A DNA stretch of 64,000 nucleotides from Caulobacter flavus. Its GTDB lineage: Bacteria > Pseudomonadota > Alphaproteobacteria > Caulobacterales > Caulobacteraceae. Both the position numbers and the translations under genes were made by a program. Shown one piece after another: positions 1 to 64,000 of this stretch. The stretch is taken from contig NZ_CP026100.1 in assembly GCF_003722335.1 (NCBI RefSeq), positions 4,004,001-4,068,000 on the forward strand, given 5' to 3'. Numbering within the stretch: position 1 is the first letter of the stretch; the number at the start of each line of letters is the position of its first letter. Below the pieces are notes generated by a model. It made no database searches, was not told the DNA's origin, and saw only the letters and a program-made list of their open reading frames with translations.

Positions 1-182
1 TCAGCTTCGAGAACGGCCGCCGCTATCGCTCGCTGAAGCGCCACCTCAACAGCCTGGGTCTCACCGAGGAGGAGTATCGCTCCAAGTGGGGATTGCCGGA
101 CGACTACCCCACGGTCGCCGCCAGCTTCTCGGACCTTCGGTCGAACGTGGCCCGCGCCAACCATTTCGGCACGCGCCGCTGA
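1..182 (+). CDS. MucR/Ros-family transcriptional regulator, C-terminal end (partial)
   Basis: Only the last 59 codons are inside the window; the reading frame begins at base 3 and ends at TGA 180-182. The translation contains RRYRSLKRHLNSLGLTEEEY followed by RSKWGLPDDYPTV, the highly conserved C-terminal signature of MucR/Ros zinc-finger repressors. In this family these proteins act as global DNA-binding regulators; in Caulobacter MucR paralogues act with SciP on CtrA-controlled genes. The N-terminal zinc finger lies outside the window, so intactness cannot be judged. A strong intrinsic terminator follows directly. Confidence 0.9.
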   Translation, partial: SFENGRRYRSLKRHLNSLGLTEEEYRSKWGLPDDYPTVAASFSDLRSNVARANHFGTRR

Positions 183-190
183 GCCCAAGG

Positions 191-220
191 AAAAAGGCCC
201 GCCGATCCGGCGGGCCTTTC
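191..220 (+). terminator. Intrinsic terminator after the MucR gene
   Basis: Perfect GC-rich stem AAAGGCCCGCCG / CGGCGGGCCTTT with a 3-base ATC loop, directly after the stop codon. It lies between convergent genes and may serve both strands, because an A-run precedes the stem on the + strand and reads as T on the other. Confidence 0.85.
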
Positions 221-226
221 GCGTTC

Positions 227-664
227 TTACCAGGCGCCGGTGTTGGGCATCGAGACCCACGGCTCGGCCGGCTCCAGGTGACCGTCCTGCAGCAGCTCCA
301 CCGAGATGCCGTCGGGCGAGCGGACGAAGGCCATGTGGCCGTCACGCGGCGGGCGGTTGATGGTCACGCCCAGGTCAGCCAGGCGCTGGCAGGCCGCGTA
401 GATGTCGTCGACCTGATAGGCCAGGTGGCCGAAATTGCGGCCGCCCTGATAGTCCTCCGGGTCCCAGTTGAAGGTCAGCTCGACCAGCGGGGCCTTGCGT
501 TCCCTGGCCTTGTCGGCGTCGCCCGGGGCGGCGAGGAAGACCAGGGTGAAGCGGCCCTTCTCGTTCTCCATCCGGTACATCTCCTGCAGGCCCAGGCCCT
601 CGCAGTAGAAGCGCAGCGAAGCGTCGAGATCCTTCACGCGGACCATGGTGTGCAGATAGCGCAA
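227..664 (-). CDS. gloA: Glyoxalase I (lactoylglutathione lyase), VOC family
   Basis: The 145-residue protein is the usual length for bacterial GlxI. It isomerises the hemithioacetal of methylglyoxal and glutathione to S-lactoylglutathione in the cytoplasm. The four expected metal ligands are in place: His5 (YLHTMVRV), Glu62 (VELTFN), His80 (FGHLAY) and Glu123 (SVELLQ), arranged as two beta-alpha-beta-beta-beta modules. The start has the family's short MRYLHTMVRV opening, so no extension is needed. It lies 42 bases downstream of the ABC exporter gene on the same strand and could be cotranscribed. A related VOC enzyme cannot be fully excluded, but the ligand set fits GlxI best. Confidence 0.88.
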   Translation of the reverse strand: MRYLHTMVRVKDLDASLRFYCEGLGLQEMYRMENEKGRFTLVFLAAPGDADKARERKAPLVELTFNWDPEDYQGGRNFGHLAYQVDDIYAACQRLADLGVTINRPPRDGHMAFVRSPDGISVELLQDGHLEPAEPWVSMPNTGAW

Positions 665-706
665 GGCGGCCTCCAGATGTTGCGAAGCGCCGATATAGCC
701 GATCGC

Positions 707-2560
707 CTACTGCGCCGCGACCTTGCCGCGTGTCTGGCGCCGCCAGAGCGCGGCGTACTCGCCGTCGGCCGCCAGCAGCGCCGCGTGCGGACCATGCTCG
801 ACCACCTTGCCCCGGCGCAGAACCAGGATCTCGTCGGCGTCGGCGATGGTCGACAACCGGTGGGCCACCACCAGGGTCGTGCGCCCTTCCCGGGCCTTGC
901 GCAGCGTCGCCTGGATCGCCGCCTCGGTGCGGCTGTCCAGCGCGCTGGTGGCCTCGTCCAGGATCAGCACGCGCGGATCGGCCAGCAGCGCCCGGGCGAT
1001 GCCCACCCGCTGACGCTCGCCGCCGGACAGCTTCAGGCCGCGCTCACCGACCTTGGTCTCCATGCCCTCGGGCAGGCCGCCGATGAAATCGCCCAACTCC
1101 GCCGCCCGCGCCGCGCCCCAGATTTCTTCCTCGGAGGCGTCCGGCCTGCCGAACGCGATGTTGGCCGCGATCGTGTCGTTGAACAGCGCCACGTCCTGCG
1201 GCACCAGCGCCACGGCGCGGCGAAGCGAGCCCTGCTTCAGGGCGCGCAGGTCGTGACCGTCCAGCGTGACCCTTCCGCCTTGCGGGTCGATCATCCGCAG
1301 CGCCAGCCGCACCAGCGTCGTCTTGCCGGCGCCCGACGGACCGACGATGGCCACGGTCTGGCCCGGCGCGGCCGTGAAGCTGACCTCGGAGAGGCCGTCC
1401 GATCGCGCGCCATGGCGGAACGACACGCCTTCGAAGGCCACCGCGCCGCCGCGCCGATCGCCCGCCGGCGGCAGGTCGACGGCGTCCGGCGCGTCGGCGA
1501 CGTCCGCGCCCTGCCGGCGCAGCTCCATCATCGCCTCCATGTCGATGAACGACTGGCGGATCTCGCGGTAGGCGAAGCCGAGGAAGTTCAGCGGCTGGTA
1601 CAGGTTCACCAGGATCAGCACGACGGCGGTGATGTCGCCCGGGCCGATGCGGCCGTGCGCGGCCTCCGAGCCCGCCAGCACGGCCATCACGGCCAGGCCC
1701 AGGCTCATGATCAGCGACTGCACCACATTGAGCAGCGACAGCGAATTGGTCGCCTTGATCTGCGCCGCGCCATAGGTCGAAAGCGCTCCCTCGTAGGCCC
1801 CGACCGCCCGGTCCTCGGCGCCGAAGGTCTTGACCGTCTCGTAGTTCAGCAGCGCGTCCACCGCCCGGCCCGCGGCCTCGGCGTCGGCCTCGTTCAGTTC
1901 GCGCCGGTGGGAGATCCGCCAATTGGAGATCGAGAAGGTCAGGACGCCGTAGATCACCACGGTGACGATGGCCGTCGCGGCGAACCGCCAGTCATAGGCC
2001 CGCGCCAGCACGGCGGCGGCCAGGACCAGTTCGACCAGGGTCGGGGCGATGTTGAACACCAGGCCCCTGATCAGGAAGTCCATGGCTCGCGCGCCGCGGT
2101 CGATGGTTCGCGACAGCGCCCCAGTGCGCTTGGTCTGGTGGAAGTCGATCGACAGCGACAGGGCGTGAGCGAAGGTCTCGGTCGCCGCGCGGTTCTGGGC
2201 GGCCTGGGCCACCGGCGTGAACACCGCGTCCCGGGCCTGGGGGGCGGCCGCCGAAATGAACCTCACGCCCGCCCAGCCCAGCGCCAGGGCGGCGAAGGAC
2301 AGCGTCACCTGCGTCGCCGCGCCCTGCCCGGCCGTCAGCCGGTTGACGGCCGCGCCGAGCAGCAGGGGCGCAGCCACGCCCAGCGCCTTGCCCGCGAAGG
2401 TCAGGGTCAGGGCCGCAGTCAGCCGCCAGGCCAGGCCCGGCGCCCGCGACCTCAGGACCAGCCGCAGCAGTTCGGCCAGCGCGGCCCACCCGGAAACGGG
2501 CCTGGTCGCGTCCGGCGCGGTCCGGGCGCTGTCGCGACCGGCCGAGGCGAAGCCCCTCAC
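707..2560 (-). CDS. Atm1/HMT1-type ABC exporter (membrane and ATPase domains fused)
   Basis: A 617-residue half-transporter. The N-terminal ABC transmembrane domain covers roughly residues 25-330 and carries NYETVKTF, a signature of the Atm1/ABCB7 branch, whose members export glutathione-linked sulfur or metal conjugates across the inner membrane. The nucleotide-binding domain has Walker A GPSGAGKTT (about residue 405), signature LSGGERQ (about 510), Walker B VLILDEATSALDS (about 525) and an H-loop VVAHRLST. I chose the GTG at 2560 because it overlaps the TGA of the upstream lipoprotein gene (GTGA), an arrangement typical of translational coupling; the frame stays open further upstream but there it is antisense-like and alanine/arginine-rich. 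Substrate is inferred only from subfamily. Confidence 0.88.
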   Translation of the reverse strand: MRGFASAGRDSARTAPDATRPVSGWAALAELLRLVLRSRAPGLAWRLTAALTLTFAGKALGVAAPLLLGAAVNRLTAGQGAATQVTLSFAALALGWAGVRFISAAAPQARDAVFTPVAQAAQNRAATETFAHALSLSIDFHQTKRTGALSRTIDRGARAMDFLIRGLVFNIAPTLVELVLAAAVLARAYDWRFAATAIVTVVIYGVLTFSISNWRISHRRELNEADAEAAGRAVDALLNYETVKTFGAEDRAVGAYEGALSTYGAAQIKATNSLSLLNVVQSLIMSLGLAVMAVLAGSEAAHGRIGPGDITAVVLILVNLYQPLNFLGFAYREIRQSFIDMEAMMELRRQGADVADAPDAVDLPPAGDRRGGAVAFEGVSFRHGARSDGLSEVSFTAAPGQTVAIVGPSGAGKTTLVRLALRMIDPQGGRVTLDGHDLRALKQGSLRRAVALVPQDVALFNDTIAANIAFGRPDASEEEIWGAARAAELGDFIGGLPEGMETKVGERGLKLSGGERQRVGIARALLADPRVLILDEATSALDSRTEAAIQATLRKAREGRTTLVVAHRLSTIADADEILVLRRGKVVEHGPHAALLAADGEYAALWRRQTRGKVAAQ

Positions 2561-3378
2561 CGCGTCTCTCCGGGCGCGTACAGCACGGTCGTCTGGACGC
2601 CGCCTCCGGGGGTCATCCAGTCGGCCCGCCAGCCGTCGTCCAGGCGCTCGGCGCGCAAGGGACCGGCGGTCAGCGGACCGGGCGCGGAGACGGCGATGCG
2701 CACCAGGTCCTCGCCGCCTTCGCCAGCCACCTGCACGGCGTGCTCGCCATGAGACAGCGGACGGGTCAGAGAAAAGCTGAAGCGCCCCTGGGCGTCGACC
2801 TTGGCCTCGGCCTGGGTGACGCGGTCGACGCGCACGCCGAAGCCCGCGCCGGGACGTCCCACGCCCGAGATGACCGCCCCGCCCTCCTGGTCGAAGTCGA
2901 TCGCCAGGATCCGCAGGGAATCGGAAGGACCAGCCAGCGGCTCGGAGCCGCCGCCGGCCTTCAGCAGCGCCACGGCGCCCTCGGGCGTGACCAGCACGTA
3001 GCCTTCGGCCTGCACGGTCCGCCCTTCGCGGGTCATGGACAGGCCGAACAGCCGGGGCTCGAGCGCGCCGGGCAGGACCGCGCGCCAGAGCCCCGAGGCG
3101 TCGGCCTCCGCGCTGATCGCCTCGCCCGTGGGCGAGCCAAGCCTGACCGAGGCGCCGGCCGCGGCCGACCCGGACAGCGCCACGCCGCCGCCCTGGACCG
3201 CCGCGGTGACGACCTTGGGCGGCGCCAGATAGGCCGCTTCGGGGTCTCGGACCGGTTGCGCGGCGGGCGCGGCGCGTCCCCAGTCGCGTCGCCCCTCCTC
3301 GCCGCAGGCCCCAAGGGTCGCGACGAGGACCAAGGCCAGCGGCCACGACTTGAAAGCGGCCTTGCGAATCCCGATCAT
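2557..3378 (-). CDS. Putative lipoprotein with Ig-like repeats, function unknown
   Basis: A 273-residue protein starting MIGIRKAAFKSW, with a signal peptide ending in a lipobox (TLGAC, lipidated Cys about residue 25). The mature part is Gly/Ala/Val-rich, with beta-sandwich-like stretches (GGGVALSGSAAAGASVRL, later SGVGRPGAGFGVRVD) that resemble repeated bacterial Ig-like or carbohydrate-adhesion modules; no catalytic motif is visible. Its stop overlaps the GTG of the Atm1-type exporter, so the two are probably made together and the lipoprotein may work in the periplasm with the exporter. That link is an inference from coupling only. The family is not one I can name. Confidence 0.75.
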   Translation of the reverse strand: MIGIRKAAFKSWPLALVLVATLGACGEEGRRDWGRAAPAAQPVRDPEAAYLAPPKVVTAAVQGGGVALSGSAAAGASVRLGSPTGEAISAEADASGLWRAVLPGALEPRLFGLSMTREGRTVQAEGYVLVTPEGAVALLKAGGGSEPLAGPSDSLRILAIDFDQEGGAVISGVGRPGAGFGVRVDRVTQAEAKVDAQGRFSFSLTRPLSHGEHAVQVAGEGGEDLVRIAVSAPGPLTAGPLRAERLDDGWRADWMTPGGGVQTTVLYAPGETR

Positions 3379-3483
3379 GCGCCTTCCAGATCCTGGGGCG
3401 GTCGCTACGACCGCAGCCCTAAACGCCATGGCGCGCCCTTCCCGACGGGAGCCGCGCCTTTTCTTTTGTTGGAGTGGACGACG

Positions 3484-4089
3484 ATGCCCGACCTGTCTAG
3501 CCGCCTGGGGTCGGTCTGCGTCTACTGCGGCTCTTCGAACACGGCCGATCCGGCCTATCTGGAGGCCGCCCACCAGATCGGCGGCGACTTCGCACGCGCC
3601 GGCCTCAAGCTGGTCTACGGCGGCGGCGGCGTCGGCCTGATGGGCCAGGCCGCGCGCGGCGCGCACGAGGCCGGCGGCAAGGTGCTGGGGATCATCCCGG
3701 AATTCCTGCGCGGCCGCGAAAAGCCGTTCGACGACGTCGAGACGGTGATCGTCACCTCGATGCACGAACGCAAGATGCTGATGTTCGAGCGATCCGACGC
3801 CTTCGTGGTGCTGCCCGGCGGCATCGGCACGCTCGAGGAGATCATCGAACTGCTGTCCTGGCGGCGCCTCGACCTGCACCGCAAGCCGATCGTGTTCCAC
3901 AATCCCGACGGCTTCTGGGACCCGCTTTTCGCGCTTCTCAAGCACACGATCGACCGGGGCCTGACGCCGCCCGCCCTGGCGACGGCCTGGGTTTCCGTCG
4001 AGGCGGCCCAGGATGTCACTCCGGCCTTGCTGGCATGGGGTTTGGACGTTGATCGCGATCGCGAGATCGACGTTCGGCGATTGACTTAG
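3484..4089 (+). CDS. LOG-family cytokinin riboside 5'-monophosphate phosphoribohydrolase (TIGR00730)
   Basis: A 201-residue Rossmann-like hydrolase that cleaves the N-glycosidic bond of nucleoside 5'-monophosphates. The sequence shows YGGGGVGLMG (45-54), the arginine-lysine pair HERK (94-97) and the hallmark PGGIGTLEE (111-119), which together form the active site. The start is supported by a GGAG about 10 bases upstream. It is transcribed away from the lipoprotein gene on the opposite strand. In bacteria these enzymes are often annotated as lysine decarboxylases, which is a misnomer. Physiological substrate here is unknown. Confidence 0.92.
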   Translation: MPDLSSRLGSVCVYCGSSNTADPAYLEAAHQIGGDFARAGLKLVYGGGGVGLMGQAARGAHEAGGKVLGIIPEFLRGREKPFDDVETVIVTSMHERKMLMFERSDAFVVLPGGIGTLEEIIELLSWRRLDLHRKPIVFHNPDGFWDPLFALLKHTIDRGLTPPALATAWVSVEAAQDVTPALLAWGLDVDRDREIDVRRLT

Positions 4090-4117
4090 TTTTCAATAAC
4101 AACGAACAATGTGATCA

Positions 4118-4140
4118 GCGTCCACTTATAAATAGGACGC
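4118..4140 (+). other. Short inverted repeat in AT-rich leader
   Basis: GCGTCC and GGACGC flank an 11-base AT-rich loop, just before the GGAG of the next gene. The surrounding 60 bases are unusually AT-rich for this genome, as expected for a promoter or 5' leader. No T-run follows, so it does not look like a terminator. Confidence 0.35.
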
Positions 4141-4157
4141 GGGGATAGGAGATGTCC

Positions 4158-4463
4158 ATGCGTATGCTTCTGCTCGGCGGTCTCGCCGCAGCTTCCCTCG
4201 TCGGCGCGGCCCAGGCCGCGACTTCGGAAGGCGCCATGCTCGTTCTGAAGGCGCCGCCGGCCAAGGCCGAACTGATCCAGGACGGCGCGATGTGGCGCTG
4301 CACGGGAACGGTCTGCAAGGCTCCGGCCGTGAAGGCCCTGCCCGCCGCGCGCAGCTGCCGCAAGGTAGTCGCCGAACTGGGCGCCGTCTCGGCCTTTACC
4401 TGGCGAGGCGAAGCGCTCGACGCCGCCGGCGTCGAAGAGTGCAACGCGGCCGCCAAGCCGTAA
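4158..4463 (+). CDS. Small exported cysteine-containing protein (CC_3452-like)
   Basis: A 101-residue protein with a Sec signal peptide (MRMLLLGGLAAASLVGAAQA) and a small mature domain with four cysteines (48, 53, 67, 95), enough for two disulfides. The core pattern W-R-C-x4-C followed by RSCRKVVAELG recalls the uncharacterised Caulobacter CC_3452-like family; that assignment is from memory and not certain. I prefer the ATG at 4158 over the one at 4152 because the GGAG at 4148-4151 then sits 6 bases away instead of abutting the start. It is followed by a strong terminator. Function unknown. Confidence 0.78.
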   Translation: MRMLLLGGLAAASLVGAAQAATSEGAMLVLKAPPAKAELIQDGAMWRCTGTVCKAPAVKALPAARSCRKVVAELGAVSAFTWRGEALDAAGVEECNAAAKP

Positions 4464-4489
4464 GCCTCCTCGAAATCACGAAATTCAGC

Positions 4490-4523
4490 GCCATCCCGGC
4501 CAGGCCGGGATGGCATTTTCTTT
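4490..4523 (+). terminator. Intrinsic terminator between convergent genes
   Basis: Eleven-base perfect stem GCCATCCCGGC / GCCGGGATGGC with a CAG loop, then ATTTTCTTT. It ends the exported-protein gene and lies just beyond the stop of the convergent 41-codon gene. Confidence 0.85.
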
Positions 4524-4527
4524 GACG

Positions 4528-4653
4528 CTACTTCCGGTCCGAGGTCTTTGGCGTCCGCGGGGGCCGCTTGGAAGCTCCCGGACGGGGTCCGACCAGCATC
4601 CCGCCCATCAGGGCGAAGGACAGCATGGCGTGGTTCATCTTCGTCACGTTCAT
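4528..4653 (-). CDS. Predicted 41-residue membrane miniprotein
   Basis: A short open frame starting MNVTKMNHAMLSFALMGGML and ending TSDRK. Its first half is a hydrophobic, methionine-rich segment long enough to enter the membrane; its second half is basic and proline-rich (SKRPPRTPK), suggesting an N-out/C-in or membrane-surface topology. The start is supported by a good ribosome binding site (AAGGAGA, 7 bases before ATG). It converges on the exported-protein gene and stops next to the shared terminator. No family is recognised; the call rests on the ribosome binding site, amphipathic layout and fit to the gap. Confidence 0.5.
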   Translation of the reverse strand: MNVTKMNHAMLSFALMGGMLVGPRPGASKRPPRTPKTSDRK

Positions 4654-4919
4654 GGCGGCGTCTCCTTGACCAGCCCGGAGCGTCGCACGAGGCTCCACGT
4701 GTTACGGGACCGGCTCCGCGACCGGCCCAGCCAGAAAGAGACGCGCGCGGCTTACAGGGGCTCGCACCCTCCTAGTCGTCAGCGCGTCGAGGCAAGGATG
4801 CGCCAGCTTTGCCGCGAGACAAGTGAAATATTCCGAACCCGGATGATATCCGCGCACTGACGATCGACTTGAAGAGCGCCTGGAACGATCTTGGCGATAC
4901 TTTCCGTTCACGTATGGGG

Positions 4920-5339
4920 TCAGTGCAGCGTCGCGCCTTCGCGCTCATGCTGATCGAGCGTCGGCACCACATCGCCGGCGCCTGGCCTGCCGGCCGAGGC
5001 GATGATGTTGGCGGCGGCGCGCAGCATCACGGGCTCGATGCGTTCGGCCTCGCAGCCGACCAGTTCGGCGGCCAGTTCGGGCAAGTCGGCGCACAGGCGC
5101 AACTGGCCGGCGATCCGTTGCAGGGCGAAGCTTTCCTCCAGCGCCGGATCATTGGCCACGACGCCCACCAGCAGCGAAAGCACGGTCTCCAGCTTGTCGG
5201 CCCTGGCCTTGGCCTCACGCGCCTGGTCGAGCAGCAGCCGGGCGCTGGAATCCATCGCTTCCAACGTGTCGGCGAGTTTTTCCGGAGAGAGGCCCATGAG
5301 CATTTCGGGGCGGAGCATCGTGTTCACCGTGCGGTCCAT
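4920..5339 (-). CDS. Hypothetical protein, mostly alpha-helical
   Basis: A 139-residue soluble protein (start MDRTVNTMLRPEML) rich in Ala, Leu and Glu and probably all-helical: repeated heptad-like stretches occur in SPEKLADTLEAMDSSARLLL and REAKARADKLETVL. It has no signal peptide, no membrane segment and no catalytic motif that I recognise. Two Cys occur in the C-terminal half (LCADLPELAAELVGCE). The frame extends upstream to 5390, and a later start (MLRPEM) is also possible; no ribosome binding site decides. A terminator of the upstream acyl-CoA dehydrogenase gene separates it from that operon. Confidence 0.6.
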   Translation of the reverse strand: MDRTVNTMLRPEMLMGLSPEKLADTLEAMDSSARLLLDQAREAKARADKLETVLSLLVGVVANDPALEESFALQRIAGQLRLCADLPELAAELVGCEAERIEPVMLRAAANIIASAGRPGAGDVVPTLDQHEREGATLH

Positions 5340-5404
5340 CGGGTGGTCTGCTGCGTTGAACGGTCGCACTCGTCCCGGCGGGGCGGGCAAAATGTCGGGC
5401 GCAC

Positions 5405-5443
5405 GAAAAAGGCCGCCCGCGTCGGCGTGACGCAGGCGGCCTT
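5405..5443 (-). terminator. Intrinsic terminator of the acyl-CoA dehydrogenase operon
   Basis: Read on the minus strand, AAGGCCGCC and GGCGGCCTT arms enclose a further GCGTC/GACGC pairing and are followed by TTTTT. It sits 30 bases after the stop of the second acyl-CoA dehydrogenase gene. Confidence 0.8.
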
Positions 5444-5474
5444 GGCTCCCGAGGCTGGGTGCTCAGTACGCGGC

Positions 5475-6620
5475 TCAGGCCGCCGCGCCGAACGACAGCC
5501 CCTCGTAGCGGCGCAGATGATGATCGACCGAGCCGAACAGGCCTTCGATTATCGTGCCGCGCTTGAAGTAGTGACCGATGGCCAGCTCGTCGGTCATGCC
5601 CATGCCGCCGTGGATCTGGATGGCGTTCTGGCCGACGAACTTGAGCGCCCGGCCGATCCGTACCTTGGCGGCCGAAACGGCCTTGGCGCGCTCGGCGTCG
5701 CTCTCGTCGAGCTTGATGGTGGCCATGTAGGTCATCGAGACCGACTGCTCGAGTTCGATGAACATGTCGACCATCCGGTGCTGCAGCACCTGGAAGTCGG
5801 CGATGGCGCGGCCGAACTGCTTGCGTTGCTTGGCGTAGTCCAGCGTGCCCTCGTGCAGCTTGCGCAGCACGCCCACGCCTTCGGCCAGGCTAGCGGCGGT
5901 GGCCTCGTCGATCACCTTGTCGACCAGCGGCAGGCCCGCGCCCTCCTGACCGACCAGGGCGTCGCCCGGCAGCGAGACGTTCTCGAAATAGACTTCAGAG
6001 GCGCGACCGCCGTCGACGGTGGGGTAGTCGCGGGTGACGACGCCAGGCAGGTTCTTGTCGACCAGGAACACCGACACGCCGGACGTCTCGCGCTGGCTGC
6101 CGCCGGTGCGGGCGGTGACGACGAAGTGGCTGGCGAACGGCGCGCCGACCACTACGGCCTTGTGGCCGTTCAGGGTCCAGCCAGCGCCGTCCTTCCTGGC
6201 CGTCGTCTTCAGGTCGCTCCATGTATAGCGGCCTTGCGGCTCGGCGTAGGCGAAGGCGATCGTCGTGGTCCCGGCGACGATGCCCTCGATCACGGCGGCG
6301 GCGTTCGCATAGCCCGAGTGCTTCATGAAACCGCCGCCGATGACCACCGTGCCCAGATAGGGCTCGATCACCAGGGCTTTGCCGAATTCTTCCATGATGA
6401 TCATGTTGTCGATCGCGCCGCCGCCCAGGCCGCCCAGCTCCTCGCTGAACGAGGCGCCCAGGATGCCGAGCTCCTCGGCGAACGCCTTCCAATAGTCGGC
6501 GCGCCAGCCGCTGTCCGACGCGACGATCTTGCGGCGGGTCTCGAAGTCGTACTTGTCCTGCAGGAAGCTCGCGACGGTGTCGCGGACCATCGACTGCTCT
6601 TCGGTGAAGTTGAAGTCCAT
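5475..6620 (-). CDS. Acyl-CoA dehydrogenase, small-subunit type (PimD-like)
   Basis: A 381-residue flavoprotein that, with its partner upstream, introduces a trans-2,3 double bond into an acyl-CoA. The acyl-CoA dehydrogenase N-terminal, middle (AFAYAEPQGRYTW) and C-terminal helical domains are all present; QNAIQIHGGMGMT near the C-terminus is the FAD-contacting signature. It lacks the canonical YEGT loop carrying the catalytic Glu of medium-chain enzymes (KRGTIIEGLFG instead), as seen in one half of heteromeric acyl-CoA dehydrogenases acting on dicarboxylyl or steroid side-chain CoAs. It lies 118 bases after the large subunit gene on the same strand. Substrate is inferred; pimeloyl-CoA is only a database-style label. 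Confidence 0.87.
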   Translation of the reverse strand: MDFNFTEEQSMVRDTVASFLQDKYDFETRRKIVASDSGWRADYWKAFAEELGILGASFSEELGGLGGGAIDNMIIMEEFGKALVIEPYLGTVVIGGGFMKHSGYANAAAVIEGIVAGTTTIAFAYAEPQGRYTWSDLKTTARKDGAGWTLNGHKAVVVGAPFASHFVVTARTGGSQRETSGVSVFLVDKNLPGVVTRDYPTVDGGRASEVYFENVSLPGDALVGQEGAGLPLVDKVIDEATAASLAEGVGVLRKLHEGTLDYAKQRKQFGRAIADFQVLQHRMVDMFIELEQSVSMTYMATIKLDESDAERAKAVSAAKVRIGRALKFVGQNAIQIHGGMGMTDELAIGHYFKRGTIIEGLFGSVDHHLRRYEGLSFGAAA

Positions 6621-6698
6621 CCCTTAGGTCCTTGTTCTTGCTGGCCCCGAGGCGGCGTTCCGCTCGGCCTGCTAGGGGCGTGATCGAATGGTTGGCGA

Positions 6699-6728
6699 AG
6701 CTCCCTCCCCCGCTGGGGAGAGGGAGTT
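6699..6728. repeat. Palindromic intergenic repeat (CCCTCCCC type)
   Basis: CTCCCTCCCC and GGGGAGAGGGAG form an imperfect stem with a short loop, located between the two acyl-CoA dehydrogenase genes. It belongs to a group of similar palindromes seen near 17.0, 17.8, 35.7 and 62.8 kb. Confidence 0.6.
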
Positions 6729-6738
6729 TCGAGCTAAA

Positions 6739-7953
6739 TCAGAGGCCCAGCACCATCTTGGCGATGATGTTGCGCTGGATCTCGTTGGAGCCGCCGTAGA
6801 TCGACGTCTTGCGGACGTTGAAATAGGTCGGCGCGGCGCGGTGGGCGAAGTCCGGACCGATCGGATGGGCGTTGTCGCCGTCCTTGGGGAAGCCGCGGAA
6901 GTAAGGCGCGCCGTAGTGGCCGGCGGCTTCGAGGGCCAGTTCGGTGATCCGTTGCTGGATCTCGGTGCCCTTGATCTTCAGGACGCTCGACTCGGGTCCA
7001 GGCCCCTTGCCCGCGGCCTCGCCGGCCAGGGTGCGCAGTTCGGTGTACTCCAGGGCCGCCAGGTCGATCTCGAGTTCGGCGATCTTGCGCTTGAACATCG
7101 GGTCGCGGATCAGGGCGTCACCCTCGTCCGACAGTTCGGTCCGGGCGATCTGGCGGATGCGCTCGATGCCGCGCTTGGAGCGGGCGACGCCAGCGATGCC
7201 GGAGCGCTCGTGGGCCAGCAGGAACTTGGCGCAGGTCCAGCCCTTGTTCTCGTCGAAGATGCGGTTCTCGACCGGCACCTTGACGTTCTCGAGCCAGACC
7301 TCGTTGACCTCGTGCTCGCCGCCCAGGGTGATGATCGGGCGGACGGTCACGCCGGACGACTTCATGTCGATCAGCAGGAACGAGATGCCTTCCTGGATCT
7401 TCGCGTTCGGGTCGGTGCGGACCAGGCAGAAGATCCAGTCGCCGTGCTGGGCCAGGGTGGTCCAGGTCTTCTGGCCGTTGACCAGGTAGTAGTCCTTGCC
7501 GTCGTCGCCGGTGAAGCGCTCGGCCTTGGTCTTGAGGCTGGCCAGGTCCGAACCGGCGCCTGGCTCGCTATAGCCCTGTGACCACCAGATCTCGCCCGAC
7601 AGGGTCGGCGGCAGGAAGCGTTCCTTCTGCTCGGGCGTGCCGAAGGTGTAGATCACCGGACCGACCATGTTGATGCCGAACGGCAGGATCGGCACGCAGT
7701 CGGCGCGGGCGGTCTCTTCCGACCAGATGTAGCGCTGCACCGAGGTCCAGCCCGGGCCGCCGTACTTTTCCGGCCAGGCCGGGGCCACCCAGCCCTTCTG
7801 CGCCAAGGTGCGGTGCCAGGAGAGGAAGTCCTCCTTGGACATCTCCTCGCCCTCTTCCTGGCGCTCGCGCAGGCCTTCCGGATAGTTCTGCGCGATGAAG
7901 GCGCGAACCTCGTCGCGGAAGGCCAGGTCTTCGGGCGAAAAATCGAGGTTCAT
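6739..7953 (-). CDS. Acyl-CoA dehydrogenase, large-subunit type (PimC-like)
   Basis: A 404-residue acyl-CoA dehydrogenase paired with the following small-subunit-type gene. Domains run in the usual order: N-terminal helical (1-120), beta domain with the FAD motif WWSQGYSEPGAGSDLASL, then C-terminal helices ending KTSIYGGSNEIQRNIIAK. The loop that carries the catalytic Glu in medium-chain enzymes reads YGGS, but a Glu in LLAHERSGIAG matches the alternative base of isovaleryl- and long-chain-type enzymes. Two adjacent, divergent copies suggest an alpha2-beta2 heterotetramer as in cholesterol and pimelate degradation. The start at MNLDFSPEDLAF is typical of the family. Confidence 0.88.
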   Translation of the reverse strand: MNLDFSPEDLAFRDEVRAFIAQNYPEGLRERQEEGEEMSKEDFLSWHRTLAQKGWVAPAWPEKYGGPGWTSVQRYIWSEETARADCVPILPFGINMVGPVIYTFGTPEQKERFLPPTLSGEIWWSQGYSEPGAGSDLASLKTKAERFTGDDGKDYYLVNGQKTWTTLAQHGDWIFCLVRTDPNAKIQEGISFLLIDMKSSGVTVRPIITLGGEHEVNEVWLENVKVPVENRIFDENKGWTCAKFLLAHERSGIAGVARSKRGIERIRQIARTELSDEGDALIRDPMFKRKIAELEIDLAALEYTELRTLAGEAAGKGPGPESSVLKIKGTEIQQRITELALEAAGHYGAPYFRGFPKDGDNAHPIGPDFAHRAAPTYFNVRKTSIYGGSNEIQRNIIAKMVLGL

Positions 7954-8075
7954 TGCGCGCTCCCGAACAGGCCGGCTGAGCCGGCGTCTTGTTGTTTCGG
8001 AGCGATGATAGGGGTCGAACGAGCGTTTGGAAAGATGACGCGAAGGTCAACGTAAACGTCGTTCACCCATCGTGG

Positions 8076-8972
8076 TCAGCGAACCTCGCAGGCGAGGCGC
8101 ACGAGGGCCAGCGCCGACACGCCGCCGACGCCTTCCTCGTCCTCGATCTCCAGCGAGACCAGCGGCGACTTGCCCAGCTTGGCCAGCAGGCGGGCGTGGC
8201 CTGCTCCGCCGACATGGGCGGCCACCGCGTGGGCGATCAGGTCGGGATCGACGGCGTGCAGTACGGCGGCGGCGGCGGCGGCGGCATAGCCGTCGAGCAG
8301 GACGGGAATCTTCTGCACGCGGGCGGCGAGGATGGCGCCGGCCACGGCGGCTGTCTCGCGGCCGCCGAGCTGGCGCAGCGCCTCGAGCGGATCGGAAAGG
8401 TCGCTTTCGGCGCGCGCGCGTTCGACGGCGGCGGCCACGTCGGCGGCGACTTCGCCAATCGCCCAGTCCGAGGCCTCGCCGCCGAACAGGGCCAGGGCGA
8501 TGGCGGCGGCGTCACGATGGGCTTCGGCGGCGATGACGCCCGGAATCAGCAGGTCCGGCTGCTTGGCGAGCGCCTCCATGCCGAAGGCCATGGTCGCGGC
8601 GCACTCCTTCTCGCTCATCGAGGCCTTCTGGCGCGCGTCGGGCGTGGGGCGATCGATGGCGAGGTCGAAGGCCTCCAGGCCCGCGCCCTGCGAACCGGCC
8701 ATGCGGCTGACCGTGGCTCCGCCGGCGGCGATGGTTTCGAGGCGATCGCGGGCATAGCCGCGCGGACCCACGCCTTGTCGCGCGCCGGCGTACAGCGCCA
8801 CCACGGGCCGGTTCACCGACGGCGGCGTGCGGCCGGTCCAGGCGGTGAGCCAGGTCGAGATCTCGGCGAGACGGCCGCCGTCGGCCGGCGGTACGAAAAC
8901 GCCAGGCGCCGGAAGATCGGCGGCCAGGCGGCGGATGTCGGCGAAGGGCGAAGCGGCGGCGGGAGCGTTCAT
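8076..8972 (-). CDS. cobT: Nicotinate-nucleotide:dimethylbenzimidazole phosphoribosyltransferase-like (CobT), short form
   Basis: A 298-residue protein of the CobT family, which makes alpha-ribazole phosphate for the lower ligand of cobalamin. Recognisable are RPVVALYAGARQGV, the long Ala-rich helical core, GVIAAEAHRDAAA (in place of the usual GEMGIGNTT region), VLLDGYAAAAAA and a C-terminal EDEEGVGG that lines up with the LGEGTGA motif holding the catalytic Glu. Typical CobT is about 340-360 residues; this one is shorter, and its N-terminal substrate-binding stretch is poorly conserved. It could be a divergent CobT or a paralogue with altered function. cobQ is present elsewhere in the window (39.7 kb), so corrin metabolism exists here. 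Confidence 0.75.
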   Translation of the reverse strand: MNAPAAASPFADIRRLAADLPAPGVFVPPADGGRLAEISTWLTAWTGRTPPSVNRPVVALYAGARQGVGPRGYARDRLETIAAGGATVSRMAGSQGAGLEAFDLAIDRPTPDARQKASMSEKECAATMAFGMEALAKQPDLLIPGVIAAEAHRDAAAIALALFGGEASDWAIGEVAADVAAAVERARAESDLSDPLEALRQLGGRETAAVAGAILAARVQKIPVLLDGYAAAAAAAVLHAVDPDLIAHAVAAHVGGAGHARLLAKLGKSPLVSLEIEDEEGVGGVSALALVRLACEVR

Positions 8973-9046
8973 GGTCGCCGACTTAAGCCAGTCCGCGCCC
9001 TATGCAAGCGCATAGGACGCGGAAAGTGGTCGAAGAAGAACTCGGA

Positions 9047-9376
9047 TCAGCTGGCGGTCAGCTCCTTGCACGCCCCATCGAGCTCCTGGATCAGGCTGGC
9101 CTTGGTGGCTTCGTCGGCCTTGGCGGCGGCGCGCTTGGCGTCGGAGCGGGCGGTGTCGGCGCGGTCCGAGGTGAAGACGTGACGGCCGGGGCGCTGGACC
9201 TTGATGAACTGCTTCAGGGCGGCCGCATCGGCCTCGCCGAGCGTCTTGGCCTCGGTCAGGCCCAGGCAGCGATTGGCCTGGATGAACTGGGCGTCGGTGA
9301 CGCGCTCGGCGGCCAGCGCCGGAGCGGCGACGGCGGCGATCGAAGCGGCGGCGAGCAGGATGGTGGCGATACGCAT
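9047..9376 (-). CDS. Hypothetical exported protein, 109 residues
   Basis: It has a clear Sec signal peptide (MRIATILLAAASIAAVAAPALA, cleavage before AERVTD) and an 85-residue helical mature part with two cysteines (NRCLGL and DGACKEL). The ATG at 9376 is chosen because AGAGGGAA lies 6-13 bases upstream and the signal peptide begins there; the frame continues upstream without such support. No family recognised. It is divergent from the DUF1289 gene. Confidence 0.75.
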   Translation of the reverse strand: MRIATILLAAASIAAVAAPALAAERVTDAQFIQANRCLGLTEAKTLGEADAAALKQFIKVQRPGRHVFTSDRADTARSDAKRAAAKADEATKASLIQELDGACKELTAS

Positions 9377-9465
9377 GATGGTTCCCTCTGGATTGAAAAT
9401 CTGGGCGCGGAGCCGCATCGCGTCCGGCGACTTGCGCCCGACGCCGCGGATGGCGACATTCGGTC

Positions 9466-9693
9466 ATGACTTCAGAAAACCGCCCGCCCCGCCCCATCGT
9501 CACGCCCTGCATCAAGGTGTGCGCCGTGGATGGTGCGTCCGGCTTCTGTCTCGGTTGTCGGCGAACCCTGCAGGAAATCGCCGGCTGGTCGCGCTACAGC
9601 GACGAGGAGCGTGCGGAGATCATGGCCTCCCTGCCCCTGCGCCCCGATCCGATGGAGAGCCTGATGGCCGCCCAGTCGGCTGCGCGTAACTGA
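9466..9693 (+). CDS. DUF1289 domain protein
   Basis: A 75-residue protein matching the DUF1289 pattern throughout: PCIKVC, then D-G-x-S-G-x-C-x-G-C-x-RT, EIAGWS and [12 protein letters not shown]. Four cysteines (15, 19, 28, 31) are spaced as in a small metal-binding site. The family is widespread in Proteobacteria and its biochemical role is unknown; metal or Fe-S binding is an inference from the cysteines. Confidence 0.92.
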
Positions 9694-9993
9694 TTGAACT
9701 TCAGGTTCTCGAGAGCATCTCTTGGATCTTCATCTAAGTTTTCCCCGAAGCGTCCGTTTGGCGAAGATGAAGATGACGATCCCGCTTCGAGCTTTGAAGT
9801 TAAATCCAGTCCATGAACTTTATTACATGTTCGCCTGACAATGTTACGGCGAGTTAATTGGCGCCAAGCGCAGCAACTTGTTAACCAAATAAATTCGCAC
9901 TCCGATTCACCGCTTGCAAACGTCTTTCCGGCTAAGGTCCCGGTCAAAGGTCGTAGAAACGACCGAAAAGCCTGCAAGGCAGGGGTGTCTTCG
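9694..9993. other. 300-base intergenic region before the aspartic protease gene
   Basis: Markedly AT-richer than its neighbours, with no credible protein frame. It contains a candidate promoter at 9914-9939, one GANTC (CcrM) site near 9903, and an isolated TTAACC half-site near 9880 that is too far from a partner to be a full CtrA box. Confidence 0.5.
9914..9939 (+). promoter_or_regulatory. Candidate housekeeping promoter
   Basis: TTGCAA at 9914-9919 and GCTAAGGTC at 9931-9939 are separated by 11 bases, close to the Caulobacter sigma73 pattern (TTGaCgS, 10-14 bases, GCTANAWC). It lies 55 bases before the aspartic protease start. A similar pair precedes the acyl ligase gene near 60.7 kb. Confidence 0.4.
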
Positions 9994-10503
9994 ATGTTCA
10001 AGTTCACGGCGATCGCGATTGTCGGTGCGCTGTCGGCGGTAGGTGCGGCCAAGGCCGTGACCACGCTGGACAGCACGCTCCGCAAATCCCCCCAGACCGT
10101 CCCCGCCACGGCCGCCGCCGCGACTCTCGGCGACGCCGGCGCCGCGCAGCTGACCAAGGGGCCTGACGGCCATTTCTGGGCCGAGGCCAAGGTCGACGGC
10201 CGCGCCGTGCGGTTCCTCGTCGACACCGGCGCGACGGCCGTCTCGCTCAGCAAGGCCGACGCCCAGCGCCTGGGCATCGACGTGACCAAGCTCAACTACG
10301 AATACGACGTCGTCACGGCCGACGGCCGCACCCGCGCCGCCTCGGTCAAGCTGGGCAGCGTGGCCATCGCCGGCGCCAAGGTCGCCAATGTCGACGCCCT
10401 GGTCATCGAGAGCGGCCTGGAGACCTCGCTGCTGGGCATGAGCTATCTGGGCCGGCTTTCCCGCTTCGAAGCCACGCCGCGCTCGCTGATCCTTCACCCC
10501 TGA
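9994..10503 (+). CDS. Retropepsin-like aspartic protease, TIGR02281 type
   Basis: A 169-residue protein with an N-terminal signal or membrane anchor (MFKFTAIAIVGALSAVGAA) and one retropepsin-like domain. The catalytic motif FLVDTGATAVSLS (Asp77) and the second conserved block SLLGMSYLGRLSRFE are present, with a flap region between them. Such single-domain clan AA proteases are periplasmic and presumably dimerise; substrates are unknown. Start chosen at MFKF because AGGGG lies 9 bases upstream and the signal peptide begins there. Confidence 0.88.
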   Translation: MFKFTAIAIVGALSAVGAAKAVTTLDSTLRKSPQTVPATAAAATLGDAGAAQLTKGPDGHFWAEAKVDGRAVRFLVDTGATAVSLSKADAQRLGIDVTKLNYEYDVVTADGRTRAASVKLGSVAIAGAKVANVDALVIESGLETSLLGMSYLGRLSRFEATPRSLILHP

Positions 10504-10587
10504 GGCCGCCGGGCGCATGATCGCCCGGAATTCTTGCACGATCCTGCGAGAGCAGCCGCGCACGCATGGGCGCCGGCGCGGGTTTGC

Positions 10588-10595
10588 GCTAGTCT
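10588..10595 (+). promoter_or_regulatory. Candidate -10 element giving a leaderless AraC mRNA
   Basis: GCTAGTCT matches the GCTANAWC-type -10 and ends 6 bases before the ATG of the AraC gene; there is no ribosome binding site in between. No clear -35 is visible. Confidence 0.3.
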
Positions 10596-10601
10596 GCGAC
10601 C

Positions 10602-11534
10602 ATGCTCAACACTTCAGCGCCGGCCCAGGCCGGCTGCCCTCGCCATCCCGCTCTGGCCGAGGCGATTGAACGATCCGTCTCGACCGACGGCGTTCATCCG
10701 ACCGCGATCGCGGGCATGTGGCTGGCCCGCATGTCGGAGCCCAGCCCGCCCGTGCATGGCGTCCACGAGGCCGCTGTCTGCATCATCGCCCAGGGGCGCA
10801 AGCAGGTGATGCTGGGCGAAGAGGTCTATGTCTACGACCACGCCCGCTTCCTTGTCGTGTCGGTGGACGTGCCCGTCGTCGGCCAGGTCATCGAGGCCAG
10901 CGCCGACGCGCCCTATCTGTGCGTGCGGCTCGACATCGATCCGCGGCGACTGAACGAGCTGATCCTGGAGATCGATCCGGGGCCGGTCCGCAATGCGCCC
11001 GCGCCCAGCCTGGCGCTCAGCCCGACCACGCCCGAACTGTTCGACGCCGTTGTGCGGCTGGTGCGACTGCTGGAGAACCCCGCCGACATCCCCGTCCTGG
11101 CGCCGCTGATCCAGCGGGAGATCCTCTACCGGCTGCTGCGCACCGACCAGGGGCCGCGCCTGCGCGAGATCGCCGCCTGCGAAAGCCGGCTGGGCCAGGT
11201 CTCGCGGGCGATCCTGTGGCTGAAGACCAACTATCAGCGCCCGTTCCGCATGGACACCCTGGCGGCCGAGGCGCGGATGAGCCCCTCGGCCCTGCACCAG
11301 CACTTCAAGGCGATCACCGCCATGAGCCCGCTGCAGTACCAGAAGCAGTTGCGACTGCAGGAGGCCCGGCGGTTGATCCTGGCCCAGGGGCTGGACGCCG
11401 CCACGGCGGGGCACAACGTCGGCTACGACAGTCCTTCGCAGTTCAGCCGCGAGTACAGCCGCCTGTTCGGAGCGCCGCCGCTTCGCGACGCCACGCGGCT
11501 GCGCTCGCGCCCCGAACTCGTCAGGACTGCGTGA
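10602..11534 (+). CDS. AraC-family transcriptional regulator
   Basis: A 310-residue regulator with an N-terminal AraC_N (PF06719-type) domain, roughly residues 20-175 (GVHEAAVCIIAQGRKQVMLG is characteristic), and a C-terminal double helix-turn-helix, about 200-300, with MDTLAAEARMSPSALHQHFK and the conserved GYDSPSQFSREYSRLFG. The ligand is unknown. Its 3' end overlaps the convergent symporter gene by 14 bases. There is no ribosome binding site before the ATG, and a -10-like GCTAGTCT ends 6 bases upstream, so translation may be leaderless. Targets cannot be named from the sequence. Confidence 0.9.
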   Translation: MLNTSAPAQAGCPRHPALAEAIERSVSTDGVHPTAIAGMWLARMSEPSPPVHGVHEAAVCIIAQGRKQVMLGEEVYVYDHARFLVVSVDVPVVGQVIEASADAPYLCVRLDIDPRRLNELILEIDPGPVRNAPAPSLALSPTTPELFDAVVRLVRLLENPADIPVLAPLIQREILYRLLRTDQGPRLREIAACESRLGQVSRAILWLKTNYQRPFRMDTLAAEARMSPSALHQHFKAITAMSPLQYQKQLRLQEARRLILAQGLDAATAGHNVGYDSPSQFSREYSRLFGAPPLRDATRLRSRPELVRTA

Positions 11535-12879
11535 CCGCGCCCACGTCTTGGGAAACCGCCGGCGCGACGCCGGCGGCGGCGTCATAGGCCGCCTGGTCGA
11601 GAATGCCTTCCTGCTTGGCTACCAGCGTGGGCACCAGGGCCTGGCCGGCGACGTTCACGGCGGTGCGGCCCATGTCGAGGATCGGATCGATGGCCAGCAG
11701 CAGGCCCGCCCCTTCGAGCGGCAGGCCCAAGGTCGACAGGGTCAGGGTCAGCATGACCGTGGCGCCGGTCAGGCCGGCGGTCGCGGCCGAGCCCAGCACC
11801 GAGACGGCGACGATCAGGGCGTAGTCGGTCAGGCCCAGCGGCAGGTGGTAGAACTGGGCGATGAAGATCGCTGACAGAGCTGGATAGATGGCCGCGCAGC
11901 CGTCCATCTTGGTGGTCGCGCCCAGCGGCACGGCGAAGGCGGCGTAGGCGCGCGGCACGCCAAGGCCCGCCTCGGTGACGGTTTCGGTCAGCGGCAGGGT
12001 GCCGATCGACGAGCGCGACACGAAGGCCAGCTGGATCGCCGGCCAGGCGCTGGCGAAGAACTTCAGCGGGTTCAGGCCGTGCGCCGTCAGCAGGATCGGA
12101 TAGACGACGAACAGCACGAGCCCGAGACCCAGATAGATCGCGCCGGTGAAGGCCCCGAGCTGTCCGAGCGTGGTCCAGCCGTACTGAGCCACGGCGTTGC
12201 CGAGCAGACCGACCGTGCCGATCGGCGTCAGGCGGATCACCCAGCTCAGCACCTTGCGCACCACGGCCAGCGCCGAGGCGTTGAACGCCAGGAAGCCCTC
12301 GCCGGCCGGGCCGACCCGCAGCGCGGCGATGCCGGCCGCCAGGGCGATGACCAGGATCTGCAGCACGTTGAACGACAGCGAGGTGCTGGCGCCGGTCTCG
12401 CCGACCTTGGTCGAGGCGTTGAGGCCCAGGATGTTGGACGGCACCAGGCTGGTCAGGAAATCGAGCCAGGAGCCGTTGGTGCGGGGCGCGGCGGCGGTCG
12501 CCGCGTCCAGCGCGGCGTGGGCGCCCGGCTGCAGCACGACGCCCAGGGTGATCCCGATGGCCACGGCGATCAGCGCGGTGACGGCGAACCAGAGCAGGGT
12601 CTTCCAGACCAGCCGCGCGGCGTTCTGCAGTTCGCGCAGGTTGGCGATGCTGGCGACGATGGCGGTGAAGACCAGCGGCGGCACCAGCACGCGCAGCAGC
12701 TGGATGAAGATCGAGCCAACCTGGTGCAGGGTCTCGGCTAGGGCATGACCGGCCTGCCCCTCGTCGACGCCCAGGCGACGGGCCAGGAGGCCCAGCGCCA
12801 GGCCCGCGACCATGCCGACGAGGACCTGCACGCCGAAGCCGCTGATGAAGCGGCTGGAAGGGGCTGTCGCCTGGGCCAT
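11521..12879 (-). CDS. Dicarboxylate/amino-acid:cation symporter (DAACS family)
   Basis: A 452-residue inner-membrane carrier of the GltP/DctA family, taking up C4-dicarboxylates or acidic amino acids with Na+ or H+. About eight transmembrane segments plus re-entrant loops are evident; the serine-rich hairpin AFVSRSSIGTLPLT and the GATTKMDG-AIYPALSAIFIAQFY region are the substrate-binding signatures, and the Asp/Asn helix ending MGRTAVNVAGQ is present. Start MAQATAPSS is preferred over the upstream frame because AGGA lies about 8 bases upstream and the protein then has the family length. It is convergent with, and overlaps, the AraC gene. Confidence 0.92.
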   Translation of the reverse strand: MAQATAPSSRFISGFGVQVLVGMVAGLALGLLARRLGVDEGQAGHALAETLHQVGSIFIQLLRVLVPPLVFTAIVASIANLRELQNAARLVWKTLLWFAVTALIAVAIGITLGVVLQPGAHAALDAATAAAPRTNGSWLDFLTSLVPSNILGLNASTKVGETGASTSLSFNVLQILVIALAAGIAALRVGPAGEGFLAFNASALAVVRKVLSWVIRLTPIGTVGLLGNAVAQYGWTTLGQLGAFTGAIYLGLGLVLFVVYPILLTAHGLNPLKFFASAWPAIQLAFVSRSSIGTLPLTETVTEAGLGVPRAYAAFAVPLGATTKMDGCAAIYPALSAIFIAQFYHLPLGLTDYALIVAVSVLGSAATAGLTGATVMLTLTLSTLGLPLEGAGLLLAIDPILDMGRTAVNVAGQALVPTLVAKQEGILDQAAYDAAAGVAPAVSQDVGAVTQS

Positions 12880-13163
12880 GGGTCGTTCCTGCTCACATTC
12901 GGCGGTGATCAGTCGCCGTTCAACTAACGAAACACCGAAACCCCGGCGATGACGCGCATCACCGAGCTTCGAAACTGGAATTTCCTGCTCGCGCATAAGA
13001 GCGCGGCGGTCGAACCAGTTTTTGTGCGATCCGGCGCCAGCCAAACTGAAAGCTCCACTACTCCGGTCGGAATTAGGGGCGGCGGCGTGTCACATGGTAA
13101 ACGCGCGGCCCGCTCCCTAGAGTGGCCGCGCCCCCTTCCCCGTTTCGAGTTTCCGGAGCCGCC

Positions 13164-13280
13164 ATGAGCCTCTCCTTCCTCTTCGGCGCGATCATCGGAT
13201 CCGGCCTGTTCATCCTGCTCGGCCGCGGTCCGGTCGAAAAGCTGCTGGCGGTGATCCAGGAGCGCGTCGGCAAGCGCTGA
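13164..13280 (+). CDS. Predicted 38-residue membrane miniprotein
   Basis: Open frame MSLSFLFGAIIGSGLFILLG, then RGPVEKLLAVIQERVGKR. One transmembrane helix (about residues 4-20) with a GxxxG-like face is followed by a short amphipathic basic helix on the cytoplasmic side. GGAG lies 7 bases before the ATG. It stands upstream of the GlsB/YeaQ-family gene on the same strand, 129 bases away. No family is recognised, but the codon use matches neighbours (GC-rich third positions) and the protein is too well ordered to be chance. Confidence 0.6.
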   Translation: MSLSFLFGAIIGSGLFILLGRGPVEKLLAVIQERVGKR

Positions 13281-13333
13281 GAAGTTCCAAGCGACACCGG
13301 CTGATATTGGACGCCGATACACGCGATCGTGTC

Positions 13334-13359
13334 GGAACGAAGTCTTGGGAAGCGCCTTT
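13334..13359 (+). promoter_or_regulatory. Candidate EcfG/SigT-type stress promoter
   Basis: GGAAC at 13334-13338, then 17 bases, then CTTT in place of CGTT. It lies about 50 bases before the GlsB/YeaQ-type gene, a family often controlled by general stress sigma factors. Confidence 0.3.
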
Positions 13360-13409
13360 CTTCTGCATCGGACGCGCCAAGGCGCGCCAGTAATGTTCAG
13401 GAGGCGCTC

Positions 13410-13667
13410 ATGTCCATTCTCGCCTGGATCGTTCTGGGTCTCGTGGCCGGTTTCATCGCCAGCAAGCTGGTCAGCCGCAGCGGCGGCAGCCTGCTCGTCG
13501 ATCTGGTGCTCGGCATCGTCGGCGCTCTGGTCGGCGGTTTCGTGTTCAACCAGTTCGGCGCCTCGGGCGTATCGGGCTTCAACCTCTACAGCCTGCTGGT
13601 GGCCACTGTCGGCGCGGTGATCGTGCTGGCCATCTATCACCTGCTGGCCGGCCGCCGCGCTCTATAG
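13410..13667 (+). CDS. GlsB/YeaQ/YmgE family stress membrane protein
   Basis: An 85-residue protein with three predicted membrane helices, fitting the transglycosylase-associated protein family (PF04226): MSILAWIVLGLVAGFIASK, then DLVLGIVGALVGGF and a C-terminal hydrophobic segment ending in a basic GRR. Role unknown; members are commonly induced in stress and stationary phase. A very good AGGAGG lies 5 bases before the ATG. An intrinsic terminator follows. Confidence 0.93.
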   Translation: MSILAWIVLGLVAGFIASKLVSRSGGSLLVDLVLGIVGALVGGFVFNQFGASGVSGFNLYSLLVATVGAVIVLAIYHLLAGRRAL

Positions 13668-13688
13668 CGACGACCAGATCCCGACAGC

Positions 13689-13727
13689 AAAGGCGCCTTC
13701 GGCTTCGGCCGGAGGCGCTTTTCTTTT
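13689..13727 (+). terminator. Intrinsic terminator after the GlsB/YeaQ gene
   Basis: GCGCCTTCGGC pairs with GCCGGAGGCGC across a short TTC loop, followed by TTTTCTTTT. Confidence 0.85.
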
Positions 13728-13787
13728 GCCGGCGATCGGGAAGCAAGGACAGGCACCCGACCGTGATCGGGCGCCTGCGGTTTGTCG

Positions 13788-14327
13788 TCAGTGGGCCTTG
13801 GGACTGCCCATCTCGGCCATCAGTTCGGCCTTGCGGGCTTCCAGCCGCTCGCCCATGGCCTCGAGATCCTCGTCGCTCTTCTTGGCCTGGGCGAACAGGC
13901 CGCCCGGCTGCTCCTCTTCCTTGACGTGGTGCTTGATGTACTCGCCCAGCACCTTGACCTTGGCGTCGTAGAATTCCTCGCCGGGCTCCATCGCCTCGAT
14001 CTCGGCGATCAGCTTCTTGGCGCCGTCGTGCTCGACATAGGCCTCGTCCAGCAGGTCGTCCTCGACCTCGCCGCGGCTCTCCGGATAGAGGATCTCCTCC
14101 TCGATCTGGGTGTGGACCTTCAGAGCCAGGGCGATCTTGTTGAACAGGGCCAGCTTTTCGCCGTCCTTCTCCAGTTGCTCGTATTCGTCGAACATCTGCT
14201 CGACCTCCCGGTGATCGGCCTTCAGCAGGCGGATGGCCAGCGGATCGCGACGACCGGTGCGGCGCGTGCGACGCGCCGAGGCGGACTTGGACTTGGCCTT
14301 CGAGGTGGACTTGGCGGCGGCGGCCAT
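13788..14327 (-). CDS. Hemerythrin HHE domain protein with basic N-terminal tail
   Basis: A 179-residue protein. Residues 30-140 form a hemerythrin-like four-helix bundle with candidate diiron ligands His39, His72, Glu76, His100, His134 and Glu138, so O2, NO or iron sensing or storage is likely. The first 28 residues are almost only Ala, Ser, Lys and Arg, a histone-like tail that could bind nucleic acid or other polyanions; this is unusual for the family. The start is supported by AGGGAG 5 bases upstream. A stress-type promoter candidate precedes it. Confidence 0.9.
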   Translation of the reverse strand: MAAAAKSTSKAKSKSASARRTRRTGRRDPLAIRLLKADHREVEQMFDEYEQLEKDGEKLALFNKIALALKVHTQIEEEILYPESRGEVEDDLLDEAYVEHDGAKKLIAEIEAMEPGEEFYDAKVKVLGEYIKHHVKEEEQPGGLFAQAKKSDEDLEAMGERLEARKAELMAEMGSPKAH

Positions 14328-14371
14328 GACTTGGCTCCCTGAATGTTGCTGCGTCCCCCGACCGGCCAAAC

Positions 14372-14397
14372 AACCCGCGCGCGGATACAGCTGTTCC
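14372..14397 (-). promoter_or_regulatory. Candidate EcfG/SigT-type stress promoter
   Basis: On the minus strand GGAAC, 17 bases, GGTT, a one-base deviation from the GGAAC/CGTT pattern of alphaproteobacterial EcfG promoters. It lies 45 bases before the hemerythrin gene. Confidence 0.35.
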
Positions 14398-14508
14398 GTG
14401 CGAACAACTCTCAAGAACTCTTCGTCGGATAGTCGACACGGATCGCGCTGGCGCATTGTCCACCGGTGTCATATGCCTAGCGACAAAGATGTCGGGAGGA
14501 GACACGCC

Positions 14509-15495
14509 ATGCACACCCCCAGCTTCGCCAGGCGACTGGCCCTGGCCGCCACCGCACTCACCGCGCTGGTCGGGGCGGCGCCGCTGCGGCTGACCGTGGC
14601 CGCCGACGCCAAGGCCGATCACCGCACCCTGCAGGCGGCCATCGACGCCCTGCCCGACACCGGCGGCGAGATCGCCATCGCGCCGGGGACCTACCGCGAG
14701 AAACTGGCCATTCCGCGCAACGGCGTGCGGCTGGTCGGCAAGGGCAAGCGGCCCCAGGACGTGGTGCTGGTCTACGGCGACGCCTCGGCGACCGTCGGCG
14801 GCACGCTGAAATCCGCCTCGGTGACGGTGTCGGGCGACGACTTCCAGGCCCGCAACCTGACCATCCAGAACGACTATCATCTCAAGAACGCCCAGCCCTC
14901 GCAGGCCGTGGCGCTGGCGCTGATGGGCGACCGGGCCCAGCTCCACAAGGTGCGCCTCCTGGGCGCGCAGGACACGCTCTACGCCGCCAGCCGCAAGGGC
15001 AGGCCGCCCAGCCGGCAGTACTTCCGCGACTGCTACGTCGAAGGTCACGTCGACTTCATCTTCGGCGACAGCAAGGCCGTTTTCGACCGCTGCACCATCC
15101 ACGGCATCGCCGGCGCGACGGTGATGATCACCGCCCAGAGCAAGAACGCGCCCGAGCAGGACAGCGGCTACGTCTTCGATCGTTGCACGATCACCGCCGA
15201 CCCGAAGGCGGGCGAAGTGTGGTTCGGGCGCGCCTGGCGGCCCTACGCCACCGTGGTGTTCCTGCGCACTCGGATCGACGCCGACCTGCAGCCCAAGGGG
15301 TGGCGGGAATGGACGCCGGGCAAGACCGACACCTTCAGGACGGCCTACTACGCCGAATACGCCTCGACAGGACCTGGGGCCAACCCCGCCGCGCGCGAGC
15401 CCAGCGCCCATGCCCTGGACGCGAAGACGGCGGAGCGCTGGGCGCCCCGCCGCTTTCTCGCGGGTCCGGACGGGTGGAAGCCCGACCGGCTCTAG
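14509..15495 (+). CDS. Secreted pectin methylesterase (CE8)
   Basis: A 328-residue right-handed beta-helix enzyme that removes methyl esters from homogalacturonan. A signal peptide covers about residues 1-24. Catalytic landmarks: the acid/base Asp155 in GAQDTLYAASR, the nucleophile Asp182 in EGHVDFIFGD, and the substrate Arg in FGRAWRPY. The start has an ideal GGGAGGAG 8 bases upstream. It converges with a FucP-like sugar transporter that carries a LacI-type operator; together they suggest use of plant cell-wall sugars, though the link is positional only. Confidence 0.93.
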   Translation: MHTPSFARRLALAATALTALVGAAPLRLTVAADAKADHRTLQAAIDALPDTGGEIAIAPGTYREKLAIPRNGVRLVGKGKRPQDVVLVYGDASATVGGTLKSASVTVSGDDFQARNLTIQNDYHLKNAQPSQAVALALMGDRAQLHKVRLLGAQDTLYAASRKGRPPSRQYFRDCYVEGHVDFIFGDSKAVFDRCTIHGIAGATVMITAQSKNAPEQDSGYVFDRCTITADPKAGEVWFGRAWRPYATVVFLRTRIDADLQPKGWREWTPGKTDTFRTAYYAEYASTGPGANPAAREPSAHALDAKTAERWAPRRFLAGPDGWKPDRL

Positions 15496-15507
15496 AACGC
15501 CCCTGGC

Positions 15508-16824
15508 CTACTCGGCCGGAGCCGGCGCCAGTTCGTCCTGGGCGAACAGCGCCGGCGCCGGCTTGCGGGCCGACCAGCCGAAGGCGGCGATGACCAGGTA
15601 GCAGACGGCCGGCAGCAGGAAGGCCAGTCCCAGGCCGAAGTGGTCGCCCAGGAAGCCGGTGGCCGGCGGGATGATGGCGCCGCCGACGATGGCCATGCAC
15701 AGCAGGCCCGAGGCCTGGGGCGTGCGATGACCCATCCCCTCGATGCCGAGGGTGAAGATGGTCGGGAACATGATCGAATTGAAGAAGCCGATGGCGATCA
15801 GCGCGTAGCCCGCCTGCGGGCCGACGCTGAAGGCCGAGACCAGGATCAGCACGATCGCGGCCAGCGAAGCCACGGTCAGCACCTTGCCCGGCGACACCTT
15901 GGCCAGGATGAACGAGCCGAAGAACCGGCCGATGGTGGCGCCGCCCCAGTACCACGCGACCATGCTGCCGGCCTTGGCCAGCGTCAGGCCCAGGGTGCTC
16001 GGCTGGCTGAGATAGGTGGTCATGTAAGTGCCGATCGCCACCTCGGCGCCGACATAGACGAAGATGCACAGCACGGCGAAGGCCAGGCGCGGATACTTCA
16101 GCATGCCCAGCATCTCGCCGACGCCGACAGCCTTCTCGGCGCGCGGGGCGGCCGGGTTCTTGCGCAGCAGCCAGAACAGCACGGCGAGAGCCAGCAGCAC
16201 GCCGGCGATGATCAGATAGGGCGTCTGCACGGCCTGGGCCTGGGTGTGGCGCACGACCGCCAGCTGGGCGGCGGTCAGGGTGGCCGGATCGGGCGCCTTT
16301 TCGATGTGGCTGAGGATCAGGGCCGCGCCGACGAACGGAGCCAGGAACGTGCCGACCGAGTTCAGGAACTGGGCGAAGGTCAGGCGGGCCGAGGCGGTCT
16401 CGCTCTTGCCCAGGATGGCGACCAGCGGGTTGGCGGCCACCTGCAGGATGGTGATGCCCGAGGCCAGCACGAACAGCGCGGCCAGGAAACCCTCGTAGAC
16501 GCCGGCATTGGCGGCCGGGGCGAACATCAGGCAGCCGACCATCATGATCAGCAGGCCGACGACCACGGTGCGCAGGTAGCCGACCTTGGCCAGCAGGAAG
16601 CTCGCGGGAAGCGAAACGACGGCATAGCCGATGAAGAAGGCGAACTGGGTCAGGCCGGTCTCGAAGTTGCTCAGCGAGAACAGCGACTTGAGCGCCGGCG
16701 CCACGAGGTCGACCAGGCAGGTCGAGAAGCCCCAGGCGAAGAAAAGAAGAATCACGAAGGGCAGAAGCGCCTGCCCTTTTCCGCTCGCGCCGCTTGCCGG
16801 CGCTGCGCCGCCCATGGCTGCCAT
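15508..16824 (-). CDS. FucP/GluP-type sugar:H+ symporter (MFS)
   Basis: A 438-residue major facilitator protein with twelve predicted helices. It fits the FHS branch (fucose/glucose/galactose permeases): FFAWGFSTCLVDLVAPALK in helix 1, LQVAANPLVAILG in helix 4 and GGAIIPPATGFLGD in helix 10 are diagnostic. Start MAAMGGAAP is chosen because GGGGAG lies about 9 bases upstream. A perfect 14-base palindrome sits 55 bases before it, so repression by a LacI-family protein is likely. The exact sugar is unknown. Confidence 0.9.
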   Translation of the reverse strand: MAAMGGAAPASGASGKGQALLPFVILLFFAWGFSTCLVDLVAPALKSLFSLSNFETGLTQFAFFIGYAVVSLPASFLLAKVGYLRTVVVGLLIMMVGCLMFAPAANAGVYEGFLAALFVLASGITILQVAANPLVAILGKSETASARLTFAQFLNSVGTFLAPFVGAALILSHIEKAPDPATLTAAQLAVVRHTQAQAVQTPYLIIAGVLLALAVLFWLLRKNPAAPRAEKAVGVGEMLGMLKYPRLAFAVLCIFVYVGAEVAIGTYMTTYLSQPSTLGLTLAKAGSMVAWYWGGATIGRFFGSFILAKVSPGKVLTVASLAAIVLILVSAFSVGPQAGYALIAIGFFNSIMFPTIFTLGIEGMGHRTPQASGLLCMAIVGGAIIPPATGFLGDHFGLGLAFLLPAVCYLVIAAFGWSARKPAPALFAQDELAPAPAE

Positions 16825-16878
16825 CTCTGTCTCACTCCCCTGTCCGTCTTTCGCGGTAGGGCGTAGTCGCACCGAACG

Positions 16879-16892
16879 TGACAACGTTGTCA
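16879..16892. promoter_or_regulatory. LacI-family operator (perfect palindrome)
   Basis: TGACAACGTTGTCA is a perfect 14-base palindrome with the central CG typical of LacI/GalR operators, 55 bases upstream of the FucP-type transporter start. No regulator gene is adjacent, so the repressor must be encoded elsewhere. Confidence 0.7.
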
Positions 16893-16948
16893 ACCTCTAA
16901 GCCGGACGGACGGGTGTTGTGACCGGTATCAGTGAAGTGGCGTAGCCG

Positions 16949-17141
16949 CCTTCGGCGCCCCCTCCGGCCCTCCGGGCCACCTCCCCCAGAGGGGACTGTT
17001 GCGAAATTCGGAACGTCGAAGAACAGACCAGAATCCGTTCGAGAACAGTTCGGAATCAAAAGGGGAAAGTCGTTCTCGTTTTACCCCATTATGCAACGAT
17101 CCCCCAGAGGGGGAGCTGTCGCGGAGCGACTGAGGGGGTCA
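16949..17141. repeat. Two-armed palindromic intergenic element with 100-base centre
   Basis: Left arm CCCCCTCCGGCCCTCCGGG plus CACCTCCCCCAGAGGGG, right arm CCCCCAGAGGGGGAGCTGTCG plus a segment ending GACTGAGGGGG. The same arms flank a short centre at 35.7 kb. Outer CCCCCTC pairs with GAGGGGG. The roughly 100-base centre is unrelated to the centre of the other copy. Confidence 0.6.
17037..17051. promoter_or_regulatory. LexA-like box (GTTC-N7-GTTC)
   Basis: GTTCGAGAACAGTTC fits the alphaproteobacterial SOS box exactly. It lies in the centre of the palindromic element, not in front of an identified protein gene. Confidence 0.45.
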
Positions 17142-17289
17142 GCGCAGGCACGGGCTCTCGCACTCGCGTGGACATCCACGAAAGCTGGCGGGGAGGCGCG
17201 GAGCGGCCGGGCGGAGCCCGGAGACCGTGTTTTTGTTTAGCGTTTCGGCTTCGTCGACCGCTCCGCCGCATCATTGGCTCGAAGGACCG

Positions 17290-17490
17290 GGGGCGTAGGT
17301 CTCTTTCAACCTTGGCCCGGCTAGCCCTCGGACGGGCAGGATCGACAGCCCCGCGGTAATCCGGCGCGGCCTCGGCTGATCCTGTTAGGCCGGTTTGAAC
17401 GTTCCCGACCCTGTCTACCCGCAGGCTCGTCCAGGAAGGCTTCGTAGGGCCCCGGATCTATCCACGGACAGACCCTCTCCCGCCTTCCCC
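17290..17490 (+). ncRNA. Candidate structured RNA, family unknown
   Basis: Nested complementary blocks: CAGGATC with GATCCTG, AGCC with GGCT and CGCG with CGCG build a hairpin around 17338-17390, while GGGCGTAGGTCT near 17291 can pair (9 of 12) with AGACCCTCTCCC near 17467. A downstream + strand terminator at 17711 supports that strand. No tmRNA, RNase P, SRP or riboswitch signature was found. Boundaries are guesses. Confidence 0.25.
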
Positions 17491-17710
17491 GATACGAACC
17501 AAGCGGCCCCGCTCGATGCGGTCCTCGCCACGCTTGGGCCGGTACCAAGAGCCCTCCCCATGGCGGGGACCATGTGAGTATGCGGCGGGATTTGATCCGT
17601 CTGATCCAGGCGCGTGAGAAAGTTGCAAGGGATTGGATTGGTTGGAGAGTTTTCGCTGAACGCAGAGGATGGACGGGGCTCTATCCCCTTCAACCGCCCC
17701 CAATTCCGTA

Positions 17711-17734
17711 CCCCCCGCGTGCGCGGGGGTTTTA
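17711..17734 (+). terminator. Orphan intrinsic terminator
   Basis: CCCCCGCG-TG-CGCGGGGG followed by TTTTAAG on the + strand. No + strand protein gene precedes it for more than 2 kb, implying a non-coding transcript in this region. Confidence 0.7.
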
Positions 17735-17754
17735 AGGGTGGGAAGTGCTTCCTC

Positions 17755-17785
17755 ACCCTTTCCCCCTGATGGGGGAAGGGCTTTT
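17755..17785. repeat. Palindromic repeat, terminator-like
   Basis: CCCTTTCCCCC and GGGGGAAGGG flank a TGAT loop and are followed by CTTTT. One of the C-rich palindromes of this window. Confidence 0.5.
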
Positions 17786-17801
17786 GGGGAAAGCTGAGAA
17801 C

Positions 17802-17846
17802 GCCCCCTCCGTCGCCTTTGGTGACACCTCCGCCAAAGGGGGAGGA
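17802..17846. repeat. Left-arm copy of the palindromic element
   Basis: CCCCCTCCGTCGCCTTTGG ... CCAAAGGGGGAGG can fold as CCTTTGG/CCAAAGG within outer CCCCCTCC/GGGGGAGG. It ends 18 bases before the stop of the FAD oxidoreductase gene. Confidence 0.5.
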
Positions 17847-17863
17847 TCTACTGACGCCCAGTG

Positions 17864-19102
17864 CTACGCCGCGATCCTGCTGGGCGCGACGACGCGGCTG
17901 AGGACGGCGGCGGCGGCGGAGAGGCCGGTGCGGATGGACTGGTCTTCGGCGCTGTCGCCGTGAGCGCCGGCCCGGCCGGCCAGGTGCAGGCCGGCGAAGT
18001 GCAGGCGCAGGTCCAGGCCGATCATCTTCAGGTGCTCGTCGCAGGCCTCGTCATGGATCGGGTGGACCTTGCGCTGGCGCACGACCTGGGCGTCGCGGAC
18101 CAATCCGGGGGCGACGAGACCCAGGCGCTGGGCTTCGCCGGCGGCCTGGGCGATCAGCGCCTGGTCGTCGGCGGTCCAGAGGACGTCGCCCTCGAAGCAG
18201 TAGTAGTCGAGCGCCAGGGCGTCGGCATCGAGCGCGCGGACGCGGGCGGCCTTGATCGCGGCGCCGTGGATCTCGGCCAGGGCCGGCGCGCGGCGACGGC
18301 CGGGCGTGGCGTTGAAGGCCACTGTCACCTGGTCGCGATACATCAGTTCGCAGGCGTGGAAGAGGCTGATCGGGGTGGGCGTCAGGGCGCCCATCAGCTC
18401 CCGCAGCGGCATGGTGGAGATCACCTGGTCGGCGGTGAAGACTTCCTCGGCGCCGTCGGGCGCCAGGGTCGACACGGTCCAGACGCCGCTGGCCCGGTCG
18501 CGCCGCAGGCTCGCGACCTTGCGTTCAAGGCGGATCTCGCCGCCGGCCTGGGCGATCGCCTCGGCGCAGGCCTTCCACAGCTGTCCCGTACCCTGGCGCG
18601 GCCTGACGCCGGCCTCGGAGCGGAAGCTCGGGCAGGCCGGCTGGGCGGGAGTGTCCTCGGGACGCAGGGCCCAGAGCTTCTCGGCATAGGCGCTGAGGCG
18701 GCGGGCGACGCGTCGGCCAAAGCGCCGGGTCAGCCACTCGCCGAGGGTCTTGGAGCTGGCGATGGGACGCAGCTTGGCGCTGATCAGCGCGCCCAGCGCC
18801 GCGCCGGGCTGGCCGCGCGCCGCGGCCCCCTCGCCTTCCAGGCGCATGGCGCCGGGAGCGATTTCCAGGTCGTCGGGCAGCAGCGCCGTCCAGAAGGCGC
18901 GGATGGCCGGATCGGCGGACGACAGGCGACGTCCCGACACGTCGAGCCGGAAGCCGTCGAACGACAGCGTGCGCGCCGCGCCGCCGACGCCGCCCTGGGC
19001 TTCGAGCACGGTCACGGTGCGTCCGGCGCGCGCCAGCACGTGGGCGGCCGAAAGCCCGGCGGGCCCGGCCCCGATCACCAGCGTCTCGACGTGTTCGCCC
19101 AT
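17864..19102 (-). CDS. FAD-dependent oxidoreductase, amine-oxidase/UGM-like fold
   Basis: A 412-residue flavoprotein opening with a complete dinucleotide-binding motif VIGAGPAGLSAAHVLARAG, then VTVLEAQGGVGGAART, as in protoporphyrinogen oxidase-, amine oxidase- and UDP-galactopyranose mutase-like enzymes. The C-terminal FAD motif is present as LHFAGLHLAGRAGAHGDS. Start MGEHVETLVIG is chosen because GGGGAGCGGG precedes it closely; an upstream in-frame extension lacks homology-like features. The substrate is unknown; nothing in the neighbouring genes decides. Confidence 0.82.
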   Translation of the reverse strand: MGEHVETLVIGAGPAGLSAAHVLARAGRTVTVLEAQGGVGGAARTLSFDGFRLDVSGRRLSSADPAIRAFWTALLPDDLEIAPGAMRLEGEGAAARGQPGAALGALISAKLRPIASSKTLGEWLTRRFGRRVARRLSAYAEKLWALRPEDTPAQPACPSFRSEAGVRPRQGTGQLWKACAEAIAQAGGEIRLERKVASLRRDRASGVWTVSTLAPDGAEEVFTADQVISTMPLRELMGALTPTPISLFHACELMYRDQVTVAFNATPGRRRAPALAEIHGAAIKAARVRALDADALALDYYCFEGDVLWTADDQALIAQAAGEAQRLGLVAPGLVRDAQVVRQRKVHPIHDEACDEHLKMIGLDLRLHFAGLHLAGRAGAHGDSAEDQSIRTGLSAAAAVLSRVVAPSRIAA

Positions 19103-19221
19103 GTTCCCGCTCCCCGAATTCAGGCTTCGAGGATCGGCCGACAAGGTTAAGAACATCGTTCAGAAACACCCTGCCCAAGGCCAAAGCGAGGCCTTGGGAC
19201 GCTATGTCGCGGGCGGGGTTC

Positions 19222-21387
19222 TCAGGCCAGCTGATCCCCGACCGGCAGGCTGCGGATGCGCTTGCCGGTGGCGGCGAAGATGGCGTTGCACAGGGCCGCC
19301 GGCGCGGGCGGCAGAACCGGTTCGCCCAGACCCGTGGGACGGTTGTCGCTGAGCAGGTAGTGGACCTCGATCGGCGGGGTCTGGCTCATCCGCAGCAGCG
19401 GGAAGTCGCCAAAGTTGCTCTCCACCGCCGCGCCGTTCTCGAAGGTGATCTTCTGATGCAGCGTGCTGCCGATGGCGTCGAGGATCGAGCCCTGCACCTG
19501 ATGGTCGGCGCCGCTGGGATTGATGATCTGGCGACCGACGTCGGCGGCGACCCAGACCTTCTCGACCTTGACCTTGCCCTTCGCGACCGAGACCTCCATG
19601 ACCACGGCCACATAGCCCAGGTGGCTGAAGTGGCAGGCGACGCCCAGCCCCCTCCCCTTGGTCGGCTTGCGGCCCCAGCCTGACTTCTCGGCGACTAGGT
19701 CGAGCACGCCGCGCATGCGGCCGGTGTGGAAGCTGTCGTTCTGGCCTTCCGGGCCGATCAGGCGCGGCTCGCCCAAGAGCTTGCGACGAAACTCCACCGG
19801 GTCGGCCTTGGCGGCCAGGGCCACCTCGTCGGTGAACGACTGGATGACGAAGCCGAAGGCGTTGTTGCCCGGCGCGCGCAGCGGGCCGGTCGGGACGCCC
19901 AGCGGCATCACCGAGACGTCGTGCTGGTAGTTGGCCACCGCGCCGGCCGGGAACTGGGTGGAGTTCATGCCGCCCGAGCGCACGAAGGTCTCGCCCTCGC
20001 CAAAGCTGACGAAGTGGTCGCGCCAGGCGACGAGGTCGCCCTTGGCGTCGAGGCCGGCGGTGAAGTTGTGCCAGCCGCCGGGGCGATAGAAGTCGTGCTG
20101 GATGTCGTCCTCGCGGGTCCAGATCAGCTGGACCGGAGCGTCGACCTTGCTGGCGATGAAGGCGGCCTCGACCATGTAGTCGTTGATCAGCCGCCGGCCG
20201 AAGCCGCCGCCGCAGCGGACCAGGTGGATCGTGACGTTCTCGGGCGGGACGTTCAGCGTCCTGGCGACCAGGGCGCGGCCAGGCTCGGGGTTCTGGGTCG
20301 GGGCCCAGATCTCGACCTTGCCGTCCTTGACCCGGGCCGTGCAGTTCTGCGGCTCCAGCGGCGCGTGGGCGATGAAGGGATAGTCGTAGGCGGCCTCGAC
20401 GACCTTGGCCGCGCCCTTCAGGGCGGCGGCGACGTCGCCGTCGGCGCGGGCCACGCGCTGGGGCGGCCCCTTGGCGAGCTCGGCGGCCCTGGCGGCCAAC
20501 GAGGCGGTGCTCTGGGCGCTGGTCGGATGGTCGGCCCAGGCGGCGTCGAGCGCGTTGCGGCCCCGGCGGGCGGCCCACCAGCTGCTCGCCACGACCGCGA
20601 CGCCGGGCAGCAGGCCGTCCAGCGCCGTCCCGCCCTCGACCACGAAGGCGTCGCGCACGCCCTTGACCGCCTTGGCGGCGGCCAGGTCGGCCGAGGCGAC
20701 CTTGGCCCCGTAGGTCGGGGCCTTGAGGTAGGTGGCGTAGACCATGCCCGGCAGCCGCACGTCGACGCCGAACAGCGGCTTGCCGGTGACGATGGCGTCG
20801 GTGTCGGTCTGGACGTGGCTCTTGCCGATGATGCGGAAGGTCTTGGGATCCTTCAGGACCAGGGTCTTGAGATCGGGCGGAGCGACGGCGGCGGCCGCCT
20901 GCGCCAACTCGCCATAGCCCAGCTTGCGGCCACTGGCGGCGTGGACGACGCGGCCAGGCTCGGTGGAGAGCTCTGAGGCCGGAACGTTCAGCCTGGCGGA
21001 GGCGGCCTGGATCAGCATCCAGCGGCCGGCGGCGCCGACGCGGCGCATGCCGTCCCATTCCAGCGTGGTGGCCATCGAGCCGCCGGCCACTTGGCGGCCA
21101 TAGATCTTGGTGTCGGCCAGGGCCTGCTCGACGATCACGTCTTCCCAGGCGACGTCCAGCTCCTCGGCGATGATCATCGGCAGGGCCGTGCGCATGCCCT
21201 GCCCCACTTCCGGGATCTTGGAGGCGATCGTCGCCTTACCGTCCGGCGACAGCTTCAGATAGGCGCCGAGCGTGGCCGGGCCGGCGGCGCGGGCTTGGCT
21301 CTCCAGGCCGAACGACAGCAGCAGTCCGCCGCCGGCGGCGCTCGAGGCGGCTAGGAACAGGCGGCGCGACAGGACGGGAGCATTCAT
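19222..21387 (-). CDS. Molybdenum hydroxylase large subunit (isoquinoline 1-oxidoreductase beta type)
   Basis: A 721-residue xanthine dehydrogenase-family subunit that binds molybdopterin cytosine dinucleotide. It opens with a twin-arginine signal (SRRLFLAASSAAGGG), so the complex is exported folded. Molybdopterin motifs include CGGGFGRRL, PTGPLRAPGNNAFGF and the C-terminal TGLGEPVLPPAPAAL carrying the catalytic Glu. It follows the 2Fe-2S subunit gene; the ATG at 21387 begins 5 bases after that stop, and an in-frame GTG at 21396 overlaps it. No FAD subunit gene is present, as expected for IorAB-type enzymes that use c-type cytochromes. Substrate (an aldehyde or N-heterocycle) is not predictable. 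Confidence 0.9.
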   Translation of the reverse strand: MNAPVLSRRLFLAASSAAGGGLLLSFGLESQARAAGPATLGAYLKLSPDGKATIASKIPEVGQGMRTALPMIIAEELDVAWEDVIVEQALADTKIYGRQVAGGSMATTLEWDGMRRVGAAGRWMLIQAASARLNVPASELSTEPGRVVHAASGRKLGYGELAQAAAAVAPPDLKTLVLKDPKTFRIIGKSHVQTDTDAIVTGKPLFGVDVRLPGMVYATYLKAPTYGAKVASADLAAAKAVKGVRDAFVVEGGTALDGLLPGVAVVASSWWAARRGRNALDAAWADHPTSAQSTASLAARAAELAKGPPQRVARADGDVAAALKGAAKVVEAAYDYPFIAHAPLEPQNCTARVKDGKVEIWAPTQNPEPGRALVARTLNVPPENVTIHLVRCGGGFGRRLINDYMVEAAFIASKVDAPVQLIWTREDDIQHDFYRPGGWHNFTAGLDAKGDLVAWRDHFVSFGEGETFVRSGGMNSTQFPAGAVANYQHDVSVMPLGVPTGPLRAPGNNAFGFVIQSFTDEVALAAKADPVEFRRKLLGEPRLIGPEGQNDSFHTGRMRGVLDLVAEKSGWGRKPTKGRGLGVACHFSHLGYVAVVMEVSVAKGKVKVEKVWVAADVGRQIINPSGADHQVQGSILDAIGSTLHQKITFENGAAVESNFGDFPLLRMSQTPPIEVHYLLSDNRPTGLGEPVLPPAPAALCNAIFAATGKRIRSLPVGDQLA

Positions 21388-21392
21388 GGTGT

Positions 21393-21857
21393 TCACGCCT
21401 CCGCCTGGCCGGAGGCCGACTTGATGGCCTTGCGGATCCGCGGATAGGTGGCGCAGCGGCAGAGGTTGCCGTCCATGGCCGCGTCGATCTGCGCGTCCGT
21501 CGGCTTGGGCGTGGCGGCCAGCAGCGCCGCGGCCGACATGATCTGGCCGGCCTGGCAGTAGCCGCACTGGGGCACGTCGAGGGTCTTCCAGGCTTCCTGG
21601 ACCCTGGCGCCGACCGGGTTGGCGGCGATCCCCTCGATGGTGGTCACCGCCCTGGCGCCGACGCGCGAGACCGGCGTCACGCAGGCCCGCACCGGAACGC
21701 CGTCGAGATGGACCGTGCAGGCGCCGCATTGGGCCACGCCGCAGCCGTACTTGGTTCCCACCAGGTCCAGCAGGTCGCGCAGCACCCACAGCAACGGCGT
21801 GCTGGGCTCGGTATCGACCGTATGGGCGGATCCGTTGACCGTCAGGGTGTAGGCCAT
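21393..21857 (-). CDS. Molybdenum hydroxylase 2Fe-2S subunit (isoquinoline 1-oxidoreductase alpha type)
   Basis: A 154-residue protein with two [2Fe-2S] clusters: a plant-ferredoxin-type site ([18 protein letters not shown] ... RACVTP) and a second site ([10 protein letters not shown] ... NLCRCATY). It passes electrons from the molybdenum centre of the partner encoded immediately downstream. Start MAYTLTVNG is the family start; GGAG lies 11 bases upstream. No signal peptide of its own, consistent with export by piggy-back on the twin-arginine partner. Confidence 0.93.
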
Positions 21858-21936
21858 GCGCGCGACTCCGAGGGTTGCGGAGTCATCTTGCCGCAACCCG
21901 CCCGGCCTGCCGAGCGCCATGCGGCGGAGCCTGGTT

Positions 21937-21954
21937 TTGTCACAAAAGTTTCAC
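21937..21954 (+). promoter_or_regulatory. Candidate Pho box
   Basis: TTGTCAC-AAAA-GTTTCAC: two 7-base direct repeats 4 bases apart, matching the PhoB pattern CTGTCAT-N4-CTGTCAT in 10 of 14 positions. It is 115 bases upstream of the PhoU-like/Pit phosphate uptake operon, and also upstream of the divergent molybdenum hydroxylase genes. Confidence 0.5.
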
Positions 21955-22001
21955 GAAGGGCTTGAACGGCCGCCGCTTCCGTGGTTCCGGTCCGGCCAAT
22001 G

Positions 22002-22035
22002 CGCGGATGCTCCCGATACGGACGTCCGCGTTTTT
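22002..22035 (+). promoter_or_regulatory. Candidate leader hairpin before the phosphate uptake operon
   Basis: CGCGGA and TCCGCG arms, 17-base loop, then TTTTT, 34 bases before the DUF47 start. It looks like a weak intrinsic terminator in the leader, which could attenuate transcription. Confidence 0.3.
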
Positions 22036-22068
22036 CGTTCCGCCGCTTCGAACAGAGGATGAAGCGAC

Positions 22069-22713
22069 ATGCTGGGTTTGTTCCGGGCGATCATGCCCAA
22101 GGAAGACCGGTTCTTCGACCTTTTCTCCCAGCACGCCGCGACGCTTGTGGCCGGCTCCAAGGCGCTCAGCGACCTGATGAGCGGCGCCGACAGCATCGAG
22201 TCGGCCACCCAACGGGTGAACCAGCACGAGGAAGAGGCCGACGAGGTCACCCGCCAGGTGATGCAGGCCGTCCGCCGCAGCTTCATCACGCCCTTCGACC
22301 GTAGCGACATCCAGGACCTGACGACGTCGCTGGACGACGCCATCGACCAGATGCGCAAGACGGCCAAGGTGGTCAGCCTGTTCGAGGTGACGACCTTCGA
22401 GCCGCAGATGAAGGCCATGGCGCAGATCATCGTCCAGGCCGCCGACCTGACGGCCGAGGCCGTGTCGCTGCTGCCGAAGATGCGCCACAACGCCCAGCGC
22501 CTTTCCGACCTGGCCGTGAAGATCACCCAGATCGAGGAACAGGCCGACCAGATGTACGACATCGGCCGCAAGGAGCTGTTCCTGGCCCACCGCGAGAAGG
22601 ACCCGATGGCCTTCATCGTCGGCATCGACATCTACAGCCACCTGGAAAAGGTCGTCGACCGCTTCGAGGACGTGGCCAACCGCATCAGCGGCATCGTGGT
22701 CGAGCAGGTCTAA
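22069..22713 (+). CDS. DUF47 (PhoU-like) phosphate transport accessory protein
   Basis: A 214-residue all-helical PhoU-like protein (PF01865). Conserved blocks include MPKEDRFFDLFSQHA, EEEADEVTRQVMQA, FITPFDRSDIQDL and DIYSHLEKVVDRFEDVAN with the metal-binding E/D-xxx-D pattern. Such proteins are encoded with and control Pit carriers. The stop is 12 bases before the pit start, so the two form an operon. A Pho-box-like site lies upstream. Confidence 0.95.
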   Translation: MLGLFRAIMPKEDRFFDLFSQHAATLVAGSKALSDLMSGADSIESATQRVNQHEEEADEVTRQVMQAVRRSFITPFDRSDIQDLTTSLDDAIDQMRKTAKVVSLFEVTTFEPQMKAMAQIIVQAADLTAEAVSLLPKMRHNAQRLSDLAVKITQIEEQADQMYDIGRKELFLAHREKDPMAFIVGIDIYSHLEKVVDRFEDVANRISGIVVEQV

Positions 22714-22725
22714 GGGGCCCGCGCC

Positions 22726-23727
22726 GTGGATCCCACCTTCCTCATCCTGGTGTTCCTGGTGGTCGTCGCCCTGGCGTTCGACTTCCTGAACGGCCTGCAC
22801 GACGCGGCCAACTCGATCGCCACCATCGTCTCGACCCGCGTGCTGTCGGCGCGCTGGGCGGTGATCTGGGCGGCCTTCTTCAACTTCATCGCCTTCCTGT
22901 TCTTCGGCCTGCACGTGGCCAAGATGGTCGGTTCGGGCATCGTCGACCCGCACATCATCAGCGACCGCCTGATCTTCGCCGCCCTGATGGGCGCGATCAG
23001 CTGGAACCTGCTGACCTGGTGGTTGGGCATCCCGTCCTCGAGCTCGCACGCCCTGATCGGCGGGCTGGTCGGCGCGGCCATCGCCAAGGTCGGCGGCCTC
23101 TCCGCCATCCAGTGGGCAGGCCTGGGCAAGACCACGGCCGGCATCGTGGTGTCGCCCACGGTCGGTTTCGTGCTGGCGCTGGTGCTGGTGCTGGTCGTGT
23201 CCTGGACCTTCCTGAAGAGCTCGCCGTTCTTCGCCGACCGGGTGTTCCGCAAGCTGCAGTTCGTCTCGGCGGCGCTCTATAGCCTGGGCCACGGCGGCAA
23301 CGACGCCCAGAAGACCATGGGCATCATCGCCGCCCTGCTGTTCGCACACGGCGCCACCAACGAGCCGGGCCACATCCCGTTTTGGGTGGTGATCGCCTGT
23401 CAGGCGGCCATGGGCTTCGGCACCCTGTTCGGCGGCTGGCGGATCGTGCACACCATGGGCAGCAAGATCACCCGCCTGACCCCGATGCAGGGCTTCTGCG
23501 CGGAAACCGGCGGGGCGATCACCTTGTTCCTGGCGACGCATATCGGCGTTCCGGTATCGACGACTCACACGATCACTGGCGCTATTGTCGGCGTCGGGGC
23601 TTCGCGTCGGGTCTCGGCGGTGCGCTGGGGCGTGGCCAAGAACATCGTCGTCGCCTGGGTGATCACCCTCCCGGCGGCGGCGCTGACCGCGGCGGTGTTC
23701 TACTATCTCGGGTTCTGGATGCGGTGA
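22726..23727 (+). CDS. pit: Low-affinity inorganic phosphate transporter, PiT family
   Basis: A 333-residue inner-membrane phosphate carrier with two inverted PHO4 halves. Signatures: FDFLNGLHDAANSIATI in the first half and YSLGHGGNDAQKTMGIIAA in the second, plus VPVSTTHTITGAIVG. GTG start at 22726; it follows the DUF47 gene closely and its TGA overlaps the GTG of the Nudix gene (GTGA). Expected role: metal-phosphate/H+ symport, active when phosphate is ample. Confidence 0.95.
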   Translation: MDPTFLILVFLVVVALAFDFLNGLHDAANSIATIVSTRVLSARWAVIWAAFFNFIAFLFFGLHVAKMVGSGIVDPHIISDRLIFAALMGAISWNLLTWWLGIPSSSSHALIGGLVGAAIAKVGGLSAIQWAGLGKTTAGIVVSPTVGFVLALVLVLVVSWTFLKSSPFFADRVFRKLQFVSAALYSLGHGGNDAQKTMGIIAALLFAHGATNEPGHIPFWVVIACQAAMGFGTLFGGWRIVHTMGSKITRLTPMQGFCAETGGAITLFLATHIGVPVSTTHTITGAIVGVGASRRVSAVRWGVAKNIVVAWVITLPAAALTAAVFYYLGFWMR

Positions 23728-24293
23728 CGAACGGGACGGTCAAGCAGACCGGCGGGGCCAAGGGCGGCGGCAAGCGTCGCCAGGTCGCCGCCCTGCCCTG
23801 GCGCGGCGAAGGGGCCGACCAGCAGATCCTGCTCGTCTCGTCGCGCGAGACGCGTCGCTGGGTGATCCCCAAGGGCTGGCCGATGAAGGACAGGCTGGAT
23901 CACCAGGCCGCCGCCCAGGAGGCCTACGAGGAGGCCGGTCTCGACGGCGAGATCGTCGAGACGGCCTTCGGCGAGTACGAGTACCTCAAGCGCCTGAAGA
24001 GCGGCGCCGGCCGGCTGGTCAAGGTCGACGTCTTTCCGATGAAGGTGACCGGCGAGCACGCCGCCTGGCCGGAGAAGGGCCAGCGGACCCTAAAGTGGAT
24101 GACGCCGGTCGAGGCGGCCCTGGCGGTTCAGGAGCCGCAGCTGCGCGACCTGATCGCCCGCTTCGCGGGCGTGGGCCTGCCGCAGGAGGAGCGTCCGGAG
24201 ACCGCGCCGGCCCCCACCCCCGTACGGGTCGCCCTGCAACGCCTGCGCCGTCGCGTCACGGCGCTCTGGGGGCGCGCCCGCCGCCGGGGCTGA
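23724..24293 (+). CDS. Nudix hydrolase, diphosphoinositol/dinucleoside polyphosphate type
   Basis: A 189-residue protein with one Nudix domain (residues about 15-140). The Nudix box region GWPMKDRLDHQAAAQEAYEE followed by AGL keeps the catalytic EExG core, with Q for the usual R; the WVIPKGWPMK lead-in is typical of the DIPP/Ap6A-like subgroup. The Arg-rich C-terminal tail (RVALQRLRRRVTALWGRARRRG) is basic and could bind polyanions. GTG overlaps the stop of pit, so it should be translated with the phosphate carrier. Polyphosphate-type substrates are an inference from subgroup and context. Confidence 0.85.
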   Translation: MTNGTVKQTGGAKGGGKRRQVAALPWRGEGADQQILLVSSRETRRWVIPKGWPMKDRLDHQAAAQEAYEEAGLDGEIVETAFGEYEYLKRLKSGAGRLVKVDVFPMKVTGEHAAWPEKGQRTLKWMTPVEAALAVQEPQLRDLIARFAGVGLPQEERPETAPAPTPVRVALQRLRRRVTALWGRARRRG

Positions 24294-24326
24294 TCCCTCT
24301 CGACAACCGCTCGCCCGGAACGTAAT

Positions 24327-24341
24327 GTTCTCATTATGTTC
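24327..24341. promoter_or_regulatory. LexA (SOS) box
   Basis: GTTC-TCATTAT-GTTC is an exact alphaproteobacterial LexA site (GTTC-N7-GTTC), 15 bases before the start of the endonuclease III-like gene, a position that would block transcription. Confidence 0.75.
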
Positions 24342-24356
24342 ACTTGAGGCGAGCGC

Positions 24357-25082
24357 ATGCAGCTGTCCCTCCACCTCGCCCGATCGCCGCTGGAGGACGC
24401 GCGCGACGTGCTGCTGGCCGCTTTCGGCCCCCAGCGCCCCAAGGCGCGGATGGACCCGGTCTCGCAGCTGGTGAAGTCGTCGATCAGCCATCGCACGCTG
24501 GACGCGGTGTCCTGGGCGGCGTTCCTTCGCCTGCAGGGGGAGTTCCGCACCTGGGAGGACCTGGCCGGGGCCGAACCAGCCCAGGTGCTGGCGCTGATCG
24601 CCGACGTCACCCACGCCGAGGACAAGGCCCGCCGGCTGCCGATGGCGCTGCGGATGATCCAGGAGCGCATCGGCTGGCTGTCGCTGAGCCACCTGCGCAA
24701 CCTCACCGTCGAACAGGCGCGGCACGAACTGCGCGCCCTGCCCGGCGTCGGCCAGAAAGTGGCCGCCAGCGTGCTCAACTTCAGCTCCCTGGCCATGCGC
24801 GACCTGGTGGTCGACAGCCACGTGCATCGCACCGCCCAGCGTCTGGGCCTGGTCGGTCCGGGCGATCCGACCCACAGCTATCACGCGCTGATGGCCCTGG
24901 CGCCCGACGCGTGGACCGCCGACGACCTCTTCGAGCTGCATTGCCTGATGAAGCACGGCCTGGGGCAGCTGGTCTGCAGTCACGACGCGCCAAAGTGCGG
25001 GGCTTGCCCGATGAAGGCCCAATGCCGCCGCGTCGGCGTCGAAGGCGCGACGGTGCTTGCCTGGCGGCCGCGCGCCAGCTGA
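24357..25082 (+). CDS. Endonuclease III-like DNA glycosylase/AP lyase (HhH-GPD, 4Fe-4S)
   Basis: A 241-residue base-excision repair enzyme. The helix-hairpin-helix LPGVGQKVAAS supplies the lyase Lys134; the catalytic Asp153 follows in VDSHVHRT, at nearly the spacing of E. coli Nth. The 4Fe-4S ligands C206-x6-C213-x2-C216-x5-C222 match Nth exactly. The N-terminal 30 residues differ from Nth, so it is a paralogue of unknown lesion preference. A LexA box overlaps its promoter, implying DNA-damage induction. Confidence 0.92.
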   Translation: MQLSLHLARSPLEDARDVLLAAFGPQRPKARMDPVSQLVKSSISHRTLDAVSWAAFLRLQGEFRTWEDLAGAEPAQVLALIADVTHAEDKARRLPMALRMIQERIGWLSLSHLRNLTVEQARHELRALPGVGQKVAASVLNFSSLAMRDLVVDSHVHRTAQRLGLVGPGDPTHSYHALMALAPDAWTADDLFELHCLMKHGLGQLVCSHDAPKCGACPMKAQCRRVGVEGATVLAWRPRAS

Positions 25083-25126
25083 AGCCAGCGAACTGAACCG
25101 AACGCGGCGCCGCGCGCTGGCGAAGG

Positions 25127-25855
25127 ATGGATGTTCGCATCGGCACGGCCGGCTGGAGCTTTCCGCGGGCGCTGGAGATGTTTCCGGCCGAAGGAACCGG
25201 GCTGGAGCGCTACGCGGCCGTGTTCGACTGCGTGGAGATCAACTCGTCCTTCTACCGGCCGCACCAGCGCAAGACCTACGAGCGCTGGGCCGCCAGCACG
25301 CCCGAAAACTTCCGGTTCGCGGTGAAGGCGCCCAGGACGATCACCCACGAGCGGCGGCTGGCGGAGACCGGCGACCTGATGGCGCGCTTTCTGGACGAGA
25401 CTAGCGGCCTGGGCGCCAAGCGAGGGCCGCTGTTGATCCAGCTGCCGTCCAGTCTCGGGTTTGAAACCGGCGTCGTCGAGCGGTTCCTGGCGGACTGGCG
25501 CCGTCGCACCCAAGCGGCCACGATGCTGGAACCGCGTCATTCCACGTGGTTCGCGCCGGAGGCCGAGGCGCTGCTGGCGTCGTTCGACGTGGCGCGTGTC
25601 GCGGCTGATCCCGCGATCGCGCCGCAGGCCGCCGAGCCGGGCGGCTCGCCCAGCCTCGTCTATCGGCGCTGGCACGGCTCGCCCGTGATCTACGAAAGTC
25701 CCTACCCGCCGAAGGTGCTGGACGGCCTGGCGGCGCGGCTGGCGGTCGAGGCTGGGACGGCCGACACCTGGTGCGTCTTCGACAATACCAAGTTCGGCAT
25801 GGCGACGAGCGACGCCCTCGGCCTGCTCGAGCGGCTTGGCCGCCGTCCGGGATGA
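25127..25855 (+). CDS. DUF72 family protein
   Basis: A 242-residue TIM-barrel-like protein of the DUF72 (YecE) family: RIGTAGWSFP, VEINSSFYRPHQRKTYERWA, FAVKAPRTITHERRL and the C-terminal VYESPY/CVFDNTKFG blocks are typical. Function unknown; genetic links to DNA repair and metal-dependent chemistry have been suggested. It follows the endonuclease gene by 44 bases on the same strand and may share its SOS control. Confidence 0.93.
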   Translation: MDVRIGTAGWSFPRALEMFPAEGTGLERYAAVFDCVEINSSFYRPHQRKTYERWAASTPENFRFAVKAPRTITHERRLAETGDLMARFLDETSGLGAKRGPLLIQLPSSLGFETGVVERFLADWRRRTQAATMLEPRHSTWFAPEAEALLASFDVARVAADPAIAPQAAEPGGSPSLVYRRWHGSPVIYESPYPPKVLDGLAARLAVEAGTADTWCVFDNTKFGMATSDALGLLERLGRRPG

Positions 25856-25919
25856 CAGGCGCGGTGTTTCGAGGCAGTCAGAAGGGACCCGCTCGCCCAT
25901 CGCCAGCCGAGAGCTTCCC

Positions 25920-26351
25920 ATGACCCAGCAAGCCGCCGCATCGACGCCCGACGCCGCCATGATGGCCGCTCCCGAGGCTCTGGCGCGCTTTCTGGAGACC
26001 CTCGACGCGCGCCTGCTGGACGGCGTGTTCTCGGCCGGCGAGGTGACGATCCTGGAGAACTTCGCGCCGCACGTGTTCCTGGGGCAGGAAGGGCTGGCCC
26101 GATGGCGGGGGATCATGACCGGCCATGTCGGCGCGATCGGCGAACTGCGGCACGAATTCGGCGCGCCGCAGGACTTCGCGCTGACCGACGAGATCGTGTA
26201 CTTCACCCTGCCGACGCACTGGACCGGGGTCCGCGATGGGCGACGGTTCGAGGAACTGGGCGGCTGGAGCTTCGTGCAGGCGCGCGAGGACGGCGGCTGG
26301 CGGGTCCGGTCCTACGGCTGGGCGGTCGTCAGCTTCGACTGGCTGGACTGA
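25920..26351 (+). CDS. SnoaL/NTF2-like domain protein (DUF4440-type)
   Basis: A 143-residue protein with an alpha-plus-beta cone fold pattern: an N-terminal helix (ALARFLETLDARLLDG), then beta strands ending in GGWRVRSYGWAVVSFDWLD. Such proteins serve as small-molecule isomerases or binding modules; no catalytic Asp/His pair stands out, so the function is open. Start at MTQQAAAST is supported by GAGAG about 10 bases upstream. It converges with the dipeptidase gene. Confidence 0.72.
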   Translation: MTQQAAASTPDAAMMAAPEALARFLETLDARLLDGVFSAGEVTILENFAPHVFLGQEGLARWRGIMTGHVGAIGELRHEFGAPQDFALTDEIVYFTLPTHWTGVRDGRRFEELGGWSFVQAREDGGWRVRSYGWAVVSFDWLD

Positions 26352-26365
26352 GCGGCCTGACGGCC

Positions 26366-27334
26366 CTAGACCCGCCCCGCCAGCTGCGTGAAGGTCTTCA
26401 CGCCGATCGGATAGCGTCGCCAGGCGCCGAAGTCGAAATGCCACCACTCCTCGGGATAGACCTCGAAGCCCTGGGCGACCATGGCGTCGCGCAGCATGCC
26501 CCGCAGCGCGCGCTGCCTGGCCGTCCCGCCGGCGAAGTCGGCGTAGGAGCGTGTGGACATCTCGTCGTAGCGGCTGGGCATCTCGACGACCGCGCCGGTC
26601 GCAAGGTCGTGCAGCGTCAGGTCGACCGCGCAGCCTCGGTTGTGGCGCGAGCCCTTGGCCGGATCGGCGACGACGACGCGGCTGGCGGGCGGCGTCGCTT
26701 CCCAGAACATCCAGGTGACGAACCAGGGGCGATAGGCGTCGTGGATGGTCAGGCCGTAGCCCTGCCCGGCGAGCGCCTTGGCCGCGCGGCCCAGCGCCTC
26801 GGCGGCCGGGCGCTGCAGCCAGGCGGCCGGTCGTTCGTAGAGCTTCAGGCCCATGAAGTTGTCGCGGCCGGCATAGCGGATGTCGAACCGGAAGCCGGGC
26901 CCGACCGTCGCCAGGTTGACGAGATCGGCGGGCAGGAAATCGCCCGTCTCCGTCGGCGGCGTCGCGGCCAGGGCGCGCTCGCGCAGGATCCTGGAATCGG
27001 CGCGGACGGCGCGGCGGATGCCGGCCTGCACCTCGGCGCCGAAATCGCGGCGCGGCAGGACGGCGCCGTCCAGCCGGACGCCCCGCGCCGTGACCAGGAG
27101 CTCGCCGCCGCCCTCGACGGCGTAGCGGCTCGCGGCGAGGGGAGAGAGCCGACGCGGCGGCCGGCCGTAGGCGAAGACGGCCAGCTGGCCGTCGCCGGTC
27201 TCGAAGACCGTCAGCGGAGCCTCTGGCGCGCCGTACTGGGCGACGAGCGACAGGTCCGCGGCCGCCAGGGCCGCGCCGGGCGCGAGGCCGGAGGCCAGAA
27301 CGCCGGCGGCGACGGTTCGACGGGTCTGCCGCAT
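26366..27334 (-). CDS. D-alanyl-D-alanine dipeptidase (M15D, VanX/DdpX-like), exported
   Basis: A 322-residue Zn peptidase with an N-terminal signal (probably twin-arginine-like MRQTRRTVAAGVLASGLAPG). The catalytic domain in the C-terminal half shows DAYRPWF, the Zn motif SRHNRGCAVDLTL (SxHxxGxAxD) and EEWWHFDFG with the base Glu and third ligand His. The N-terminal 130 residues form an extra domain not found in VanX. Likely roles are peptidoglycan D-Ala-D-Ala scavenging; with no VanR/S/H/A nearby, antibiotic resistance is not implied. It begins 17 bases after mmsA and may be cotranscribed. Confidence 0.88.
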   Translation of the reverse strand: MRQTRRTVAAGVLASGLAPGAALAAADLSLVAQYGAPEAPLTVFETGDGQLAVFAYGRPPRRLSPLAASRYAVEGGGELLVTARGVRLDGAVLPRRDFGAEVQAGIRRAVRADSRILRERALAATPPTETGDFLPADLVNLATVGPGFRFDIRYAGRDNFMGLKLYERPAAWLQRPAAEALGRAAKALAGQGYGLTIHDAYRPWFVTWMFWEATPPASRVVVADPAKGSRHNRGCAVDLTLHDLATGAVVEMPSRYDEMSTRSYADFAGGTARQRALRGMLRDAMVAQGFEVYPEEWWHFDFGAWRRYPIGVKTFTQLAGRV

Positions 27335-27350
27335 CGTCGCCGCCCTGCCC

Positions 27351-28847
27351 CTACTTCATCGTCGGGATGACGAAGGCGCTGTCCTCGACGTCGCCTTCTG
27401 GCCAGCGGGCCGTAACCGTCTTGACCTTGGTGTAGAACTTCACGCCCTCGACGCCGTGCTGGTTGGTGTCGCCGAACGCGCTGCGCTTCCAGCCGCCGAA
27501 GGTGTGATACGCCACTGGCACCGGGATCGGCACGTTGATGCCGACCATGCCGACGTTCACCCGGGCGGCGAATTCGCGGGCGGCGCGGCCGTTGCGGGTG
27601 AAAATGGCGACGCCGTTGCCGTACTGGTGCTCGGACGGCAAGCTGATCGCCTCCTCGAAGCTCTCGGCGCGGACCATCTGCAGGACCGGGCCGAAGATCT
27701 CTTCCTGATAGGTCTTCATGCCCTTCTCGACGCCGTCGAACAGCGACGGGCCGATGAAGAAGCCCTTCTCGAAGCCCTGCAGGTGGAAGTCGCGGCCATC
27801 GACCACCAGTTCGGCGCCTTCGTCGACGCCGATCTGGATGTAGTCGGCGATCTTGGCGCGGTGCTGGGCGCTGACCACCGGGCCGTAGTGGGCGGCCGCG
27901 TCGGTGGAGATGCCGACCTTCAGGGTGTCGATCTCGGCGACCAGGCGCTCGCGCAGCTCGTCGCCGGTCTTCCTGCCCACGGGAACCACGACCGGCAGGG
28001 CCATGCAACGCTCGCCGGCCGAGCCGAAGGCCGCGCCCGACAGGTCCTTGACCACCTGGTCGAGATCCGCGTCGGGCAGGACGATGCCATGGTTCTTGGC
28101 GCCGCCCATGGCCTGGACGCGCTTACCGTGCGCCGTGCCGGTCTGGTAGACGTAGTGGGCGATGTCGGAGCTGCCCACGAAGCTGACCGCGCGGATCAGC
28201 GGGTGGGTCAGGATGGCGTCGACGGCGCCCTTGTCGCCGTGGATCACGTTGAGCACGCCCTCGGGGGCGCCGGCCTCCATCATCAGTTCGGCCAGCTTCA
28301 CCGGAACCGTGGGATCCTTCTCCGACGGCTTGAGGATGAAGCTGTTGCCGACCGCGATGGCGATGCCGAACATCCACATCGGGATCATGGCCGGGAAGTT
28401 GAACGGGGTGATGCCCGCGCAGACGCCCAGGGGCTGACGCATCGAATAGACGTCGATGCCGGGGCCCGCGCCTTCCGTGTATTCGCCCTTCAGGATGTGC
28501 GGGATGCCGCAAGCAAATTCAATGACTTCCAGGCCGCGCTGAATGTCACCCTTGCTGTCGGCGATGACCTTGCCGTGCTCGGACGACAGGATCTCGGCCA
28601 GGCCGTTCATGTCGCGCTCGATCAGGCGCTTGAACTCGAACATCACCCGGGCGCGGCGCTGCGGGTTGGTGGCGGCCCAGCCGATCTGCGCCTTCGCGGC
28701 GGCCTGCACGGCGGCGTCGATCTCGCCATCGGTGGCGAACTGGACGCGGGCCTGGACCTCGCCGGTGTTGGGATTGAAGACGTCGCCGAAGCGCCCCGAG
28801 GCGCCATTGAAGGCTTGGCCGTTCACGAAATGGGCGATGTCTCGCAT
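27351..28847 (-). CDS. mmsA: CoA-acylating methylmalonate-semialdehyde dehydrogenase
   Basis: A 498-residue aldehyde dehydrogenase of the MmsA type, converting methylmalonate semialdehyde to propionyl-CoA (and malonate semialdehyde to acetyl-CoA) in valine, inositol or beta-alanine breakdown. The catalytic Cys281 lies in GSAGERCMALP; NAD contacts appear in ITPFNFPAMIPMWM and ILKPSEKDPTVP. Length and the MRDIAHFVNG start match the family; AGGGAG lies 8 bases upstream. No other inositol or valine genes are adjacent. Confidence 0.95.
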   Translation of the reverse strand: MRDIAHFVNGQAFNGASGRFGDVFNPNTGEVQARVQFATDGEIDAAVQAAAKAQIGWAATNPQRRARVMFEFKRLIERDMNGLAEILSSEHGKVIADSKGDIQRGLEVIEFACGIPHILKGEYTEGAGPGIDVYSMRQPLGVCAGITPFNFPAMIPMWMFGIAIAVGNSFILKPSEKDPTVPVKLAELMMEAGAPEGVLNVIHGDKGAVDAILTHPLIRAVSFVGSSDIAHYVYQTGTAHGKRVQAMGGAKNHGIVLPDADLDQVVKDLSGAAFGSAGERCMALPVVVPVGRKTGDELRERLVAEIDTLKVGISTDAAAHYGPVVSAQHRAKIADYIQIGVDEGAELVVDGRDFHLQGFEKGFFIGPSLFDGVEKGMKTYQEEIFGPVLQMVRAESFEEAISLPSEHQYGNGVAIFTRNGRAAREFAARVNVGMVGINVPIPVPVAYHTFGGWKRSAFGDTNQHGVEGVKFYTKVKTVTARWPEGDVEDSAFVIPTMK

Positions 28848-28925
28848 GATGCGCTCCCTAACGCTGTTTTTCGGCGTCATTAGCATCCGAGAAACGGCGC
28901 GTATCGTGGAAAATCTATCCCCGCC

Positions 28926-29450
28926 CTACTCGGCGTCCACATGCACCCGGCGGAACCGGCCCTGCAGATAGACCAGCGGCTCGTGGTCGGGATCGTAGCG
29001 CAGCTTGACCACCCGCCCGACATAGACCCGGTGGTCGCCGGCATCGAAGACGTGGTGGGTCTCGCATTCGAAATTGGCCATGCAGCCGGGCAGGATCGGC
29101 ACGCCGGTGCGCCACGTCTCGGTCTCGACGCCGGCGAAGCGGTCGGTGTCCTTCTGGACGAACTGACGGGCCAGGGCCTGGTGGTCGGCGTGCAGCACGT
29201 TGACGGCGAAGCGTCCCGCCGCGTCCAGCGCCGGCAGGCTGGACGACTTCAGATCGACGCAGACCAGGGCCAGCGGCGGATCCAGCGACACCGAGGTGAA
29301 GGAATTGGCCGTCAGACCGACGCGGCGGTCGTCCTCGCCCAGCGTCGTGACGACGGTGACCCCCGTGGTGAAGCACCCGAAAGCGTTGCGCAGGGCGCGG
29401 GCGTCGTGCGCGCCGCCCTCCCCCAGTTCGATCGTGACCGCCTGACTCAT
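28926..29450 (-). CDS. Flavin reductase-like FMN-binding protein
   Basis: A 174-residue split-barrel flavin reductase domain protein (PF01613): ALRNAFGCFTTGVTVVTT, GLTANSFTSVSLDPPLALVC and FAVNVLHADHQALARQF are the family blocks. Such proteins supply reduced FMN/FAD to a two-component monooxygenase; no monooxygenase gene is adjacent. It sits 78 bases upstream of mmsA on the same strand. Confidence 0.92.
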   Translation of the reverse strand: MSQAVTIELGEGGAHDARALRNAFGCFTTGVTVVTTLGEDDRRVGLTANSFTSVSLDPPLALVCVDLKSSSLPALDAAGRFAVNVLHADHQALARQFVQKDTDRFAGVETETWRTGVPILPGCMANFECETHHVFDAGDHRVYVGRVVKLRYDPDHEPLVYLQGRFRRVHVDAE

Positions 29451-29649
29451 CGTGACCAAGCTGTGGGGCAAACCGGCCGCCTGGGCAAGGCGCGATCAGG
29501 TGCGGCGGACTTCGGGGCCCGCGCGTGGGCGTACAATGAAGTTTTTGCTTACTTGCTGATCAGTCGCGCCCGCTCGCGACCTGGGCGATCAGGCGCCCCT
29601 GACGCCGTCGTTCGCCGGCGAGACCGGGCGGGCGTGCGGGGCCCCAGAC

Positions 29650-30567
29650 TCAAGCCCGCTCGACCAGCACCCCCGGCCGCGCGGCGTCCAGGCCGAAGGT
29701 CACCGGCAGGTGGCGCACGTGCGGGGTCTGCAAATTCAGGGCCTTGGCGCCGCGGGCGATGGCCAGCTTGCCCAGGGCCGTGGGGCCGAAACCGGCCTGG
29801 ACCTTGGGATTGGCGCCCAGGCGGCGGCGCAGCACGCCGTTGGCGTAGATGACGTTGGCGCGCATCAGGGCCGGCGGGGTCATGAATTCGATCGAGATCG
29901 AGACGTTGAGCATCGGGCCGTTCTCGATCCGGTGCGGGGCGTTCTGCTTCCAGGTGACCATGCTCCCGGGCGTCAGCTCGACGGCCTGGGCGCCGGCGTC
30001 CCAGGCCGGCTCGAAGGCGAACTGTTCGGCCGTCTCGCGCAGCACGATCTTCTCCAGCGCCAGGTCGCCCACGTAAGGGTCGGCCACCGGATAGACCCAC
30101 ACCTTCTTGACGCCGCGGATCTGCCACAGGGACACCAGCGGCACGTCGAGATGGTAGAACACCTGGGCGTTGGCGCTGCTGATCAGCATGCCAAGGTCGC
30201 GCTTGAAGGTCTTCAGGCCCGGTACCTGGGCTTCCTTCTCGGCGAAGATCTCGTCGCAGAGGGCGGCGTATTCGGGCACGTGGTCGTTGGTGTGGCGCAG
30301 GTTCAGCCAGATGCGGCCCGCCTTGGCGGCCTCCAGCAGCTGGTCGCCCGACAGGTTTCCGGCCGAGCCCTTGCGCCAGGTGGTCCAGGCCTTGGGATCC
30401 TCGCCCATGGTGAAGACGCCCAGGAGCTCGCGCGGATAGCGGTCGAGCAGCCGGGCCAGGCCTTCGTCGTCGAACATCGGCCGCTCGTGCAGGCCGTGCT
30501 TGAACACCAGGTTCTCGCGGCCGAAGGCCTTGGCCTTCTCGGGTGTCCAGTCGTGGATGATGCTCAT
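29650..30567 (-). CDS. JmjC/cupin-like protein with HxD...H motif
   Basis: A 305-residue protein whose centre looks like a double-stranded beta-helix: FYHLDVPLVSLWQIRG gives an HxD pair and NAPHRIEN the distal His, the iron triad of 2-oxoglutarate oxygenases; KKVWVYPVADPYV follows as in cupin_8/JmjC proteins. Hydroxylation of a protein, lipid or sugar is therefore possible but unproven. It begins 11 bases after the GT2 stop in a minus-strand operon with a glycosyltransferase and a GNAT enzyme, which suggests a polysaccharide or glycolipid modification role. Confidence 0.72.
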   Translation of the reverse strand: MSIIHDWTPEKAKAFGRENLVFKHGLHERPMFDDEGLARLLDRYPRELLGVFTMGEDPKAWTTWRKGSAGNLSGDQLLEAAKAGRIWLNLRHTNDHVPEYAALCDEIFAEKEAQVPGLKTFKRDLGMLISSANAQVFYHLDVPLVSLWQIRGVKKVWVYPVADPYVGDLALEKIVLRETAEQFAFEPAWDAGAQAVELTPGSMVTWKQNAPHRIENGPMLNVSISIEFMTPPALMRANVIYANGVLRRRLGANPKVQAGFGPTALGKLAIARGAKALNLQTPHVRHLPVTFGLDAARPGVLVERA

Positions 30568-30577
30568 GACGCCAGCC

Positions 30578-31498
30578 TCACGCCGAGTGTCCGTAGAAAC
30601 GGATCTTGAAGGGACCCCACCACAGGGTCTTGCCCAGCCCCCGGGCGGCGCGGTCGAGCCATTCGGCCCGGTCGCCGGCGCGGATCAGCCACTTGAAGCC
30701 GGCCACGGCCCCGAAAAGGGCGGCCTGGACGACGCCGACGGCCATCCAGCGGGCCACGCCTGCGCGGTCGGGCGGCACGGCGGCGGCGCAGTGGGCCGAA
30801 GGGCCCTGGCCGTAGGCGAAGGCGCGGCGGATCGTGTAGTCGAGGGTCAGGCGGTCGGGCACGGGGTCTTCCCACACCCAGGCGGCCGGCTCCCAGGCGA
30901 ACACCGCGCCGGCGGCGCGCATGTGGCCGAACAGCATGTCGTCCTCGCCGCCAATGTGGTTGCGCTCGGCGGCGAAGGGCGCGACCGGGTCGGGCAGGCT
31001 CGAGCGCCTCAGCAAGCTGTCGCCGCAGCCGTAGTAGTGGTCGATGACGCCGGCCTCCGCCGGGCCGATGCGCGAGAAGAACCGCTCCAGATAGTCGCGG
31101 TGCTCGGTGACGGCGTCGGGCGCGCGGGCGCGGACCGGGCCGAACACCACGTCGGCGGCGTAGCGCTCCTGAGCGGCGAGCAAGGCGGCCAGCCAGCCCG
31201 CCGGAGCTTCCTCGTCGTCGTCGAGGAAGGCGACGAATTCGCCGCAGGCCTTGGCCATGCCGGCGTTGCGGGCGTTGGCGACCCCGGCGCGGGGCTCGTG
31301 CACGTAGTGGATGGAGAACGGCGCCTCGGCCGCCAGGGCCCGGGCCACGCCTTCGGCCGATGGCACCTGGTCGTTGTCGACGATCACGAGTTCCAGCCCG
31401 GAATGATCCACGCCAGCTTGGGCCAGCACCGAGCGGGCGGCGACAGCCAGGCCGCCGAGCCGACGCTGGGTCGGGATCATGATCGTCACGCGAGCCAT
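30578..31498 (-). CDS. Family 2 glycosyltransferase with C-terminal membrane segment
   Basis: A 306-residue GT-A enzyme: VTIMIPTQRRLGGLAVAARS opens the nucleotide-sugar fold, ELVIVDNDQVP and the DXD-type FVAFLDDDEEAPAGWLAAL bind the metal-nucleotide, and GGEDDMLFGHMRAAG supplies the acceptor-side ED. The C-terminal VAVGVVQAALFGAVAGFKW-like hydrophobic stretch probably anchors it to the inner membrane. ATG overlaps the TGA of the GNAT gene (TGATG), showing coupling. Sugar and acceptor are unknown. Confidence 0.88.
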   Translation of the reverse strand: MARVTIMIPTQRRLGGLAVAARSVLAQAGVDHSGLELVIVDNDQVPSAEGVARALAAEAPFSIHYVHEPRAGVANARNAGMAKACGEFVAFLDDDEEAPAGWLAALLAAQERYAADVVFGPVRARAPDAVTEHRDYLERFFSRIGPAEAGVIDHYYGCGDSLLRRSSLPDPVAPFAAERNHIGGEDDMLFGHMRAAGAVFAWEPAAWVWEDPVPDRLTLDYTIRRAFAYGQGPSAHCAAAVPPDRAGVARWMAVGVVQAALFGAVAGFKWLIRAGDRAEWLDRAARGLGKTLWWGPFKIRFYGHSA

Positions 31499-32637
31499 CA
31501 GACCTCCATCGTCGCGTTTCGGCGCCTGCCCTGGGCGGCGACGGCGTCGACCAGCCCCTTCACCCGCCCGCCCATGGTGAGCTCGGTGCTGGCGATGATG
31601 TCCATCCGGCGGCGCAGGCGGGCGACCGGACCCGCACCGTTGGCGCCGGCAAGGGCCCAGACGCCCTCGACCGAGCCCGCGACCCGGCCCGCCATGCTGG
31701 CGGCGGTGGCCGCGCCGTCGGCGATCAGGATCTGGGTCAGGCCGTACGAGTGCTTGTAGTGGTCCGCGCCCGGTCCCAGGTCGTAGCGGGTCAGGCCCAG
31801 TTGCGGCATGGCGGCGATGGCGCGCAGGAAGAAGATCTGGCCGGGCGACCAGGCGGCGAAGGCCGTGTTGGTCGAGGCGATCCACGGATGATAGATCGCG
31901 CCCTGGCGCACCCCGAAATGGCCGGCCACCAGCTGGTCGCCAGCGTAGAGATTGATCATCAGGCCGCGGAAGTCGCCGTCGCGGCGCTCGAACAGCGCCT
32001 GGAAGAGGTCGCGGGTCCACTGCGGACGCAGGAAGTCGTGGACGCCGGTACGCTCGATCTGCTCGCGCTTCCAGGCGATCAGCTGGTCGAAGGCGTCCTG
32101 GCTGTCGTCGGCGGCCTTCAGCGTCACCTGCCCCATCTCGCGACCGAGCTTGTTGTCGAGACGGCGGTAGTTCTTGATCTTCTTGGGACTGCCCGACCGG
32201 ACGGCCTCCAGATAGGCCTCGGCGTCGCCCTCGGTGTCGATGACATAGGCGGCCGTGGACGGCTCGGCCTGGAAGGCGCCGGCGGGATCGACGAGGCCGG
32301 TGTAGCGGAACACCGCCAGGTCGGCGGCGCGCAGGACCTGGGCCGCGTCGATCTCGACGCCGGGCTTGGCGACGAGGCCGTGATAGTCCGACAGCGGCGC
32401 GCCGATGGGGCGGGCGACTCCGCCCGGACGGCGATGGTGAGCCAGGAAGCCGATCGTCTCGCCGTCGCGGCGAATCACCGCGACCCGGGCGTCCTCGCGC
32501 ACCTTGCCGACCGCCAGGGCGAAGTCCGGACCCAGCAGCGGACCGGCCAGCGCGGGCTGGGCCTGCGCGAAGGCCCGCCAGAGGGCGACGTCCGCGGGGG
32601 CGAGGTCGACGGGGTGAAGGGTCTCGACGTCCAACAT
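31498..32637 (-). CDS. FemAB/GNAT-like N-acyltransferase (Acetyltransf_6), possibly HfsK-like
   Basis: A 379-residue protein with a C-terminal Acetyltransf_6 GNAT domain: LMINLYAGDQLVAGHFGVRQ, WSPGQIFFLRAIAAM and LGPGADHYKHSYG are its usual blocks. In exopolysaccharide systems such enzymes acylate sugars; Caulobacter HfsK, a holdfast-modifying c-di-GMP effector, is of this type, and the glycosyltransferase neighbour fits, but identity with HfsK is only my inference. I take the ATG at 32637; a GTG two codons upstream is also in frame and has its own AGGA. The gene leads the GNAT-GT2-cupin operon. Confidence 0.82.
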   Translation of the reverse strand: MLDVETLHPVDLAPADVALWRAFAQAQPALAGPLLGPDFALAVGKVREDARVAVIRRDGETIGFLAHHRRPGGVARPIGAPLSDYHGLVAKPGVEIDAAQVLRAADLAVFRYTGLVDPAGAFQAEPSTAAYVIDTEGDAEAYLEAVRSGSPKKIKNYRRLDNKLGREMGQVTLKAADDSQDAFDQLIAWKREQIERTGVHDFLRPQWTRDLFQALFERRDGDFRGLMINLYAGDQLVAGHFGVRQGAIYHPWIASTNTAFAAWSPGQIFFLRAIAAMPQLGLTRYDLGPGADHYKHSYGLTQILIADGAATAASMAGRVAGSVEGVWALAGANGAGPVARLRRRMDIIASTELTMGGRVKGLVDAVAAQGRRRNATMEV

Positions 32638-32706
32638 GTCCACCTCTGTCCTAAACCGGCTCGGTTAGGGAATGATGGAAATGTCACTGCAATCGAGGGG
32701 CCACGC

Positions 32707-33204
32707 TCAGGCGCGGAATGTCGCACCCAGGATACGCTCCAGCCAGGCCTGGTCGGTCTCGTCGAACGCGGCCGGCTGGTCGGAATCGACGTCGAACACC
32801 GCCAGCAGACGGCCCTCCCCGTCGAACACCGGCACCACGACCTCGCTGGCCGAGCGGCTGTCGCAGGCGATGTGGCCCGGGAAGGCGTGCACATCTGGCA
32901 CAAGCTGGGTCTGGCCGGTGGCGGCGGCCGCGCCGCAGACGCCGCGCCCGAACGGGATGCGCAGGCAGCCCAGCGTGCCCTGGTACGGGCCCACGACCAG
33001 CTCGCGCTCCTTGGCGGGATCGACGACGTAGAAGCCGGTCCAGAAATAGTGGTCGAAGCTGTTGGCCAGCATCGAGGCGACGGTGGCCATGCGGGCCGTC
33101 AGGTTGGCCTCGCCCTCGAGGACGGAGGCGATCTCCTCGGCGACCTCGGCATAGCGGGCGGCCTTGTCGGCGGAGAGGGTCTTGTCGTTGAAAGCTTCGG
33201 CCAT
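32707..33204 (-). CDS. msrC: Free methionine-(R)-sulfoxide reductase (GAF domain)
   Basis: A 165-residue GAF-domain enzyme that reduces free Met-R-sulfoxide. The three catalytic cysteines Cys80, Cys90 and Cys114 match E. coli 84/94/118 in position and context (LGCLRIPFGRGVCG and HIACDSRS). FDHYFWTGFYVV and VPVFDGEGRLLAVFDVDSD complete the signature. It lies upstream of the GNAT gene on the same strand, 69 bases apart. Confidence 0.95.
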   Translation of the reverse strand: MAEAFNDKTLSADKAARYAEVAEEIASVLEGEANLTARMATVASMLANSFDHYFWTGFYVVDPAKERELVVGPYQGTLGCLRIPFGRGVCGAAAATGQTQLVPDVHAFPGHIACDSRSASEVVVPVFDGEGRLLAVFDVDSDQPAAFDETDQAWLERILGATFRA

Positions 33205-33255
33205 GGGCGCGGATATAGCGCGCCCATGGCCGATTGGTAGGGGCCGAATGCGAGC

Positions 33256-35583
33256 CTAGAACTCTTCCCAGTCGCCGGGACGCGACTGCGGGGCGATCTT
33301 CAGGGCGTTGCTCCCCTGGACGTAGCGCTCGCGAAAGGCCTCGCGCCGGGGCGCGGCCGGCTGGCGCTGGGCCTGGCGGGGATGCAGGTCGCGGACCTCG
33401 GCGCCGACCTGGAAGCGGCCGATCAGGCGTTCCAGTTCGCTGGCTTCGGTCGAAAGAGCGTGGGCGGCGGCGGTCGACTGCTCGACCATGGCCGCGTTCT
33501 GCTGGGTCACCTGGTCCATCTGGTTGACGGCGGTGTTGACCTCGGCGAGGCCGACCGACTGCTCCTTGGCCGAGGACGCGATCTCGCCGACCAGGGCGTT
33601 GATCTCGGAGACCTGCTCCATGATCTGCTGCAGGGTCTCGCCGGTCTCGCCGACCAGGCGCACGCCCTTGCCCACCTCGTCGGTGGAGGCGCGGATCAGG
33701 CCCTTGATCTCCTTGGCGGCGTCGGCGCTGCGCTGGGCCAGGGCCCGGACTTCCTGGGCGACGACGGCGAAGCCCCTGCCCGCCTCGCCGGCCCGGGCAG
33801 CCTCGACGCCGGCGTTCAGCGCCAGGAGGTTGGTCTGGAAGGCGATCTCGTCGATGACGCCGATGATCTGGGTGATCGACTGCGACGACTTCTCGATGCC
33901 GCCCATGGCCTGGACGGCCTCGGTGACCACCTTGCCGCTCTTCTCGGCGTTGGCCTTGGCGCTCTCGGTCAGCTGGCGGGCGCGCTCGGCGCCTTCCGAG
34001 CTCTTCTTCACCGTGGCGGTGATCTGGTCGAGGGCGGCGGCGGTCTGCTCCAGGCCCGCGGCCTGGCGCTCGGTGCGCTGGGCCAGGTCGTCGGAGGCGT
34101 GGCTGATCTCGGCGCAGCCGGCGCGGATGCTCTGGGCAGCCGACAGGATGCCGGCCATGGTCTGCTGCAGGCTCTCGACCGCGGCGTTGAAGTCGCGCGG
34201 CATCTTGCGGGCCTCGCCGGCGAACCCGTCCTCGCGCATGCGCCAGATCAGGTCGCCGTCGGCCAGCTTTTCCATGCCCTGGCCAAGCGTGGCGACGGCG
34301 GCGGCCTGGGCCTTGGCGAAGGCCTCCGCCTCCTCGGCGTGGCGTTGGCGGTCGGCCTCGGCGGCGGCGCGTTCGGCCTCCTGCTCGGCGCGGCGGCGCT
34401 GGCCGTCGGCCAGGTCGTGGCGGAAGCCGTCGAGGGCGCGGGCGATGGCGCCGATCTCGTCGCCGCCGGTCACGCCGGGCACCGGCTGGTCGTAGCGGCC
34501 GGCGCTGAGCGCGTCGACCGACTGGGTCAGGCCCGAGAGCGGACGGCGGACCAGGCTGGCGCTGGCCAGGAACAGGGCCAGCAGCACCGCGCCGGTGATC
34601 ACCATGCCGCCGACGAACAGGATCATGGCCAGGCGATCGGCCGGACCGGTGATGGCCGAGCGCGGCACGTCCATGACCAGCGCCCAGGTGGTGTTGAGCT
34701 CAGGCATGGCGATGGGACGGATCATCCGCTCCATCTCCTCGTCGCCGACCTTCACGCCTTCGAAGATGGCGGGCTCGCCGCCGGCCAGCACGGCCTTGAC
34801 CTTGTCGGCGCCGGCGTCGGCATAGGCCGTGGTGCGCAGGTCGGCGTTGGGGTGGGCCACCCACTTGCCGGTCGAGGACAGCAGCATCACGCGACCGCCG
34901 CCCAGGGGGCGCATCTTCTCCAGGCGCTGCGAGACGCCGTCCAGCGACAGGTCGACGCCCTCGGCGCCGAGGAACACGCCGCCGGTCATCACCGGATAGA
35001 CCACCGAGGTCATCAGCTGGGTCTTGCCGGCGACGGTGTAGGGATAGGGCTCGAGGATCGCCGCCTTATGGGTGTCGCGCGGGACCGTGTAGTAGGGCTG
35101 GCTGTACTCGTTGCCCTCGCTGAGCGGCTCGAAGATCACCTTGCCGTCGTTGTGCACCCAGTAAGGGGTGAAGTTGCCCTGGGCGGTCGAGCCCATGGCG
35201 GTCTGGCCGGCGAACTCGGCGTCCTTGCCGTCCAGCGCGTTCGGGGCGGCCATGAACCAGGCGCCCATGACGATCGGGGTGGCGTCGACCTGCGGGCGCA
35301 GCATCTCGATATAGGCGCGGCGGTCGCGGACGCCGGCGGTGTGGGCCGCGGCGATCGAGCCGGCGGTGGCGCGCGAGGTGGCCTCGACCCTGCCGATCTC
35401 GGTGCGGATCTGCTCGATGGCGTCGTCAGCCACCGCGTCCGCATAGCGGTGGGTCAGGCCCGCGACGATGCCCGAGGTGTGCATCGACACCGCCACGGCG
35501 GCGGCGATCAGCAGAAGGCCGATGGCCAGACCCGCCACCGTCACCAGCTTCCACGCGATGGTCAGCCGACCGAACGCCTTCAT
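33256..35583 (-). CDS. Methyl-accepting chemotaxis protein with dCache sensor
   Basis: A 775-residue chemoreceptor. Order: TM1 (about 10-32), a periplasmic double-Cache sensor (about 40-315), TM2 (about 320-342), HAMP, a second HAMP-like coiled coil, then the signalling domain with the hairpin tip EIAFQTNLLALNAGVEAARA. The protein ends PGDWEEF: DWEEF resembles the NWETF tether that binds CheR/CheB in E. coli high-abundance receptors. Start MKAFGRLTIAWKL is favoured over the ATG 5 codons upstream because it begins the TM1-adjacent tail. Ligand unknown; the sensor recalls amino-acid or carboxylate Cache domains. Confidence 0.92.
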   Translation of the reverse strand: MKAFGRLTIAWKLVTVAGLAIGLLLIAAAVAVSMHTSGIVAGLTHRYADAVADDAIEQIRTEIGRVEATSRATAGSIAAAHTAGVRDRRAYIEMLRPQVDATPIVMGAWFMAAPNALDGKDAEFAGQTAMGSTAQGNFTPYWVHNDGKVIFEPLSEGNEYSQPYYTVPRDTHKAAILEPYPYTVAGKTQLMTSVVYPVMTGGVFLGAEGVDLSLDGVSQRLEKMRPLGGGRVMLLSSTGKWVAHPNADLRTTAYADAGADKVKAVLAGGEPAIFEGVKVGDEEMERMIRPIAMPELNTTWALVMDVPRSAITGPADRLAMILFVGGMVITGAVLLALFLASASLVRRPLSGLTQSVDALSAGRYDQPVPGVTGGDEIGAIARALDGFRHDLADGQRRRAEQEAERAAAEADRQRHAEEAEAFAKAQAAAVATLGQGMEKLADGDLIWRMREDGFAGEARKMPRDFNAAVESLQQTMAGILSAAQSIRAGCAEISHASDDLAQRTERQAAGLEQTAAALDQITATVKKSSEGAERARQLTESAKANAEKSGKVVTEAVQAMGGIEKSSQSITQIIGVIDEIAFQTNLLALNAGVEAARAGEAGRGFAVVAQEVRALAQRSADAAKEIKGLIRASTDEVGKGVRLVGETGETLQQIMEQVSEINALVGEIASSAKEQSVGLAEVNTAVNQMDQVTQQNAAMVEQSTAAAHALSTEASELERLIGRFQVGAEVRDLHPRQAQRQPAAPRREAFRERYVQGSNALKIAPQSRPGDWEEF

Positions 35584-35690
35584 CGAGAATCTCCGCAACC
35601 CGAGCCGTTAACCTCGTTGTGGCGGTCGATTCCTAATTGGCTGTTAACTGAGGTTAAGCTGCGACAATCTGGCGCTTCAGCGCCGACGGC

Positions 35691-35787
35691 GCAGCCCCCT
35701 CCGGCCCTCCGGGTCACCTCCCCCAGCGGAGGAGGATCTTGGATGCTCCCCCGCTGGGGGCTGTCGCGAGCCGACTGAGGGGTCAGC
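35691..35787. repeat. Two-armed palindromic intergenic element, short centre
   Basis: CCCCCTCCGGCCCTCCGGG, CACCTCCCCCAGCGG, an 18-base centre, CCCCCGCTGGGGGCTGTCGCG and GACTGAGGGG. The arms match the element at 16949-17141 but the centre differs. It lies between mfd and the chemoreceptor gene and may act as a terminator for either strand. Confidence 0.65.
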
Positions 35788-38700
35788 CCTTCGCCAGCTT
35801 GACCAGCTGGACCAGTATCTTCTCCGCGGCGTCGAGGCGCTGGGCGGGCGTGTCCCACTCGCCCTTGACCACCACCTTCTGGTCGGGGCGGGCCTTCCAG
35901 ATCAGGCTGTTCTTGCCGATGAACTGCATCAGCGGCAGCGGGTTGGCGAACTCGTCGTTGCGGAAGCTGAGCACCGCGCCCTTGGGGCCGACGTCGATCT
36001 TGGCGACATTGGCCTCGCGGCACATGCCCTTGATGCCGACGACTTTCAGCAAGGAGTCGGTTTCGGGCGGCAGCGGGCCGAAGCGATCGATCATCTCGGC
36101 GGCCAGGGCCTCGCGGTCGGCGGCCTTCTCGGCTTCCGACAGGCGGCGGTAGAGCGACAGGCGCACGTTGAGGTCGGGCACGTAGTCGTCGGGGATCATC
36201 ACGGCCGCGCCGGTGTTGATCTGCGGCGACCAGGCGCGGTCTTCCAGCAGGGCTTCGGCGCCCTGGCGCTCACGCAGGGTCGCCACGGCGTCTTCCAGCA
36301 TCTGCTGGTAGAGCTCGACGCCGATCTCCTTGATGTGGCCGCTCTGCTCGTCGCCCAGCAGGTTGCCGCCGCCTCGGATGTCGAGGTCGTGGCTGGCCAG
36401 CTGGAAGCCGGCGCCTAGGCTGTCGAGCGACTGCAGCACCTTCAGGCGCTTCTCGGCCGACAGGGTGATCTGCTTCTCGGCGGGCGTGGTCAGGTAGGCG
36501 TAGGCGCGGGCCTTGGAGCGGCCGACGCGTCCCCGGATCTGGTAGAGTTGGGCCAGGCCGAACATGTCGGCCCGGTGCACCACCAGGGTGTTGGCCGATG
36601 GGATATCCAGCCCACTCTCGACAATGGTCGTAGCAAGAAGCACGTCGTACTGGCCCTCGTAGAAGGCGGTCATCACCTCCTCGAGCTGGGTGGCGCTCAT
36701 CTGGCCGTGGCCGACGACGTACTTGATCTCCGGCACCTGGGTGCGGAGGAACTTCTCGATGTCCTCCAGGTCCTTCAGGCGCGGCACGACATAGTAGGCC
36801 TGGCCCCCGCGATACTTCTCGCGCAGCAGGGCCTCGCGCACGGTGACGGCGTCGAAGGGCGTGATGTAGGTGCGCACCGCCAGGCGATCGACCGGCGGGG
36901 TGGCGATGATCGACATCTCCCGGATGCCCGACAGCGCCATCTGGAGCGTACGCGGAATGGGCGTGGCGGTCAGGGTCAGCATGTGCACGTCGGCGCGAAG
37001 CTCCTTCAGCTTCTCCTTGTGCTTGACCCCGAAGTGCTGCTCCTCGTCGACGATGACCAGGCCCAGGTCCTTGAAGGCGACCTGCTTGGACAGCACCGCA
37101 TGGGTGCCGACCACGATCTCCAGCTGGCCGTTGGCCAGGCCCTCGCGGGTGTCGGCGGCTTCCTTGCCGGTGACCAGGCGCGACAGGCGCGTCACCTTGA
37201 TCGGCCAGCCTTGGAAGCGTTCCTTGAAGGTCTTGTAGTGCTGGCGGGCCAGCAGGGTGGTCGGGCAGACGATGGCCACCTGCTTGCCGCTCATGGCCAC
37301 GACGAAGGCGGCGCGCAGGGCCACTTCGGTCTTGCCGAAGCCGACGTCGCCGCAGATCAGCCGGTCCATCGGCTTGCCCGACGACAGGTCTTCCAAGACG
37401 TCGTGGATGGCGTTGAGCTGGTCTTCCGTCTCTTCGTAAGGAAAGCGGGCGCAGAACTCGTCGAACACGCCCGACGGCGGATCGGTCTCTTCCACCGACT
37501 TCAGCGAGCGGGCGGCGGCGATCTGGATCAGGCCCTCGGCCATGACCCGCAGGCGTTCTTTCGCCTTGGCCTTGCGGCCCTGCCAGGCCGCGCCGCCCAG
37601 CTTGTCGAGCTGGACGTTCTCGCCGTCGGCGCCGTAACGGGTCAGCAGGTCGATGTTCTCGACCGGCAGGTACAGCTTGGCCTCGCCGCCATACATCAGG
37701 TCGAGGCAGTCGTGCGGCGCGCCCTGGACGTCGAGGGTCTTGAGGCCCTCGTAGCGGCCGATGCCGTGGTCGATGTGGACGACGAGATCACCCGGGGTGA
37801 GCGCGCTGGCCTCGGCCAGGAAGTTGGCGGCGCGGCGCTTCTTGCGCGGACGGGCGAGGCGGTCGCCAAGGATGTCAGTCTCTGAGATGACCGCGAGGCT
37901 GTCGGTCTCGAAGCCCGCGTCGAGCGGCAGGACGACGCGCTGGGGAACCTTGGGATCATTGGCCTTGGCCGCCTGCCAGTATCCGGCGAACGGAACCTTC
38001 TTCAGGCCGTGGTCCGACAGCATGGTCCCGAGACGCTCGGACGAGCCCTCCGACCACGAGGCGAAGAGGACGCGTTTTCCCTCCCCGGCCAGCTTCTTGG
38101 CGTGGTCGGCGGTGGCCTCGAACAGGTTGACGCTGTCCTGGGCGCGTTCGGCGGCGAAGGTGCGGCCAAGCTTCGCGCCGAGGTCGACGACGTCGAGGCC
38201 CTGCGGCTGGAACGGCGTGAACTGGCGGTGCGGGCGATCGGAAAGCGCCTCGTCCCATTCCTTGGCGGTCAGGTAGAGGGCGTGCGGCTCCAGCGGGCGG
38301 TAGGCCGACTTGCGGTCGGCGGCGGCGCGGGCGTCGTAGGCGTCGGCGATCATCGACAGCCGCTCGTCGCGGGCCTCGGCGGCCTGGTGGTCGACGCCGA
38401 CCAGCGATCCGGCCGGCAGGTAGTCGAAGATCGTCGCCATCCGCTCGTAGAACAGCGGCAGCCAGTGCTCCATGCCGGCGCGGCGGCCGCCGTCGCTGAC
38501 CGCGGCGTAGAGCGCGTCGTCGCCCGGCGCGCCGAACAGGCGCACGTACGAGCCGCGGAAGCGCGAGACGGCGTCGGCGTCGAGCAGGGCCTCGCTGACG
38601 GGCAGCAGCTCGATCGACTTCAGCTGCTTGGTCGAGCGCTGGGTCTCCGGATCGAAGGCGCGGATGCTCTCGAGGGTGTCGCCGAACAGATCCAGGCGCA

Positions 38701-39247
38701 CGGGCTCTTCAGACGCCGGCGGATAGACGTCGATGACCCCGCCGCGGATCGCGAACTCGCCGCGTTCGGAAACGGTAGAGGCACGGACGTAGCCGTTGAC
38801 GGCGAAGTAGCGTTCCAGGTCCTTGATGTCGACCGACTGGCCGACCTTGGCGCCGTAGCTGGCGCGGAGAAGGACCTCCTTCGTGGGCACCCGCTGCAAC
38901 AGGGCCGGCGCGGCGACGACCAGCATGGCCGGCTTGGTCTGACCCAGGCCGTTCGCCAGCCTGTGCAGGGTGCACATGCGCGTCGCCGCGACCCCGGCCG
39001 AGGGCCCGATCCTGTCGTAGGGCAGGCAGTCCCACGAGGGCAGCAGCACCGCCTCGATCTCGGGGGCGAAGAACTTCAGGGCGTCGATGAAGGCGCTGGC
39101 CCGGGCGGTGTCGCGGGCCATGAAGGCGGTGAGGCCGCCTCGGGCGCGGGCGACGTCGGCCATCACCAGGGCGTCGAAGCCCTCGGGCGCGCCGGCCAGG
39201 GTCAGGCCGCCGGCGGCCTTGGCGATCTGTTTGGCGTCGTAGGCCAT
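35783..39247 (-). CDS. mfd: Transcription-repair coupling factor Mfd
   Basis: A 1154-residue protein of the expected length. It displaces RNA polymerase stalled at lesions and recruits UvrA. Order: UvrB-homology region (1-about 350), the RNA-polymerase-binding CarD/RID domain around residue 490 (GDLVVHIDHGIGRYEGLKTL), helicase domains with Walker A GDVGFGKTE (about 632) and the DEEQHFG box (about 734), the TRG region and a C-terminal autoinhibitory domain. ATG at 39247 gives MAYDAKQIAK; the in-frame TTG 4 codons upstream is less likely. sdhE lies just upstream, an arrangement common in alphaproteobacteria. Confidence 0.98.
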   Translation of the reverse strand: MAYDAKQIAKAAGGLTLAGAPEGFDALVMADVARARGGLTAFMARDTARASAFIDALKFFAPEIEAVLLPSWDCLPYDRIGPSAGVAATRMCTLHRLANGLGQTKPAMLVVAAPALLQRVPTKEVLLRASYGAKVGQSVDIKDLERYFAVNGYVRASTVSERGEFAIRGGVIDVYPPASEEPVRLDLFGDTLESIRAFDPETQRSTKQLKSIELLPVSEALLDADAVSRFRGSYVRLFGAPGDDALYAAVSDGGRRAGMEHWLPLFYERMATIFDYLPAGSLVGVDHQAAEARDERLSMIADAYDARAAADRKSAYRPLEPHALYLTAKEWDEALSDRPHRQFTPFQPQGLDVVDLGAKLGRTFAAERAQDSVNLFEATADHAKKLAGEGKRVLFASWSEGSSERLGTMLSDHGLKKVPFAGYWQAAKANDPKVPQRVVLPLDAGFETDSLAVISETDILGDRLARPRKKRRAANFLAEASALTPGDLVVHIDHGIGRYEGLKTLDVQGAPHDCLDLMYGGEAKLYLPVENIDLLTRYGADGENVQLDKLGGAAWQGRKAKAKERLRVMAEGLIQIAAARSLKSVEETDPPSGVFDEFCARFPYEETEDQLNAIHDVLEDLSSGKPMDRLICGDVGFGKTEVALRAAFVVAMSGKQVAIVCPTTLLARQHYKTFKERFQGWPIKVTRLSRLVTGKEAADTREGLANGQLEIVVGTHAVLSKQVAFKDLGLVIVDEEQHFGVKHKEKLKELRADVHMLTLTATPIPRTLQMALSGIREMSIIATPPVDRLAVRTYITPFDAVTVREALLREKYRGGQAYYVVPRLKDLEDIEKFLRTQVPEIKYVVGHGQMSATQLEEVMTAFYEGQYDVLLATTIVESGLDIPSANTLVVHRADMFGLAQLYQIRGRVGRSKARAYAYLTTPAEKQITLSAEKRLKVLQSLDSLGAGFQLASHDLDIRGGGNLLGDEQSGHIKEIGVELYQQMLEDAVATLRERQGAEALLEDRAWSPQINTGAAVMIPDDYVPDLNVRLSLYRRLSEAEKAADREALAAEMIDRFGPLPPETDSLLKVVGIKGMCREANVAKIDVGPKGAVLSFRNDEFANPLPLMQFIGKNSLIWKARPDQKVVVKGEWDTPAQRLDAAEKILVQLVKLAKG

Positions 39248-39296
39248 GCTGCTCTTCAACTGTTGGCGGACAGAAGCCCGCCGGAATGCAAAGGGG

Positions 39297-39590
39297 TCAG
39301 GCGCCGTCGCCGGGCGGCCGCGAGGCGTGGGCCTCGAAGCGGAACTTGCGGATCATCGCCATGATCTCGGTCTCGAACGCCTCGGGCGTCGGCTCCTGGC
39401 CGACGATCCAGGCGTAGATCTCGCGATCGGACTGTTCCAGCAGGGTTTCCAGCACGTCGAGCTGGGCGGGGGTCAGGCTCGGCCCATGGGTCTCCGCGAA
39501 CGGCCCCAGAATGAGGTCCGCTTCACGAAAGCCGCGGTGCCAGGCCCGAAACTTCAGCCGCCGGAGGCGGGCGTCGTGATCGATGGTCAT
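39297..39590 (-). CDS. sdhE: FAD assembly factor SdhE
   Basis: A 97-residue protein that helps insert FAD into succinate dehydrogenase. The RGxxE signature is RGFRE (residues 19-23) in RAWHRGFREADLILGPF, followed by the usual five-helix layout (LDVLETLLEQSDREIYAWI). Start MTIDHDARLRRLKF matches family proteins; no strong ribosome binding site precedes it. It is upstream of mfd on the same strand, and divergent from cobQ. Confidence 0.92.
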   Translation of the reverse strand: MTIDHDARLRRLKFRAWHRGFREADLILGPFAETHGPSLTPAQLDVLETLLEQSDREIYAWIVGQEPTPEAFETEIMAMIRKFRFEAHASRPPGDGA

Positions 39591-39678
39591 GCGGCCGCCG
39601 ATATAGAGCGCGCCGCCGCCGGGCGCCAGCGTCGCCGCGCGATTGACCCCGCCTGCTGACAGCTTTAGGCGCGAGGAC

Positions 39679-41139
39679 ATGGCTTCCTTGATGATCCAGG
39701 GCTGCGGCTCCGACGTCGGCAAATCGACCCTGGTGGCGGGGCTGTGCCGGCTGTTCGCCAATCGCGGACTGGTGGTGAGACCCTTCAAGCCGCAGAACAT
39801 GTCCAATAACGCGGCCGTCACCGCCGACGGCGGCGAGATCGGCCGGGCCCAGGCGCTGCAGGCCGTGGCGTGCCGCACGCCGGCCAGCGTGCACATGAAC
39901 CCGGTGCTCCTGAAGCCGCAGAGCGACGTCGGCGCGCAGGTGGTGGTGCAGGGCCGCGTGGTCGGGAACTACAAGGCCCGGGCGTTCCAGGGGCTGAAGC
40001 CCGACCTGCTGGCCACGACGCTGGACAGCTATCGCCGCCTGGCCGCCGAAGCCGACCTCGTGCTGGTCGAGGGCGCGGGCAGTCCGGCCGAGACCAACCT
40101 GCGCGCCGGCGACATCGCCAACATGGGCTTCGCCCACGCCGCCGACGTGCCGGTGGCCCTGGTCGGCGACATCGACCGGGGGCACGTGATCGCCGCCCTG
40201 GCCGGGGCGCATCTGGTGCTCGACGAAGCCGACCGGACGCGTATCAAGGGCTTCATCGTCAACAAGTTCCGGGGCGATCCGGCGCTGTTCGACGACGGCC
40301 GGTCCGAGGTCGTCCGGCGGACGGGCTGGAGCGATCTGGGCATGGTCCCGTGGCTGCCGCCGGTGCGTTTCCTGCCCGCCGAGGACGCCGTCGTGCTGGA
40401 GCGGCCGGCGGCCGCTTCGGAAGGCAGGCGCGCCAAGGTGGTCGTGCCGATGCTGTCGCGGATCGCCAATTTCGACGACTTCGATCCGTTGCGGAACGAT
40501 CCCGCGATCGATCTTCGGTTCCTGTCGCCCGGCGGCGTGTTGCCCGCAGACGCCGACCTGGTGATCCTGCCGGGAACCAAGGCGACCCTGGCGGACCTGG
40601 CCTTCCTGCGCGCGCAAGGCTGGGACGTAGACATCCTGGCGCACGCCCGGCGCGGCGGGCGGGTGCTGGGCGTCTGCGGCGGCTACCAGATGCTGGGCCG
40701 GACGGTCAGCGATCCGGGCGGCGTCGAGGGCGCGCCGGGTTCGGCGGCGGGGCTTGGCCTGCTCGACGTCGAGACGGTGCTGGCGGGCGACAAGACGGTG
40801 CGCCCGGTCACGGGGCGGCTGGCCGGCGGCGCGGCCTTCGAGGGCTACGAGATCCATGTCGGCCGGACCAGCGGCGCCGGGACCGGCCGGCCGCTGCTGG
40901 ACATCGACGGCCACGGGCCCGATGGCGCGGTCTCGGCCGACGGCAGGATCGCCGGCGCCTACGTCCACGGCCTGTTCGACAAGGCGAGCGCGCGGACCGC
41001 CCTCCTCGCCCCGCTCGGCGTCGCCGCCGACGGTCAGGACCAGTCGACCCGCGTGGACGCCGCGCTCGACGAGATCGCCGAAATCCTGGAGCGCTCGCTC
41101 GACATCGCCGCCATCAGTCACATCGCAGGGGTGCCCTAG
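39679..41139 (+). CDS. cobQ: Cobyric acid synthase CobQ
   Basis: A 486-residue glutamine-dependent amidotransferase that amidates four carboxylates of adenosylcobyrinic acid diamide. The N-terminal dethiobiotin-synthetase-like domain has the P-loop GCGSDVGKST and KPQNMSNNA; the C-terminal class I glutaminase domain has nucleophile Cys333 in GVCGGYQMLG and the catalytic His in AYVHGLFD. ATG at 39679 is chosen; GAGG precedes it very closely. Divergent from sdhE; not in a larger cob operon, although a CobT-like gene exists at 8 kb. Confidence 0.97.
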   Translation: MASLMIQGCGSDVGKSTLVAGLCRLFANRGLVVRPFKPQNMSNNAAVTADGGEIGRAQALQAVACRTPASVHMNPVLLKPQSDVGAQVVVQGRVVGNYKARAFQGLKPDLLATTLDSYRRLAAEADLVLVEGAGSPAETNLRAGDIANMGFAHAADVPVALVGDIDRGHVIAALAGAHLVLDEADRTRIKGFIVNKFRGDPALFDDGRSEVVRRTGWSDLGMVPWLPPVRFLPAEDAVVLERPAAASEGRRAKVVVPMLSRIANFDDFDPLRNDPAIDLRFLSPGGVLPADADLVILPGTKATLADLAFLRAQGWDVDILAHARRGGRVLGVCGGYQMLGRTVSDPGGVEGAPGSAAGLGLLDVETVLAGDKTVRPVTGRLAGGAAFEGYEIHVGRTSGAGTGRPLLDIDGHGPDGAVSADGRIAGAYVHGLFDKASARTALLAPLGVAADGQDQSTRVDAALDEIAEILERSLDIAAISHIAGVP

Positions 41140-41211
41140 TCCGGTTTTCCTGGCCCGCCGCCTCGCCAGCGGCCAAAATCGCCCCCTGACGAATCCGAGT
41201 TGGGAGCCCAC

Positions 41212-42387
41212 ATGCCGGCACGCGCCGTATCCGCCCTGCGCGATTTCCTGCGCAGCGAGTCCGCCGGCGGCGTGCTGCTGATGATCGCCGCCGCCGCCGC
41301 GCTGCTGACGGCCAACTCGCCGCTGGGCGCAGCCTATTTCCACGCGCTGCACGCCTATCTCGGCCCGCTGTCGGTCGAGCACTGGATCAACGACGGCCTG
41401 ATGGCGGTGTTCTTCCTGCTGGTGGGGCTGGAGATCAAGCGCGAGGTCGTGGGCGGCGAGCTGTCGACCTGGCCGCGCCGCGCCCTGCCCGGCTTTGCGG
41501 CCCTGGGCGGCATGATCGCGCCGGCGCTGATCTATCTGCTGGTCGCCCGCGAGGCGCCGGACGTCAGGGCCGGCTGGGCCATTCCGGCCGCCACCGACAT
41601 CGCCTTCGCGCTGGGCGTGCTGTCATTGCTGGGTCCGCGCGTGCCGGGCGCGCTGAAGATCTTCCTGGCGGCCCTGGCGATCATCGACGACCTGGGCGCG
41701 ATCCTGATCATCGCCTTCTTCTACACCGACCACCTGACGCTGTGGGCGCTGGGCGCGGCCGGCGCGGTGCTGGCGGGGCTGATCGGGCTGAACCGCCTGA
41801 AGGTCGCCGCTCTGTGGCCCTATCTGCTGCTGGGCGCCTTGCTGTGGTTCCTGTTCCTGAAGTCGGGGGTGCACGCGACCCTGGCCGGGGTGCTGCTGGC
41901 TATGACCATCCCGCTGACCTCGACGCGCGGCGAGCATTCGCCGCTGCACCGGCTGGAGCACGGGCTAAATCCCTGGGTCGCCTACCTGATCGTGCCGGTG
42001 TTCGGCTTCGCCAACGCCGGCGTGGCCCTGGGCGGCCTCACCGCCTCCGTCCTGACCGCGCCCGCCACGCTGGGCGCGGCGCTGGGCCTGTTTCTGGGCA
42101 AGCAGGCGGGCGTCATGGCGTTCAGCGCGGCGGCCATCGCCCTGGGCCTGGCGCGCCGCCCCACCGGCGTGACCTGGAGCCAGCTCTACGGCGTGGCCGT
42201 GCTGTGCGGCGTCGGCTTCACCATGAGCCTGTTCATCAACAACCTGGCTTTTCAGGACGCCCTGCTGCGCGAGGAGACCAAGATCGGCGTCCTGGCCGGG
42301 TCGGTGGCGTCGGCGTTGCTGGCCTGGCTGATCTTCGCCCTGCCCCGTCGCCGCACTGGCGCGACGACCGATGGAGGTTCAAACTAG
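41212..42387 (+). CDS. nhaA: Na+/H+ antiporter NhaA
   Basis: A 391-residue inner-membrane antiporter with about 12 helices. Ion-binding Asp159-Asp160 occur in [19 protein letters not shown], and the TM4 assembly motif in [18 protein letters not shown] lies 6 bases before the ATG. It is followed closely by an exported hypothetical gene on the same strand. Confidence 0.97.
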
Positions 42388-42415
42388 CCCAACGGTTCAA
42401 AGTGGAGCGCCGGCC

Positions 42416-42919
42416 ATGCTGCGTTTCGTCCTTCTCGCCGCCGCCGCGGCGTCTCTCCTGCCGGCTGGCGCGGCGCTGGCCGACACCCCGGCCGTCTCGC
42501 AGGTCGAGGTGGTCATCGGTCCCGATCTGGCCGCCAAGGCCGACAAGCTGGGCCAGCGCGAGTTCGACTACCTGGCGCGCGACCTCAAGCGCGCCGTCGA
42601 GCGCCGCCTGGACCGCGCCGGCGGGCTGAACGCCTCGGGCGGCCGCCTGCGGCTGGTGATCGACGACGCCGTGCCCAACCGCCCCACGCCGCTGCAACTG
42701 ATCAGCAAGCCCGGCCTGTCGATGGAAAGCTTCGGCAACGGCGGGGCGCGGATCTCGGGCGAGTACGTCTCGGTCGACGGCGTCAGCACGCCAGTCCGCT
42801 ATCGCTGGTACGAGACCGACGTCTGGCAGTCCCAGTACGCGGCCACCTGGAGCGACGCCAGCATCGCCTTCGACCGCCTGGCGCGCCGGATCGAGGACGG
42901 CGAGTTCGTGAAGGACTGA
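42416..42919 (+). CDS. Hypothetical exported protein
   Basis: A 167-residue protein with a signal peptide (MLRFVLLAAAAASLLPAGAALA) and a mixed alpha/beta mature domain: VEVVIGPDLAAKADKLGQRE, LRLVIDDAVPNRPTP and VRYRWYETDVWQSQYAATWS. It is rich in Arg and acidic residues and has no cysteines. The closing SDASIAFDRLARRIEDGEF suggests a helix that packs onto the sheet. No family recognised. GGAG lies 8 bases before the start; it begins 28 bases after nhaA, so the two are probably cotranscribed. Confidence 0.78.
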   Translation: MLRFVLLAAAAASLLPAGAALADTPAVSQVEVVIGPDLAAKADKLGQREFDYLARDLKRAVERRLDRAGGLNASGGRLRLVIDDAVPNRPTPLQLISKPGLSMESFGNGGARISGEYVSVDGVSTPVRYRWYETDVWQSQYAATWSDASIAFDRLARRIEDGEFVKD

Positions 42920-43004
42920 GACGGCGGTCGCTTGCCAGATCCCTCGACGCAGAGTCTGATCGCCGTTCAGTAAAAGGGGCGGCCGACGCTCCTGGGGAGG
43001 AAGC

Positions 43005-44402
43005 ATGACCGCCGAGCCGCGACGATCCAACGCCGTTCTGGCCGCCTACGCCTCGCCGACCCTGCCGCTGGCGGGTCTGGGGCTGCCGCTCGTGGTCTAC
43101 CTGCCCGAGTACTATGTCAGCGAGCTTGGACTGTCGCTGTCGGTGGTGGGCATGGCCTTCCTGCTGGTGCGCCTGGCCGACATCGTCCTGGACCCGATCC
43201 TCGGCGGCCTGATGGACCGAACCCGCAGCAAGTGGGGTCGTTTCCGCCCCTGGCTGGCGGCTAGCGTGCCGCTGCTGATGGCCGCCTCCTACGCCCTGTT
43301 CATGGCCAAGCCGGGCATCGGGCCGGTCTTCCTCTGGGCATGGCTGATCGTCGTCTACATCGGCTTCTCGATGGCCGTGCTGGCGCAGACCGCCTGGGGT
43401 GCGGTCCTGTCGCCCGACTATCAGCAGCGCTCGCGCATCTACGGCTTCTGGAGCGCCGGCAACGTGGTCGGCATGATCCTGGTGCTGCTGCTGCCGCCCC
43501 TGGTGGCCTTCGCCTTCAAGGGCGACCACGCCGCCGGCGTGCGGGCCATGGGCTGGTTCATCATCGTGCTGATGCCGCTGACGGCCCTGCTGGCCGGCGT
43601 CGTCGTGGGCGAGCCGCCCGCGCCGGCCCAGCGCCACGAGGCAGGCCTGAAACAGTATCTGGGCCTGCTCAAGAGCTCGACCGTGCAGAAGCTGCTGGTC
43701 GCCGACCTGCTGATGGGCCTGGCGCCGGGCATCGGCGGCGCGCTGTTCTTCTTCTTCTTCGAGCGCATCAAGGGCATCCCCAAGGATCAGGCCGGGATCC
43801 TGCTGCTGGTCTATTTCGTCGCCGCCCTGGCCGGCGCGCCGCTGTGGCCCTGGATCGCCAAGACCATGGGCAAGCACACCTCGCTGGCGATCGCCGGGGT
43901 CATGTACGCCGTGTTCCAGGTCGCCGCGGTGATCACGCCCAGCGGGATCAACCTGTTCGGCGTGGCTGTGCTCGTCCTGGCCGGCCTGCCCTACTCGGCC
44001 GCGCCTCTGCTGGTGCGCTCGATGATGGCCGACATCGGCGACGAGGAGCGGCTGAACACCGGCGTCGACCGCACCGGCCTGCTCTACGCCATCGTCAACG
44101 GCACGGTGAAACTGGGCTTTGCCTTGGCCATCGGCGTGTTCCTGGTGCTGGAGAAGCTGGGCTTCGACCCCAAGATTCCCAGCGCCCAGGGCGATACCGC
44201 CCTGATCGTGCTCTACACGGTGGTTCCGGCGGCGCTGGGCGTGCTGGTCTCGGTCATCATCGTGCGCTATCCGCTGGACGCCAAGCGCCACGCCGAGATC
44301 CGCGCCAAACTGGACGCGCGCGACGCAGCGCAAGCCCACGCCGAAGCGAGCCCGCATGACCGCCTCTCCGACACCAGCACCGCGCCCTCCGCAGCCCAGT
44401 GA
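43005..44402 (+). CDS. MFS sugar:cation symporter, GPH (MelB/XylP) family
   Basis: A 465-residue twelve-helix carrier. VRLADIVLDPILGGLMDRTRSKWGRFRPWL is a clear GPH-family motif (helices 2-3), holding the Asp residues that bind the coupling cation. Such carriers import glycosides, pentosides or hexuronides. A good GGGAGG lies 6 bases before the ATG. Its 3' end overlaps mazG by 47 bases, unusual for genes of unrelated function. Confidence 0.9.
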   Translation: MTAEPRRSNAVLAAYASPTLPLAGLGLPLVVYLPEYYVSELGLSLSVVGMAFLLVRLADIVLDPILGGLMDRTRSKWGRFRPWLAASVPLLMAASYALFMAKPGIGPVFLWAWLIVVYIGFSMAVLAQTAWGAVLSPDYQQRSRIYGFWSAGNVVGMILVLLLPPLVAFAFKGDHAAGVRAMGWFIIVLMPLTALLAGVVVGEPPAPAQRHEAGLKQYLGLLKSSTVQKLLVADLLMGLAPGIGGALFFFFFERIKGIPKDQAGILLLVYFVAALAGAPLWPWIAKTMGKHTSLAIAGVMYAVFQVAAVITPSGINLFGVAVLVLAGLPYSAAPLLVRSMMADIGDEERLNTGVDRTGLLYAIVNGTVKLGFALAIGVFLVLEKLGFDPKIPSAQGDTALIVLYTVVPAALGVLVSVIIVRYPLDAKRHAEIRAKLDARDAAQAHAEASPHDRLSDTSTAPSAAQ

Positions 44403-45192
44403 GGAGCATCCGCTCTTCACGCTGGTCGAGATCATGGCCCGCCTGCGCGACCCGCAGAACGGCTGCCCGTGGGACATCGAGCAGACCTTCGGCACGATCG
44501 CGCCCTACACGATCGAGGAGGCCTACGAGGTCGCCGACGCCATCGAGCGCGGCGACCTGTCCGACCTGAAAGAGGAACTGGGCGACCTCCTGCTGCAGGT
44601 GGTGTTCCATTCCCGCATGGCCGAGGAGCAAGGCGTGTTCGACCTGGAGGACGTGGCCCGGTCGATCTCGGACAAGATGATCCGCCGGCACCCGCACGTG
44701 TTCGGCGACCATGCCTATGACGACCTGGCCGACCAGAAGGCCGGGTGGGAAGAGCTGAAGGCGCAGGAGCGCAAGGCCAAGAAGAAGGGCGGCGTGCTCG
44801 ACGACGTGCCGGCCGGCCTGCCCGCCCTGACCCGGGCGGTGAAGCTGACCAAGCGCGCGGCGCGCGTCGGCTTCGACTGGCCCTCGACCGACGAAGTGCT
44901 GGCCAAGCTGGCCGAGGAAGTCGCCGAGCTCCAGGTCGAGATCGAGGCCGGCGACCAGGCCAAGGCGCGCGAGGAGTTGGGCGACATCCTGTTCGTCTGC
45001 GCCAACCTGGCCCGCAAGCTGGATGTCGAACCCGAAGACGCCCTGCGCGCCACCAACGCCAAGTTCGCCCGCCGCTTCGCCTTCATCGAGGCGCAGTTGG
45101 CCAAGGACGGCCGCACGCCCGACCAGTCGGACCTGGCGGAGATGGACGCGCTGTGGGACGCGGCGAAGGCGGCGGAGAAGGCTGGCAAATAG
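44356..45192 (+). CDS. mazG: Nucleoside triphosphate pyrophosphohydrolase MazG
   Basis: A 278-residue tandem MazG protein that hydrolyses NTPs to NMP and pyrophosphate, limiting mutagenic or (p)ppGpp-linked pools. Two helical MazG domains carry E-x2-E/D metal sites: EEAYEVADAIERGDLSDLKEELGDLLLQVVFH in the first and EEVAELQVEIEAGD ... EELGDILFVCANLAR in the second. GCPWDIEQTF is the family entry motif. The start lies within the preceding symporter gene. Confidence 0.96.
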   Translation: MTASPTPAPRPPQPSEEHPLFTLVEIMARLRDPQNGCPWDIEQTFGTIAPYTIEEAYEVADAIERGDLSDLKEELGDLLLQVVFHSRMAEEQGVFDLEDVARSISDKMIRRHPHVFGDHAYDDLADQKAGWEELKAQERKAKKKGGVLDDVPAGLPALTRAVKLTKRAARVGFDWPSTDEVLAKLAEEVAELQVEIEAGDQAKAREELGDILFVCANLARKLDVEPEDALRATNAKFARRFAFIEAQLAKDGRTPDQSDLAEMDALWDAAKAAEKAGK

Positions 45193-45205
45193 CCCCCAGA
45201 AAGAT

Positions 45206-45307
45206 CGTCATCCCGGCCAGAGCGAAGCGCAGAGCCGGGACCCAGGAGCAGCCGCAACGCGCCGCCTCTGGGTCCCAGATAAGCCCTGCGGGCTTTCCGG
45301 GATGACG
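45206..45307. repeat. Long inverted repeat between convergent mazG and hflX
   Basis: CGTCATCCCGG and CCGGGATGACG are the outer arms, GGGACCCAGG and CTGGGTCCC the inner arms. It likely folds into a bidirectional terminator and resembles dispersed GTCATCCCGG-type repeats of related genomes. Confidence 0.7.
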
Positions 45308-45335
45308 AACTTTAGGAGGGCCAAGGAGAGTGAAA

Positions 45336-46688
45336 TCACTCCCCGATCGGCATCACCCACACGGTCGGGAACTGCCGTTCGAAGCGACCCAGGGCCTGCG
45401 GGTCCATGCGGGCCACCAGGCAGATTTCTCCATCCTCGGTGTCCTCGCGCTCGACCACCCGGCCGTTGCGATAGATCCAGGCCAGGGCTTCGCCGTCGGC
45501 GGGGCTAAGGCGAAGGGCCATCGGCGGGGTGTCGTCGATCAGCCCGCCGACCCGCTTGAGCAGCTCGGCGCAGCCTTCGCCGGTGACCGCGGAGACCGGC
45601 GAGGCGTCGACCCGCTTTGCGCGGCCTTCGAGGATCTCGCGCTCCTCGCCCTCGACCAGGTCGATCTTGTTCCACACCTCGACGACGGTCTTGCCGTCGT
45701 CGGCCGTGACCTTCAGCTCGGCCAGCACCGCCTGGACGTCGCGCGCCTGGGCGTCGGTGTCCGGGTTGGCGACGTCACGGACGTGCAGCACCACGTCGGC
45801 TTCCTGCACCTCCTCGAGGGTGGCGCGGAAGGCCTCGACCAGCTCGTGCGGCAGGTCGGAAATGAAGCCCACGGTGTCGGACAGGATGGCCGGGCGGCCG
45901 TCGGGCAGCTTCACCGTCCGCAAGGTCGGGTCGAGCGTGGCGAACAGCATGTCCTGGGCCACGACCTCGGCGTTGGTCAGGCGGTTGAACAGCGTCGACT
46001 TGCCGGCGTTGGTGTAACCCACCAGCGCCACCGTCGGGTACGGGACCTTCTTGCGGGCGCTGCGGTGCAGGGTGCGGGTGCGCCGCACCTCCTCCAGCTC
46101 GCGCTTGAGCTTGCCGATCGTGCCGGCGATCAGGCGCCGGTCGAGTTCGATCTGGGTTTCGCCGGGGCCGCCGGTCGAGCCGGTGCCGCCGCGCTGGCGC
46201 TCAAGGTGGGTCCAGGTGCGCACGAGGCGCGAGCGCTCGTAGTCGAGCCTGGCCAGTTCGACCTGCAGCTTGCCTTCGCGGGTGCGGGCGCGGCGGGCGA
46301 AGATCTCGAGGATCAGGCCCGTGCGGTCGACCACCTTGACGCCCAGGCCGCGCTCGAGATTGCGCTGCTGGACGGGGGTGAGCTGGTCGTCGAACACGGC
46401 GACGTCGATGTGCTCGACCTCGCAGATCGCCTTGAACTCGGCGATCTTGCCGCTGCCGAACAGGGTGGCGGGCGTGACGGCGCGAAGCGGCGCGATGGCC
46501 GTTTCGACGACGTCGAGATCGAGGGCGACGGCGAGGCCGACGGCCTCTTCGAGGCGCGCCTTGGGGTCGCGCGCCTCCAGAGCGGCCTGCCCGCGAGCAG
46601 GCCGCACCGGATGGATCACGAAGGCCCGAAGGATCGGGTCGGCGTGATCGATAAGTCCATCGGGGGACTTAGAAGTAGATTTTGACAA
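45336..46688 (-). CDS. hflX: Ribosome-associated GTPase HflX
   Basis: A 450-residue GTPase that splits stalled or heat-damaged 70S ribosomes. The N-terminal HflX domain includes TPATLFGSGKIAEFK and DDQLTPVQQRNLE; the G domain has G1 GYTNAGKST (about residue 226), G3 DTVGFI, G4 NKID and G5 SAVTGEG. The GGTGSTGGPGETQIELDRR linker is diagnostic. The best start is TTG at 46688, with AAGG 5 bases upstream and 13 bases after hfq; a later start is possible. Runs in the hfq-hflX order common in proteobacteria. Confidence 0.96.
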   Translation of the reverse strand: MSKSTSKSPDGLIDHADPILRAFVIHPVRPARGQAALEARDPKARLEEAVGLAVALDLDVVETAIAPLRAVTPATLFGSGKIAEFKAICEVEHIDVAVFDDQLTPVQQRNLERGLGVKVVDRTGLILEIFARRARTREGKLQVELARLDYERSRLVRTWTHLERQRGGTGSTGGPGETQIELDRRLIAGTIGKLKRELEEVRRTRTLHRSARKKVPYPTVALVGYTNAGKSTLFNRLTNAEVVAQDMLFATLDPTLRTVKLPDGRPAILSDTVGFISDLPHELVEAFRATLEEVQEADVVLHVRDVANPDTDAQARDVQAVLAELKVTADDGKTVVEVWNKIDLVEGEEREILEGRAKRVDASPVSAVTGEGCAELLKRVGGLIDDTPPMALRLSPADGEALAWIYRNGRVVEREDTEDGEICLVARMDPQALGRFERQFPTVWVMPIGE

Positions 46689-46701
46689 AAGAGCCTTGGA
46701 C

Positions 46702-46950
46702 TTAGTCGTCTTGATCGGCGCTCGGCTCGTACAGCTGAACGGGCTGAGCCGGCATGATCGTCGAGATGGCGTGCTTGTAGACCAGTTGCGACTGGCCGTC
46801 GCGGCGCAGCAGGACGCAGAAGTTGTCGAACCAGCTGACCACGCCCTGCAGCTTGACGCCGTTGACCAGGAAGATGGTGAGCGGCGTCTTGGACTTGCGC
46901 ACGCTGTTCAGGAAGGTGTCCTGAAGATTCTGTTTCTTGTCGGCGGACAT
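46702..46950 (-). CDS. hfq: RNA chaperone Hfq
   Basis: An 82-residue Sm-like protein, hexameric, that pairs small RNAs with mRNAs. Sm1 motif [30 protein letters not shown] and Sm2 [10 protein letters not shown] are intact; the short acidic C-terminus (PSADQDD) is typical of alphaproteobacteria. AGAGGGGAA lies 5-13 bases before the ATG. Located between the aminotransferase and hflX in the Ntr block. Confidence 0.98.
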
Positions 46951-47015
46951 GGGGATTCCCCTCTCGTTGAAATCGGAAGGCAGAACGCCCTCCACACAAA
47001 CAAGCTCATGCTAGA

Positions 47016-47057
47016 GCATTTTTCGCCGTTTGATATGACTTTCCGGCGAGAAAATGC
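47016..47057. repeat. Palindromic element in the hfq upstream region
   Basis: GCATTTTTCGCCG and CGGCGAGAAAATGC form a 12-base imperfect stem with a 15-base loop. AGCATTTTTC/GAAAATGC palindromes are dispersed intergenic repeats in related bacteria. It could terminate the aminotransferase gene or affect hfq expression. Confidence 0.55.
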
Positions 47058-47077
47058 ACGCAGGGCGGTGAACGATC

Positions 47078-47941
47078 CTAGATCGCTCCCGCGCGCGCCC
47101 GCTCGATATAGAGAGCCCGCAGGCGGCTCGCCACCGGTCCCACCGTTCCGTCGCCGATCTTGACGCCGTCGACGCTGGTGATGGGCGTCACGAGGCTGCC
47201 CGCGCCCGTGATGAAGGCTTCGCGGGCCGACTTGGCCTCCTCCACCGTGAAAGGCTGCTCGGCGACCGGCAGGCCGGCCTGCGCGATGACGTCGAGCAAG
47301 GTCAGCCGGGTGACCCCGCGCAGGATGTTGGCCTGGGTGTCGCGCGTGCGCAGGCGCCCTTCGGCGTCGACGATCCAGGCGTTGGACGAGGCGCCTTCGG
47401 TGACCAGGCCCAGGTCGTCGACGAACCAGGCCTCGATCGCGCCGCGCTCGCGGGCGGCCTGCTTGGCCAGGGCGTTGGGCAAGAGGCCGATGGTCTTGAT
47501 GTCGCAGCGGCCCCAGCGGTTCTCAGGCACGGTGATCACGGCCGAGCCCTTGGCGGCCTTGGCCTCGATGGCGGCGCGGTCGACCGAGCGGGCGGTGATG
47601 ACGACCGCCGGCGGCACGGCCGGGCTCGGAAAGGCGTGGTCGCGCTTGGCGACGCCCCGGCTGACCTGCAGATAGACGAGGCCCTCGCGCACGTGGTTGC
47701 GGCGGATGGCTTCGCGCAGCACCACGATCAGAGACGCCTCGCTCATCGGATGGGCGATGCGCAGTTCGTCGAGGCTGCGCCACAGGCGAGCGAAATGGCC
47801 TTCGGCGTCGGCCAGCTTGCCGTCGAACACGGCCCAGACCTCGTAGACCCCGTCGGCCAGCTGGTAGCCGCGGTCCTCGATGTGCACGGCGGCCTGGCCG
47901 TGACGGACGAAGCGGCCGTTGACGTAAGCGAAACGCGACAT
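47078..47941 (-). CDS. dat: D-amino-acid transaminase-like class IV aminotransferase
   Basis: A 287-residue PLP enzyme. The PLP lysine is Lys149 (CDIKTIGLLPN) and Glu182 in TEGASSN contacts the pyridine nitrogen; GITRLTLLD-type phosphate loop occurs as RGVTRLTLLDV. Family blocks YVNGRFVRHGQAAVHIEDRG and LADGVYEV favour D-amino-acid aminotransferase over BCAA aminotransferase; specificity remains inferred. It begins 7 bases after ntrX and is followed by hfq. Confidence 0.88.
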   Translation of the reverse strand: MSRFAYVNGRFVRHGQAAVHIEDRGYQLADGVYEVWAVFDGKLADAEGHFARLWRSLDELRIAHPMSEASLIVVLREAIRRNHVREGLVYLQVSRGVAKRDHAFPSPAVPPAVVITARSVDRAAIEAKAAKGSAVITVPENRWGRCDIKTIGLLPNALAKQAARERGAIEAWFVDDLGLVTEGASSNAWIVDAEGRLRTRDTQANILRGVTRLTLLDVIAQAGLPVAEQPFTVEEAKSAREAFITGAGSLVTPITSVDGVKIGDGTVGPVASRLRALYIERARAGAI

Positions 47942-47948
47942 CGGAGTC

Positions 47949-49336
47949 CTACTCTTCTTCCTCGCCGCGGCCGCCGGCCACGCCCAGGGACTTCAGCTTG
48001 CGGTGCAGCGCCGAGCGCTCCATGCCGATGAAGTTGGCCGTGCGCGAGATGTTGCCGCCGAACCGCAGGATCTGGGCGTTGAGGTACTCGCGCTCGAACA
48101 GTTCGCGGGCCTCGCGCAGCGGCAGGGCGATGATCCGCTCGGCGCCGATCGCGCCCGAGCCGCCGCTGGACGGCTGCTCGGAGGCGTTCAGCATCTCGGC
48201 GGTGATCAGGTCGCCTGGCTCGCCGGCGGCCAGGATCAGCATGCGTTCGACGTTGTTGCGCAGCTGGCGCACGTTGCCGGGCCAGGCCTGGACCTGCAGG
48301 GTCGCCAGGGCGTCCTCGCCCAGGCGGCGGCGCTGCATGCCGGTGGCCTCGCTGATCCGCTCGATGAAATAGGCGATCAGCTCGGGGATGTCCTCGCGGC
48401 GCTCGGCCAGGCCCGGCACGCGCACCGGCACCACGTTGAGGCGATGGAAAAGATCCTCGCGGAAGCGCCCGGCGGCGATCTCCTCGCGCAGATCGCGCGA
48501 GGTGGACGAGATCACCCGCACGTCGACCTGCACGTCGCTGTCGCCGCCGACGCGACGGAAGCGCTGCTCGACCAGCACCCGCAGGATGCGGCTCTGGGTC
48601 TCGCGCGGCATGTCGGCCACTTCGTCGAGATAGAGCGTGCCGCCGTGGGCGCGCTCGAACACGCCGATCTTGCGCGGGCGGCCGCCCTCGCCTTCCTCGC
48701 CGAACAGCTCGACGTCCAGGCGCTCGGGGCCATGCCGGCCGCGCTGACCGCCACGAACTCGGCCCGGGTGCGCGCGCTGGCGCCGTGGATCAGGCGGGCG
48801 ACCAGTTCCTTGCCCGACCCCGGCGGACCGGCGACGAGCACGCGGCTGTTGGCCGGGGCGACCTTGGCGATCATCTGACGCAGGGCCTGGGCGGCCTGCG
48901 ACTTGCCCATCAGGCCGTCGGAGGCGAAGCTCTGGGCTCGCAAGCGGCGGTTCTCGCGCTTGAGATTGGCCGCCTCCAGGGCCCGCTCGACCACCAGCAG
49001 CAGCCGGTCGGACTTGAATGGCTTCTCCAGGAACTCGTAGGCGCCGCGCTTGATGGCGCTGACGGCCGTCTCGATGTTGCCGTGGCCCGAGATCATGATC
49101 ACCGGGAGGTCGGCGTCGAGCGTCTTGACCATGTCGAGCAGCTCCAGCCCGTCCATGCCCCCGCCCTGCATCCAGATGTCGAGGACCAGCAGGGCCGGCT
49201 TGCGGGCGCGCAGCGCGGCCAGGGCCTGGTCGGCGTCGGCGGCCGTACGCACGGCGTAGCCTTCGTCCTCCAGGATGCCCGCCACCAGATCGCGGATGTC
49301 GACCTCGTCGTCGACCACCAGCACGTCGGCGCTCAT
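47949..49336 (-). pseudogene. ntrX: Response regulator NtrX, interrupted by a one-base frameshift
   Basis: Two overlapping frames together make an almost full-length NtrX. Frame 1 (from ATG 49336) gives a receiver domain with phosphoacceptor Asp53 (LLVLDIWMQ) and the AAA+ Walker A GPPGSGKE, and then becomes Ser/Ala/Arg-rich after GMAP (residue 204). Frame 2 continues as ERLDVELFGEEG, then GVFERAHGGTLYLDEVADMP, the AAA+ core and a Fis-type DNA-binding helix (LHRKLKSLGV). The gene length, 1388 bases, is not a multiple of three; restoring one base near 48725-48730 gives 462 residues. The GAFTGA loop is absent. Its ATG overlaps the ntrY stop (ATGA). Whether it is a true pseudogene or a sequencing error in the GGGG run cannot be decided here. 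Confidence 0.85.
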
Positions 49337-51576
49337 GTCATCTCCTCTACGCCGTTGGCAGTCGGCGCCGCGGCGAGCCGCGCCGACACCGGAAACTTCA
49401 GGACGACGCGCGCGCCGGCATGGCCGTGCGCGTCGGTGAGGACCAGCTCGCCGCCGTGGTCCTCCATGATCCGCTTGACGATGGCCAGGCCCAGGCCCGT
49501 CCCCTTCTCGCGGGTGGTCACATAGGGTTCGGCCAGCCGGTCGCGATCCTTCGCGGGCAGGCCGACGCCGTTGTCCTCGACGATGATGCACAGGGCTTCG
49601 TCGTCGGCGACCAGGGTCGCGTCGATCTGGCCGCGCGGCTCGGGCGTGACGTGGCGCCGCGCGCCGACCGCCTCGCCGGCGTTCTTCAGGATGTTGGTCA
49701 GGGCCTGGCCGACCATCCGCGCGTCGCAATTGACCCAGACCGCGCCGCCCGGCTCGTCGATGACGACATCGGTGTCGGCGTCGACGACGCGCTGGGCGAA
49801 GACGCCTGCGCGCAGCAGTTCGGCCAGGTCGGCCGGCGCGAAGCGGGGCGCGGGCATGCGGGCGAAGGCCGAGAACTCGTCGACCATCCGCCCGATGTCG
49901 CCGACCTGGCGGATGATGGTGTCGGTGCAGCGGTCGAAGGTCTCGAGATCGCCGGTGATGTCCTTGCGGTACTTGCGGCGGATGCGCTCGGCCGACAGCT
50001 GGATCGGCGTCAGCGGGTTCTTGATCTCGTGGGCGATGCGGCGGGCGACGTCCTTCCAGGCCGCGTTGCGCTGGGCCGCCATCAGGCGGGTGACGTCGTC
50101 GAAGGTCAGCACCTGGCCCTCGGCGGCGTGGCCGGCGGCGCGGACGCGCAGGCGCAGGGTCTCGCCGCCCCGCACCACGTCGATCTCGACCTCGGCGTCG
50201 GGGCGTCCCTGGCCGATCTCCTCCAGCACCTGGGCGAACTCTGGCGCGGCCTCGACCAGGTCCTGGCCCTCGGCGGCCTCGTCCAGCGCCAGGAGCTCGC
50301 TGGCGCGGCGATTGAGCGCCGAGATGCGACCCACGCCGTCCAGGCTGATCACCCCGGCGCTGACGCCAGACAGCACGGTCTCGATGAACTGGCGGCGCAG
50401 CTCAGCCTCGAGGCTGGCGTCCTTGAGGGCCGCCTGCTGGGTCTGAAGATCCGCCGTCATCATGTTGAAGGCGTTGGACAAGGCGCGGATTTCCTCCGGC
50501 CCGGCCTCGGCGTCGACGCGCGCATCCAGGTCGCCGGCCGACACCCGGCCTGCGGCCTGGACGAGGCCCGAGACCGGCGCCGCGATCGAGTTGGCGGCGG
50601 CGATGCCGACCCAGACGGCGGCGACCAGCACCAGCAGCGCTGTCTCCACGTAGCTGAGGCCGAAGATCGCCTGGATGCGGGCCCGGTTCACGGCGGCGTC
50701 GCGATAGGAGATCAGCGACTCTTCCGACTCGATCAGGTGGGCCAGGATGCCCTTGTCGATCGGCCGGGCGATGTAGAGGTAGCCGTCCGGAAAGCCCTTC
50801 AGCTTGTAGAGCGCCCGGAACAGGTCCTCGGACACGAAGCGCTGGGATGTGATCTCGCCGGTGTCGGTCCAGCGGAAGCTGGACGGCGGCGGGGCCAGGA
50901 ACGGCGGGGCGTCGGCCAGCTCGGCGCGCGCCAGGATCCGGCCGTCGCGGTCGAGGATGTAGGCCGAGGAGAAGCCATTGTCCTCGGCCAGGGTGCGCAG
51001 GAAGTGGCCGAACGCTACGGGGGATTCGGCCATGGCCGGGGCGGCGCTGTTCAGCGTCGCGGCCATCGGCCCCATGTGCTGGCTGATGTAGCTGGTCTGC
51101 TCGGAAACGTAGGAACGCGCCACGGTCGCCGAGTTCTCGACCACCGTCGTCACCCGCTTGCTGAACCAGCCGTCGACGCCGCGATTGACCAACAGCCCAA
51201 AGAACAGCGCCACGATCACCGCCGGCGCCACGGCCGCGACCGAGAACAGGCCCACGAACCGCAGGTGCAGGCGGGCGCCGGCGTCGCTGGAGCGGGCGTC
51301 GATCAAGTCGAGCAGGCGCCAGCCGACGATGGCGGCGACGCAGAGGATCAGGGCGAGGTTAAAGCCCAGCACCACGAGGATGGCGGTGCTGGCCGGCCCG
51401 ATGGGGCCGGTGGTCGGCGGCGAAGAGGCCAGGCCGACGCCAGTGGCCGTCAGGATCGCCGCCAGCACGTAGCCACCGCCCAGGACGTAGCGTGATCTCA
51501 AGAGCTCACGCCACCAGGACCGGCTGAAACGGCGCGGGCGGTCTTCCGATTCCGAAACTGACGGGACGGAACTCAT
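49333..51576 (-). CDS. ntrY: Nitrogen-regulation sensor histidine kinase NtrY
   Basis: A 747-residue membrane kinase. Several N-terminal membrane helices (within about 30-150) frame a periplasmic region, followed by a further helix near 310-330, HAMP, PAS, and HisKA/HATPase domains. Phosphorylated His516 is in [19 protein letters not shown] box ALTNILKNAGEA and G boxes EDNGVGLP and GTGLGLAIVK are intact. It is expected to phosphorylate NtrX, whose gene overlaps its stop. 70 bases separate it from ntrC. Confidence 0.96.
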   Translation of the reverse strand: MSSVPSVSESEDRPRRFSRSWWRELLRSRYVLGGGYVLAAILTATGVGLASSPPTTGPIGPASTAILVVLGFNLALILCVAAIVGWRLLDLIDARSSDAGARLHLRFVGLFSVAAVAPAVIVALFFGLLVNRGVDGWFSKRVTTVVENSATVARSYVSEQTSYISQHMGPMAATLNSAAPAMAESPVAFGHFLRTLAEDNGFSSAYILDRDGRILARAELADAPPFLAPPPSSFRWTDTGEITSQRFVSEDLFRALYKLKGFPDGYLYIARPIDKGILAHLIESEESLISYRDAAVNRARIQAIFGLSYVETALLVLVAAVWVGIAAANSIAAPVSGLVQAAGRVSAGDLDARVDAEAGPEEIRALSNAFNMMTADLQTQQAALKDASLEAELRRQFIETVLSGVSAGVISLDGVGRISALNRRASELLALDEAAEGQDLVEAAPEFAQVLEEIGQGRPDAEVEIDVVRGGETLRLRVRAAGHAAEGQVLTFDDVTRLMAAQRNAAWKDVARRIAHEIKNPLTPIQLSAERIRRKYRKDITGDLETFDRCTDTIIRQVGDIGRMVDEFSAFARMPAPRFAPADLAELLRAGVFAQRVVDADTDVVIDEPGGAVWVNCDARMVGQALTNILKNAGEAVGARRHVTPEPRGQIDATLVADDEALCIIVEDNGVGLPAKDRDRLAEPYVTTREKGTGLGLAIVKRIMEDHGGELVLTDAHGHAGARVVLKFPVSARLAAAPTANGVEEMT

Positions 51577-51646
51577 CGATGCGAGTTTAGGGCGGGGTGT
51601 GCCCTAAACTCAACACCGATGTGCTGAAAAAGCGTCAGCGCCGGTT

Positions 51647-53068
<1,422 letters not shown>

Positions 53069-53072
53069 GTAC

Positions 53073-54188
53073 TCACGCGTCTCCCAAGGAAGGCTCAGGC
53101 GCCACGGGCAGCAACACGCGGAACACGGTGCGGCCGGGCTCGGATTCGAAATCGATCAGGCCCCCGTGGGCCGTCACGAGCTTGGTGACCAGGGCCAGGC
53201 CAAGGCCGGTGCCGTTGGCCTTGGTGGTCACGAAGGGCTGGAACAGGTGCTCGCGCAGGCTCTGCGGAACGCCAGGGCCGTTGTCCTGCACCCGGATCTC
53301 GATCGGGGCGCTGGACGCCGACTTGCCGTCGGCGCCGCGCACCCGGACGCCCGGGCGCCAGGCGGTGTGGATGGTCAGCTCGCCCTGTCCGTCGCCGCGC
53401 ATGTGGGCGGCCTCGGAGGCGTTCTTCACAAGGTTCAGGAAGATCTGGATCAGCTGGTCCTCGTCGCCCCAGACCGGCGGCAGCGAGGGATCGTAGTGGT
53501 CGCGCAGATACAGGCCGTCGGCGACGCCGTTGGCGACCAGGGCGCGCACGCGGTCCAGCACCTGGTGGATGTTGACCGCCTCGCGCGGGGTCGGCGCCTG
53601 CTCGGAGAACGCCTCCATGCGATCGACGAGGCGACGGATGCGGTCGGTCTCGTCGACGATCAGCTGGGCCAGCGGCTGATCGGCGGCGCTGGCGCCGGTC
53701 TTCAGCAACTGGGCCGCGCCGCGGATGCCGGCCAGCGGGTTCTTGATCTCGTGGGCCAGCATGCGGCCAAGGCCGACCACCGAGCGCAGGCCGGCCTGGT
53801 CGGCGCCGCGCTCGACGCCCAGCGCGCCCTTGACGTGCAGGGTCAGCAGCACCGAGCCGTCGCCAAGGGGCACGGCCGCGCCGTCGGCCTCGAACGGCGG
53901 CTGGCCGAACAGATTGACCTCTACGCCGTGCTCGCGGACCAGCGCGCCTTCGAACACGGCTCGGTCCATCAGCGAGACGAGCACCGAGCCCGGCGGCAGG
54001 GCCGCGCGGAAGCGGCCGCGCGCCAGCAGCGACAGGCCGTGCCCAAACAATGCCTCGGCCGACTCGTTGACGGCCACCAGGCCGCCCTCGCGGTCGACCA
54101 CCAGGGCAGGTTCGGGGCTGAGCTCGAAGGCGGAGGCCTTGAGGGCGTCCAACGCGGAGCCAGAGAGGATGCGGGCGCGGTCGGTCAT
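53073..54188 (-). CDS. ntrB: Nitrogen-regulation sensor histidine kinase NtrB (GlnL)
   Basis: A 371-residue soluble kinase/phosphatase acting on NtrC, normally controlled by PII. N-terminal PAS domain (about 20-125), then HisKA with His146 in [20 protein letters not shown] and HATPase with N box [19 protein letters not shown] and [12 protein letters not shown] overlaps the dusB stop (ATGA), so it is part of the dusB-ntrB-ntrC transcript. Confidence 0.96.
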
Positions 54189-55192
54189 GCGGCGATCCTC
54201 CCGCCAGCGAGCCACAGATCGGCCAGGGCGATTTCCAGGGCGGCCGGATCGTCGATCCGGCACAGGGCGGCGCGCGCGGCGCGGCGCGCCTCGGCGGTCT
54301 CGGGCCAGGGCGCGGCCTCGATGTACGAAGCCAGGTGCTTGCGGAACATCTTCAGCCCCTGGCGCTCGCCGTAGAACGACAAGCTGCGGCGGAAATGGGT
54401 GAGCGCGATGGCCAGGCGCTCCTCGGCCTGCGGCTCGACGAAGTCACGACCGTCCAGCGCGGCTTCGATGGCCTGGGCGATCCAGGGACGGCCATAGACG
54501 CCCCGTCCGATCATGACGCCGTCGGCGCCGGATTGCTCCAGCGCCCTGCGAGCGCTGTCGGCGTCGACGATGTCGCCATTGACCAGCACCGGCACCGAGA
54601 CGGCCCGCTTGACCGGCGCGACGGCGGCCCAGTCGGCCTCGCCCTTGTAGAACTGGCAGCGGGTGCGGCCGTGGACCGTGATGGCGCGGGCTCCGGCGGC
54701 TTCGGCGCGAGCGGCGATCTCGGGCGCATTGCGGCTGGCGTCGTCCCAGCCCAGGCGCATCTTGACCGTGACGGGCACGTCGACGGCCTGGACGGCGGCG
54801 GCGACCAGGGCCTCGGCCAGGTCGGGCTCGCGCATCAGGGCAGACCCCGAAGCGGCGCCGGCGGTGACTTCCTTGGCGGGGCAGCCGAAGTTGAGGTCGA
54901 TGATCTCGGCCCCGGCCTCGGCCGCCAGGCGGGCGCCCTGCGCCATGAACGCCGGATCGCGGCCGACGAGCTGTACGACCATAAGCGGCAGGCCTTCGCC
55001 GACGGCCGCGCGGCGGACGACGTCGGGCCGACCCTTCGCGAATTCCGCGCAGGCGACCATTTCGGTGGCCACGTATGATGCGCCGAGGCGCGTGGCCGTT
55101 TCTCTGAACGGGAGGTCGGACACGCCTGTCATCGGCGCAATCCATACCCGCCCGGGCACCGTGACGGCGCCGACTGCGAGCTGCTTGCTCAT
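54185..55192 (-). CDS. dusB: tRNA-dihydrouridine synthase DusB
   Basis: A 335-residue FMN enzyme (NifR3 family) that reduces uridine to dihydrouridine in the tRNA D-loop. TIM-barrel motifs: [12 protein letters not shown], the catalytic Cys in [37 protein letters not shown] and NGDI. It heads the ntr operon, the classic nifR3-ntrBC arrangement, and overlaps ntrB by four bases. Confidence 0.96.
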
Positions 55193-55223
55193 TTTATGAT
55201 CATCCCCACCGCTGTGTTTTTAG

Positions 55224-55234
55224 GCACATTGTGC
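55224..55234. promoter_or_regulatory. Palindromic site in the dusB-ntr promoter region
   Basis: GCACATTGTGC is a perfect odd palindrome 31 bases upstream of dusB. It resembles a shortened NtrC-type site (GCAC with GTGC), which would fit autoregulation, but the spacing (3 rather than 5) is off. Confidence 0.3.
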
Positions 55235-55259
55235 AGCGCAGTAAAGCCCTCCGTTGGCT

Positions 55260-55269
55260 GGACATGTCC
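55260..55269. promoter_or_regulatory. Perfect 10-base palindrome before ispDF
   Basis: GGACATGTCC, 24 bases before the ispDF start codon. No regulator is assigned. Confidence 0.25.
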
Positions 55270-55292
55270 GACGACAACGTTAGACACGGGCC

Positions 55293-56441
55293 ATGACCTT
55301 CTCAGCCGTCATCGTCGCCGCGGGCAGCGGCACCAGGGCCGGACCCGGCCAGGCCAAGCAGTGGCGGGATCTGGCGGGGAAACCCGTGCTGCGCTGGTCG
55401 GTCGAGGTCCTGCTGGCGTCCGGGGCCGCTGATCTCGCAATCGTGACCGACCCGAGCATGCAGGACATGCTGGGCGAAACCTTGGCCGGCCTCGACGGCT
55501 GGCGCTTCGCCCCGGGCGGCGCCACCCGCGCGCTGTCGGTTCGGTCGGGCCTGGCCGCCCTCGCCCATCGCCCGTCGGACGAGCCGGTGCTGGTGCACGA
55601 CGCCGCCCGCCCCTTCCTGACCAAGGCCGTTGTGGATGGCGTGCTGGCCGCGCTGGACGGCGCCGACGGCGTTGTCCCTGCCCTGCCCGTGGCCGACACC
55701 CTCAAGCGCGGCGGCGAGTCGGGGGCGACCACGACCTCTCGCGACGGCCTCTGGCGCGCCCAGACCCCGCAGGCCTTCCGTCGCGATCGCCTGCTGGCCG
55801 CCTACGCCGCCTGGAGCGGCGACAGCGAGCCGACCGACGACGCCCAGGTGGTCGAGGCCGACGGCGGCAAGGTCGCCATTTCGGCTGGAGACCCGCTGCT
55901 GACCAAACTGACCTATCCGGAGGACTTCGCCATGGCCGAACGGCTGGCGGGCGGCGCCCGCATCACCCGCATCGGCCAGGGCTTCGACGCCCACCGCTGG
56001 GGGCCGGGCGAGTCGGTCTGGCTGTGCGGCGTCGAGATCGCCCACGACGAGACCCTGATCGGCCATTCGGACGCCGACGCCGGCCTCCATGCCCTGACCG
56101 ACGCGGTGCTGGGGGCCATCGGCGACGGCGACATTGGCGACCACTTCCCGCCGACCGACCCGCAGTGGAAGGGCGCGGCCTCGGACAAGTTCCTGATCCA
56201 CGCCGTCGATCTGGTGCGCAAGCGCGGCGGCCGGCTGATCAACGTGGACGTCACGCTGATCTGCGAACGCCCCAAGATCAAGCCGCACCGCGAGGCCATG
56301 CGCCAGCGCCTGGCCGAGATCCTCGACCTGCCGCTCGACCGCGTCAGCGTGAAGGCGACCACGACCGAGAAGATGGGTTTCACCGGCCGCGGCGAAGGCC
56401 TGGCCGCCCAGGCGGTGGCGACGGTGGAGACGCCGCTCTAG
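55293..56441 (+). CDS. ispDF: Bifunctional IspD/IspF isoprenoid enzyme
   Basis: A 382-residue fusion of two non-mevalonate pathway enzymes. The N-terminal IspD domain (1-about 220) opens FSAVIVAAGSGTRAGPGQAKQW and makes CDP-methylerythritol; the C-terminal IspF domain (about 224-382) has the Zn ligands in GQGFDAHRWG and GHSDADAGLHALTDAVLGA and the conserved TTTEKMGFTGRGEG. The intervening IspE acts in trans. The fusion is common in alphaproteobacteria. Divergent from dusB. Confidence 0.98.
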   Translation: MTFSAVIVAAGSGTRAGPGQAKQWRDLAGKPVLRWSVEVLLASGAADLAIVTDPSMQDMLGETLAGLDGWRFAPGGATRALSVRSGLAALAHRPSDEPVLVHDAARPFLTKAVVDGVLAALDGADGVVPALPVADTLKRGGESGATTTSRDGLWRAQTPQAFRRDRLLAAYAAWSGDSEPTDDAQVVEADGGKVAISAGDPLLTKLTYPEDFAMAERLAGGARITRIGQGFDAHRWGPGESVWLCGVEIAHDETLIGHSDADAGLHALTDAVLGAIGDGDIGDHFPPTDPQWKGAASDKFLIHAVDLVRKRGGRLINVDVTLICERPKIKPHREAMRQRLAEILDLPLDRVSVKATTTEKMGFTGRGEGLAAQAVATVETPL

Positions 56442-56464
56442 TCTGAAGTCAAAGGAGTCGCGGC

Positions 56465-56959
56465 ATGTTTCCCATCGAGATCGAAACCCTGGCCCGGCTG
56501 CTGATCGACGAGGCGCGCGAAAAGAAGCTGCGCCTGGCGACGGTGGAAAGCTGCACTGGCGGCCTCGTGGCCGGCTCGATCTGCGCGATCTCCGGCGCTT
56601 CCGACGTGTTCGAGCGCGGCTTCGTCACCTACACCAACCGCGCCAAGAGCGAGATGGTCGGCGTGCCGGGCGACCTGATCGCCGACAACGGCGCGGTGTC
56701 CGAGCCGGTGGCGCGGATGATGGCCGAGGGCGGCGTCGCCAACAGCAACGCCCATGTGGCCGTGGCCATCACGGGCATCGCCGGCCCCGGCGGCGGCACG
56801 CCGATGAAGCCGGTGGGCACGGTCCACTTCGCCGTGGCGCGCGCCAACCGCTCGGTCGCCCATCGGCACGAACATTTCGAAGGCCTGCCGCGCGAGGCGG
56901 TGCAACTGGCGGCGATCCGCACGGCGCTGGAGATGCTGCGCGAGGCGGTGGCCGACTGA
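56465..56959 (+). CDS. CinA C-terminal-type nicotinamide-mononucleotide amidase
   Basis: A 164-residue stand-alone CinA_C/PncC domain that deamidates NMN in the pyridine nucleotide cycle. The nucleophile region is TVESCTGGLVAGSI; GFVTYTNRAKSEMVGVP and AITGIAGPGGGTPMKPVGTV complete the signature. TGA overlaps the ATG of the next gene by one base (TGATG). Confidence 0.93.
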   Translation: MFPIEIETLARLLIDEAREKKLRLATVESCTGGLVAGSICAISGASDVFERGFVTYTNRAKSEMVGVPGDLIADNGAVSEPVARMMAEGGVANSNAHVAVAITGIAGPGGGTPMKPVGTVHFAVARANRSVAHRHEHFEGLPREAVQLAAIRTALEMLREAVAD

Positions 56960-58074
56960 TGCCCGACAGCGCGCCTTCCGACTGGCGGCGGTTCGTCGGC
57001 GCGGGCTTCTCGCGCTCGGCCCTGGCCGCGGCCGCGCGGCGCCAGAGCGAACTGCGGCACGCCGTGCGGGTCTCGGCGGCGGTCGTGGCGGCCTACGCCC
57101 TGGCGACCCTTCTACGGCTGCCGCAGGGCTACTGGGCGGTGTTCACGGCGGTGATCGTCGTGCAGTCGAGCCTGGGCGCGACGATCACCGCCTCGATCGA
57201 GCGTTTCATGGGCACGGTGGTCGGCGCCGCGGTCGGGGCCGGCGCGGCCTGGCTGCATACGCGACATCCCGAATGGGGCGGCCTGATCCTGGCGGCCTGC
57301 GCGGCCTCGCTGGCGTTCCTGGCGGCGGTGCGGCCGGCGTTCAAGGTGGCGCCGGTGACGGCGGTGATCATGCTGATCGGCACCACGACGCACATGGACC
57401 CGCTGACGGCCGCGTTCCTGCGGGTGGCCGAGATCACCGTCGGCAGCCTGGTCGGCGTCGCCGCCACCCTGCTGATCTTCCCGGCCCGGGCGCACGAATC
57501 GGTGGTGGAGAGCAGCCAGAAGGCGGCTGGCCTGCTGGCCGACCTGCTGTCGCACTACGCCGCCAAGCTGGAGGCCAAGCCCAGCGAGTTGGATCCCCGC
57601 GGCCACTACGACGACACGCTCAAGGCCCTGGCCAAGCTGCAGACGGCGATGACCGAGGCCGACCGCGAGACCGCCAGCAAGCTTTCCGACCGCTCGGTGT
57701 CGGACGCCCTGCCCCGCACGTTGTGGAGACTGCGCAACGACTGCGTGATGATCGGCCGGGCCCTGCGCGAGCCCCTGCCCGCCCCGGACCTGGCTCCCCC
57801 GACGGCGGCGATGCTGGCGGCCTCGTCGGCCTATCTGCGCGCGGCGGCGCAAAGCCTCTCGGGCGGCGCCAAGCCAGACCGGCTGGCCTTCGCCGAGGGC
57901 CACAAGGCCTTCCAGGACGCCATCGAGGGCATGCGCGACGTCGGCGCGACGCGGGAACTGGCCTTCGACGACGCGGCGCGGACCTTCGGCCTGGTGTTCG
58001 CGGTCGAGAACCTGTTCGCCAACCTCGGAGACTTCGCCGATCGCGTCGAGGAAGCCGCCAGCAAGCGCGATTAG
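56959..58074 (+). CDS. FUSC-family inner-membrane transporter-like protein
   Basis: A 371-residue protein with about six N-terminal membrane helices (residues 35-180; AAYALATLLRLPQGYWAVFTA, TITASIERFMGTVVGAAVGAGAAW) followed by a cytoplasmic helical domain. This matches FUSC/aromatic acid exporter proteins (AaeB/YccS-like), but is half-length. Coupled to the CinA-type gene by a TGATG overlap and converges on the COQ10-like gene with a 4-base overlap. Substrate unknown. Confidence 0.88.
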   Translation: MPDSAPSDWRRFVGAGFSRSALAAAARRQSELRHAVRVSAAVVAAYALATLLRLPQGYWAVFTAVIVVQSSLGATITASIERFMGTVVGAAVGAGAAWLHTRHPEWGGLILAACAASLAFLAAVRPAFKVAPVTAVIMLIGTTTHMDPLTAAFLRVAEITVGSLVGVAATLLIFPARAHESVVESSQKAAGLLADLLSHYAAKLEAKPSELDPRGHYDDTLKALAKLQTAMTEADRETASKLSDRSVSDALPRTLWRLRNDCVMIGRALREPLPAPDLAPPTAAMLAASSAYLRAAAQSLSGGAKPDRLAFAEGHKAFQDAIEGMRDVGATRELAFDDAARTFGLVFAVENLFANLGDFADRVEEAASKRD

Positions 58075-58523
58075 GCCTTGGCTCCGTAAAGCTGCGCCGC
58101 GCGGGCTTCGAAGCAGGCGATCAGCTTGTCGACCGCCCGGTTCATGTTGGCGGCCAGCATCGCGTCGAGCACCTTGGACTTGAAGGCGAAGTCGATGACG
58201 AACTCGATGGCCGTCCCGTCGGGATGGGCCGAGAACCGCCACTGGTTCGACAGCCGCTTGAACGGGCCGTAGAGCAGGCTGACGGTCACGCTCAGGTCCG
58301 AGCGATCCCGGCGAACGCGGGTGGCGAACTTCTCGAGCAGGAACGAGAAGCCGACCTGGGCCTCGGCGTCGAGGCTGCTGACCTCGCCGCTCTCGTGGGC
58401 GTTCCAGGTCCGCATGCCCGTGATCCACGGCACGAAGGAAGGATAGGCCTCGACGTCGCCGACGAGCGCGAAGAGCTGCTCGGGCGCGTAGGGCAGCACC
58501 CGGGTGACGACGTGGCGGTGCAA
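58071..58523 (-). CDS. COQ10-like ubiquinone-binding START-domain protein
   Basis: A 150-residue polyketide-cyclase/START-type protein: YAPEQLFALVGDVEAYPSFVPW and FVIDFAFKSKVLDAML are the diagnostic ends of COQ10/RatA proteins, which bind ubiquinone or its precursors and support respiration. The only start before the conserved domain is TTG at 58523, 5 bases after the lipA stop, so the gene is coupled to lipA. Confidence 0.9.
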   Translation of the reverse strand: MHRHVVTRVLPYAPEQLFALVGDVEAYPSFVPWITGMRTWNAHESGEVSSLDAEAQVGFSFLLEKFATRVRRDRSDLSVTVSLLYGPFKRLSNQWRFSAHPDGTAIEFVIDFAFKSKVLDAMLAANMNRAVDKLIACFEARAAQLYGAKA

Positions 58524-58527
58524 GGGA

Positions 58528-59505
58528 TCAGCCGGCTTTGGCGTCCAGCGCCCGGCGGGCCGCCTGCAGCTTGGCGAAGTCCTCGCCCGCATGGTGCGAC
58601 GAGCGGGTCAGCGGGCTGGACGAAACCATCAGGAAGCCCTTGGCTCGGGCGATCGCCTCGTAGGCCTTGAACTCCTCCGGCGTCACGAACCGGTCGATGG
58701 CCGCATGCTTGCGGGTCGGCTGCAGGTACTGGCCGATGGTGATGAAGTCGACGCCGGCCGAGCGCATGTCGTCCATGACCTGCATGACCTCTTCCTTGGT
58801 TTCGCCCAGGCCGACCATCAGGCCGGACTTGGTGAACTGGGAAGGATCGCGCTCTTTGACCCGCTCGAGCAGGCGCAGGGAGTTGTAGTATCGGGCGCCG
58901 GGGCGGATCTTCAGATAGAGCCGCGGCACGGTCTCGAGGTTGTGGTTGAAGACGTCCGGGCGGGCGTCGATGACCACGTTCTCGGCCCGGTCCTTGCGCA
59001 GGAAGTCGGGCGTCAGGATCTCGATGGTGGTCTTGGGCGCCGCCGCGCGGATGGCCGTGACCACCTCGGCGAAGTGGCGCGCGCCGCCGTCGATCAGGTC
59101 GTCGCGGTCCACCGAGGTGATGACCACGTGGTTGAGGCCCATCTTGGCGACGGCCTCGGCCACGCGGCGCGGCTCGTCGGGATCGAGCTGAGTCGGCAGG
59201 CCCGTGGTGACGTTGCAGAAGGCGCAGGCGCGGGTGCAGATCTCGCCCATGATCATCATGGTCGCGTGCTTCTGGCTCCAGCACTCGCCGATATTGGGGC
59301 AGGCGGCCTCTTCGCAGACCGTGGTCAGCTTGTGCTCGCGCACGATGCCCTTGGTCTCGTTGTACTGGCCCGAGCCCGGGGCGCGAACGCGCAGCCAATC
59401 GGGTTTGCGCAGGACCGGGGTGTCCGGGCGATTCTGCTTTTCGGGGTGGCGGACGGCGCGTTCCTCGGGACCGCGGGCCTTCAGCGTGTCGATCAACGTG
59501 ACCAT
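58528..59505 (-). CDS. lipA: Lipoyl synthase LipA
   Basis: A 325-residue radical SAM enzyme that inserts two sulfurs into octanoyl-protein. Auxiliary cluster Cys lie in [13 protein letters not shown]; the radical SAM CxxxCxxC is CTRACAFC; the C-terminal RSSHHAGE serine motif is intact. Family length. It leads a pair with the COQ10-like gene and is divergent from the hydrolase-fold lipoprotein. Confidence 0.98.
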
Positions 59506-59588
59506 GTGGGCCTAGATCGGCCTTCTTGGCCTCCGGATCAAGCTCTCGATCTTGCATGCGGCGCAAAGGCGCGAAATGAGTGGCGCAT

Positions 59589-60632
59589 ATGCGTCGCTTC
59601 GCTCTCGTTCTGCTGCTCGCCCTGCCCCTATTCGCCTGCGGCGAGCAGGGATCGCGCGCGCCGTTCGCCGACAGCCGCGCGCCGCCCGGACTGGAGCGGC
59701 GCTTCCTGCCGCCCGCCGGCTGGGCCTGGGGCTATGTCCAGGTCGGCGAGGACGCGGTGCAGCGCTACGGCGTCTCGGCCCCGCACGGGGCGGCGACCGG
59801 CCAGGTGCTGATCCTGACCGACTACGGCGAGAGCGCCGAGACCTGGTTCGAGACGGCGCGCGACCTCAACGCCAAGGGCGTGGTCGTCTGGATCCTGGAA
59901 CGCCAGGCCCAGGGCGGCTCCGAACGCCTGACCGCCAGGCGCGATCGCGGCCATGTCGAAAGCTACGCCCCCGACGTCACGGCGACCAAGGCCATGGTCA
60001 GGGTCGTGATCCGCCCGGACGGACGGCTGCCGCTGACCGTGCTGGGCCAGGGCCAGGGCGGCCTGGTGGCGCTGCGGGCCGTCGAGGAAGGCCTGATGGT
60101 CGACACGCTGGTGCTGTCGGCCCCGGTCTTCGAGCTGTCCGCCCTGCCCCGTCCCAAGGGTCAGCTGATCGAGGCGGCCCAATGGGCGCGACGGCTGCGG
60201 CTGTCGTCGCGGGCCTGGCCAGGCGCGACCGACTGGCGGCGCGACGGACCGGACGACAGGGCGCTTGGGCTGACAGGCGACGCGACGCGCGGCGCGGTCA
60301 ATCACGCCTGGCAGACGGCCAATCCCGACCTGCGGATGGGCGCGCCGAGCCTGGGGCTCTACGCGGCCTTCTACGAGGTGCTGGACGTCACGGCCCGCGA
60401 CCTTTCCCGGGTGAAGACGCCCGTCGTCCTGCTGGCGGGCGAAGCCGACGCCGTCACGCCCCCCTTCGCCCAGGAGAGCGTCTGCAAGGCCTTGGCCGAT
60501 TGCCGCCAGGTCCGCCTGGCGGGCGGCCGGCACGCCTTGCACCTGGAACGGGATTCGGTGCGGACGCTCTGGCTGGAAGCCGTGCTCGGCGCCATCCGGG
60601 CGGCGGGTCGCCCAGCGCCCGCCACGCCTTGA
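59589..60632 (+). CDS. Alpha/beta-hydrolase-fold lipoprotein without the nucleophile Ser
   Basis: A 347-residue lysophospholipase-like protein. A lipoprotein signal peptide ends in LFAC (Cys17). The fold is clear (LILTDYGESAETWFETARDL, then VVLLAGEADAVTPP with the acid and GGRHALHLE with the His), but the nucleophile elbow reads LGQGQGGLV: the Ser of G-x-S-x-G is Gly155. It may be a non-catalytic binding protein or use another residue. Envelope location, probably outer membrane. Divergent from lipA. Confidence 0.8.
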   Translation: MRRFALVLLLALPLFACGEQGSRAPFADSRAPPGLERRFLPPAGWAWGYVQVGEDAVQRYGVSAPHGAATGQVLILTDYGESAETWFETARDLNAKGVVVWILERQAQGGSERLTARRDRGHVESYAPDVTATKAMVRVVIRPDGRLPLTVLGQGQGGLVALRAVEEGLMVDTLVLSAPVFELSALPRPKGQLIEAAQWARRLRLSSRAWPGATDWRRDGPDDRALGLTGDATRGAVNHAWQTANPDLRMGAPSLGLYAAFYEVLDVTARDLSRVKTPVVLLAGEADAVTPPFAQESVCKALADCRQVRLAGGRHALHLERDSVRTLWLEAVLGAIRAAGRPAPATP

Positions 60633-60692
60633 GCCGCAAGGGCTGGCGCACCACGTGGAGAACGCGGTTCGCTCACGAAACGTGACCGATCT

Positions 60693-60720
60693 TTGCAAAC
60701 TCCCTCGGGGCCGCTAGGGT
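60693..60720 (+). promoter_or_regulatory. Candidate housekeeping promoter
   Basis: TTGCAA (60693-60698) and GCTAGGGT (60713-60720), spacer 14 bases, matching the Caulobacter sigma73 layout. It is 56 bases before the acyl ligase gene. Confidence 0.4.
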
Positions 60721-60775
60721 CCCGTCTCAATCGAACGAGGGCGGAACTACCGTCTTTGTGGGAGGTTTCGCCGGC

Positions 60776-62320
60776 ATGCCGGTTGTTTACAAAGCGGAAG
60801 ACGGCCAGAAGGCGCTCTTCGACGCCCTTATCGACGCCAAGGACAAGTTCGGGCCCAAGAAGCCGATCCTGGAGGACCAGGACCGCAACCCGCTGACCTA
60901 TACCGACCTGATCCGGGCCAGCTTCGCGCTGGGCCGCAAGATCGCGGCGATGACCAAGCCCGGCGAGCACGTCGGCGTGCTGCTGCCTTCGGGCGTCGGC
61001 GCGGTCGTGGTGTTCTTCGCCCTGCACGCCTTCGGCCGCGTGCCGACCATGCTGAACTTCACGGCGGGCCTGCGGAACATCAAGGCCGCGGTGAAGCTGG
61101 CCAACGTCAAGCACGTGCTGACCGCCCACAAGTTCATCGAGCTGGGCAAGCTGCACGACGTGGTCGACGCGATCGACGACCTGGCCAAGGTCGTCTACCT
61201 GGAGGACGTGCGAAAGACGATCGGCCTGACCGACAAGCTGTTCGCCGCCGCCGCCGGGGCCTTCCCGCGCCAGTTCCGCGCCCCCGCCAAGCCGTCCGAC
61301 AAGGGCGTGGTGCTGTTCACCTCGGGCAGCTTCGGCGCGCCGCGCGGCGTGGTGCTGAGCCAGGCCAACCTCGTGTCCAACGCCGCCCAGATCGCCGCGC
61401 ACATCCCGCTCGATCCGAACTGGGTGATGTTCAACCCGCTGCCGGTGTTCCATTGCTTCGGCCTGACCGGCGGCGTGATCCTACCGCTGCTGCAGGGCAT
61501 GAAGGCGTTCGAGTACCCTTCGCCGCTGCACACCAAGCAGATCCCGCCGCTGATCAAGGACGCCAAGGCCTCGCTGCTCCTGGCCACCGACACCTTCGTC
61601 AACCAGTACGCCCGCGCCTCCGAGACCGACGAGCTGGGCGGCCTGCAGTTCATCGTCTGCGGCGCCGAAAAGGTGCGCGACGAGACCCACGCCCTGATCA
61701 AGGAGCGGTTCGGCGACGTGCCGGTGCTGGAAGGCTACGGCGCCACCGAGGCCTCGCCGGTCATCGCGGTCAACAAGCCCACCGACAACCGCCCTGGCAC
61801 CGTGGGCGGCCTGCTGCCGGGCATGGAGACCCGCATCGAGCCGGTCGAAGGCATTCCCGAGGGCGGCCGCTTCTTCGTGCGCGGCCCGAACATCATGGCC
61901 GGCTACCTGCGCGAGGACGGCGGCGTCGACGCCCCTGAGGGCGGCTGGCACGACACCGGCGACGTGGTCACCATGACCGACGACCAGTGGATCACCATCA
62001 AGGGACGCGTGAAGCGCTTCGCCAAGATCGGCGGCGAGATGGTGTCGCTGACCGCGGCCGAGGACCTGGCCGTGGCCGTGTGGCCCAGCGCTCGCCACGC
62101 CGTGATCTCGATGCCCGACAAGAAGAAGGGCGAACGCCTGGTGCTGGTCACCGACTGCCAGTCCGCCGACGCCGCGCCGCTCGTGGCCCACGCCCAGGCG
62201 ATCGGCGCGCCGGAACTGGCGGTGCCGCGCAAGATCCTCAAGATCACCCAGGTGCCGGTGCTGGGCAGCGGCAAGACCGACTACGTCGCCATCCAGCGCA
62301 TGGTGGAAGCCGCCGGCTGA
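60776..62320 (+). CDS. AMP-dependent acyl-CoA/acyl-ACP ligase (Aas ligase domain-like)
   Basis: A 514-residue adenylating enzyme. Motifs: P-loop VLFTSGSFGAPRGVVLS, YGATEASPV, HDTGDVV and the C-terminal catalytic Lys in GSGKTDYVA. Over its whole length it resembles the ligase half of 2-acyl-GPE acyltransferase/acyl-ACP synthetase (Aas): LNFTAGLRNIKAA and PLPVFHCFGLTGG are typical. No acyltransferase half is attached. ATG 60776 has GGGAGG 10 bases upstream; an earlier GTG (60758) is in frame. Likely role: fatty-acid activation in lipid recycling. Confidence 0.87.
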   Translation: MPVVYKAEDGQKALFDALIDAKDKFGPKKPILEDQDRNPLTYTDLIRASFALGRKIAAMTKPGEHVGVLLPSGVGAVVVFFALHAFGRVPTMLNFTAGLRNIKAAVKLANVKHVLTAHKFIELGKLHDVVDAIDDLAKVVYLEDVRKTIGLTDKLFAAAAGAFPRQFRAPAKPSDKGVVLFTSGSFGAPRGVVLSQANLVSNAAQIAAHIPLDPNWVMFNPLPVFHCFGLTGGVILPLLQGMKAFEYPSPLHTKQIPPLIKDAKASLLLATDTFVNQYARASETDELGGLQFIVCGAEKVRDETHALIKERFGDVPVLEGYGATEASPVIAVNKPTDNRPGTVGGLLPGMETRIEPVEGIPEGGRFFVRGPNIMAGYLREDGGVDAPEGGWHDTGDVVTMTDDQWITIKGRVKRFAKIGGEMVSLTAAEDLAVAVWPSARHAVISMPDKKKGERLVLVTDCQSADAAPLVAHAQAIGAPELAVPRKILKITQVPVLGSGKTDYVAIQRMVEAAG

Positions 62321-62415
62321 CGAACTTCCGCCCAAGCGCCGCGTTTCAGTAGAGCTTACGGCCGTCGCCTTGGAGGCGGCGGCCGACCATCAATCTCCGC
62401 GAACGGGAGACGCGC

Positions 62416-62811
62416 TTGGAACGACTTTACGTATGGACGCCGCGGGTGCTGAGCCTGTTGCGGGTGATCGCCGCCCTGCTCTTCATGGAGCACGGGCTGA
62501 TGAAGCTGTTCCACTTTCCTGCTCCTCAACACGGCGCGCCCGATCCCCTGCCGCCTATGCTGCTGGCGGCCGCCTGGCTCGAGGTGGTCGGCGGCGGCCT
62601 GCTCGTGCTGGGCCTGTTCACCCGCCCGGTGGCCTTCGTCCTGTCGGGCCAGATGGCCGTGGCCTACTTCATCGCCCACGCCAGCCAGGGTTTCTGGCCG
62701 GCGCTGAACGGCGGCGAGGCGGCGATCCTGTTCTGCTTCGTCTTTCTCTATCTGGTGTTCGCCGGGCCGGGAGAATGGAGCGTGGATGCTCAGGTGCGGA
62801 AACGGCCTTAG
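62416..62811 (+). CDS. DoxX-family membrane protein
   Basis: A 131-residue four-helix membrane protein: LRVIAALLFMEHGLMKLFHF is the DoxX helix-1 motif, and LEVVGGGLLVLGLFTRPVAF and GEAAILFCFVFLYLVFAGPG follow. Role uncertain; DoxX proteins are linked to redox/sulfur chemistry. TTG start with GGGAG 8 bases upstream. Converges with the porin gene. Confidence 0.93.
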   Translation: MERLYVWTPRVLSLLRVIAALLFMEHGLMKLFHFPAPQHGAPDPLPPMLLAAAWLEVVGGGLLVLGLFTRPVAFVLSGQMAVAYFIAHASQGFWPALNGGEAAILFCFVFLYLVFAGPGEWSVDAQVRKRP

Positions 62812-62819
62812 GTCAAAGG

Positions 62820-62846
62820 AACCTCCCCCTCTGGGGGAGGTCCCTA
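62820..62846. repeat. Palindrome between convergent doxX and porin genes
   Basis: ACCTCCCCC-TCT-GGGGGAGGT perfect stem. It has no T-run, but its position suggests a bidirectional terminator; related to the C-rich palindromes elsewhere in the window. Confidence 0.6.
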
Positions 62847-62848
62847 AA

Positions 62849-64000
62849 CTAGAAATCCAGTTCCATCCGGGCGCCGGTCACGTGCACGCCGTAGTCGCGG
62901 TCGCCGTCGGCCAGGGGCGCAGCGTCCTGGTACAGCAGGTAGGCGTAGTTGACGTTGAAGCGCAGGAACTCGACCGGCTGCCAGATCAGAGCGGCGATCC
63001 AGGCGTCCTGCCGACCGCCGACGATCGCGCCGTCGTTGAGGTCGAGATAGTCGTAGCGGGCGTTGACCTGCACCGCACCCAGGCCGCCGCCGCCCAGCGG
63101 CGTCTTCGGCTTGGCGCGATCGAAGATGCCGGACTTGTAGCCGCGGGTGTCGTCGGTCAGGAACCAGCCGAGCTCGGCATAGCCGCCGAAGAATTCCGCG
63201 TCGGGACCGGCGGCGAGATCGCTCCGCAGCCAGTGGGTCTCGGCCGCGCCGTGCAGCCGGCCGCGCACGAAGGCGGCTTCCAGGCCGTAGTGGGCCTCGT
63301 CCCTGACGTCGAGGGTCGAGGTCCCGATCAGGCGGGTGTTGCTGGTATGCACGAACGGACGCTGGCGATAGCGCGTGCCGGCGTCGCCGACGCGCTTGAG
63401 GTCGCGCCAGTGGGCCGAGCCGCCGAAATGCAGCTGTGCACCGCCGAGCTTGGGCGCGTAGACGACGCGACCGTCGAGGCCGTAGCTGTTGTTCTCGTCG
63501 CCGCCCGTCTCGCCGTCGCTGTCGTTGGAGAGCGCGGTGATGTCGTCGGCGAACAGGCCGGCCTGCAGCAGCCAGGCGGCCTTTTCGTACTGGGCGGCTA
63601 TCCCCAGCCGACGCTCGAAGTTGAAGGCGTCGGTGAAGGCCGCGCGCTCCATGACCGAGCCGGCGGTGTCGCCGGTCAGTTCGTCCAGCGACTGGAACTG
63701 GTTCTGATTGCCGACCGCGAACTGCCAGGGACCGGTCTTGTAGGTGACGAAGGTGTCGACCAGGTCGACGCCGTTGTCGGACAGTTCCAGCTCGAGCTTG
63801 TAACCGATGCCGGCGCCCAGACCGCCCTCCCCGCCAAGGCGGATACGGCGCATCTCGGCGGCGTAGCCCAGGCCTCGGTCCGACGAGCCGTCGGGACGAC
63901 CGACATAGCCGACGTCGGTCTGGATGCGGCCCTTGGCCTTGAAGCTGCGTCCGCCGCTGGCGGTGAACTGAGGCGAGCCCTTCCAGGCGATTTCGGTCGT
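62849..64000 (-). CDS. OprP/OprO-type porin, 5' end outside the window (partial)
   Basis: The last 383 residues of a phosphate-selective porin family (PF07396) outer-membrane beta-barrel. Alternating aromatic/polar strands occur throughout (for example FVTYKTGPWQFAVGNQNQFQ, GLEAAFVRGRLHGAAETHW), with KAKGRIQTDVGYVG near the N-terminal edge, and the protein ends in the C-terminal barrel signal MELDF. The frame stays open to base 64000. In Caulobacter-type bacteria lacking classic OmpF porins, OprP-type proteins often carry phosphate or polyphosphate. Signal peptide not visible. Confidence 0.9.
   Translation of the reverse strand, partial: TTEIAWKGSPQFTASGGRSFKAKGRIQTDVGYVGRPDGSSDRGLGYAAEMRRIRLGGEGGLGAGIGYKLELELSDNGVDLVDTFVTYKTGPWQFAVGNQNQFQSLDELTGDTAGSVMERAAFTDAFNFERRLGIAAQYEKAAWLLQAGLFADDITALSNDSDGETGGDENNSYGLDGRVVYAPKLGGAQLHFGGSAHWRDLKRVGDAGTRYRQRPFVHTSNTRLIGTSTLDVRDEAHYGLEAAFVRGRLHGAAETHWLRSDLAAGPDAEFFGGYAELGWFLTDDTRGYKSGIFDRAKPKTPLGGGGLGAVQVNARYDYLDLNDGAIVGGRQDAWIAALIWQPVEFLRFNVNYAYLLYQDAAPLADGDRDYGVHVTGARMELDF

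Follow-up and report, generated by a model that had tools for sequence, protein, structure and literature searches.

The ntrX gene of the Caulobacter flavus assembly is divided over two reading frames by a single missing base, a confirmed break that lies far beyond chance and is shared by none of the relatives examined. We place a probability of about 0.64 on the base having been lost from a short G/C run in sequencing or assembly, in which case the locus would be an ordinary NtrX gene and the strain would make full-length NtrX. The gene was analysed within a window of 64,000 nucleotides (contig NZ_CP026100.1, positions 4,004,001 to 4,068,000), and window coordinates are used below unless the genome is named.

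The ntrX locus is 1388 bases long, or 3 x 463 - 1, while that of a close relative is 1389. Translation from the ATG yields 274 amino acids and ends at 48512; residues 1-204 are NtrX-like and the other 70 are not. The similarity to NtrX exits the ATG frame after residue 204, at a G/C run at 48726-48729, and the next frame, from 48728, reads ERLDVELFGEEG... up to the normal NtrX end. Third-position GC likewise follows the ATG frame up to about this place and the second frame thereafter. The features of the locus and its neighbours are as follows.

47949..49336, minus strand: ntrX, whole locus, from ATG 49336 to the stop at 47949-47951
48725..49336, minus strand: ntrX part 1, residues 1-204, with receiver domain, linker and Walker A (ATG-frame translation, Pfam matches, NF051870)
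48725..48730, minus strand: frame-break site in a short G/C run, with one base fewer than in relatives (comparison with relatives)
48512..48724, minus strand: out-of-frame tail of 70 non-NtrX residues, then a stop (ATG-frame translation)
47949..48728, minus strand: ntrX remainder in the next frame, with the Walker B side of AAA+, lid, Fis-type helix-turn-helix and normal stop (PF00158 67-167, PF25601, PF02954, NF051870)
48806..48829, minus strand: GPPGSGKE, presumed Walker A, ATG frame
48618..48644, minus strand: GGTLYLDEV, presumed Walker B region, other frame
47991..48107, minus strand: Fis-type helix-turn-helix HTH_8 (PF02954), other frame, coordinates computed from residue positions
49333..51576, minus strand: ntrY, intact sensor kinase of 747 amino acids, its stop overlapping the ntrX start (ORF and domain matches)
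51647..53068, minus strand: ntrC, intact, 473 amino acids (ORF and domain matches)
53073..54263, minus strand: ntrB-like histidine kinase ORF, open, 396 amino acids (named by position and by sequence, by eye)

These data bear out a preliminary description of the letters, which had claimed a one-base frameshift in ntrX at a C/G run near 48725-48730: two NtrX-like pieces stand in successive frames of the 1388 bases. Its estimate of about 274 residues for the ATG-frame product was exact, and the DNA-binding domain is absent from that product as it had said, HTH_8 sitting in the other frame.

Family models divide at the same place. The ATG-frame piece matches the receiver domain PF00072 at residues 5-116 (E 8e-30), and PF00158 (Sigma54_activat) is divided, with model positions 1-65 in the first piece and 67-167 in the next frame. 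Against NF051870, the NCBIfam model of NtrX, the first piece scores 325.9 bits at positions 2-205 and the second 420.9 bits at 203-452, so that neither alone attains the 600-bit cut-off, while the whole NtrX of a close relative (P0003) scores 759.3 bits. A receiver domain is thus present, whereas a complete AAA+ domain with a Fis-type helix-turn-helix does not follow it in its own frame. With Walker A at 48829-48806 and the Walker B region at 48644-48618, as we take these two motifs to be, the break lies in between and therefore cuts the AAA+ core in addition to removing the DNA-binding domain; it would abolish ATPase competence as well as DNA binding. Read over both frames, the sequence is near-identical to the whole NtrX of close relatives and shares with NF051870 and with C. 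crescentus NtrX (CC_1743 / CCNA_01817) the domain order, the adjoining ntrY and the upstream ntrC, but here the gene is divided by one base. By eye, the GAFTGA loop of sigma-54 activators is missing from both NtrC (51647-53068) and NtrX (47949-48728); excerpts of PMC10274813 describe Caulobacter NtrC and NtrX as being without this loop.

The gene order ntrB-ntrC-ntrY-ntrX is present, with ntrB assigned by position and sequence only. A second ntrX is absent from the 5,659,202-base, one-contig genome, where no other match exceeds 41% identity. Elsewhere in the window, 45181-45336 marks the end of an inversion of roughly at least 100 kb relative to two close relatives; this end lies in a 155-base gap that contains a palindrome-like intergenic stretch and lies beside a gene that we presume to be hflX-like. 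Genome positions 4126000-4262000 are mostly without a match of at least 1500 bases in the compared parts of the same two relatives, and are possibly strain-specific or rearranged DNA.

We compared the junction with ntrX of related strains, a comparison that the preliminary description had suggested. By its closest named relatives the genome belongs with Caulobacter. Of 109 relative loci (from two genome-search sources of 29 and 80, with some genomes counted twice), 107 keep a single frame through the junction, and the other two (L023 and L051, both from strain BP25) are in frame at the junction and broken near residue 118, so that the break seen here occurs in 0 of the 109. In the wider family, 383 of 390 genomes, this one included, hold an ntrX match at 1e-80, and the seven that do not are at most 87% complete. 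We opened twelve genomes, namely this one and those with the lowest scores, and inspected most of their loci; six further low scorers were also opened, and the remaining genomes were judged by ntrX score, with alignment ranges for listed rows only. Among the genomes opened, ntrX is frame-broken in three: this one, BP25 (G030) and G101. It is ended by a contig edge in nine (G013, G015, G067, G075, G104, G217, G250, G371 and G401; for G015 this is taken from its row in the family-wide search), and in G257 and the six further low scorers the match lies in one open piece, which in G159 extends only to residue 425. A single near full-length ntrX match is present in 71 of 75 Caulobacter genomes, counting this one among the 75; the four exceptions are this genome, BP25 (broken elsewhere) and two with contig-end cuts. 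As a control, ntrC gave a 1e-180 match in 73 of the 75, the other two genomes being 61% and 70% complete. Two broken ntrX genes against no broken ntrC seen, with ntrC judged by match score, are too few to argue from.

Substitutions in the gene indicate that the break is not old. Relative to six close relatives, ntrX carries 12 synonymous and no nonsynonymous changes of its own lineage (4 and 0 ahead of the break, 8 and 0 beyond it). No nonsynonymous change is present in five of these relatives either, and the sixth has nine. NtrY has 24 synonymous and three nonsynonymous own-specific changes, inside the range of the six relatives. The relaxed constraint of a pseudogene is thus not seen after the break, and neither gene shows decay, while a long-dead gene or a long-unpartnered sensor would carry more changes. 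A recent real mutation would show an equal lack of decay.

The quality of the assembly was assessed over 1.2 Mb of the 5.66 Mb genome, around the window, by DNA alignment to stretches of 798 kb and 400 kb from two relatives. Of this, some 524 kb found a counterpart in one of them (G021) and 327 kb in the other (G009), and about 303 kb were common to all three. Over the common part we counted 27 private one-base losses and 33 gains here, compared with 11 and 24, and 12 and 19, in the relatives. Given this genome's 0.35 share of substitutions, the losses are in excess (p 0.0045), with p 0.079 for the gains. Only the ntrX loss among the 27 passed a test for clean coding on both sides (threshold 0.7); of the near-misses, at genome positions 4381827 and 4337444, one lies just outside a gene and the other within a gene that aligns over its full length. 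G/C runs of at least five bases common to both relatives (~130) are one base shorter here in one or two cases, and the same test on the relatives gave 1/116 and 1/100, so shortened G/C runs show no excess here over the two relatives. A survey of gene segments found frame breaks in 2/143 here (ntrX and one at a gene start), and in 2/147 and 0/142 in the relatives, with in-frame stops, not inspected singly, numbering four here and two and three in the relatives.

Scanning the reading phase against G021 across some 320 kb of coding-like columns turned up four open-frame breaks here and five in G021, besides candidates without an open frame (7 here, 16 on the G021 side); inspection covered the open-frame ones. 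Seven places here, drawn from these and from the near-misses above, were inspected, and ntrX and 4502925 are interior breaks; the other two of the four open-frame listings comprise one at a gene start and one ambiguous case. The candidates at 4103812 and 4381827 were rejected as interior breaks because they sit at gene ends or starts, those at 4337444 and 4043640 were rejected as lying within whole genes, and 4448347 is an ambiguous candidate with a diverged N-terminus. The ~524 kb aligned with G021 therefore hold two clean interior breaks on this side, one in ntrX and one in a gene for a CoA-transferase of family III, while inspection of the five open-frame candidates in G021 yielded none. 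The CoA-transferase break (genome 4502921-4502924; L213 921-924) is private and of one base at a G/C-rich run, as is that of ntrX, and the pieces of this gene stand in one open frame in 8/8 close relatives. Good but incompletely polished long-read assemblies can hold two such breaks per half megabase or so, and G/C runs are favoured sites of consensus errors. The assembly is fairly clean and not riddled with such breaks; its error rate is low, perhaps not zero, and the second private break fits scattered residual errors. Two breaks against none are too few for proof of an error rate, and the comparison is not decisive.

A division of the gene that the cell itself uses has little to recommend it. 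Programmed ribosomal frameshifting or transcriptional slippage could join the two frames, both of which are conserved with the C-terminal part under full constraint; yet none of the 109 relative loci conserves the break, the generally known pattern of a canonical slippery heptamer is not seen by eye at the junction, and the RNA of 48650-48770 folds no better than shuffled sequences (z = -0.25), and this explanation is nearly excluded. The 237-residue ORF that begins at GTG 48662 might instead be an independently started C-terminal protein beside a separate receiver protein. We judge this highly improbable, as the GTG, unlike ATG 49336, has no purine-rich ribosome site before it (by eye), the AAA+ domain would be cut between Walker A and Walker B, and relatives carry one gene.

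The remaining choice is between a consensus error and a genuine null mutation that arose very recently in the sequenced isolate and may have become fixed in culture, and we infer the former. It is favoured by the privacy of the break at the junction, by the lack of own-specific nonsynonymous changes and by the second private one-base break; finding the latter, in the CoA-transferase III gene, strengthened our preference. Against a real mutation, a similar one-base lesion in an unrelated metabolic gene would not be explained by selection on ntrX. A consensus error is further supported by the cost of ntrX loss for growth of C. crescentus in rich medium, given in excerpts of PMC9731502 and PMC5892882, and the part of PMC13001222 on a transposon screen gives ntrX a basally low fitness, which also speaks against a real mutation. 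Against an error, random errors should mostly strike genes, only 1 of the 27 private losses is a clean coding break, and G/C runs are not shortened in excess, the last of which would equally suit a mutation. A real mutation, which we regard as possible yet doubtful, also draws on the two family ntrX genes that are frame-broken at other places (BP25 and G101), and on a 4-base deletion in ntrX of a culture-attenuated Ehrlichia, as excerpts of PMC9937504 have it. Excerpts of PMC9731502 add that in C. crescentus ntrX loss partly rescues chvI mutants, and attribute to unphosphorylated NtrX a repression of growth in synthetic medium. However, compensation through a broken chvG or chvI, whose loss would favour loss of ntrX, was rejected here, as both genes are open; ChvG reaches a score of 897.5 where the cut-off is 740, and chvI was identified by place and OmpR-type matches only.

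The two readings differ in what NtrY would meet. With a consensus error, NtrY would act on the receiver of a full-length NtrX, whose AAA+ and helix-turn-helix domains would function at the promoters it controls, as they do elsewhere in Caulobacter. With a real mutation, NtrY would act on a 274-residue product of receiver and partial AAA+, without Walker B, lid or helix-turn-helix; targets under NtrX repression would be freed, and the strain would grow less well in rich medium. The 70 foreign residues may make the truncated product unstable. In C. crescentus, excerpts of PMC11005374 and PMC9731502 propose that NtrY acts mainly as an NtrX phosphatase, and describe NtrX as binding, and apparently repressing, the promoter of the sRNA RusT, in a system linked to ChvGI.

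The other broken copies differ in their lesions. Caulobacter sp. BP25 (L051 3390-4777) resembles the present strain in carrying a frame-broken ntrX, but its break lies near residue 118, where by eye four bases are lacking from a GC-repeat stretch; its ntrY and the gene after ntrX are open. In G101 (C1:1931034-1932408; L188, L192), the third frame-broken ntrX in the family, the break is near residues 245-248. The three copies sit in assemblies of 1, 3 and 20 contigs, which hints at long-read sequencing. In excerpts of PMC9937504, the culture-attenuated Senegal strain of Ehrlichia ruminantium likewise has an ntrX frame break in a passaged strain, although there the organism is another one, the 4-base deletion disrupting ntrX is attributed to gene conversion, and the stop falls between the receiver and sigma-interaction regions. 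Our literature search, in the parts of the papers it covered, found no earlier report of an ntrX frameshift in Caulobacter. The two further broken frames leave recurrent loss in culture a weak idea: cultured isolates of Caulobacter and its family would have lost ntrX time and again, each independently, as an adaptation to growth in laboratory medium, with this genome as one case in which the 274-residue receiver remnant could still occupy NtrY. This seems to us improbable.

A one-base break that is private to one genome, in a conserved gene, is an ordinary kind of observation and does not point to a novel type of gene. Should the break be an error, comparative work on NtrYX should not count the divided state of this conserved envelope regulator as a loss. 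If the break is real, it would add to the signs of possible ntrX loss in culture, and the strain, a naturally occurring ntrX mutant whose ntrY, chvG and chvI are open, would be useful for probing an unpaired NtrY.
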